Source: Chloroflexota bacterium (lineage in GTDB: Bacteria > Chloroflexota > UBA11872 > VXOZ01). From it: a stretch of 40,440 nt of DNA. The stretch lies in contig JAAXIC010000012.1 in NCBI GenBank assembly GCA_012270555.1, positions 1 to 40,440 on the forward strand, given 5' to 3'. Under the pieces are notes generated by a model. The model was not told where the DNA came from and did not search any database. It saw only the letters and a program-made list of their open reading frames with translations. This document shows, piece after piece, positions 1 to 40,440 of the stretch (positions are counted from its first letter, which is position 1; each line of letters begins with the position of its first letter). The position numbers were made by a program, and so were the translations under genes.

Positions 1-209
1 TTCTTCCAGTCCCCGTAGTCCGGTGGCAAGTCGCGCCAGGGAGCGCCAGTGCGCAAAATCCAGAACACGGCGTTGATGAAACGGCGGTTGTCCTGAGCCG
101 GACGACCCGTCTTGCCCGCGCCACCGGGCAGAAGCGGCTCCAAAATCCCCCACGCCCGGTCTGAAATATCGTGGCGACGGTGCGCCGGCGCTGCGACCAT
201 TGCTGACAT
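1..209 (-). CDS. IS5-family transposase, N-terminal part
   Basis: This is the first 69 codons of a DDE transposase with the DUF4096-type N-terminal region typical of short IS5-family enzymes. Visible hallmarks are HDISDRAWGILEPLLP near residues 13-28, then GRPAQDNRRFINAVFWILRTG and APWRDLPPDYGDW. This region precedes the DDE catalytic core, which is off the window. The ATG at 209 is preceded on the minus strand by GGGAG with about 2-5 bases of spacing; a second in-frame ATG lies three codons later at 200. The protein would act on the ends of its own element. Whether the full copy is intact cannot be seen. Confidence 0.85.
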   Translation of the reverse strand, partial: MSAMVAAPAHRRHDISDRAWGILEPLLPGGAGKTGRPAQDNRRFINAVFWILRTGAPWRDLPPDYGDWK

Positions 210-277
210 AGCTCCCGTCCTGCTACAGTGATTACATCCTCAGCTTACCAGCACTAACTGACTTTGACGACACCCCC
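1..277 (-). mobile_element. IS5-family insertion sequence, one end only
   Basis: The element runs off the left edge. It holds the start of a transposase on the minus strand and ends near position 277. The outer end, read inward on the minus strand, begins GGGGGTGTCGTCAAAGTC, the kind of G-rich terminus common in IS5-family elements. The bases at 277-280 are CTAG, a plausible target site or target duplication, but the other end is outside the window so this cannot be confirmed. Directly beyond it the sequence continues in frame as the middle of a solute-binding protein, so the element sits inside that gene. Confidence 0.75.
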
Positions 278-1320
278 TAGCGCCCGGGCTCATCGGCCAA
301 GGAGACTATCCTGACCCTCCGCCCAAGGATGACGATGAGTTTGCCGAATGGATCGACAGCATCGAAACTGACCTCTTGTCTATCAGTCCCGATATGGCGG
401 AGACCCTAGGGAAGCGGGGCGTCATACTGCCGTTGGAGCGGTTCATCGCGGCCGACGACCAGGACCTCACGGAGACGTTCTACCCCTATGTGCTCGATCA
501 ATTTCGCGGTGAAGGCGGTCTCTATGCGCTGCCCATAGACGCGAATCCGCTGCTGCTCTACTACGACCCCGCCTATTTCAGACTTCGAGGTGTTTCTCCA
601 CCAGACGAAACGTGGACCTGGGACGACCTAGCAGCCAATGCGCTGATACTGACCAGGCGCGACGGGGAAGGGCAGGTGACGCGGTGGGGTCTCATGCCCC
701 ACTTTCGCGGGCTCTGGTAGGCGCTGTGGCAGAACGGGGCCGAGGTGAATGACCCGGTGACCGGCCGGTGCCGTTTGCAGGACCCGGCCGCCACGGAAGC
801 CCTGCAATTCGTTCACGACCTGCTGCATATCCACCAGGTCGCACCGCCAGTGGGTGGGAGAGAGACCTGGGAGTTTTACGGCGGGATGGACGATACGGTG
901 CCGGCGATGTTCATTAGTACAGTCAATCATGAACCAAGGTTTGACTACCGCTTGGCAGAGCTGCCGCGCGGCAAGGTGCGCAGCGTGCCGGTTTCCGCCC
1001 ACATGGGTCTTGCCATCCACGCGCGCTCGGGGCAGATCGATGCGGCGTACACGGCGTTGAAGGGTCTGTTGCAGACGATGCAACGCTTTGTGGGCGTGCC
1101 TGCGCAGAGAGAGATGGTAGCGCGGCTGCCGGAGATTTGGCCAACGCTGGGGCCCGCACAGTTGTCGGCTTTGCAACAGTCAATGGAATCCGGACGGGCA
1201 GCGCCCTGGGACGACCGCGCGTGGCAGGTCATGCAGCACATCGTGGACGGCCTCGCGGGCGGCGATGAAGTGGCAACCGTGGTAAACAATGCCTGCTCCT
1301 TCTTGCAGGAGCATAGCTAA
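278..1320 (+). pseudogene. Solute-binding protein gene, broken by an IS element and a nonsense codon
   Basis: One reading frame from about 280 to 1320 matches the downstream intact binding protein (1346-2629) along its whole length. Shared stretches include FYPYVLDQFRGEGGLYALPID against FYPYMVDQFRSEGGLFALPVD, and LPRGKVRSVPV against LPRGRVRSVPV. Two lesions are visible. The 5' end, with the signal peptide and start, has been replaced by the insertion element ending near 277. In addition, codon 718-720 is TAG where the paralogue has TGG in its WWALWQN segment; the frame continues unchanged after it. An ATG at 376 could start a 114-residue fragment, and another at 745 a C-terminal fragment, but neither would fold as a binding protein. 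The gene was once a periplasmic or lipid-anchored ABC-transporter binding protein, probably for a sugar. Confidence 0.85.
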
Positions 1321-1333
1321 CTACAGAAATGAT

Positions 1334-1338
1334 AGGAG
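1334..1338 (+). promoter_or_regulatory. Ribosome binding site that fixes a TTG start
   Basis: AGGAG lies seven bases before the TTG at 1346. It favours this start over an in-frame ATG at 1289, which would overlap the broken upstream gene and add a charged leader before the signal peptide. Confidence 0.6.
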
Positions 1339-1345
1339 CAAGAAA

Positions 1346-2629
1346 TTGTTGACACGACGCGCCTTGATGGCGAGCGCGGCGGCGCTGACGGCCGCCTGCG
1401 CCGATCCCGGGTCTGCGACTTCACCGCCGAGCCCACGCAAAGAGGGAGAGCTAATCTGGGTTTCCACGTGGTTTAGCGAACTGCGTGTATCGACCGGTTT
1501 TGCGCGGCGCATGGTCAATACGGTTGAGCAGGTAATGGCAGCATTGTTGGAAGACACGGAAAACCCGAATGCCCCCACTCTAGGTGGCTACGACCTGAGA
1601 TCCAGCCTTGTTTCCCCAGAGCAAGCTAACCCCCGCCCGAGAAATGAGGCTGAGTTTCTGGCGTGGCACAAGAGCCTCGATGCAGACCTGTTCACCGTGA
1701 ATCCGTATCTAGCACAAGTGTTGGGAGAGAACGGCGTGCTCGCGCCCTTGGACGATTTCGTCTCCGCCGACGAGGCGGCGCTCATCCAGGGCTTCTACCC
1801 ATACATGGTCGATCAGTTTCGGTCGGAGGGTGGGTTGTTCGCTTTGCCGGTCGACGCAAGGCCCTTGATGGTTCACTATGATCCTCAGTATTTCGCGGAC
1901 CGGGGCGTGCCTCCGGTAGACGACAGTTGGGGGTGGGACGACATGGTGGCGCACGCGCTCACCTTGACGCAGCGCAATGAAGAAGGAGAGGCGCAGCGCT
2001 GGGGACTGTTTTCGCAAAGGGACGGATACTGGTGGGCACTGTGGCAAAACGAGGCGGAATTGGCCGATCTGGCGACACTGAGCTGCCGGCTGCAAGATGC
2101 GGCGGCCGCGGCAGCCCTGCACTTCTGCCGTGACTTGCTGCATACCCATCGCGTCTCCCCCTTAGTGACGAGCGCGGATTTCTGGCAAGCCTCCGAATCG
2201 CCGTCAGGGCAGTGGCCGGCAATGATGTACGTTCGACACGGGACGTTTCGGAGAGACGGCTATCGCTGGGCGGCGTTGCCGCGAGGCAGAGTGCGCAGCG
2301 TACCCGTGGCCGGCAACTTGGGCATTGGCATTGCGGCGGGATCGCAGCACAAGGAGAAGGCCTATACGGCGCTCAAGGGTCTCGTCGACGTCATGCAGCC
2401 GCTCGCCAAAGTGCCCGCGCGGAAAGATGCGGTGGCGCGCCTTGGCGACGTCGACGAGGACCTACTCCCCGCAGAGATCGCGGCATTTCAGCAAGCGATG
2501 GAACATGGACGCGGGTTGCCCCGGAATCCGCTCATGCACGCCGCCATGAATGCTATCGAGGAAGGCCTCGTGCGTGGCGATGAAGTGGCGACCGTGGTGA
2601 ACGAGGCGTGCTCCGCTCTGGAAGAATAG
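1346..2629 (+). CDS. Extracellular solute-binding lipoprotein (ABC transporter, family 1 type)
   Basis: The predicted protein has 427 residues. From the TTG start the N-terminus carries twin arginines (residues 4-5), a short hydrophobic run and a lipobox ending LTAAC with Cys18, so it is probably exported and lipid-anchored. The body resembles bacterial sugar-binding proteins: a stretch with FYPYMVDQF, GGLFALPVDARPLMVHYDP and WGWDDMVAHALTLTQ is the typical mid-region, and AYTALKGLVDVMQ lies in the C-terminal lobe. The region between the lipoprotein signal and about residue 110 matches the family less clearly. It is the intact half of a tandem pair with the pseudogene just upstream, 25 bases away. 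No permease or ATPase gene lies nearby, so the transporter partner must be elsewhere. The substrate cannot be read from the sequence. Its 3' end overlaps the converging gene by 77 bases. Confidence 0.8.
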   Translation: MLTRRALMASAAALTAACADPGSATSPPSPRKEGELIWVSTWFSELRVSTGFARRMVNTVEQVMAALLEDTENPNAPTLGGYDLRSSLVSPEQANPRPRNEAEFLAWHKSLDADLFTVNPYLAQVLGENGVLAPLDDFVSADEAALIQGFYPYMVDQFRSEGGLFALPVDARPLMVHYDPQYFADRGVPPVDDSWGWDDMVAHALTLTQRNEEGEAQRWGLFSQRDGYWWALWQNEAELADLATLSCRLQDAAAAAALHFCRDLLHTHRVSPLVTSADFWQASESPSGQWPAMMYVRHGTFRRDGYRWAALPRGRVRSVPVAGNLGIGIAAGSQHKEKAYTALKGLVDVMQPLAKVPARKDAVARLGDVDEDLLPAEIAAFQQAMEHGRGLPRNPLMHAAMNAIEEGLVRGDEVATVVNEACSALEE

Positions 2630-3587
2630 CGGCGAACCTGTCAGTGGACGGACGACCTGTGAGGCAAGGATAGTAGCAGTACCCGCGGTAAAGTACGCGA
2701 CTGCCGTCAGACGGCCAATCCGGTATGCCTAACTCGTCATCCAGCAGCGGTCCGACTGCTCTGCATTCACTCGCGTTGGGGTCCAGAGGCGCAAGCGGCG
2801 ACCCCTTCCGCAGAAAGTCTCCCGGCAGCCACGTGGTGCCTTCCGCATCCCACGACCACAGCATCGTAGTTCCCGCCGTCGAATTATGGCGCACGAAGGG
2901 TGTGGTCAGAAGTCCCGCGAACGTCAGGTGGATACCATCCCAGCGCGAGGCGACCCGGCCCCAGTCCGGTGAGAGCGAACCGGCACCCGCCGGGCTACTG
3001 CGATTCTGATTGATGCTGGGAAACGAGACACACAACTCGTGCCAGTCGGCCGGGCTTGTAACCTCAAGCACACGGGCAGTCGGTTCGATCTCGGCTGCGA
3101 ATCTGCCATACTCTTCCGGCTCCAGCCAGTCTCCGCTGCCCAATACAGTATCGACGCAGGAGAATTCCCCCCTGAGCGTCGAGGTGATCCGCCACGGCAG
3201 CGGCCGTTGCGCGTAGGCTTCCCAGTGGGCAACCGACTCCGGCTGCAACCGGCGTGATGAGGCGCGATCTCGCTCGTCATTACTAATGAGGACCTGTCGG
3301 CTCCGATCACTGGGATCCGTCCACCAACGGCTTGCCGGATGGCCCGCCACTGCGCGCGCCAAGCTCTTCAGGCTTGAGCCTTGTGAGAGGGCGGCCGTTA
3401 CGGCCTGTTCGAAGTGGCCCGACCAGGGATTGAGAGCTTCCAAGGCGACGACGGCGCGCGCGAAGGCTTGCCGGGGCGTGACGGCGACTGCAACGGGAAT
3501 CTGATCCCGCGCGATCGTCAGCAGAAAGGCACACCCCACCGGGCAGCGCAGCAGCCGGGCGGCCAGATCATCAGGCGAGGACTCCAC
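2553..3587 (-). CDS. Hypothetical protein, 344 residues
   Basis: I do not recognise this family. The start is GTG at 3587, preceded on the minus strand by TGGAG with about five bases of spacing. The protein looks soluble: no signal peptide or membrane segment is evident. It is rich in Trp and acidic residues, with recognisable stretches such as WDGIHLTFAGLLTTPFV and LWSWDAEGTTWLPGDFL near residues 210-270, suggesting a folded domain. The C-terminus after CYYPCLTGR becomes rich in Arg, Ser and Pro and overlaps the end of the converging binding-protein gene by 77 bases, so the last 30 or so residues may be a read-on past an ancestral stop. It converges with the binding protein and lies 64 bases downstream of the membrane-synthase gene on the same strand. 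Confidence 0.6.
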   Translation of the reverse strand: MESSPDDLAARLLRCPVGCAFLLTIARDQIPVAVAVTPRQAFARAVVALEALNPWSGHFEQAVTAALSQGSSLKSLARAVAGHPASRWWTDPSDRSRQVLISNDERDRASSRRLQPESVAHWEAYAQRPLPWRITSTLRGEFSCVDTVLGSGDWLEPEEYGRFAAEIEPTARVLEVTSPADWHELCVSFPSINQNRSSPAGAGSLSPDWGRVASRWDGIHLTFAGLLTTPFVRHNSTAGTTMLWSWDAEGTTWLPGDFLRKGSPLAPLDPNASECRAVGPLLDDELGIPDWPSDGSRVLYRGYCYYPCLTGRPSTDRFAAILPERSTPRSPRSPLHRHARGLPR

Positions 3588-3651
3588 GTATCTCCAGGAC
3601 CAATCTACTTTTTCCTACGGTTCACAGTCACCCAATCACAGACATAAGCGG

Positions 3652-5247
3652 CTAACCGCGCTCGGCGAAGACCGGCGCGAGCATGTTGTCAACCGGCGCG
3701 TAGCTATCGGTGAGGATCACGGCCGGGCGGCTGTCCACGTACTCCCGTAGGCGCGCGGGATCCAGCATGGTGCTCACCGGCCCGTCCGGCAGCAGGCTGC
3801 CCGCGGCGTTGTGCAGCGTTGCCTCTGAGAGCGGCTGCTTGCCGGCCACCAGCACGAACGTATTGCGGCCGTCTTGCTCCCAGCCGGGGCCTTCGGCCAG
3901 CAGATAGACGTGGGGGAACACCTGCTCCAGGGTCAGGACCAACGACGGCAGAAAGCGCCCATGCTCGAACGTATCTACCACGTTCAGCATGTAGTAGCCG
4001 TCGGGTGTCAGGAGATCGTGCACGATCTCGGCGAATTCCCTGGTCGTCAAGTGCCAAGGCACCGAGAGGTCGTTGAACGCGTCGCCGATGATAGCGTCGT
4101 ACTGCCCGGTCTCCAGGCGCTTTACCACCAGGCGCGCGTCCTCGTTGTACGTTATGACGCGCGTATCGCGGGGCAGTCCCATCTTGGCGTGGGCCATCTC
4201 GGTGACCGCCGGATCGATCTCGGCCACCTCGATGACGGCGTCAGGGTAGACCACCTCCAGGTAGCGCGGGAACGTGTAACCGCCCCCGCCAATGGAGAAG
4301 GTGCGGATGCCGGTGCGGTCGCCGGCGATGTACTTCACGAGTTCGGCATATATCTTTACATAATCGTAGTCGAGGCGCGTGGGGTCTTCCAGGATGCTAT
4401 AGCTGTGGATGAGGTGGTCGAGCACGAGGCGGCGCTGGGTGACGTTCTCATCCAGTTTGCGTTCGGTCACCCGGATGCAGAAGTAGTTCGTCTCCACTTC
4501 ACACGGCGCGGCGAACGCGCCACGGGGTTGCAGGGTAACGGCATCCCGCGCGAGGTAGCGCGCATAGTTCCAGCCAAGCGGGAGGCTATAGGCGTTGCGG
4601 CCGTAACTGAAGATGCCCAGCAGAACGAGGAGCAGGGCCCCACCGCCGAGCAAGAGGCGGCGGTTCCAGAGATTGCCAAAAATCACGGCAACGAGCAACA
4701 GCAGGACGGCGACGAGCAAGATGACCGTCCGCGTACCGAAGAACGAAACCAGGAAGAAGCCGGTGGCAAAGGTGCCGGCAATCGCTCCCACTGTGGAGAG
4801 CGCGTAGATGCGTCCTACCACGCCGCCCGTGCGCGTCAGGTCATCCAAGATGAGCCGCACGACCACCGGCGTGATGGTGCCCATGAAGAGGCTCGGCAGG
4901 AAGAAGACCGTGGCGGTAAAGAAGAGAATTTTGAGCATGAGGTGCACGGGCAAGTCCTGCGCGATGCCGGAGATAATCGCCGTCATAGGCAGGATCGCCA
5001 AGGTGAAAATGCTGGAAATGAGGAAGAGCACGCCCAGCGTGGTGACCGTCGGAAACCGGTCACCGATGCGCCCGCCGACGTAGTTGCCAAGACTAATCCC
5101 CGCCAGCATGACGCCAATGACACTGGTCCAGGTGTACAGCGAGACGCCGAGATAGGGCGCGATCATGCGCCCCGCCGTAAGCTCGACGACCAAGGTACAG
5201 AAGCTCGCCAAAAAGACAATCGTGCCCGCCCGCCAAATTCCACGCAT
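3652..5247 (-). CDS. Membrane protein with C-terminal spermidine-synthase-like domain
   Basis: The predicted protein has 531 residues. About seven or eight hydrophobic segments fill the first 220 residues, beginning GTIVFLASFCTLVVELTAGR, which is typical of fused MFS-like/spermidine synthase proteins. The C-terminal half has the polyamine-synthase Rossmann fold: SIGGGGYTFPRYL as the cofactor-binding glycine motif, then EVAEIDPAVTEMA, and YDAIIGDAFNDLSVPWHL, which holds the Asp at the active-site position. Whether it makes a polyamine is unproven; many such fusions have unknown substrates. The start at 5247 was chosen because AAAGGGG lies about six bases upstream and the first membrane segment follows at once; the frame stays open further upstream to 5373 but that leader looks non-coding. 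Confidence 0.8.
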   Translation of the reverse strand: MRGIWRAGTIVFLASFCTLVVELTAGRMIAPYLGVSLYTWTSVIGVMLAGISLGNYVGGRIGDRFPTVTTLGVLFLISSIFTLAILPMTAIISGIAQDLPVHLMLKILFFTATVFFLPSLFMGTITPVVVRLILDDLTRTGGVVGRIYALSTVGAIAGTFATGFFLVSFFGTRTVILLVAVLLLLVAVIFGNLWNRRLLLGGGALLLVLLGIFSYGRNAYSLPLGWNYARYLARDAVTLQPRGAFAAPCEVETNYFCIRVTERKLDENVTQRRLVLDHLIHSYSILEDPTRLDYDYVKIYAELVKYIAGDRTGIRTFSIGGGGYTFPRYLEVVYPDAVIEVAEIDPAVTEMAHAKMGLPRDTRVITYNEDARLVVKRLETGQYDAIIGDAFNDLSVPWHLTTREFAEIVHDLLTPDGYYMLNVVDTFEHGRFLPSLVLTLEQVFPHVYLLAEGPGWEQDGRNTFVLVAGKQPLSEATLHNAAGSLLPDGPVSTMLDPARLREYVDSRPAVILTDSYAPVDNMLAPVFAERG

Positions 5248-5439
5248 TGAGCGTCCCCTTTCGTTGCACCGCCAGATGACTCTAATGGAGAAAACAGAGC
5301 CCCTACAAACAGGGTTTGAGATGTTCCAAGACCGTATTTCCCTATTGTAGCGGTCACCTTGCGTTGTTCGCATCCCGGCAGGTGCTCAGCTACACTATGG
5401 TGAAGGAAGTCTCTTGCGATGGCATGAAGGGCCACGGCG

Positions 5440-6777
5440 ATGAAGGGCATCACGGCGGCGCAACGTGAAGACATGATGACGGTACTGGCGGCGGCACTGA
5501 AAGCGGTGGACCCGGCGCAGGCGGTACGCAACTGCGTGCGACGCGAGGGCGCGCGCCTGATAGTCGGTGAACATGCGTACGATCTTGATGCCTTAAAGCG
5601 CATACTCGTTGTGGGCGCGGGCAAAGCCAGCGGGCCGATGGCGCAGGCGCTGGAAGAGATTCTGGGCGAGTGGCTGGAGGGCGGTGTGGTGAACGTCAAG
5701 GAAGGCTACGCCGTTCCGACGCAACGGATCGAATTGATCGAGGCGGCCCATCCCGTGCCGGATGAGAATGGCTTGCGCGGCACCGAGCGCATCCTGCAGT
5801 TGGCGGCAGACGCCAGCGAGGACGATCTGGTGTTTTGCCTGATTTCCGGCGGCGGTTCGGCCCTCATGGAGTTGCCAGCCGGGGGCATCACCCTCGACGA
5901 CCTCCAACAACTGACCGACCAACTCCTGCGCAGCGGCGCCACCATCAACGAAGTGAATACGATTCGCAAGCACATTTCGCAAGTCAAGGGTGGCGGGTTG
6001 GCGCGGGCGGCGGCGCCTGCCACGCTGATTGCGCTTATCCTTTCCGACGTGGTGGGGAATCCGCTGGACTTCATCGCTTCCGGACCGACCGTGCCCGACA
6101 CGACCACGTTTCAAGATGCGTGGAGTCTCTTGCGAAAGTTTGACCTGGAGGATTCAATACCGCAGCGTGTGCGCGCGCAGCTTGAGCGCGGCCTCAATCA
6201 GTCGATACCGGAGACTCCTAAGGAAGGTGACACGATTTTTGGCCGCACGACGAGTGTGCTCGTTGGCAGCAACGAGATCGCTGCCCGTGCAGCCCTAGAC
6301 GCAGCAAAGAAACTGGAGTATAATGCAATACTGGTCACCACCTGGGTGGAAGGTGAGGCGCGTGAGGTTGCCAAGGTGATGGCTGGAGTCGCCAAGGGTC
6401 TGATACGTCACCACTCCCCACTCCCGCCCCCGGCGTGCGTTATCTTCGGCGGTGAAACGACCGTTACCGTGCGCGGCGAGGGCAAAGGCGGGCGCAGCCA
6501 AGAGATGGCGCTTGCGGCATCGCTTGCGCTCGACGGTTGGGAGGATGTGGCGGTGATGGCGGTGGGAACAGACGGCACCGACGGCCCGACTGACGCGGCC
6601 GGCGGCATTGCGGACGGCGCGGTGATTGCCCGGGCGCGAGCGCTCAACCTGGACCCGCTTGCCTATCTGGACAGCAACGACTCCTACCATTTCTTAGAGC
6701 AGACTGACGCCCTTCTCGTTACCGGGCCGACCAACACCAACGTCAACGATCTGGTTTTCGTCTACGCCTTTGGCTAG
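5440..6777 (+). CDS. Glycerate 2-kinase (MOFRL/DUF4147 family)
   Basis: The 445-residue protein matches the GckA/TtuD class of glycerate kinases, which phosphorylate D-glycerate to 2-phosphoglycerate. Visible features are ILVVGAGKASGPMAQALE near residue 55, EAAHPVPDENG near 106, the glycine-rich CLISGGGSALMELP near 137, and ALILSDVVGNPLDFIASGPTVPD near 205. The C-terminal MOFRL domain is marked by VIFGGETTVTVRGEGKGGRSQEMAL split across residues 335-360 and AVGTDGTDGPTDAAGG near 382. The length is usual. AAGGG lies eight bases before the ATG. Older annotations call this family hydroxypyruvate reductase. Its product enters lower glycolysis two steps above pyruvate kinase, encoded three genes downstream on the same strand. 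Confidence 0.93.
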   Translation: MKGITAAQREDMMTVLAAALKAVDPAQAVRNCVRREGARLIVGEHAYDLDALKRILVVGAGKASGPMAQALEEILGEWLEGGVVNVKEGYAVPTQRIELIEAAHPVPDENGLRGTERILQLAADASEDDLVFCLISGGGSALMELPAGGITLDDLQQLTDQLLRSGATINEVNTIRKHISQVKGGGLARAAAPATLIALILSDVVGNPLDFIASGPTVPDTTTFQDAWSLLRKFDLEDSIPQRVRAQLERGLNQSIPETPKEGDTIFGRTTSVLVGSNEIAARAALDAAKKLEYNAILVTTWVEGEAREVAKVMAGVAKGLIRHHSPLPPPACVIFGGETTVTVRGEGKGGRSQEMALAASLALDGWEDVAVMAVGTDGTDGPTDAAGGIADGAVIARARALNLDPLAYLDSNDSYHFLEQTDALLVTGPTNTNVNDLVFVYAFG

Positions 6778-6845
6778 GTAATCCGTTCGCTTCCTCATTC
6801 GTCTCCTCCGTTCAGCTTCGTTTCCTCGTTTAATCAGTGGCAGGT

Positions 6846-7358
6846 ATGCTCCCCATGGAACTTAGAGATGAGTCACTCCCTCCTCTAGATTCGTCATTCC
6901 TCCCTCGTGCCCCCGCGCAGCGCTGGCACTCGGTAAGCAGGCGCAGCGACTTGCGGCCGTTGTCCCGGAGCCGCGGCAACAGACTGCTGCTGTTCATCAG
7001 TTGCGGCGTGGTGGTTCTGTTGCTGGGTAGCGGCGTGCTGTGGGTTGCCAGCCGGGGATTCGCGTCTAACGGCGGTATGACGGCTGTTCAAAACGGCGAA
7101 ACGGCGCGTACAACACCCGTCGTTCCTACCCCAGCCGCCGCGCCCAATGCGGCTACGGCAGAAGCGCCAACCACGCCGGAGTTCCACGTAGTGCAGCCGG
7201 GTGAATCGCTCTACGCCATTGTGAGGAAGTATAATACGACTGTAGACGCGGCTGAACTCAATAATCTCGTAGACGCATTAGTTGAACTCAATAATATAGA
7301 GAATCGTGACGCGATCCAGGTTGGGCAACGACTGCGTCTCATACCGGAAGAGCAATGA
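6846..7358 (+). CDS. LysM-domain membrane-anchored protein
   Basis: The predicted protein has about 170 residues. A basic, Arg-rich N-terminal segment precedes one membrane helix (LLLFISCGVVVLLLGSGVLWV, split near residues 47-67). A Thr/Ala/Pro-rich linker follows, then a single C-terminal LysM domain starting FHVVQPGESLYAIVRKYNTTV and ending IQVGQRLRLIP. This is a type II topology with LysM outside the cytoplasm, where the domain family binds peptidoglycan-type glycans. The LysM carries an internal duplication (see 7242-7298). The start is uncertain: GTG at 6837, ATG at 6846 and ATG at 6855 are all in frame and none has a strong ribosome binding site. The end overlaps the next gene by 53 bases, which suggests coupled expression of two exported proteins. 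Confidence 0.75.
   Translation: MLPMELRDESLPPLDSSFLPRAPAQRWHSVSRRSDLRPLSRSRGNRLLLFISCGVVVLLLGSGVLWVASRGFASNGGMTAVQNGETARTTPVVPTPAAAPNAATAEAPTTPEFHVVQPGESLYAIVRKYNTTVDAAELNNLVDALVELNNIENRDAIQVGQRLRLIPEEQ
7242..7298 (+). repeat. Tandem duplication inside the LysM coding sequence
   Basis: Two neighbouring units, 27 bases (7242-7268) and 30 bases (7269-7298), both start GTAGACGC and share GAACTCAATAAT. They encode VDAAELNNL and VDALVELNNI. Ordinary LysM domains have only one such segment between the first helix and the loop. Confidence 0.8.
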
Positions 7359-8895
7359 GGCGCGGGCGAAGAGCGCTAGCAGCGCGTGGGACACGTGCCG
7401 CGGCGCACTCGCATTTTTCCTCGCGCTTGTACTTTGGTTGCGATTGGCCAGCGCCGTGGGCGCGGCATCGGGCACGCCGTGGCATACGGAGAGCGACATA
7501 CTCTCGGGAGATGTGCTCTCTGCCTGGCAGCTTTGGGAAAATGCGCTTGAACCTGAAACATGGGCACAGGAAGATCAGTCGTGGATCCCAAGCAGCTTGC
7601 CCTGGCTGATCTCCGCGCATCCGAGCAGCGCGAATACGGCGCTGGCTGCCGGTTCCATGGGACTGCACCGTACCGTAGACGGCGGTGAAACGTGGACCCA
7701 CCTGCCAGGCATCGTCGCGCCAGTCATCGCAATCGCCTATAAGTCGGGCGATTCTCAGATTGTCTTCGCCGGGACCGAACTGGACGGAAACTACCGTAGC
7801 AGAGACGGCGGGGTCTACTGGCACCGCATCAATAGCGGTTTACTCCAGGACAAACTCGGCAACGTGGCGGGCGCGGTAGCGTTAGCTGCCGACCCTCTCT
7901 TGCCGAGCACGCTCTTTGCCGCGACGACGACCGCGGGCGGGCTTTACCGCTCGCAAGACGAAGGCGCTACGTGGTCCTTGGCGAATAGTGGCTTGCCGGA
8001 GGAGTCGATACGCGGCCTTGCCATTACGGAGAGTAGTTCACCACGGCTCTACGCCGCCACGTCGAGCAGACTCTATCTGTCAAGTGATCGCGCGGCAACC
8101 TGGTCCTTGATTGGAGCGCTGCCGATTGAGACGTCCCGGAAACTGCTCGTAGAGCCTGGCGCTCCGGTGACTCTCCTGCTGGTAGCAGAGGATGCGATCT
8201 ATCGCTCGACGAACGGCGGCTTGACGTGGATCGACCTGGATTTGCCCCCTGAGATGGCGCCTATTCGCGACGCTGTGCTTGTCAGCGGCACACAGTTCAC
8301 CTACCTCTTCGTAGCTAGTGAGAACGGACCGTATTGGCAGCGGCTGACGCCTGCCACGCCGCAGTCACCTCCGCAAGTTCAGTCGGAAACAGTAATCTAC
8401 GTCGACGTAACTGGTCACACGATCCGCGAACCCTTTCTCACTTACTACGTAACGCACGGCGGCGTGGCGCGCTTTGGCTTTCCGCGCACCGATGCCATCG
8501 CCGAAGATGGCAGCACCGTGCAATACTTCCAACGGGCTCGGTTGGAAATCGTAACGGATGAGGAAGGCGAGCGCGTGGTGCAGTCGCTGCTCGGCAAGAG
8601 TCTCCATTCTGGCGAGGATCTATCTGCTGCCTCCACGCAGACGGACACTGGCTCAACGCCGGAACAGTATGCCGTAGACCAGGTGTTTGCTAGCTTCTAC
8701 GCCAGCAATAACGGGCGTGAGGCGTATGGCAGCCCAGTTGCTCCGGCGGCGGACGAGGAGCAATTGAACGGGGTTATACTGTATACGCAATACTTTGAAT
8801 TCGCCCGCCTCGAACACCATCCTGGCGCCGCAACACCTGTTCTGCTGGGGTTGATCGGCGATGAATATCTGATGCAGAGGGGTTGGTTGGAGTAA
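7306..8895 (+). CDS. Secreted Asp-box beta-propeller protein with LGFP-like tail repeats
   Basis: The predicted protein has 529 residues with a hydrophobic export segment at about 33-55 (GALAFFLALVLWLRLASAVG). Five Asp-box (BNR) motifs of the S/T-x-D-x-G-x-T-W kind follow near residues 122, 164, 215, 258 and 300, for example RTVDGGETW and RSQDEGATW; these mark a sortilin/sialidase-like propeller. Two C-terminal repeats, FLTYYVTHGGVARFGFPRTD with VQYFQRARLEI, and SFYASNNGREAYGSP with TQYFEFARLEH, resemble LGFP-like tails common in Chloroflexi surface proteins. No catalytic residues of sialidases were identified. The start is uncertain: GTG at 7306 overlaps the LysM gene, and TTG at 7321 is also possible. 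The gene ends five bases before pyruvate kinase. Confidence 0.75.
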   Translation: MTRSRLGNDCVSYRKSNEARAKSASSAWDTCRGALAFFLALVLWLRLASAVGAASGTPWHTESDILSGDVLSAWQLWENALEPETWAQEDQSWIPSSLPWLISAHPSSANTALAAGSMGLHRTVDGGETWTHLPGIVAPVIAIAYKSGDSQIVFAGTELDGNYRSRDGGVYWHRINSGLLQDKLGNVAGAVALAADPLLPSTLFAATTTAGGLYRSQDEGATWSLANSGLPEESIRGLAITESSSPRLYAATSSRLYLSSDRAATWSLIGALPIETSRKLLVEPGAPVTLLLVAEDAIYRSTNGGLTWIDLDLPPEMAPIRDAVLVSGTQFTYLFVASENGPYWQRLTPATPQSPPQVQSETVIYVDVTGHTIREPFLTYYVTHGGVARFGFPRTDAIAEDGSTVQYFQRARLEIVTDEEGERVVQSLLGKSLHSGEDLSAASTQTDTGSTPEQYAVDQVFASFYASNNGREAYGSPVAPAADEEQLNGVILYTQYFEFARLEHHPGAATPVLLGLIGDEYLMQRGWLE

Positions 8896-8900
8896 CGCCA

Positions 8901-10397
8901 ATGCGCCGCACTCGGATAGTTGCCACCATTGGCCCCGCGTCGGCGAAAGAGGATACGCTCCGGGCCATGCTGCGTGCCGGTTTAGACGTGGCACGCATCA
9001 ACTTTTCCCATGGCACCCACGAGACGCAGGCGCGGGCCATCGGTCTCTTGCGCGAGTTGTCGTCTGCGGAAGGGGCCACCCTTCCCATCATTGCCGACCT
9101 GCAAGGCCCAAAAGTGCGCGTTGGCTCTATTGCCGATGAGCCACTGCGCCTCGTCCCGGGCGGCCAGCTTCTCCTTGTTCTTGATGACGACGCTGCCGCT
9201 GAAACTGCGGACGAACGACTCTACGCCTACGCCAAATCGATAGATCCCGAGGCGCCCAGTGTAGACGTGGCGCCCGTGCGGTTCGCCGCGCTTGCCGCCG
9301 AGACACGGCCGGGTGACACGATTCTCCTCGATGACGGACTGATTGCGGTCGAGGTAATCGCGACACGCGTCGAATCCGGGCAAGCTGCCGTCGTCACGCG
9401 GGTGGTGCGCGGCGGTGAGCTTGTGAGCGGCAAAGCCGTTGTCGTGCGCGGCCGGAGTCTCAATCTGCCCAGCCTGACCGCGAAGGATTGGGAGGACGTG
9501 CGCTTTGCCGTGGAGCAAGAAGTGGACTGGGTGGCGCTTTCCTACGTCCGCTCGGCCACCGACGTCGAGATACTGCGCCAACTGATGCTAAATTACGGTG
9601 CAAAGATACCAATCATCGCCAAGATCGAGACCCAGGAGGCAATTGCGCATTTCGATGAAATCCTCGAGGCTGCGGACGGCATCATGGTGGCGCGGGGCGA
9701 CCTGGGGGTGCAGGTGCCGCCGGAAGAAGTGCCCTTGCACCAGAAGGCGATCATTCAAAAAACGCGCACAAGGGGAAAACCCGTAATCACGGCAACCCAG
9801 ATGCTTGAGTCCATGATGCAGCACCCGGTGCCGACGCGCGCGGAAGCCAGCGACGTGGCGAATGCCATCTTAGACGGCAGTGACGCCGTGATGCTCTCCG
9901 GCGAGACCGCCGTCGGTCCGTATCCGCTTGAAGCCGTAGCGGTCATGGCGCGCATTGCGACCAGCGTCGACCCGCACGTGGAGAGCTTCACCGCAATTGA
10001 CGATGCGAGCGATGCTACCGACGCCATCGCGGCGGCGACACATCGCATTGCGCATAAGTTGAACGCTACCGCCATCTTTGCCCTTACGCAATCGGGGTAT
10101 ACGGCGCGTATGCTGGCCCGCTTGCGTCCCCACGTGCAACTGCTCGCGGTGACGCCGGACAAGACGATTTGGCGTCAACTCGCCCTGAGCTGGGGCACGG
10201 AGCCGCTGCTGGCAACCGTAGAAACGGATACCGATATGGCGATGCGGGAGGCAGTAGAGTTGGCAAAAGAGGTGGGTCACGTGAAGGAGGGCGATACGGT
10301 CGTCTTCACGGCCGGCATGCCGTTCGGCGTCGGCGGCACGACGAATCTCATCCGCATCCATGAAATCGGCAAGCCGCTCAGCCTCAAGGGGGACTAG
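8901..10397 (+). CDS. pyk: Pyruvate kinase
   Basis: The 498-residue enzyme transfers phosphate from phosphoenolpyruvate to ADP, the last step of glycolysis. Signature segments are RRTRIVATIGPAS at the start, VARINFSHG (residues 28-36), IADLQGPKVRVG, the active-site stretch IPIIAKIETQEAI with its catalytic Lys, EAADGIMVARGDLGVQVP, and ITATQMLESMMQHPVPTRAE. A regulatory C-terminal domain is present; the extra PEP-utiliser domain seen in some bacterial pyruvate kinases is absent. The start at 8901 is chosen because the family begins MRRTRIV and GGAG lies about eight bases upstream; the frame is open from 8883. It follows the propeller gene after five bases, so it is probably in the same transcript. 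Confidence 0.97.
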   Translation: MRRTRIVATIGPASAKEDTLRAMLRAGLDVARINFSHGTHETQARAIGLLRELSSAEGATLPIIADLQGPKVRVGSIADEPLRLVPGGQLLLVLDDDAAAETADERLYAYAKSIDPEAPSVDVAPVRFAALAAETRPGDTILLDDGLIAVEVIATRVESGQAAVVTRVVRGGELVSGKAVVVRGRSLNLPSLTAKDWEDVRFAVEQEVDWVALSYVRSATDVEILRQLMLNYGAKIPIIAKIETQEAIAHFDEILEAADGIMVARGDLGVQVPPEEVPLHQKAIIQKTRTRGKPVITATQMLESMMQHPVPTRAEASDVANAILDGSDAVMLSGETAVGPYPLEAVAVMARIATSVDPHVESFTAIDDASDATDAIAAATHRIAHKLNATAIFALTQSGYTARMLARLRPHVQLLAVTPDKTIWRQLALSWGTEPLLATVETDTDMAMREAVELAKEVGHVKEGDTVVFTAGMPFGVGGTTNLIRIHEIGKPLSLKGD

Positions 10398-10538
10398 CGC
10401 GGCGCACATTGGCGCGCATGGCCTTGACCGCGGCTCGGCGCGAAGCACACTCCCGAAGTGGAATTGCCGGTACCGTGTTAGCTGCGGCACCGCGGACTCA
10501 CATATGCCCGAATCCCAAGCGCACACTTTGAGGTAAAC

Positions 10539-12284
10539 ATGCACCCTGGCACACAGCCCCTTGGCATCTATCTGCACGAAGGCGGCTATCACCCTCGCAG
10601 CGCGTACATCCTGGAGATCTTAGCCCACGCGGGCATTCCGTTTGCGCGCGTGGATGCCGCCACCCTGCCGGAGGCGCTAGCGACACTGAAGGTGCTCATC
10701 CTGCCGCACCACGAGGTCACGACACCGGAAATGGGCCGGCTCTATGGCTTTGTAACGTCCGGCGGCGCTCTGATCGGGCTGGGCGGTACGAGCGGGCTGG
10801 ATGATCTCTTCGGCGTGCGCACGCAGACCGGCACGCACGAAGCCTTCCTCCACGTGACGCAGTCAGACCATCCAGTGGTGCGTGATCTTCACTCTTCATT
10901 GCACGTCTGGGACGCGGCGACGGCGCGGGCGGCCGGGGCGGGTGTGCTCGCTAACCTTTGTGACAGAGATGGAAAACGCATCGGCATAGGCGTGAGCGAA
11001 TACCGCCTCCAACGAGGCCTTAGCATCTTCTGCGCGGCGGACTTGCCCTGGTGCATCCTGCACATGCTGCAGGGTAAAACGGTGCGCCAAGACGGCGTAC
11101 CGGCGCCGGACGGCACAGCCCAAACCGATGACGGCATTCTCAAGTGTGACGACGGCATCGTGCTGGACTGGGAAAGGGACCGCACCACCGACACGGAGAC
11201 GCCGTACTTCTTGGAGGCGGTTGGCGATGAACTTCGCGCCATACTCTTGCGCAGCATCTTTCTTGGGGCGCAAAATACAGATACCGCGCTTCCCATGCTC
11301 TGGTACTGGCCCGCCCAATTGGAGGCCGTAGCGCATCTCTCGCACGATTCCGACAACAACGTCCTCGACCGCGCGTTTCAGCTCCTGGAGAACACGCGCG
11401 CCCTCGGCGTGCACTCCACGTGGTGCATACAGTACCCGGGCTACACGCCTGAACTCTACGCGGCGGTGAAGGAATATGGCAGCGAAGTATGCCTCCACTT
11501 TGACGCCCTGTCGGGCAAGGAGCCTAACCGCTGGGACTACGGCGATTTGGTCTTTCAGTGGGAATTCCTGCGGCGTGAGACCGGGCTCGACACTATCACG
11601 AGCAATAAGAATCACTACACGCGCTGGGAGGGATTCTTAGAATTCTTTGGGTGGTTGGAGAAGGTAGGCATTGCGCACGATCAGTCGAAGGGTCCTTCCA
11701 AACACGGCAATACCGGCCATCTCTACGGCAGCACGCATCCCTGGTTTCCGATGGAGCCGGATTCCGGTCGTTGCTACGACGTGCTGGAGGTCAACTTCCT
11801 GACGCAGGATATGGTGAATCCGGCAGGCCACCCCGATGCCCCCGTGGACAAGTACGCGCCGTACGCCATCGCCGAACCGCTCGTGGACCGGGTGAGAAAA
11901 CACTACGGCGTTGCTCACTACCTTTTCCACCCCCACCACTGCCTGCAGCCCGGCGTGCCTGCGGCGATGGCGGACGTTGTCGCATACGCGCGGCAACAGG
12001 GTTTGCCGTGGTGGACCGCGCGGGAGATCAATGCGTGGGAGCGCAGCCGCCGCGAGTTGGCGTTTGGCGACGTGGGCAGTGCCGGAACTTCAATCCACGT
12101 TGGTGCGCCCCTTGAGGATGCGACGCTCCTCGTGCTGAACGCCCGCGACCAAGGGCGGCAGTTTCACTTCGATGGCAAGCCCGCGTATGCACGCAGTGTT
12201 GATCGCTACGGCTTCCGTTTTCACGCGGTCACGCAGACCCTCGCTGCCGGTGAGCATTCCATCCGCTGGAATGAGGCTATCTAA
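10539..12284 (+). CDS. Two-domain protein: GATase-like N-terminus and polysaccharide-deacetylase-like C-terminus
   Basis: The predicted protein has 581 residues. Residues 1-180 look like a class I glutamine-amidotransferase-like or trehalose-utilisation fold: LKVLILPHHEVTTPEMGRLYGF followed by VTSGGALIGLGG, without a clear catalytic Cys in the usual elbow. From about residue 255 the protein resembles a NodB-type carbohydrate esterase barrel: AHLSHDSDNN (residues 265-274) matches the metal-binding HDxD strand, followed by GVHSTWCIQYPGY, EVCLHFDALSG and, near 470, AHYLFHPHHC with several His. A small beta-rich domain closes the protein. It is probably cytoplasmic, as no signal peptide is seen. 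GAGG lies five bases before the ATG. Substrate and activity are unknown. It stands alone between pyruvate kinase and rpiB. Confidence 0.6.
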   Translation: MHPGTQPLGIYLHEGGYHPRSAYILEILAHAGIPFARVDAATLPEALATLKVLILPHHEVTTPEMGRLYGFVTSGGALIGLGGTSGLDDLFGVRTQTGTHEAFLHVTQSDHPVVRDLHSSLHVWDAATARAAGAGVLANLCDRDGKRIGIGVSEYRLQRGLSIFCAADLPWCILHMLQGKTVRQDGVPAPDGTAQTDDGILKCDDGIVLDWERDRTTDTETPYFLEAVGDELRAILLRSIFLGAQNTDTALPMLWYWPAQLEAVAHLSHDSDNNVLDRAFQLLENTRALGVHSTWCIQYPGYTPELYAAVKEYGSEVCLHFDALSGKEPNRWDYGDLVFQWEFLRRETGLDTITSNKNHYTRWEGFLEFFGWLEKVGIAHDQSKGPSKHGNTGHLYGSTHPWFPMEPDSGRCYDVLEVNFLTQDMVNPAGHPDAPVDKYAPYAIAEPLVDRVRKHYGVAHYLFHPHHCLQPGVPAAMADVVAYARQQGLPWWTAREINAWERSRRELAFGDVGSAGTSIHVGAPLEDATLLVLNARDQGRQFHFDGKPAYARSVDRYGFRFHAVTQTLAAGEHSIRWNEAI

Positions 12285-12405
12285 CCTCTACTAGACCGTT
12301 CACATTCCCTAGCGATTGCAACGCGTTTGGCGCAACTGTCCCTTATCTTGAGAAGGCCTAGCATCACTCCTGTCAAATCCGGTAGGATTAAGCGGGAGTG
12401 AGAAG

Positions 12406-12888
12406 ATGCGTGTTGTTATTGGCGCCGACCACAACGGATTCGAGTGCAAGGACATGGTGCGGCAGTGGCTGGAGGCTGCCGGTCACGCCGTGATCGATGT
12501 TGGGCCGCATGAACTCGATCCCAGCGATGATTACCCGGATTTCGCCCGCCTTGTAGGTGAGACGCTGCAGCGGGGTGAGGCAGATCGGGGCATCCTGCTC
12601 TGTGGCAGCGGCGTGGGCGCGAGCATTGCCGCCAACAAAATGCGCGGCATTCGCGCGGGCCTCTGCCACGACGCCTATTCCGCTCATCAAGCAGTCGAAC
12701 ACGATAATGTGAACGTGCTGTGCCTCGGACCACGGGTGGTAGGTCCGGCGCTGATGGAGGAACTAGTGACGGCGTTCTTGGCAGCCACGTTTACGGGTGA
12801 GGAGCGGCACGCGCGCCGCCTTGCCAAGGTGACGGCATTGGAGCAGGCGGAACGGGACGCCGGTCTGGGGCAGGCGGATGCCAGGTGA
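12406..12888 (+). CDS. rpiB: Ribose-5-phosphate isomerase B (RpiB/LacAB family)
   Basis: The 160-residue protein interconverts ribose 5-phosphate and ribulose 5-phosphate in the non-oxidative pentose phosphate route. It has the family opening VVIGADHNGFECK with the phosphate- and ring-binding Asp8 and His9, the catalytic Cys66 in ILLCGSGVGASIAANK, and the HDAYSA and HDNVNVLCLG segments. The length is usual with a short acidic tail. A GGGAGTGAGAAG leader precedes the ATG. Some relatives act on allose or galactose phosphates, but the neighbouring transaldolase, isomerase and G6PD genes favour the ribose role. Confidence 0.93.
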   Translation: MRVVIGADHNGFECKDMVRQWLEAAGHAVIDVGPHELDPSDDYPDFARLVGETLQRGEADRGILLCGSGVGASIAANKMRGIRAGLCHDAYSAHQAVEHDNVNVLCLGPRVVGPALMEELVTAFLAATFTGEERHARRLAKVTALEQAERDAGLGQADAR

Positions 12889-12982
12889 CCGAGCCTGCTT
12901 TTGTGAGATGCCCTTTGCACTGCCGCTAGAAGCTTCAAGCGCACTTGACTCTATGTGGCGTGCCCAGAAGAGGCGCCGATCT

Positions 12983-13789
12983 ATGAACACCGTGCATGAA
13001 CTCAATCGTCGTCACTGGGACGAAACCGCTGAAGGGTGGGAGAGACTTCGCGATGAAGACGGCTTGTGGCGACGTTGCTCCAACGAACCGGAACTTGGCT
13101 TTGCAGGCGGCGCACTGCGACTGATTCGCGAACTGGCCGACGACGTGTCGGACAAGGACGTGTGTGTCGTTGGCAGCGGCGATAACTACGCAGCGTTTGC
13201 TCTTGCCGGCATGGGAGCAAACGTTACATCGATAGATATTTCTGCGCAGCAGCTCGCGGTAGCCTCGAAACGAGCAAAGCAACTGGGATTGGCCATTACC
13301 TTTGCGCAAGCTGATGCTGCCAACTTAAGGCCGGTAGGAGATGCACAGTTCGACCTAGTCTGTTCCACCAATGGCTTCTTTACCTGGATCTCCGATTTGC
13401 ATGCGGTCTTCAGTGAGATCTTTCGTATCCTGCGTCCAGGGGGATACTATATCTGCTATGACATACATCCGTTCCAGCGGCCTTGGAAAGATCAGATCAG
13501 ACCGATTGAGGTTGAGAAACCCTACTGGCAAACTGGTCCCTTTCGGGATGCAAAGGATGGCGCATTCAATTTCAACTGGACTCTTGCGGACATCCTCAAC
13601 CCCCTGGCAGCCGCGGGTTTCAGCTTGCGGCGTATCTTGGAGAGTCCTGCCGAAGATTCAAGGTTCTGGCAGGGTTACTCATACCTGCCGGGGACCGACG
13701 AAAGCTTGCTTGATTGGAGTGAGAATCCTCGGTCTGCCCTACCGGTTTGGCTTACAATGGCTTTAGAGAAGCCAGCGCGACGATATTAG
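12983..13789 (+). CDS. Class I SAM-dependent methyltransferase
   Basis: The predicted protein has 268 residues. It opens MNTVHELNRRHWDETAEGWE, a common start for small-molecule methyltransferases. Motif I is VCVVGSGDNYAAFALAGMG with the acidic motif II end TSIDIS; motif IV is FDLVCSTNG, and FRILRPGGYYICYDIHPF is the post-motif strand. The substrate cannot be predicted; the HPF after the last strand resembles the group of uncharacterised enzymes often annotated as ubiquinone or UbiE-type methyltransferases. The frame is open upstream to 12878, overlapping rpiB, but the family start and a GAGG about nine bases upstream favour 12983. Confidence 0.85.
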   Translation: MNTVHELNRRHWDETAEGWERLRDEDGLWRRCSNEPELGFAGGALRLIRELADDVSDKDVCVVGSGDNYAAFALAGMGANVTSIDISAQQLAVASKRAKQLGLAITFAQADAANLRPVGDAQFDLVCSTNGFFTWISDLHAVFSEIFRILRPGGYYICYDIHPFQRPWKDQIRPIEVEKPYWQTGPFRDAKDGAFNFNWTLADILNPLAAAGFSLRRILESPAEDSRFWQGYSYLPGTDESLLDWSENPRSALPVWLTMALEKPARRY

Positions 13790-13952
13790 AGACTCGCGCA
13801 CAATTCGTTGGTGCTTTGTGTAAGTCTTACCCTCGCCAAATTGGCGCGTAGTTCGGGCACGACGGGGGCACCGCCTATGCGGTTGTAAAGAAGGCAAAGA
13901 GTACCTGTGTAAGAATGTGAATAAGAGAGGTTATCGCAGACCGTGTGTTTAC

Positions 13953-13960
13953 AAGGAGGT
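13953..13960 (+). promoter_or_regulatory. Strong ribosome binding site deciding a GTG start for tal
   Basis: AAGGAGGT ends four bases before GTG at 13965. It shows that transaldolase starts there and not at the in-frame ATG at 13917. Confidence 0.8.
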
Positions 13961-13964
13961 AACA

Positions 13965-15092
13965 GTGACGGATAAGAACAGGCTCGTACAACTGCAGGAC
14001 TACGACCAGAGCGTGTGGCTGGATAGCATCAGCCGCGGCCTCATTCAGTCCGGCGAACTTCAGTCGCTGGTGGATAACGACGGGCTGCGCGGCATGACGT
14101 CGAACCCCGCCATCTTCGAGAAGGCCATTAGCGGCAGCGACGACTACCGCGACCAGTTGCGCGCGCTCCACGCTGCAGGCAAGAGCACGACAGAAATCTA
14201 TGAGGAAGTTGCAGTCACAGACATTCAATCGGCCTGCGACGTGCTGCGGCCGGAGTACGACGCTAGTGACGGCGAGCACGGCTTGGTCAGTCTTGAGGTA
14301 TCGCCGGAACTCGCTTTCGATACGCAGGGCACAATCGCCGAGGTGCGCCGCCTCTGGCAGCAGGTGGGCCGCCCGAACCTGATGATCAAGATTCCGGCCA
14401 CCGACGAGGGCATACCCGCGGTGCAGCAGATGCTCGCCGAGGGCTACAACGTCAATATCACGCTGATGTTCTCGTTGACCGATTACGATAACGTGGCCGA
14501 AGCCTATATTTCCGCGCTGGAAGCACGCGCGGCGGCGGGTGAGCCGGTCAACCGCATCGCTTCCGTGGCCAGCTTCTTCGTGAGCCGCATCGATACGCTC
14601 GCCGACGAATTGCTTGAGGCGCGGGTCCAAGCAGGCGAGACACGAGCGCAAGAGCTCGTGGGCCAAGTGGCGATTGCCAATGCAAAGATCGCCTATCAAC
14701 ACTTCCTGGGCTTCTTCAAGTCGGAGCGTTTCGCCAAGCTGGAGGCACATGGCGCGCGCGTGCAGCGCGTACTCTGGGCGAGCACCAGCACGAAGAATCC
14801 GGACTACTCCGACGTGATGTACGTGGACAATCTCATCGGCCCGCATACGGTGAATACGCTGCCTGATGACACCATGGACGCGTTTCGCGATCACGGCACC
14901 CTCGCCCAGACCGTTGATACAGGTGTGGCGGAGGCCCAGGCCGTACTGGATGCACTGGAGGCTGTTGGCGTGGACTACGCTGCCATGACCCGGCAACTCC
15001 AGCAGGAAGGTGTGGATAAGTTCGTGCAGCCCTACCAAGACCTGCTCGCGCGCATTGAGCAAGTGTGCGCCGAGCTTGTCGCTGCTTCGTAG
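13965..15092 (+). CDS. tal: Transaldolase
   Basis: The 375-residue enzyme moves a three-carbon unit between sugar phosphates in the pentose phosphate route. Family marks are YDQSVWLDSISRGLIQSGEL, GMTSNPAIFEKAI, and LMIKIPATDEGIPA with the Schiff-base Lys, then GYNVNITLMFSLTDY and VASFFVSRID. This is the longer Tal form that in many bacteria is fused to phosphoglucose isomerase. Here it is a separate protein: its TAG stop is followed after two bases by the ATG of pgi in another frame. The two are almost certainly cotranscribed and perhaps translationally coupled. Confidence 0.95.
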   Translation: MTDKNRLVQLQDYDQSVWLDSISRGLIQSGELQSLVDNDGLRGMTSNPAIFEKAISGSDDYRDQLRALHAAGKSTTEIYEEVAVTDIQSACDVLRPEYDASDGEHGLVSLEVSPELAFDTQGTIAEVRRLWQQVGRPNLMIKIPATDEGIPAVQQMLAEGYNVNITLMFSLTDYDNVAEAYISALEARAAAGEPVNRIASVASFFVSRIDTLADELLEARVQAGETRAQELVGQVAIANAKIAYQHFLGFFKSERFAKLEAHGARVQRVLWASTSTKNPDYSDVMYVDNLIGPHTVNTLPDDTMDAFRDHGTLAQTVDTGVAEAQAVLDALEAVGVDYAAMTRQLQQEGVDKFVQPYQDLLARIEQVCAELVAAS

Positions 15093-15094
15093 CG

Positions 15095-16783
15095 ATGCCG
15101 GGAGACCAAAACAGCGCAGAGACCGAAGTTGTTGGCACGTTGGATAGGCTTGCTCGGGCTGACTCCGGTAGGCGTCTGTGGCAGAAGGACGCCGGTCTCT
15201 GGTCTGACGATCCGCAGGTTCAGTCGGCCATTCGCAACCGGCTTGGCTGGCTGAACGTCGTCGCCGACATGCAGCGGTCCGGTGTAGGCGAGATCAACGC
15301 GCTCGCGACCGCGGTACGCGCTGAGGGTTTCACGGATGCCGTCGTGCTCGGCATGGGCGGCAGCAGTCTGTGTCCCGACGTCTGCCGCGCCACCTTTGGC
15401 ACCGCCCCTGGCTGGCTGCGGCTACACGTGCTCGATAGCACCCACCCACGCGCCGTGCAGGCTGTGGAAGAAGCCATTGACGTGGAGCGGACTCTCTTTG
15501 TGGTCTCGAGCAAGTCCGGCACCACCGGAGAGTCAAGCGCCTTCTTTCAGTACTTCTGGGACCAGGTCGCGCAGACAGGAGTAGCGTCGCCCGGCGCGAA
15601 CTTCATTGCCATCACCGACCCGAAAACTCCCTTGGATAGAGAGGCCGCTGCGCGCGGCTTTCGCCATGTCTTTCGCAATCCAGCCGACATTGGCGGCCGC
15701 TACTCGGCGCTCTCGTTCTTTGGTCTGGTGCCGATGGCTCTCATCGGCATGGACGTGTCTGACTTTCTGGCGCGCGCGGCGGCGATGGCGCGGCATTGCG
15801 GGTCTGAGGTAGCCGCTACCGCCAATCCCGGCAGCGTATTAGGAGCGCAACTTGCGTCCTATGCGCAGCAAGGACGCGACAAGCTCACGCTCGTGTGCGC
15901 TCCGGAAATTGCCACACTGGGTTGGTGGCTAGAGCAGCTAGTCGCCGAGAGCCTCGGCAAGCAGGGCATTGGCATCATTCCGATTGAAGGCGAGGAGCTT
16001 GGGACGCCGGAGGTCTATGGCAATGATCGCGTGTTCGTTCACATTGCACTAACTGACACAGAGGGAGGCGAGGACGAACAGCGCCTCCAGGCATTGAGCG
16101 AGGCCGGGCAGCCGGTAATACGCCTGGAACTAGCCGATCCGCTGGACTTGGGACAGGAATTCTTCCGCTGGGAGGTGGCAACCGCGGTCGCGGGACATCT
16201 CTTAGGCGTCAACCCCTTCGACGAGCCAAACGTTCAGGAGAGCAAGGACAACACCGCCGCGCTCTTAGAATCGTACCCGAAGAATGGCGCTCTACCTGAT
16301 GAGGAGCCGGCTGTGACTGCGGGCGCTCTTTCTCTCTATGGCGATGGCAGGAAGCAGACCGTTAGCGAAGCGTTGCGCGATTTTCTCGGCCACGTTGCGC
16401 CGGGCGATTACGTTGCGCTCATGGCGTACTTGCCGCAGGAAGACGAAGTGCAGAGCCGCCTAAATGCTATACGCCACGCCATCCGCGCCGCCACGCAAGC
16501 CGCAACCACGGTGGGCTACGGCCCCCGCTTTCTCCACTCCACAGGACAACTGCACAAGGGTGGGCCAAACACCGCCGTGTGCCTGCAACTTACGGCTGAT
16601 ATTGACGGAGATGTGCCGATACCGGGAGCGCCATATTCGCTTGGCACGTTCATCCAGGCGCAAGCGCTTGGGGACATGCGTTCCTTGCAGCGCCACGGCA
16701 GACGCGTGCTGCGGGTTCATCTGGGGCCGGATTACATGGGCGGTCTCGCGACACTAGAGCAGGCGCTCGCGGAGTTGTGTTGA
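15095..16783 (+). CDS. pgi: Glucose-6-phosphate isomerase (Tal-linked type)
   Basis: The 562-residue enzyme converts glucose 6-phosphate and fructose 6-phosphate. It shows the sugar-isomerase fold: VVLGMGGSSLCPDVCRATFG, then FVVSSKSGTTGESSAFFQYFW, the phosphate-binding loop, and the C-terminal GPRFLHSTGQLHKGGPNT, which is a mark of the isomerase half of fused Tal-Pgi proteins. The ATG at 15095 is taken as start; a GTG at 15065 inside tal is also open but gives a leader without similarity. No strong ribosome binding site is visible, consistent with coupling to tal termination two bases upstream. Together with zwf downstream this forms a sugar-phosphate operon. Confidence 0.93.
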   Translation: MPGDQNSAETEVVGTLDRLARADSGRRLWQKDAGLWSDDPQVQSAIRNRLGWLNVVADMQRSGVGEINALATAVRAEGFTDAVVLGMGGSSLCPDVCRATFGTAPGWLRLHVLDSTHPRAVQAVEEAIDVERTLFVVSSKSGTTGESSAFFQYFWDQVAQTGVASPGANFIAITDPKTPLDREAAARGFRHVFRNPADIGGRYSALSFFGLVPMALIGMDVSDFLARAAAMARHCGSEVAATANPGSVLGAQLASYAQQGRDKLTLVCAPEIATLGWWLEQLVAESLGKQGIGIIPIEGEELGTPEVYGNDRVFVHIALTDTEGGEDEQRLQALSEAGQPVIRLELADPLDLGQEFFRWEVATAVAGHLLGVNPFDEPNVQESKDNTAALLESYPKNGALPDEEPAVTAGALSLYGDGRKQTVSEALRDFLGHVAPGDYVALMAYLPQEDEVQSRLNAIRHAIRAATQAATTVGYGPRFLHSTGQLHKGGPNTAVCLQLTADIDGDVPIPGAPYSLGTFIQAQALGDMRSLQRHGRRVLRVHLGPDYMGGLATLEQALAELC

Positions 16784-16830
16784 CTGTCCAAGAGCGAGCG
16801 TTAACTGCGAGGGTTGCTGAACAATCTTCC

Positions 16831-16990
16831 CGTCATTCCCGCGCAGGCGGGAATCCATCTTCTCTCTTTGCCCATGAAGCAGCGACTTGCAGCTATGCTG
16901 TGAGTGTCTTGGACTCCGGCCTCCGCCGGAGTAACGGATCGTGCCCTCCTTCTCCTACCGAGCGGGGGACAAGCCCCCGCGCTACTGAAG
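16831..16990. repeat. Cluster of three palindromic repeats in the pgi-zwf spacer
   Basis: The 395-base spacer between pgi and zwf holds no gene I can support. Three hairpins stand in a row. The first (16835-16854) is ATTCCCGC-GCAG-GCGGGAAT, followed by CCATCTTCTCT; the same unit occurs inverted at 20816-20835. The second (16913-16932) is ACTCCGGC-CTCC-GCCGGAGT. The third (16962-16980) is GCGGGGG-ACAAG-CCCCCGC, followed by GCTACT, a suffix that also follows the hairpins in the rpoB-rpoC spacer. They resemble REP-type elements; none has the T-run of a terminator. Confidence 0.8.
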
Positions 16991-17135
16991 AGCTCGTTCA
17001 CCCTTGGGTTTTTGCATTTGAGATTGAAGCAAAGATGGGGCTTGCATAGTCTCACGCGATTCACTATCCTGCTGGGCTACGCGCCGTAGCTATTGCCGTG
17101 CACGTGAAGTAGGTCAATCGCGGTGACGCACGCGC

Positions 17136-17141
17136 TATAAT
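17136..17141 (+). promoter_or_regulatory. Possible -10 box for zwf
   Basis: TATAAT lies 38 bases before the preferred zwf start. No good -35 element is seen 16-18 bases upstream. The box overlaps the first in-frame ATG at 17140, which argues that translation begins further downstream. Confidence 0.3.
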
Positions 17142-17178
17142 GTTGAACAGGAGTCCCCTAGGGGCAATGAGGGACGAA

Positions 17179-18729
<1,551 letters not shown>

Positions 18730-18866
18730 CGAGAACGCACCGGTACTAGATTTCGGTCTAGGACAACCCTTCGTTTGGATTCTGCTACACTGAAATCACT
18801 CGCCACGACGGCTTTGCCATTGACCCTTCCAGCCCATGAAATAGACTGCGGAGCATATTGCTTATC

Positions 18867-20621
18867 ATGAGACGTTCAGTGCTTTTGTGTGAAACATTAC
18901 GCGATGATCCCGCGGAAGCGGACGTGCCCAACCACAAGCTGTTGGTGCGCGGGTGCTTCATCCGGCAGCTTGCCTCCGGCATCTACAGCCTGCTGCCCCT
19001 CGGCACCCGGGTTGCCGCCAAGATCGAGCAGGTGCTGCGTGAGGAGATGGTTGCGATTGGCGGCCAGGAACTCATTATGCCAGTCGTGCAGCCTGCCGAG
19101 ATTTGGCAGCAATCGGGTCGCTGGTACGACATTGGCGATGACTTGTTGCGGCTCAGGGATCGCGCCGAGCACGACCTGGTGCTGGCGATGACCCACGAGG
19201 AGGTTATTACGAGTCTCATCAGCTATAACGTCCACTCGTATCGCCAGTTGCCGGTGATGCTCTATCAGATCCAGACGAAGTTTCGCGACGAGCCGCGGCC
19301 CCGCGCCGGCGCCATTCGTTTGCGCGAGTTCACGATGAAGGATGCGTACAGCGCGCACGTCACACAGGAGGACTTGGACCGCTATTACCCTGACGTGTAC
19401 CAGGCGTACTTCAACATCTTCCGCCGCTGCGGGTTGGACGTGATGTCAGTGGATTCCGACGTGGGTATGATGGGCGGCACCATGGCCCACGAGTTCATGT
19501 CGTTGACGCCGGTGGGCGAGGATACGCTGGTGCTCTGTGACGCCTGCGGGCTCAGCGCCAACCGCCAAATTGCCACTTTCCGCAAGGACGTCGTCGACGG
19601 CGGCGAGCCGCAACCGCTTGAGGAAGTGGCAACGCCTGACACGAAGACGATAGCCGATCTCGCCATTCTGTTGGACATTCCTGAGACGAGCACCGCGAAA
19701 GCCACGTTTTTCATGGGAGACAGCGGCCTGATCTTCGCGGTGGTACGCGGGGACATGGAGGTAAACGAGACCAAATTAGTGAATGTCACCAAGACCACTG
19801 CGCTGCGGCCCGCAACCGAGGGAGAACTGAGGGAACATGGGATCGTGGGTGGCTATGCCTCGCCGATTGGCGTGAGCGGTGTGCAGATCGTCGTCGATGA
19901 CTTGGTGACGGAGTCCGCAAACCTGGTGGCAGGCGCCAACAAAGAAGGCTACCACCTGTACAACGTGAATTACGGACGCGACTATGAGGCCGACATAGTA
20001 GCGGACATTGCCAGCGCATTTGAGGGCGCGCCGTGTCCGCAATGCGGTGGAGCGGTACGTCTGGAGCGCGCTATCGAGGTGGGGAATATCTTCAAACTAG
20101 GCACGAAGTATGCGGCGGCGCTGAAGGCCCAATACCGCGATGAGGCCGGTGAACTGCACCCCATGGTGATGGGCTGCTACGGCATTGGGGTGGAACGACT
20201 GATGGCGGCGATTGTGGAAGCCTCCCACGACGAGAACGGCATTATCTGGCCGATTTCCATGGCGCCGTACCACGTGTACCTGGTCGTTCTGAACCAGAAC
20301 GACGAGACGGTCATGCAGGCGGCGGAGCGGCTCTATGCCGATCTCGGTGCGGCCGGCATTGCGGTACTCTTCGACGACCGCAATGAGAGCCCCGGCGTGA
20401 AGTTCACCGACGCCGACCTCCTCGGCATGCCGCTGCGCATTACCGTCAGCCGCCGTACGCTGAAGAATGAGTCAATGGAGTTAAAACTCCGCACGGACAA
20501 GGACTTTTCACTGGTGCCGCTGGCAGAGGCGGTTACGCAGGCGCAGGCGCAAATCGCGACTTTGCAGGAAGCCATCGATGCAAGGGTGGTGGAAGAGACA
20601 TTTGTGGGTGACGAGGTGTAG
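18867..20621 (+). CDS. proS: Prolyl-tRNA synthetase, bacterial type with editing insertion
   Basis: The predicted protein has 584 residues and charges tRNA-Pro. It shows class II features: RQLASGIYSLLPLGTRV near residue 35, LAMTHEEVITSLI, the motif 2 region QTKFRDEPRPRAGAIRLREFTMKDAYS, split near 138-165, and motif 3 MGCYGIGVERLMAAI near 435. An editing (INS/YbaK-like) domain fills roughly residues 230-380. The anticodon-binding domain closes the protein. The family normally starts M-R-x-S, so ATG at 18867 is preferred; TTG at 18858, with GGAG four bases upstream, would add three residues. No T-box-like leader was recognised in the short upstream spacer. Confidence 0.96.
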   Translation: MRRSVLLCETLRDDPAEADVPNHKLLVRGCFIRQLASGIYSLLPLGTRVAAKIEQVLREEMVAIGGQELIMPVVQPAEIWQQSGRWYDIGDDLLRLRDRAEHDLVLAMTHEEVITSLISYNVHSYRQLPVMLYQIQTKFRDEPRPRAGAIRLREFTMKDAYSAHVTQEDLDRYYPDVYQAYFNIFRRCGLDVMSVDSDVGMMGGTMAHEFMSLTPVGEDTLVLCDACGLSANRQIATFRKDVVDGGEPQPLEEVATPDTKTIADLAILLDIPETSTAKATFFMGDSGLIFAVVRGDMEVNETKLVNVTKTTALRPATEGELREHGIVGGYASPIGVSGVQIVVDDLVTESANLVAGANKEGYHLYNVNYGRDYEADIVADIASAFEGAPCPQCGGAVRLERAIEVGNIFKLGTKYAAALKAQYRDEAGELHPMVMGCYGIGVERLMAAIVEASHDENGIIWPISMAPYHVYLVVLNQNDETVMQAAERLYADLGAAGIAVLFDDRNESPGVKFTDADLLGMPLRITVSRRTLKNESMELKLRTDKDFSLVPLAEAVTQAQAQIATLQEAIDARVVEETFVGDEV

Positions 20622-20730
20622 ATACCTTCTTGCGGAATGATGATAGGCGCTGGCGCATCGGTGCATGAGTGGGGTCTTGAGTGTGCTGTAGGTGAAACTG
20701 GGCACTCGGCTCGAAATCGGCACACGTAGG

Positions 20731-20748
20731 GGCACGACATGTCGTGCC
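20731..20748. repeat. Perfect 18-base palindrome in the proS-nmrA spacer
   Basis: GGCACGACATGTCGTGCC is a perfect palindrome preceded by CACGTAGG. It is one of three hairpin elements in the 362-base spacer between proS and the NmrA-like gene; I see no gene in that spacer. Confidence 0.8.
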
Positions 20749-20815
20749 TGAAACCGCTAGCGGAGTGACTCTTCCTCTTACTTCGGACCGCTCTTGTGGG
20801 TCTCAGAGAAGATGG

Positions 20816-20835
20816 ATTCCCGCGTGCGCGGGAAT
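20816..20835. repeat. REP-like palindrome, inverted copy of the one at 16835
   Basis: ATTCCCGCG-TG-CGCGGGAAT is flanked on the left by AGAGAAGATGG and on the right by GACGG. Read on the other strand this matches the element at 16831-16865 over about 35 bases, with changes only in the loop. It is therefore a dispersed repeat and not a gene-specific terminator. Confidence 0.8.
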
Positions 20836-20905
20836 GACGGACGAGATGGCAGACATCTCAGTCCAGAATTGAGGCCGACTCTTGGAGGACCGCATAACGC
20901 AGACT

Positions 20906-20948
20906 CTTCACCGTTCGCACTGAGCCTGTCGAAGTGTGAACGGTGAAG
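20906..20948. repeat. Long hairpin between converging proS and NmrA-like genes
   Basis: A 15-base arm, CTTCACCGTTCGCAC, pairs with GTGTGAACGGTGAAG with a single G-T pair. The 13-base loop holds TGAGCCTGTCGAA, close to the CTTCGACAAGCTCAG element upstream of pdhA. The hairpin stands between converging genes and might end both transcripts, but there is no T-run. Confidence 0.65.
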
Positions 20949-20983
20949 CACACTTCATGCAGCGCAATTTGGTGCATTCAAAA

Positions 20984-21883
20984 TCAAGTGAATGAGCGCG
21001 GAGAGTGCACCTCTAGCTCAATGCGCAGATCCAGGGTCCAGCGCGCTTCGCTGAGGTACGTGGCGAAGTCCATTGGCTGGAAGCCAAGCGTCTCCTTCAT
21101 TCCGTCGATGCTTGCCGCAAAGCCTTCCTTCCACAGCCAGTCGTAGTAGGCTGCGTAGTCGGCGCCCATGCTTTCGGCCACCCACTCGGGCGGCAGCGGG
21201 TAGAAATCCACCGTACGACCAATTGCGGTACCAACGGCGGCGGCTATTTCTTCCCAGGTGAGCGCGTCTCCGGCCAGGTCGAGGGTCTTGCCCGCCCACG
21301 CTTCTGGTGCGGCCAGGACTCTGGCGGCAGCGCGGCCGATGTCGTCCACGGCGACGAGTTGGGTGGCTACGTGGGGCGGCATGGGGGCGTGGAGCCGTCC
21401 CGCCAGCAGGTTGCCCGCCAGCGCCTCCGCGCCAAAGTTGTCCATGAAGAACACCGGCCGCAGCACTGTCCAAGCGAGCCCGCTGGCCTGCAGGTACTCC
21501 TCTGCACGGTGCTTTTGCGCGTAATGCGGCACGTTTGCCAGGTCTGCCGCGCGTTGCACCGAGGAGTACACGACGTGCTGCACATCGGCACTCTGAGCGG
21601 CGTCGATGCAGGTTGTGAGCTGCTGCCACTCTGCCTTCGGCCCGTTGGTGTAGGGTGTGCCCATGAGAAAGGCAAATTCCACACCCTGAAACGCGCGTTT
21701 CATGGCATCCGGGTCCGTCATGTCACCCACGATCACCCGCGCACCGGCGTCAACAAGCGATTCGGCGCGGGCAAAGTCACGCGTGAGCGCACGTACGGTC
21801 TGACCCGCTTGCAAAAGGGCGCGCGCCACGGCGCCGCCTTGTTGGCCGGTGGCGCCGGTGACGAGTGTCACACCGTTCGACAT
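20984..21883 (-). CDS. NmrA-like NAD(P)-binding oxidoreductase
   Basis: The 299-residue protein is an atypical short-chain-dehydrogenase family member. It starts with the Rossmann motif TLVTGATGQQGGAVARALL, then VRALTRDFARA and VIVGDMTDPDAMKRAFQGVE. HYAQKHRAEEYLQASGLAWTVLRP, split near residues 120-145, carries the usual region after strand 5; the classical Tyr-x-x-x-Lys dyad appears as YAQKH and not in the standard form, as in regulatory NmrA/HSCARG relatives. Function could be redox sensing or quinone reduction; neither can be decided. AAGGA lies about eight bases before the ATG. The last ten residues (VHSPRSFT end) look unconserved and border the repeat-filled spacer. Confidence 0.85.
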   Translation of the reverse strand: MSNGVTLVTGATGQQGGAVARALLQAGQTVRALTRDFARAESLVDAGARVIVGDMTDPDAMKRAFQGVEFAFLMGTPYTNGPKAEWQQLTTCIDAAQSADVQHVVYSSVQRAADLANVPHYAQKHRAEEYLQASGLAWTVLRPVFFMDNFGAEALAGNLLAGRLHAPMPPHVATQLVAVDDIGRAAARVLAAPEAWAGKTLDLAGDALTWEEIAAAVGTAIGRTVDFYPLPPEWVAESMGADYAAYYDWLWKEGFAASIDGMKETLGFQPMDFATYLSEARWTLDLRIELEVHSPRSFT

Positions 21884-22034
21884 CTGCCGGAATCCTTCGC
21901 TAATCTCATCGGTTAGAGTGCTATCTGCGCAAGCAGCAGACGTATTACCGAACGGCCCTGGGGAGGCGTGCCGGATATACTACAGATAGTGACGACTTCC
22001 AGTCGCCTCTCAGAGGCCAAAACAAGAGTGAATT

Positions 22035-22925
22035 CTACGGGGTCGGAACGGGGACTCCCGTCGTATTGAGACGAATGCGGTAGAGGCTCGTGCGGGCAGT
22101 GACGAAGAGTGTGCTCCAGTCTTCCCCGCCCCACGCCACGTTTGCGGGCTGTTCGTCGCCGACAATCCTCCCGAGGACGTGTCCGGCCGGATTCATCACC
22201 CAAACGGCCCCCGGGCCAGTGCAATAGATGTTGCCGTTAACATCCACCTTCATGCCGTCCGGACTGCCGTCATCGCTTGAGTTCATGTCTGTCCAAAGGC
22301 GGTAATTGTCCAGTGTGTCGTCGTCTCGCACCGCAAACGCGCGTATGTGGCGCCGCCGGCTGTCGTTGACGTAGAGCGTCCGCTCATCGGGCGCAAAGGC
22401 GAGCCCGTTCGGGCGGTCAAAGTCATCAATCAAGAGATGTAAGATGCCGTCGGACGTAATCATGTAGACTCCGCGGAAGTCTAGATCCGGTTCCTGCCCT
22501 AAGTCTTCGACGCCGTACGGCGGATCGGTGAAATAGATTGTACCGTCGCTGCGCACCACCACGTCGTTTGGGCTGTTGAGTTTCTTGCCCTGGTAGGAAT
22601 CCGCCAGAGTGACGTAGGTTCCGTCGGTCTCTTGGCGGCTGACGCGCCGTGCGGAATGTTCGCACGATATGAGGCGACCCTCGCAGTCGAGAGTAAGTCC
22701 ATTGGCATTGCCGGAGGGCGTGCGGTAGGTGGATACAGAAAAACCTTCAGTCGACTCTTGCCAACAGATGGTGCGGCTATTGGGAATGTCACTAAACAGC
22801 AGACTGCCGTCGCGCCAGACCGGGCCTTCGGTGAATTGAAAGCCGCCGGCTACGCGCTCGAGTTCCGCGTCGCGTGGGACCAATTCGAAGAAGGCAGGGC
22901 TGCGAACGTCTAATCTCGTTGCCAT
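22035..22925 (-). CDS. SMP-30/gluconolactonase family protein
   Basis: The 296-residue protein has the six-bladed propeller pattern of lactonases that open sugar lactones. Metal-site segments are visible: GGFQFTEGPVW with the first Glu, NSPNDVVVRSDG with the Asn and RPNGLAFAPDERTLYVNDS with the second Asn and the Asp region, followed by DGSPDGMKVDVNGNIYC. It lies 58 bases downstream of lpdA on the same strand with GGAG nine bases before its ATG, so it may be expressed with the PDH genes. A role as the lactonase acting after G6PD is possible but only inferred; sugar acids other than gluconate are equally possible. Confidence 0.88.
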   Translation of the reverse strand: MATRLDVRSPAFFELVPRDAELERVAGGFQFTEGPVWRDGSLLFSDIPNSRTICWQESTEGFSVSTYRTPSGNANGLTLDCEGRLISCEHSARRVSRQETDGTYVTLADSYQGKKLNSPNDVVVRSDGTIYFTDPPYGVEDLGQEPDLDFRGVYMITSDGILHLLIDDFDRPNGLAFAPDERTLYVNDSRRRHIRAFAVRDDDTLDNYRLWTDMNSSDDGSPDGMKVDVNGNIYCTGPGAVWVMNPAGHVLGRIVGDEQPANVAWGGEDWSTLFVTARTSLYRIRLNTTGVPVPTP

Positions 22926-22983
22926 GGTTCAATGCTCCAAGTCGATTATTCGAGCAACTTCATACAATTTTGGTTGGGAATGT

Positions 22984-24399
22984 CTAGCGGCGGCGGAACA
23001 CGTGCACTGCGCGACGGTCTACGTCCCACGAGGCTTCCATGATTGCCTCCGCGAGGGTGGGGTGGGGATGGACGTTGAGGCCGACTTCCAGGGGTGTTGC
23101 CTCCAGCAGTTGCGCCAGACCCATCTCAGCGACGATGTCCGTGGCGTTGGGGCCGATGACGTGCGTGCCCAGAATCTCATCGGTTTTAGCGTCACAGACT
23201 ATCTTGACAAAACCTTCGGTCTGCCCCTTGATGAGCGCCTTGCCGAGCGCGGCAAAGGGAAAGCGGCCTACTTTCACGTCCTTTCCCTGCGCGACAGCTT
23301 CCTCTTCCAGCAGACCGACGCTGGCGATCTCCGGACGGCAGTACGTGGCGCGAGGCACCCGCATGGGATCCAGCGGATGGGTCTCCTCACCGGCGAGATG
23401 TTCTATGACCACGTGTCCTTCAGCGGTGGCTTTGTGAGCAAGCAAAAAGCCACCCGCGACGTCGCCGATAGCGTAGACGTGAGGCACGTTCGTGCGGCCA
23501 TACCCATCAACCGGAATAACACCTTTCTCTGTCTTTACTCCAACTGATTCCAGGCCGAGGTCTTCCACGTTGCCGGTGCGGCCAACGGCCACCAGCAGCA
23601 TATTTGCTTGCAGGGATTCCCGTTCGTCATCCACCTCGATCTCTATGGCGATCGCATTCTCTTCGGTTTTTAGGCTTTCCACCAGCAGTCGGGCACCCGT
23701 TTTCACTGTTATGCCGCGCCTGGTGAAAGAGCGACCCAGCTCTTTGCCGATGTCCTTGTCTTCCAACGGCACCAGCGTCGGCATGATCTCGACCACCGTC
23801 ACTGCCACGCCAAAGTCGTGGAAGAGACTCGCCCATTCCACTCCCACTGCTCCCGCTCCCAGGATGACGATTGACTCCGGGAGTGCCGTCAGTTCGAGCG
23901 CGTGGTCGCTGCTGATCACGGTTGTGCCGTTGAGCTCCAGTCCGGGCAGGCTGCGCGGTCGCGACCCGGTCGCGATGACGATGTCTTTAGCGCGGAGGTC
24001 ATGGCCGCCGTCGCTCCCTTCCACGTACACTGATTGAGACGACGTGAGGGTTCCATTCCCAAAGAAGACGTCCACTTTGTTTCTTTTGAGCAGGCCTTGC
24101 ACGCCTTTGTGGAGTTGCGCTACCACCTGGGATTTACGGTCGAGCACTTTCCCGTAGTCAAAGGTGACGTCCGGCGCGACGACGCCAAACGCTGCGCTCT
24201 CATCGCGGGCATGGTGCAGGTGCTCGGCAGATTCGAGCAGGGCTTTGGTAGGAATGCAGCCTTTGTGGAGACAAATGCCGCCGAGTTTCTCTTTCTCCAC
24301 CACTGCCACCCTGAGCCCAAGTTGCGTGCCGCGAATGGCGGCAGGGTAGCCCCCGGGCCCACCGCCAATGATCACAACGTCATATGAATTCTCTGCCAT
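22984..24399 (-). CDS. lpdA: Dihydrolipoyl dehydrogenase (E3)
   Basis: The 471-residue flavoprotein reoxidises the lipoyl groups of the PDH E2 and passes electrons to NAD. It has FAD-binding DVVIIGGGPGGYPAAIRG, the redox disulfide Cys43-Cys48 in GGICLHKGCIPTK, the NAD-binding VILGAGAVGVEWASLF, the second flavin segment VPHVYAIGDVAGG, and the catalytic His in LNVHPHPTLAEAIMEA at the dimer interface. Two ATGs, 24408 and 24399, are in frame. The AAGGA sequence is too close to the first and suits the second. It follows the E2 gene on the same strand after 177 bases holding a hairpin. Confidence 0.96.
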   Translation of the reverse strand: MAENSYDVVIIGGGPGGYPAAIRGTQLGLRVAVVEKEKLGGICLHKGCIPTKALLESAEHLHHARDESAAFGVVAPDVTFDYGKVLDRKSQVVAQLHKGVQGLLKRNKVDVFFGNGTLTSSQSVYVEGSDGGHDLRAKDIVIATGSRPRSLPGLELNGTTVISSDHALELTALPESIVILGAGAVGVEWASLFHDFGVAVTVVEIMPTLVPLEDKDIGKELGRSFTRRGITVKTGARLLVESLKTEENAIAIEIEVDDERESLQANMLLVAVGRTGNVEDLGLESVGVKTEKGVIPVDGYGRTNVPHVYAIGDVAGGFLLAHKATAEGHVVIEHLAGEETHPLDPMRVPRATYCRPEIASVGLLEEEAVAQGKDVKVGRFPFAALGKALIKGQTEGFVKIVCDAKTDEILGTHVIGPNATDIVAEMGLAQLLEATPLEVGLNVHPHPTLAEAIMEASWDVDRRAVHVFRRR

Positions 24400-24519
24400 A
24401 GCGCTCATTTCCTTATAGGTGTGCCGATCTGTCAGTGGTACTTATTCCAAGATATTTGTCTGGTCTCATGCAATGCACACTACCTTCATCTTGCCGAATG
24501 CACTGTAGAGGAATCAAAT

Positions 24520-24542
24520 AGGGCGAACACGGCGTTCGCCCT
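24520..24542 (-). terminator. Hairpin between pdhC and lpdA
   Basis: AGGGCGAAC and GTTCGCCCT form a perfect nine-base stem around a five-base loop, followed on the minus strand by ATTTGATT. It lies 34 bases past the E2 stop and could end or attenuate the transcript before lpdA. It may instead be a dispersed palindromic repeat. The rest of the spacer shows no gene. Confidence 0.5.
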
Positions 24543-24576
24543 TCGTAACAGCATGTCCTGCAAAGATACGTGCCCG

Positions 24577-25809
24577 TTAGATCAGCAGGTTGTAGGGATT
24601 CTCCAGGAGATCCTTCAGGTCGCGCAGAAACTCGGCAGCGGGCGCGCCGTAGAGAATGCGGTGATCGGCGGAGATGCTGAGGTACATGATGTCGCGCACC
24701 ACGATTTCGCCGTCGCGCACCACGGGGCGCGGCTCGATGCCGCCGACGGCAATGATGGCGGATTGGGGCGGATTCACGATGGCGTAGAAGTCACGCACGC
24801 CGAACATTCCCAGATTCGAGACGGTGAACGTGCCGCCTTCTAAATCGCCGGGCCGATTCTTGCCTTCTCGGGTGCGCTCGACGAGCACTTTCGCTTCCAC
24901 GGCAAGTTGACGGAGCGGTTTGGTGTCGCAGTTCTTGAGCACGGGGACCAGCAGGCCGTTGGGCACGGCCACGGCAATGCCGATGTTCGCCTCTTCATGG
25001 TAGACGAAACCGCCGTCCTGGTAGGAACCGTTTGCATCCGGATGCCGCATGAGCGCCATGGCAGTGGCTCTGATGACGAGATCGTTGAAGCTGATTCGTT
25101 CTTCTTCGCTCCACGCGGCGTTTACTTCTGCGCGCATGGCCTTGGCGGCGCTCATGTCCACTTCCAAAGTGAGGTAGAAATGCGGCACCGTGGTCTTGCT
25201 CTCGAGCATGCGCCGCACGATTGTCGCCTGCATACGCGAGAGTGATGCCACCTCTGACTCACTTGGCATTGCCGTGGGATCATCGGCCACGGCAACCTCG
25301 CGCGCTGCTTTTTCAACATCATCCTTGACGATGCGGCCGCCGGGGCCGGTGCCTTTAATGCGCGAGAGATCGAGTCCTTGTTCGTCCGCTATGCGGCGCG
25401 CGAGCGGCGACGCCTTTATGCGTTTGGTGGCCCCTTGTGTTCGTGCTGCGTCGGCAGGTTGGCCAGCGGTGGTGGTTGCGGTCGCGCCGTCGGTGACCGC
25501 GTCGCCTTGGGCGGCATCGTCTGTCGCGGGCGCGGTTGGAGCGGCTACGGCAGCCTCTGTACCGACTTCGCTCTCATCGCCAACCAGCGCAATCGGAGCT
25601 CCCAAAGCCGCCGAACCACCTTCTGCTACGAGAAGCTGAAGCAGCGTGCCCTCCTCAACCGATTCGAGGTCCATTACGGCCTTGTCGGTCTCGATCTCGG
25701 CGAGCAATTCACCCTTCTTTACGCTGTCACCTACCTGCTTGTACCACTGGAGGACTCTCCCTTCCTCCATGGTGTCGCTGAGCCGGGGCATGGGGACTTC
25801 GCGTGCCAT
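24577..25809 (-). CDS. pdhC: Pyruvate dehydrogenase E2, dihydrolipoamide acetyltransferase
   Basis: The 410-residue protein is the core of the PDH complex. One lipoyl domain (residues 1-78) carries the lipoylated Lys43 in EIETDKAVMD. An Ala/Thr-rich linker follows, then the E1/E3-binding domain (KASPLARRIADEQGLDLSRIKGTGPGGRI, split near 132-160). The catalytic domain begins near residue 190 with LSRMQATIVRRMLES. The active-site motif near the C-terminus reads SADHRILYGA: His383 is present, but the Asp of the usual DHRxxDG is Tyr387. AGGAG lies about nine bases before the ATG. It is 27 bases downstream of pdhB. A branched-chain or 2-oxoglutarate specificity cannot be fully excluded, but the E1 sequences favour pyruvate. 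Confidence 0.93.
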   Translation of the reverse strand: MAREVPMPRLSDTMEEGRVLQWYKQVGDSVKKGELLAEIETDKAVMDLESVEEGTLLQLLVAEGGSAALGAPIALVGDESEVGTEAAVAAPTAPATDDAAQGDAVTDGATATTTAGQPADAARTQGATKRIKASPLARRIADEQGLDLSRIKGTGPGGRIVKDDVEKAAREVAVADDPTAMPSESEVASLSRMQATIVRRMLESKTTVPHFYLTLEVDMSAAKAMRAEVNAAWSEEERISFNDLVIRATAMALMRHPDANGSYQDGGFVYHEEANIGIAVAVPNGLLVPVLKNCDTKPLRQLAVEAKVLVERTREGKNRPGDLEGGTFTVSNLGMFGVRDFYAIVNPPQSAIIAVGGIEPRPVVRDGEIVVRDIMYLSISADHRILYGAPAAEFLRDLKDLLENPYNLLI

Positions 25810-25836
25810 ACGTACGTAGCTCCTCTTCCTGCCAGC

Positions 25837-26814
25837 CTAGTGGCCCAGGGTCGCCCGAACTGCGTCTGCGATCTTCTCCGGGCTGGGAATCACCGCTTGC
25901 TCCAAGGGTTTGGAGTAAGGCATCGGTACTTCCACGCCACCGACGCGTTCGATGGGGGCATCCAAGTAGTCGAATGCTTCTTCGTAGATGGTGGCGGCAA
26001 CCTCGGCGTTCACGCCAAAGGAGCGATGCTCTTCTTCCGCAATGACGCAGCGGTTCGTCTTCTGCACGGAGTGAACGAGCGTCTCCGCGTCGAGCGGACG
26101 GATGCTCCGCAAGTCGATGACCTCTACGCTGATGTCCTCTTCGCTCAGTTGCGCGGCGGCTTGCAGCGCATAGAGCACCATGCGCGAGTGGGCGATGAGG
26201 GTAACGTCGCTGCCCGCGCGCTTGATGTCCGCTTCGCCAAAAGGAACCGTATGCTCGCCTTCCGGTACCACGCCTTTGGTGTTGTAGAGAGCGAGATGCT
26301 CCAGAAACATGACCGGGTTGTCGTCGCGAATAGCGGTCTTAAGCAAACCCTTGGCGTCGGATGGCACAGACGGTGCCACTACCTTCAAGCCGGGAATGTA
26401 GGCGAACCACACGTCGAGACAATGCGAGTGCTGCGCGGTAAGCTGCTGACCGCCGCCGCCGGGAGCGCGAATGACCATGGGGCACTTGAGCCGGCCGCCG
26501 AACATGTAGCTGATCTTGGCGGCATGGTTCGCGATTTGGTCCATGGCTACCATGCCGAAATTGACGGTCATGAGTTCGACGACGGGCCGTAGACCCGTCA
26601 TCGCCGCGCCCGCGCCTAAGCCGACAAAGCCCTCTTCCGCAATCGGTGTGTCGATGACGCGCTTTTCGCCAAACCTATCCAGCAAGCCCTCGGTGACTTT
26701 GTACGCGCCCTGAAAGACGCCGACCTCTTCGCCCATGACGAAGACGTCCGGGTCTTGGTCCATTTCCTCGATGAGGGCGTCGCGCAGGGCTTCACGGTAG
26801 GTGATTTCCGCCAT
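25837..26814 (-). CDS. pdhB: Pyruvate dehydrogenase E1 component, beta subunit
   Basis: The 325-residue protein pairs with E1 alpha to decarboxylate pyruvate with thiamine diphosphate. Family segments are ITYREALRDALIEEMDQDP, VFVMGEEVGVFQGAYKVTEGL with the cofactor-contacting Glu, VIDTPIAEEGFVGLGAGAAM, and RAPGGGGQQLTAQHSH in the active-site region. The C-terminal transketolase-like domain holds VEVIDLRSIRPLDAETLVHSV. The length is usual. Its start is 58 bases downstream of the small coiled-coil gene; GGAG lies about 11 bases before the ATG. Confidence 0.95.
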   Translation of the reverse strand: MAEITYREALRDALIEEMDQDPDVFVMGEEVGVFQGAYKVTEGLLDRFGEKRVIDTPIAEEGFVGLGAGAAMTGLRPVVELMTVNFGMVAMDQIANHAAKISYMFGGRLKCPMVIRAPGGGGQQLTAQHSHCLDVWFAYIPGLKVVAPSVPSDAKGLLKTAIRDDNPVMFLEHLALYNTKGVVPEGEHTVPFGEADIKRAGSDVTLIAHSRMVLYALQAAAQLSEEDISVEVIDLRSIRPLDAETLVHSVQKTNRCVIAEEEHRSFGVNAEVAATIYEEAFDYLDAPIERVGGVEVPMPYSKPLEQAVIPSPEKIADAVRATLGH

Positions 26815-26872
26815 TGATCTTGTGCTCCGTGTAGTAAGTCGTACCAGCTACCACTCGTAACCAGTTGATGGC

Positions 26873-27172
26873 CTATCGCGGTAGCCATTCCAGCGCGAGA
26901 AGCACTGCAATAACTAGTCCGGCTGCAGCAAAAACGTAAGCGCCAAGGTGCAGCCGCATGCGCAGTTCCAGTTCATTCAGGTCGGCTTTGGTGGTAAGTG
27001 CCAGTTCTCGCAGGTCGGCTTTGGTAGCTTGCGCCAGTTCATTCAGGTCGGCTTTGGTCGCGAGGGCGTCGTGAGAGTCGCCCATCGCGTCAAGCATGGC
27101 CTCCGCTTTCGTCTCACTGAAACCCGCCGCTGTGAGCGTCTTCATCGCTTTGTACGTGTCATAGACTGCCAT
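26873..27172 (-). CDS. Small coiled-coil membrane protein inside the pdh operon
   Basis: The 99-residue protein lies between the two E1 genes, starting three bases after the pdhA stop. Its N-terminal third has TAAGFSETKAEAMLDAM, a small helical unit. Residues 38-70 are three 11-residue repeats, ATKADLNELAQ, ATKADLRELAL and TTKADLNELEL, expected to form a coiled coil; at DNA level they share a core on the 33-base period between about 26970 and 27060. A single membrane helix follows (residues 77-95, YVFAAAGLVIAVLLALEWL), leaving almost nothing outside. The pattern resembles the DUF1640/CCDC90-like class of small membrane-anchored coiled coils, whose bacterial role is unknown. A link to PDH is inferred only from position. 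Confidence 0.75.
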   Translation of the reverse strand: MAVYDTYKAMKTLTAAGFSETKAEAMLDAMGDSHDALATKADLNELAQATKADLRELALTTKADLNELELRMRLHLGAYVFAAAGLVIAVLLALEWLPR

Positions 27173-27175
27173 AGC

Positions 27176-28228
27176 CTACGCATCCTCTGCATACACGAAC
27201 TTTTCTAATTCGGCCACGTCAGGATAGGGACTCCGCTCGGCAAAGTCCACCGCCGTTTGCACCTTTGCCAGGACAGCTTCTTCAATGTCGTCGGCGTCTT
27301 TCTGCGTGAAGATCTCGCCCTCGAGCAGGCGTAGGCGGAAACTCTCCACCGGGTCGCGTTCGCGCCACTCGTCGATTTCATCTGCGGTGCGGTAGTTCTT
27401 GCCCGCGTCCGCCATGGAGTGGCCGCGATAGCGATAGGTCACGCATTCGACGAAGATCGGCTCGCTCGTGCGGCGCACTTCCTCTACCAGCTTCTTCGTG
27501 AGTTGGTAGACCGCCAGCACGTCCATGCCATTAACTTTGTAGCCGGGAATGTCGTAGGCCACGCCCTTCTTCCACAATTCGGTTACGGCGGAAGCACGCG
27601 CCACGCTGGTACCCATACCGTATTGGTTGTTGGTGCAGATGAAGAGATTTGGCAGCTTCCACAGTGAGGCAATGTTGAGTCCTTCATGGAAGGCGCCAAT
27701 GTTGGTCGCGCCATCACCGAAAGTTGACATAACGATCTCGTCAGTGCCTCGGTATTTGATGGCAAAAGCAACACCCGTGGAGAGTGGGATGCTGCCGCCG
27801 ACGATGCCGTAGCCGCCCATGAAGCGGCGTTCGGGGTCGACCAGATGCATCGAGCCACCACGGCCTTTTGCGCACCCGTCGCGCTTGCCGAACAGTTCCG
27901 CCATAACGGTACCATGTGGCAACTGACGGACTATCGCGGAACCGTGCACACGGTAACTGCCGAAGAAGTAGTCTTCGTCTCTTAACGCTTTGAGCGTGCC
28001 GACAACGGTGGCCTCTTCGCCAATGTTGAGATGGCAATAGCCGCCGATTTTGGCACGCAAGTACATTTCCGCCACGCGCTCTTCAAAGCGCCTGACGTAG
28101 AGCATGCTCGTATAGAAATCGATGAGTTGGTCGTTGCCGTAATTGGCAAGATCGCCGGAGTCTCGCACCGGGAGCTCCATGTCCGTCACCTGGTCTGCGG
28201 GTTTATCGTGCGCGTCGCTTCGGCTCAT
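27176..28228 (-). CDS. pdhA: Pyruvate dehydrogenase E1 component, alpha subunit
   Basis: The 350-residue protein holds the thiamine diphosphate motif, GDG at 171-173 and NN at 200-201, in GDGATNIGAFHEGLN and FICTNNQYGMGTS. Other marks are YCHLNIGEEATVVG, KGRGGSMHLVDPERRFMGG, and YRYRGHSMADAGKNYRT in the loop that in mitochondria carries the regulatory serines. It is the first gene of the order pdhA, small coiled-coil gene, pdhB, pdhC, lpdA. On the minus strand AAGGGGGG lies about seven bases before the ATG. A copy of the CTTCGACAAGCTCAG repeat stands just upstream of that ribosome binding site, inside what should be the untranslated leader. Confidence 0.96.
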   Translation of the reverse strand: MSRSDAHDKPADQVTDMELPVRDSGDLANYGNDQLIDFYTSMLYVRRFEERVAEMYLRAKIGGYCHLNIGEEATVVGTLKALRDEDYFFGSYRVHGSAIVRQLPHGTVMAELFGKRDGCAKGRGGSMHLVDPERRFMGGYGIVGGSIPLSTGVAFAIKYRGTDEIVMSTFGDGATNIGAFHEGLNIASLWKLPNLFICTNNQYGMGTSVARASAVTELWKKGVAYDIPGYKVNGMDVLAVYQLTKKLVEEVRRTSEPIFVECVTYRYRGHSMADAGKNYRTADEIDEWRERDPVESFRLRLLEGEIFTQKDADDIEEAVLAKVQTAVDFAERSPYPDVAELEKFVYAEDA

Positions 28229-28240
28229 TCCCGTGTCCCC

Positions 28241-28258
28241 CCTTCGACAAGCTCAGGG
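28241..28258. repeat. CTTCGACAAGCTCAGG repeat in the pdhA leader
   Basis: CCTTCGACAAGCTCAGGG lies just upstream of the pdhA ribosome binding site. A near copy on the other strand is in the hairpin loop at 20921-20934. The 372-base spacer between divergent pdhA and dtd otherwise holds candidate promoter boxes and no gene I can support. Confidence 0.6.
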
Positions 28259-28495
28259 CATGCCTTTGGCACCGCAGGCTGCAAGCCTTGCTTTACCTAA
28301 TCACGCAAACCGCAAAACACAACGCGCTGCACATGCCCCTTTCAAGGGCACCCCGCGTTGCGTCTCATCGTTGTTACGTTTTTTCTGCACGCCATTGTGC
28401 ACGTTGTCCGAGCGTGTTGCTTTCTGATTGGTCCGTTCACGGCACCGCATCAAGCTGCACACACCAGTAGTGTATTGCTACGCTCCGTATCCCTT

Positions 28496-28501
28496 ATTAT
28501 A
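28496..28501 (-). promoter_or_regulatory. Possible -10 box for the pdh operon
   Basis: TATAAT reads on the minus strand about 270 bases before pdhA. A convincing -35 box is not seen, so this is weak. Confidence 0.25.
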
Positions 28502-28549
28502 CCCCAGCGGCCCGCACGGTGACAGCGCAAAGTGCGCTCAGGGCCATGC

Positions 28550-28555
28550 TATACT
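28550..28555 (+). promoter_or_regulatory. Possible -10 box for dtd
   Basis: TATACT lies 45 bases before the dtd start on the plus strand. The nearest -35-like GTGACA is about 25 bases further upstream, too far for a normal promoter. Confidence 0.25.
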
Positions 28556-28600
28556 GTGCGGGAGTTTTGTCACCGGATGCTTCTCTTTTAGGGTACTCGC

Positions 28601-29062
28601 ATGCTCGCTGTGGTGCAACGCGTGCGTGAAGCGCGCGTAGATGTTGGCGAAAAGACGGTCGGAGCCATCGGTCAAGGACTCGTGGCGCTTATCGCCGTAA
28701 AGTCCGGCGACTCGTCAGACGCCGCGGACTACATTGCAACCAAGCTCACCACGCTGCGCATCTTTGGTGATGACGCGGGCAAGATGAACCTCTCCGTGCA
28801 GGAGGTCGGGGGCGCGGTGCTCGTGGTTTCGCAGTTTACGCTCTACGGCGAGACGCGCAAGGGCCGCCGGCCGAGCTTTACCAAGTCCGCCCGGCCGGAG
28901 GAAGCGGAACCGCTGATCGAGCGAGTTATCAGCTATTTGCGTGACCGGGGAATCACCGTCGCGTGCGGCGAGTTTGGGGCGATGATGCAACTCGCGCTTG
29001 TCAACGACGGGCCGGTGACCATTATCCTCAATTCGGACGACCGCGACACCCCGCGTCGGTAG
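28601..29062 (+). CDS. dtd: D-aminoacyl-tRNA deacylase
   Basis: The 153-residue protein removes D-amino acids (and Gly from tRNA-Ala) from mischarged tRNA. It starts with the family MLAVVQRVREARVDV and shows the two active-site motifs SQFTLYGETRKGRRPSF (near residues 77-93) and GAMMQLALVNDGPVT (near 126-140), the latter with the cross-subunit Asn-x-Gly-Pro element. Length is usual. AGGG lies eight bases before the ATG. It is divergent from pdhA and ends before a hairpin terminator. Confidence 0.96.
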   Translation: MLAVVQRVREARVDVGEKTVGAIGQGLVALIAVKSGDSSDAADYIATKLTTLRIFGDDAGKMNLSVQEVGGAVLVVSQFTLYGETRKGRRPSFTKSARPEEAEPLIERVISYLRDRGITVACGEFGAMMQLALVNDGPVTIILNSDDRDTPRR

Positions 29063-29111
29063 GCGTAGTCCGTCTCGCTGGCAATTGAAAACTCCGCGCA
29101 AAGATTCTCGA

Positions 29112-29164
29112 AGGGCGAGCACTTTCACCTCCAAGCTAGGGTGAACATGCCCGCCCTCTTTGTT
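29112..29164 (+). terminator. Rho-independent-like terminator after dtd
   Basis: A two-part stem is visible: AGGGCGAGCA (29112-29121) pairs with TGCCCGCCCT (29148-29157) with one mismatch, and inside it TTCACC (29124-29129) pairs with GGTGAA (29140-29145). CTTTGTT follows on the plus strand. The hairpin stands between converging dtd and rpoC and may slow both. Confidence 0.6.
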
Positions 29165-29201
29165 GCCGCTCCGCGTACTTCTCAGAAGAGAACTGGAATG
29201 G

Positions 29202-33773
<4,572 letters not shown>

Positions 33774-33795
33774 AGGACGATACGCCTCCTGTGGT

Positions 33796-33814
33796 CGCAG
33801 GTTTCAAGCCTGCG
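33796..33814. repeat. Hairpin repeat in the rpoB-rpoC spacer, copy 1
   Basis: CGCAGGTTTCAAGCCTGCG forms a six-base stem and is followed by CTACTG. The same design with a different stem stands at 33905-33923. Confidence 0.7.
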
Positions 33815-33842
33815 CTACTGTGCTGGGAAAAAGCTCCGCTGG

Positions 33843-33880
33843 CTGACTTCGTCGCAGACGCCTGACTTCGTCGCAGACGC
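33843..33880. repeat. Two exact 19-base tandem repeats in the rpoB-rpoC spacer
   Basis: CTGACTTCGTCGCAGACGC occurs twice without a change. Each unit can fold as CGTC-GCA-GACG. Longer outer arms, CCGCTG before and CAGCGG after, bracket the pair. Read on the minus strand the unit is close to the hairpin units inside rpoB at 37362-37401. Confidence 0.85.
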
Positions 33881-33904
33881 AGCGGCTGAATGCCGTTTGG
33901 CAGA

Positions 33905-33923
33905 CACAGGTTTCAAACCTGTG
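33905..33923. repeat. Hairpin repeat directly after the rpoB stop codon
   Basis: CACAGGTTT-C-AAACCTGTG is a perfect 19-base palindrome that abuts the rpoB stop codon at 33924-33926. The base pattern after the stem (CTACT on the plus strand) is the repeat's own suffix, and it supplies the TAG. Confidence 0.75.
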
Positions 33924-36900
33924 CTACTCGTGATGCTCGCGACCCTGCAGGTTGATGCCGCCAAGGTCGGGCAGGCCTTCCGTTTCGCCTTCTTCGGGGA
34001 AGCGGATCTCCTCCTCGTTCTCATTGAGAACTTCTACCGCCAGGGCGAGACTCTGGAGCTCTTTGACGAGCACCTTAAAGGACTCAGGTATGCCCGGCTG
34101 GAGGACTTCTTCCCCTTTGACGATTGCTTCGTAGGTCTTAACACGGCCGTGCACGTCGTCGGACTTGACCGTGAGCATCTCTTGCAATGTGTACGCGGCG
34201 CCGTAGGCTTCCAAGGCCCAGACCTCCATTTCGCCAAAGCGCTGGCCGCCAAACTGGGCCTTGCCGCCCAGGGGCTGCTGCGTAATGAGCGAGTAGGGGC
34301 CGGTGGAGCGCGCGTGCACCTTGTTTTCAACCAGGTGGGCAAGCTTCAGCATATACACCCAACCGACGGTCACTTCTTGGTCGAACGCTTCGCCCGACCG
34401 GCCGTCGTAAAGCGTTGCCTTGCCGCTGCTGGGCAGTTCCGCTGATTCTAACTCGTCCTCGATTTCGCTCTCTAGCGCGCTGTCGAAGACCGGCACGACT
34501 GCTTGGTAGCCGAGTTCGTGGGCCGCCCAGCCCAGGTGCGCTTCCAGAATCTGACCGAGGTTCATGCGCGAAGGCGCGCCGAGCGGGCTCAGTACGATGT
34601 CTACCGGCGTGCCGTCGGCGAGATGCGGCATGTCCTCAACGGGCATGATGCGCGCAACCACGCCTTTGTTGCCGTGGCGTCCGGCCATCTTGTCCCCGGC
34701 CATGAGCTTGCGCTTCGAAGCTACGGAGACCCGGACCATCTCATTGACGCCGTTGGACAACTCGTCGCCCAGGTCCTTGTTGAACGTGTGCACGTCCACG
34801 ACTTTGCCGTGCTCGCCGGCCGGCATGCGCTTCGACGTGTCTTTGACATCACGGGCGTCTTTGCCAAAGATGGCGCGCAAGAGCCGGTCTTCGCCGGTTA
34901 GGTCCGTTTCGCCCTTGGGCGTGACCTTTCCTACCAGGATGTCATCGGGATGAACTTCCGCGCCGACGTAGATAACACCGTTCTCGTCCAGGTTGCGCAG
35001 GGCCTCTTCGGCAACGTTAGGAATGTCGCGCGTGATTTCTTCGGGCCCGAGCTTGGTGTCGCGAGCCTCGCACTCGTACTTCTCCACGTGGACGGATGTG
35101 AAGAGATCGTCCTGCACGACGCGGTCGCTGATGATGATGGCGTCCTCATAGTTGCCACCTTCCCAGAACATGAAAGCGCACAGGACGTTCTGTCCAAGGG
35201 CAAGTTGCCCGTTGTCCGTCGAGGAGCTATCCGCCAGCGGTTGACCGGCCCCCACGCGCTCGCCTTTGCGCACGATGGCGCGCTGATTGAAGCACGTGGC
35301 CGCATTTGTGCGCTCGAACTTCTTAAGCGGGTAAACGTGCTCGTTGCCGTCATCACCCAAGAGGCGGATTTCGCGGGCCGTGGCGCCGCTGACAATGCCG
35401 TCAACGTCGGCGCACAGCACCTGGCCGGAATCTTCCGCCGCTTTCCACTCCATGCCGGTGGCTACCAGCGGCGCTTCCGGCGTAAGGAGCGGCACGGCTT
35501 GCCGCTGCATGTTGGCGCCCATCAACGCCCGGTTTGCATCATCGTGCTCCAGGAACGGAATGAGCGACGTGGGCACGCTCACGATCTGCTTGGGCGAGAC
35601 GTCCATGATGTCGATGCCATCGGGGACCTCTTGGAGGAACTGACCGCCCGCGCGGCAAGCTACCCGATCCTCGAGGAACTCGCCAACGTCGTTCACCCGG
35701 GCATTGGCCTGGGAGACGATGTACATGTCCTCCTCGTCTGCCGAGAGGTAGGTGACGCCGTCGGCGTCCATGCTGGCAAAGGGACGCACGGGGATTTCCA
35801 TGCCCTGCAGTTTCGCCTTCTTGAGCGCCGCAATCTCCGTTTCTGAAATCACAGCGCCGGACGCAATGACTACTTTCTTCCCTTTGGTAACGTCCGCGGA
35901 CACGGTGTGGCCGATAAGTTTGGCGCCATCACCCTCGAACGTGAGGGATTTGAGCACGCGGCGGTACGGCGTCTCGATGAAGCCGTACTCATTGACCCGT
36001 CCGTAGCTGGCAAGGCTGCCGATCAATCCAATGTTCGGGCCTTCCGGCGTCTCGATAGGGCAGATTCTGCCGTAGTGCGAGTAGTGCACGTCGCGCACGT
36101 CAAAGCCCGCGCGGTCGCGGGAGAGGCCGCCCGGTCCCATGGCCGAGAGGCGGCGCTTGTGGCCCAACTCGGACAGCGGATTGGTCTGGTCCATGAATTG
36201 CGAGAGCTGGCTGCCGCCAAAGAACTCGCGCACGGCGGCAACTACCGGCCGGGTGTTGATAAGGGCCGCCGGCGTCACCGTGGCCGGATCCTGCAACGTC
36301 ATGCGCTCTTTGATGACACGCTCCATGCGCAGCAGGCCGATGCGGAATTGGTTCTGCAAGAGTTCACCAACGGCGCGTACCCGCCGGTTGCCCAAGTGGT
36401 CGATGTCGTCCGGCGGATTCTGCGAATTATTCAGTTCGATGAGCCGGCGTACGATGTAGACGAGGTCTTCCGGCGTCAGTGTGCGCACTTCCGGCGGGGT
36501 GGGCATGGCGAGGCGCTTGTTGAGCTTGTAGCGTCCCACGCGCCCCAGGTCGTAGCGCCGACCATTAAAGAACGTAGAGTCGATGAGATTCTTGGCGTTA
36601 TCCAGAGTGACCGGATCGCCGGGCCGGATGCGCTTGTAGACCTCGCGCAGGCCGCTCTCATGCGAATTCGACGGGTCGCGCCGCTGCGCGCCGTCTTGGC
36701 CGCCGATGGTAGTGGCGATATACGGGTGATCGGCGTTGGTATCTACTTCATGGAAAAGGTCGTACACTTCGGAATCCGTACCGTAGCCTACGGCCCTCAG
36801 AAGGGCCGTGACCGGAATGGTGCGGCGTTTGTCCACCTTAACAGTAAGAATGTCCTTGGCGCTGGTCTCGAACTCCAGCCACGCTCCGCGGTTGGGAATG

Positions 36901-37427
36901 AGCTTGGCGCTGTAGAGAAAGCGGCTGCCAGACGGGTCTTCCCGCCGGGTATAGTAGACGCCGGGCGAGCGCACCAACTGGCTGACGACGACGCGCTCAG
37001 TGCCGTTATAGATGAACGTGCCGGAACTGCTCATAAGCGGAAAATCGCCCATGAACACGGTCATTTCCTTGATTTCACCAGTCTGTTTAATGAGCAGCTT
37101 CGCCCTCACCCGAAGCGGCGATTGGTACGTAAGGTCACGTTTGCGGCATTCGTTTTCATCGTAAGGCGGCCTGTCGAACGGCGTATCCGGCACTTCGAAA
37201 CTCAGCTCGAAGTTCTTGCCGGTGAAGTCCTCGATGGGCGAAATCTCGGCAAAGACTTCGCGCAGCCCGTCGGTCTGGAACCAGCGGAAGGACCGCATTT
37301 GGAGTTCTATCAGGTCAGGTAGCGGTAATATCTCCGGCAATTTGCCATAGTTGCGTTGCTCGCGTCCTGCGGACGAAGTCGGCGTCCCGTGGACGAAGTC
37401 ATGCAAGGCGTTACCGCTTATGGCCAT
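33924..37427 (-). CDS. rpoB: DNA-directed RNA polymerase beta subunit
   Basis: The 1167-residue protein is the second-largest polymerase subunit. After an unusual N-terminus the family sequence begins [21 protein letters not shown] near residue 27. The rifampicin-binding region (residues 405-434) reads [17 protein letters not shown] then [14 protein letters not shown], with the residues typical of sensitive enzymes. [34 protein letters not shown] and [19 protein letters not shown] mark the active-centre and C-terminal clamps. The ATG is preceded by AGAGAGGAT. Residues 9-22 (within [15 protein letters not shown]) are encoded by two 20-base hairpin repeats, and the stop codon is contributed by another repeat. 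rpoC follows. Confidence 0.98.
37362..37401. repeat. Two 20-base hairpin repeats inside the rpoB 5' coding region
   Basis: GCGTCCTGCGGACGAAGTCG and GCGTCCCGTGGACGAAGTCA match at 17 of 20 positions; both fold as CGTCC-NNN-GGACG. They are related to the units at 33843-33880 read on the minus strand, which have lost one base pair from the stem. Confidence 0.8.
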
Positions 37428-37434
37428 AGTGACT

Positions 37435-37443
37435 ATCCTCTCT
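37435..37443 (-). promoter_or_regulatory. Ribosome binding site of rpoB
   Basis: AGAGAGGAT stands seven bases before the ATG on the minus strand. It fixes the start upstream of the repeat-encoded residues, so the repeats are really translated. Confidence 0.65.
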
Positions 37444-37655
37444 GAACACTAGAGAACTGTCCGCAGCGCATATTGCGCCAAGGTACACTATTTCCATGCT
37501 ATCAGTTAACGCTTGCGTAAGCAACTTGCGCGCGTTTCTGAATACGTCGCTAGAGATGCGCCAATGTGTCCCTCCGTCCAGTCTCCATTGATCCTGGGAA
37601 TCTTGGTCAATTTGCTGACAGGTCTCTTCTCTGACAGTCAATGGCAATTGTCCAC

Positions 37656-37780
37656 GTCATTCCGAGCGCAGCGTCGAACAGCGTTCGCGGAATCTAGTGC
37701 CATGCACTACGCAGTCTGTAGCCCCAGTACCCCAGATTCCGCGCTCCTAGCGACACTCCGCTGTGCTCCGTTCGGAAGAC
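37656..37780. repeat. Imperfect inverted repeat in the 415-base spacer upstream of rpoB
   Basis: The left arm (37656-37695) starts GTCATTCCGAGCGCAGCG and ends GCGGAATCT. The right arm (37734-37780) starts AGATTCCGC and ends GTTCGGAAGAC. The inner nine bases pair perfectly, the outer parts with gaps. This looks like a short non-coding mobile or REP-type element. The remaining spacer, 37428-37655, should hold the rpoB promoter; I could not place a convincing pair of boxes. Confidence 0.6.
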
Positions 37781-37842
37781 AATACGCGCGACTCTTTCTC
37801 CCTATCTCACTGTTGCATAAGCGCAAGTGGTGGCTCTTACCT

Positions 37843-39432
37843 TCACCGCTTTTGTAGTATCTCCATCGCCGCGTTGTGGCCGGGTGCACCTGTAACGCCG
37901 CCGCCGGGATGGGCGCCGGAGCCGCAGAGATAGAGATTGCGGATGGGCGTGGCATAGCGCGCCCAGCCCAGCGCGGGGCGCATGAAGAAGAGTTGATCGA
38001 GGCTCAATGCGCCGTGGAAGATGTTGCCGCCGGTCAGTCCATACTCCTGCTCGAGGTCGAGCGGCGAGAGAGCGTGCACGTGCTCGATGGATCGGGGCAG
38101 ATTGGGCGCGTAGGCAGAAAGTGTGTCTATGACCCGCTGCACGAAGCCTTCTTTTTCCTCAGGCCAGGTGGTGTCCCGCAGACTGTACGGCGCGTACTGC
38201 ACGAAGATGCCCATTATGTGCTTGCCGTCAGGGGCAAGCGTAGGGTCGTAGGCGGTGGGGATGGTGATTTCCAGCAAGGGATGTTCGGAAGGCTTGCCGT
38301 ACTTCGCATCGTCCCAGGCGCGCTCCAGGTAGTCCATGCTGGGACAAATGTGTGTGGTGCCGCGGTGTTGCGGTCCGAGGGCCGTGCCGGGGAAGGCGCT
38401 GTAGTCCGGCAACTCGCCCAAGGCGAGATTGATCTTGAACGATGTCCCCTCGCACTGGTAGGACTCGATTTGCGCCACGAATTCATCCGGCAGCGCGCCG
38501 CGCTCCACAAGGTGCAGGAACGTGCGCTTGGGGTCGGCATTGGAGATCACGACGTTGGCCCGAAACTCTGTGCCGTCTTCCAGCACGACACCGGTAGCGG
38601 TGTCATCTCGTGTAAGCACCTTGGCGACCGGCGCATTCGTCCGGATTTGCGTGCCGTGGGCTTGGGCGGAGGCCGCCAGCGCCTGGGTGATCGCGCCCAT
38701 GCCGCCTTCCACGAAACCCCACAGTCCCCGCACGCCGCCGACACCACCCATGACGTGATGGAGCAGCACGTAGGCGGTGCCGGGTGTGCGCGGGCCGCCG
38801 TTCGTGCCGATGACGCCGTCCGTGGCTAGGGCGACTTTCAAGGCATCCGATTCGAACCACTCGTCCAGTATCGCCTGTACGCTGCGGGTCATGAGCCTGA
38901 TGGCGTCGGATAATTGTGTATTGGAGAGACCTAAAAGCGTGCGCCCCGCGCGCAGGGGATCCAGCCAATCACTGAGCCGCTGGGGAGGAAACTGCGGCGG
39001 TGGTTGCAGAAAGAGCGGCTCGATGAGACGGGCAATGCGCTCGATGTACTCTTCATAGTCCGGGTAACGCGCCGCGTCTGCCGCCGAGAACTTCGCGATC
39101 TCCTGACAGGTGCGCGCCATGTCCTGATACATGAAGAGGTGGCGGCCATCGGGATACGGCGCAAAGTACGCGGGATTTTTAGGAAATACCTTGTAGCCGT
39201 AGCGCGGCAGTTCAAGCTCCCGCACCACTTTCTCTTGGAGCAGACTCACCAGGTACGAGCACGTGGAGACGCGGTAGCCGGGAAAGATCTCTTCGGTCAC
39301 GCACGCCCCGCCGACAATGTGCCGCCGCTCCAGTACGAGTACCTTCCAGCCGGCCCGCGCCAAATAGCCGGCCGTGACGAGTCCGTTATGGCCCGCGCCG
39401 ATGATGATGGCGTCGTAGGTGGATTCTGTCAT
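37843..39432 (-). CDS. FAD-dependent oxidoreductase, phytoene desaturase/PYROXD2-like
   Basis: The 529-residue protein begins with the dinucleotide-binding YDAIIIGAGHNGLVTAGYLARAG and VLVLERRHIVGGACVTEEIFPGYRVS typical of the carotenoid-desaturase superfamily. GFVEGGMGAITQALAASAQAHG and VVLEDGTEFRANVVISNADPKRTF, split around residues 240-300, mark the FAD domain. The C-terminus has NLYLCGSGAHPGGGVTGAPGHNAA, the flavin-ribityl binding segment. No carotenoid gene is nearby, and its closest type is the uncharacterised PYROXD2 branch, so a carotenoid role is not implied. Its ATG overlaps the stop of the amidohydrolase-like gene by four bases (ATGA), so the two form an operon and may share a pathway. 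Confidence 0.88.
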   Translation of the reverse strand: MTESTYDAIIIGAGHNGLVTAGYLARAGWKVLVLERRHIVGGACVTEEIFPGYRVSTCSYLVSLLQEKVVRELELPRYGYKVFPKNPAYFAPYPDGRHLFMYQDMARTCQEIAKFSAADAARYPDYEEYIERIARLIEPLFLQPPPQFPPQRLSDWLDPLRAGRTLLGLSNTQLSDAIRLMTRSVQAILDEWFESDALKVALATDGVIGTNGGPRTPGTAYVLLHHVMGGVGGVRGLWGFVEGGMGAITQALAASAQAHGTQIRTNAPVAKVLTRDDTATGVVLEDGTEFRANVVISNADPKRTFLHLVERGALPDEFVAQIESYQCEGTSFKINLALGELPDYSAFPGTALGPQHRGTTHICPSMDYLERAWDDAKYGKPSEHPLLEITIPTAYDPTLAPDGKHIMGIFVQYAPYSLRDTTWPEEKEGFVQRVIDTLSAYAPNLPRSIEHVHALSPLDLEQEYGLTGGNIFHGALSLDQLFFMRPALGWARYATPIRNLYLCGSGAHPGGGVTGAPGHNAAMEILQKR

Positions 39433-40220
39433 GCGCTTAACTGCAACAGTCGCATGGTGTTCCCGCCGAGGATGGCTTCTTTCTGCGCGGCAGTAAGCTG
39501 GCGGCAGTGGCGTTCGATGAGTTGCGGGCCGAATTCGATGGGCATGTGCGGGGCGTTGGTGGCGTTGAGGACGCGCGCGGCGCCGACGCCATTCACAAGG
39601 TTCTGCACATAGATGGGCCGGAGGACGCCGGCCAGGTCAACGAGGGTGTTCTCCGCGCGCTGCATGAACGGCACGACTTCGTCAAGAAAGCCCGGCACGC
39701 CGGCATGGGCGATGATGAAGGTGATCTGCGGAAAGTCGAGAGCGAGATTGGCGACGAGGGCTGGCGTGCAGGTGTGGCCGTGCTCCTCGCCGGTATGAAT
39801 CATGACCGGCACCTGCAATGCCGCGATGGCTTCCAGGACCGGCCCCATGAGCGCGCGGTCGGCGAGGGAATAGAAGCCTGCGCCGTAGGGGGAGGCGTCG
39901 ATGGTGTTGAACTTCACGGCGTGAAAGCCGAGCTCCCGCAGCCAGTAATACATCTCATCGATGGCCGTTTGGCCGCGGGTGGGCTTGACGCGCACGAAAC
40001 CGTAGATGCGGTCCGGGTAGTCGGCAATGGCTTGGGCGATGCGCTCGTGGTCGGCGGCAAAGTGATCAGCAGCGCCCACACCGGGCGGCGCGCACAGGGC
40101 GCGCTCCACGCCGCCGCGATCCATGTAGGCGATCATATCCTCGCCCTGCATCGTGGCGGGCATGCCCTGGGCTTCCCAGATGGGATTCCGCCCCAGGTAG
40201 CAATGCGCGTCGAAAACCAC
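39429..40220 (-). CDS. Amidohydrolase-2-like TIM-barrel protein with altered metal site
   Basis: The 263-residue protein has the fold pattern of amidohydrolase family 2 (ACMSD-like) proteins: FDAHCYLGRN at strand 1, DYPDRIYGFVRVKP, LGFHAVKFNT, VPVMIHTGEEHG with His142, and ITFIIAHAGVPG with His172. The final segment reads ILGGNTMRLLQL as in the family. Two usual metal ligands differ: the strand 1 HxH is His6-Cys-Tyr8, and the strand 8 Ser-Asp is Thr-Asn222. The start is GTG at 40220 with GGAG eight bases upstream. The stop overlaps the next gene's start. It could be a weak or non-metal enzyme, or a binding protein. Substrate unknown. Confidence 0.8.
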   Translation of the reverse strand: MVFDAHCYLGRNPIWEAQGMPATMQGEDMIAYMDRGGVERALCAPPGVGAADHFAADHERIAQAIADYPDRIYGFVRVKPTRGQTAIDEMYYWLRELGFHAVKFNTIDASPYGAGFYSLADRALMGPVLEAIAALQVPVMIHTGEEHGHTCTPALVANLALDFPQITFIIAHAGVPGFLDEVVPFMQRAENTLVDLAGVLRPIYVQNLVNGVGAARVLNATNAPHMPIEFGPQLIERHCRQLTAAQKEAILGGNTMRLLQLSA

Positions 40221-40316
40221 GAACTCAGCTCCGTGTTTGCTGTTGCGACCTCAGCGATGCTCGACCAAGTAAATGTGACTGAGTATTCGCTGAAGAAAGA
40301 CTCACCCTCACCCTGG

Positions 40317-40338
40317 CCCTCTCCCTCGAGGGAGAGGG
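40317..40338. repeat. Perfect 22-base palindrome after the SecA-type gene
   Basis: The site is a perfect palindrome centred on CTCGAG with CCCTCTCC on the left and its complement on the right. It stands about 60 bases past the stop of the partial gene and before the amidohydrolase-like gene. It may act as a terminator, though no T-run follows on the minus strand; it may equally be a dispersed repeat. Confidence 0.7.
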
Positions 40339-40398
40339 GATTCCGCGCCTCTCAGCCTCATAGGCAAGGGTACTTCCCGAGCGGATTCCTGGTCGTTC

Positions 40399-40440
40399 TC
40401 ACCGCCCGTGGCAGCGCTTGAACTTCTTGCCGCTGCCGCA
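40399..40440 (-). CDS. secA: SEC-C zinc motif, probably the C-terminus of SecA
   Basis: The last 13 codons of a gene that enters from the right edge read CGSGKKFKRCHGR and then TGA. This is the SEC-C zinc-binding tail, which in SecA binds SecB and phospholipid. SecA is the most likely owner, but other proteins carry the same tail; the rest of the gene is outside the window. Confidence 0.65.
   Translation of the reverse strand, partial: CGSGKKFKRCHGR

Follow-up and report, generated by a model that had tools for sequence, protein, structure and literature searches.

A CCDC90/DUF1640-type coiled-coil gene between pdhA and pdhB of a Chloroflexota bacterium and its dispersed copies in one genus

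The window, that is, the whole stretch of 40,440 nucleotides of Chloroflexota DNA that was analysed, contains a pyruvate dehydrogenase (pdh) operon in which the genes for both E1 subunits, E2 and E3 form one minus-strand run according to Pfam. Upstream of the operon, positions 28601-29062, 29202-33773 and 33924-37427 were occupied by genes that we take to be dtd, rpoC and rpoB. The operon, together with an additional small gene between the two E1 genes and the parts of its product, was composed of the following features:

22984 to 24408, minus strand: E3 dihydrolipoyl dehydrogenase (Pfam Pyr_redox_2 and Pyr_redox_dim; role presumed from the operon)
24577 to 25809, minus strand: E2 dihydrolipoyl acyltransferase (Pfam)
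25837 to 26814, minus strand: pdhB, E1 beta (Pfam Transket_pyr and Transketolase_C)
26873 to 27172, minus strand: CCDC90/DUF1640-like gene encoding 99 aa, located between pdhA and pdhB (PF07798, 3.5e-6, 27.4 bits, under the gathering score of 33.5)
26891 to 26947, minus strand: predicted single C-terminal membrane helix, residues 76-94 (Kyte-Doolittle 19-residue mean of 2.5)
26963 to 27061, minus strand: stalk of three 11-residue ATKADL... repeats (Tandem Repeats Finder and sequence; each resembles a published beta-layer motif)
27065 to 27172, minus strand: predicted N-terminal helical-hairpin head, residues 1-36, with the signature D-T-[HY]...GF...[QK]AEA (AlphaFold2 helices; genus profile against the CCDC90B head in 6h9m, E 9.7e-4)
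27176 to 28228, minus strand: pdhA, E1 alpha (Pfam E1_dh, 1.3e-88)

The intercalated gene was a real ORF of 99 codons with an ATG start and a TAG stop. It was separated by 3 bp from the pdhA stop codon (27176-27178), and its own stop codon lay 58 bp from pdhB, which starts at 26814. A sequence-only reading of the window had described a 99-residue gene three bases after pdhA whose product carried three exact-length 11-residue repeats and one C-terminal membrane helix. This description was borne out in each respect by the ORF coordinates, by a 33-bp tandem array encoding residues 38-70, and by the hydropathy profile.

The three repeats were ATKADLNELAQ (residues 38-48), ATKADLRELAL (49-59) and TTKADLNELEL (60-70), and Tandem Repeats Finder reported the array with a period of 33 bp, 2.9 copies and a score of 127. 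In CCDC90/DUF1640 proteins, the motif [aliphatic]-A-T-K-[polar]-[DE] is described as a beta-layer marking the start of the C-terminal stalk (excerpt of PMC4786415). The segment L-A-T-K-A-D at residues 37-42 agreed with this motif at all but one of its six positions, the fifth being A where a polar residue is called for, and two further T-K-A-D units followed in the stalk at 11-residue spacing. AlphaFold2 modeling of the single sequence as a monomer gave a helix at residues 3-15, a turn, and a helix at residues 20-95, with a mean pLDDT of 74 and a pTM of 0.29; a Foldseek search with this model ranked 6h9m first, without significance (E 1.4). The hydropathy maximum of 2.5 was located at residue 76, and a C-terminal hydrophobic stretch exceeding 1.6 was present in 83 of the 90 family ORFs or pieces described below. 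Basic residues directly precede the membrane helix, so that by the positive-inside rule the N-terminus is probably cytoplasmic.

Evidence for the family assignment came mainly from comparison of the copies as a group. While the protein by itself (P0001) stayed below the PF07798 gathering cut-off, a paralogue from the same genome (G000:C25) scored 34.0 bits, PF07798 was found by 23 of 27 aligned family members (best 2.3e-12), and matches above the cut-off occurred in 13 of 41 genomes of the class. A profile built from the genus family matched human CCDC90B (6h9m) at 9.7e-4 across head and stalk and the structure 6h9l at 6.3e-4 over the repeats, the latter being matched at E 0.035 by the 99-aa protein alone. 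An NCBIfam search returned nothing meaningful. On these profile matches, the protein belongs to a known family, CCDC90/DUF1640 (MCUR1 type).

A spacer containing a 33-bp tandem repeat might happen to be open without coding for anything, and both the repeat and its location between two genes would suit such an origin. However, when the copy in the genome of the window (G000) was compared with its counterpart at the same site in a second species (G005), 50 synonymous and 8 nonsynonymous changes were counted over 88 codons, and the two differed in length by exactly 11 codons in frame. dN was 0.039 with dS saturated, compared with a dN of 0.085 for the flanking gene. Judged by this substitution pattern, the intact pdh copy is under strong protein-level constraint. 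Given this selection between two species and the many homologues, including the 90 homologous ORFs or pieces, the ORF is not a product of chance. The non-coding reading was therefore rejected, and we regard it as hardly credible.

A search of the genome of the window with the 99-aa protein gave 21 matches at E <= 1, which merged to about 13 family loci. Six genomes of the same genus together contained 90 family ORFs or fragments of disrupted ORFs, with 13 distinct loci in G000, 14 in G002, 16 in G003, about 20 in G004, 15 in G005 and 7 in G001, the last number applying to an assembly that is 69% complete. The near-complete sister genomes thus carried 14-20 loci each. Tandem duplicates were also seen, with two family copies between miaA and dapF in G002 (L134:4443-5281) and two adjoining copies in G003 (L079:3935-4547). 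Among 301 genomes sampled evenly across the phylum, the family was detected at 1e-5 in 21, all in the same class, and at least 13-16 matches per genome were found in this genus only, its counts in this survey being lower bounds, since up to 14 candidates were scored in each genome. In a neighbouring genus (class genomes G013-G024), several longer CCDC90-like open frames were observed, many of 160-390 aa.

The copies were located behind or between genes of unrelated function. In the 10-kb surroundings examined in G000, and in similar stretches elsewhere, they were found at argD-argG, miaA-dapF, an Rrf2 regulator (sufR)-sufC, ribE-ribBA and pdhA-pdhB, with further copies at two ABC-2 permeases, moeA, ispG (GcpE), nadA, gyrA and nusG and upstream of dnaG. 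Family models confirmed the identity of argD, argG, miaA, dapF, Rrf2, sufC, ribE, ribBA and moeA, and likewise of GcpE/ispG, gyrA, dnaG, nadA and nusG. One more copy follows a gene that is presumably glyS, so named from its sequence and without a family match at 1e-20. Orientation was counted for 77 intact copies, after 13 of the 90 rows (fragments, weak matches to the tail alone and the second members of tandem pairs) had been left out. The conserved gene upstream within 450 bp was on the same strand in 55 cases, on the opposite strand in 1 and unclear in 21, the unclear cases reflecting the simple length rule by which neighbour ORFs were picked; downstream, the corresponding numbers were 45, 8 and 24. 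The background among neighbouring gene pairs was 84:44 same to opposite (Fisher p 1.7e-7), in a control drawn from these same neighbourhoods and not from whole genomes. No report of family copies in operons was found in the searches of open-licence papers. What is known here is the family, of which the protein is a new member, and the surprising part is the genomic arrangement, with apparent serial spread of the ORF alone into operons.

At the pdh site itself, the comparison covered the five species of this genus that have pdhA, and the gene was intact in two, decayed in one and absent in two, including the nearest relative. The intact copies were those of G000, with three repeats, and G005, with two repeats and 88 aa, while the reading frame of the G003 copy was interrupted by frame changes and stop codons. 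G004, whose pdhA was the closest (96% identical), lacked the gene and had pdhA and pdhB joined by TAG-GC-ATG; G002 likewise had a short pdhA-pdhB spacer and no copy. In the sixth genome, G001, no pdhA was detected at 1e-60, and a pdhB-like match was 46% identical. The first seven bases, ATGGCAG, are common to the 99-aa gene and to pdhB of G003 and G004, so a deletion between two repeats of this kind could account for the absence in G004. Moreover, the pdhB leader GGAGCACAAGA was common to G000, G003 and G005 and lacking in G004, which makes loss in G004 appear more likely than late gain elsewhere.

Beyond the genus, a pdhA match at 1e-80 was present in 18 of 41 class genomes, 13 of them outside the genus. 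In 12 of these 13, pdhB adjoins pdhA, and the thirteenth locus ends 75 bp after pdhA; the family model found a match at the pdh locus in 0/13. The statement of the sequence-only reading that PDH E1 genes are normally adjacent therefore holds for these same-class genomes. It had further proposed a survey of pdhA-pdhB spacers in relatives and had named, as the outcome speaking against its interpretation, absence from the site in all close relatives combined with many copies elsewhere. The many copies elsewhere were found; absence was seen in G002, G004 and all 13 genomes outside the genus, but the same site is occupied by an intact gene in G005 and a decayed one in G003.

Comparable turnover was apparent at other sites. 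The sufR-sufC copy was intact in G000 and G004, reduced to a truncated remnant in G001 and absent from G002, G003 and G005. The ribE-ribBA copy was intact in G000, G001, G004 and G003, the last with a different stalk and tail, and absent from G002 and G005. At argD-argG, intact copies in G000 and G003 were accompanied by a frame-broken copy in G004, a decayed copy in G002 and absence in G001 and G005. For rows of at least 70 aa, including two decayed arg copies and with position labels partly assigned by hand, a head found its best match in another genome at the same site in 57 of 64 cases, and a tail did so in 52 of 64. Positions are therefore mostly inherited. On these comparisons, the copies move slowly, and they may to some degree have functions specific to their sites. 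A deviating case was the G003 ribE-site copy (L082), whose head was 0.90 identical to an ABC-permease-site copy and whose tail was 0.94 identical to that of a copy from a different site in G004 (L101), compared with 0.78 and 0.42, respectively, to the other ribE-site copies. This looks as if one copy had been replaced by, or had recombined with, another.

One explanation of the arrangement is that every copy holds the enzymes encoded around it at the membrane, with the pdh copy tethering E1 or the PDH complex as the sequence-only reading had suggested. The codirectional and close placement 3 bp after pdhA, the strong purifying selection on the pdh copy and the usual resemblance of same-site copies would all suit an operon-specific tether, and the eukaryotic relatives MCUR1 and Put6/Put7 are described as acting on mitochondrial complexes or metabolism (excerpt of PMC7519068). 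However, of the five genus members with pdhA-pdhB, three lacked the pdh copy or retained it in decayed form, and the suf, rib and arg copies were likewise patchy. The heads also appeared not to be partner-specific, the pdh head being 0.88 identical to its own orthologue and still 0.78 and 0.82 identical to copies at other sites, and the sites include gyrA, nusG and dnaG, without evident need of a membrane tether. Because copies at a given site were lost or decayed and heads were shared between sites, the tether was dropped as the leading reading. A role in the PDH complex was thus not supported, since sister species keep pdhA-pdhB without the gene, and we consider operon-specific tethering quite unlikely.

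Constraint was not confined to the pdh site. Over 78 same-site pairs, with 11 rows left out, the median omega was 0.13 (71 finite values), compared with 0.10 (70 finite values) for flanking genes. When 76 same-site pairs were compared with their flanks at fourfold sites, divergence was significantly lower in 10 and higher in 2 (p < 0.01), in a test from which 12 rows and pairs with few sites were left out and whose 76 pairs are not independent; at one site, for example, the copy differed at 2/50 fourfold sites and the flanks at 144/290. These values suggest that some copies were exchanged between species. At L078 and L115 (G003-G005) and at L070 and L130 (G000-G001), the copies were near-identical while the flanks differed at 28-50% of fourfold sites, a pattern that suggests recent interspecies gene exchange. 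At the pdh site, recent exchange was rejected, as fourfold divergence of the copy (27/45) was not below that of the flanks (269/572, p 0.12).

Similarity between copies at different sites ended with the ORF. In 270 alignments of 224 pairs, with seven position labels left out (tandem duplicates and positions judged over-merged by automatic clustering), none reached further than 20 bp upstream of the start codon or 10 bp downstream of the stop codon. It follows that the ORF itself is the unit that spread, unless similarity in the flanks has been lost over time. No recurring enzyme gene, terminal repeats or target duplications were found beside the copies examined, and a classical insertion element was rejected on these grounds. 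Further relatives were present in 2 plasmid records, in 10 IMG/VR contigs and in 5 phage records, the last all from Bordetella avium phages at 37% identity. In one of these phages, the relative was located near antirepressor genes (L180:3495-3881), and this neighbourhood gave no lead on origin. A phage or plasmid origin was considered and set aside, as relatives of such identity do not point to a vector.

These observations raise the alternative of a selfish element consisting of the ORF only, tolerated behind codirectional genes and selected for its own persistence. Homology confined to the ORF, patchy occupancy with decay and clean loss, the fourfold-site excess of less diverged pairs as a sign of interspecies exchange, and the protein relatives in phages and IMG/VR contigs would be expected of such an element. 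Yet no transposase, ends or target duplications were found, the DNA of copies at different sites was mostly only 72-82% alike, so that movement is not recent, the protein has been under long-term purifying selection, and the fourfold-site signal comes from pairs that are not independent. A purely selfish element is, in our estimation, unlikely.

The reading that we favour, and consider fairly probable, is that of a genus-expanded group of membrane-anchored coiled-coil stalks dispersed among operons and sharing a function, with the pdh copy as a passenger. It is preferred because the two expectations for a PDH tether, co-occurrence with pdhA-pdhB in near relatives and a head specific to its partner, were not borne out and because the constraint is stronger and longer than would be expected of a purely selfish element. 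In this Chloroflexota genus, a CCDC90/DUF1640-type family would have multiplied and come to occupy gaps in numerous unrelated housekeeping operons, with copies gained and lost site by site. The protein would oligomerize through its repeats into a stalk, with its helical head in the cytoplasm and its C-terminus anchored in the membrane, and would be translated from the transcript of the resident operon. Rather than each serving the neighbouring enzymes, the partly redundant copies would share one general function, most likely that of a membrane-proximal scaffold or adaptor, and use the resident operons for expression; by analogy with the eukaryotic relatives MCUR1 and Put6/Put7, such a role is proposed for the family. 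The gene between pdhA and pdhB would then probably ride along in the pdh operon as a passenger, without being part of pyruvate dehydrogenase. The sequence-only reading had offered an inserted passenger as its other option, and this fits the many dispersed copies, the dozen unrelated operons, the absence in the nearest relative and the decay in another. Counting against the favoured reading are the mostly stable positions of the copies, the lack of any mobile signature beside those examined, the sub-cut-off PF07798 score and non-significant Foldseek match of P0001, and the constraint on the pdh copy, which is more conserved than the flanking gene (dN given above) and thus strongly constrained for a passenger. 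A more specific version, in which interchangeable membrane scaffolds of MCUR1/CCDC90B stock disperse as bare ORFs, borrow operon transcription and have their stalks changed by 33-bp units, is put forward tentatively and remains doubtful.

With 13-20 copies, natural losses and repeat-length variants, the genus offers ready comparisons for the roles of head, stalk and anchor. The nearly always codirectional spread of an ORF alone into operon gaps would be an unusual way for a gene family to expand and calls for a mechanism. For the pdh operon, the case indicates that presence in a textbook operon does not by itself make an unexplained gene part of the pathway.

CCDC90/DUF1640 proteins have an oligomeric head-neck-stalk-anchor structure, and we know of no established role for bacterial MCUR1/CCDC90 members. 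The 99-aa protein resembles the known members (PF07798; MCUR1, CCDC90B, yeast Put6/Fmp32 and Put7) in its D-T-H...GF...QAE head, which aligned with that of CCDC90B, in A-T-K-x-D at the start of the stalk, in its coiled coil and in its one C-terminal membrane helix. Unlike MCUR1, CCDC90B, Put6 and Put7, it is shorter, its stalk is built from 11-residue repeats in variable number, and its family reaches a dozen or more copies per genome in unrelated operons. The structure 6h9l, solved as an "Uncharacterized protein" and presumably the prokaryotic homologue from the study of Adlakha et al. 2019, shares ATKxD repeats at the same 11-residue spacing but is matched weakly, as given above. Of the eukaryotic members, MCUR1 is described as a scaffold of the uniporter and yeast Put6/Put7 are placed in proline metabolism (excerpt of PMC7519068).

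As far as we know, the nearest bacterial analogue may be the Bdr group of Borrelia. Bdr proteins contain repeats and vary in length, and we know of no Bdr gene in a housekeeping operon. As in the bacterial CCDC90-like family described here, they are multi-copy paralogues associated with the inner membrane, and the excerpt of PMC10016077 gives them no known function; unlike the present genes, theirs are located on plasmids and prophages (same excerpt). A protein of Borrelia miyamotoi is annotated as DUF1640 (excerpt of PMC6856195); it is presumably a Bdr.
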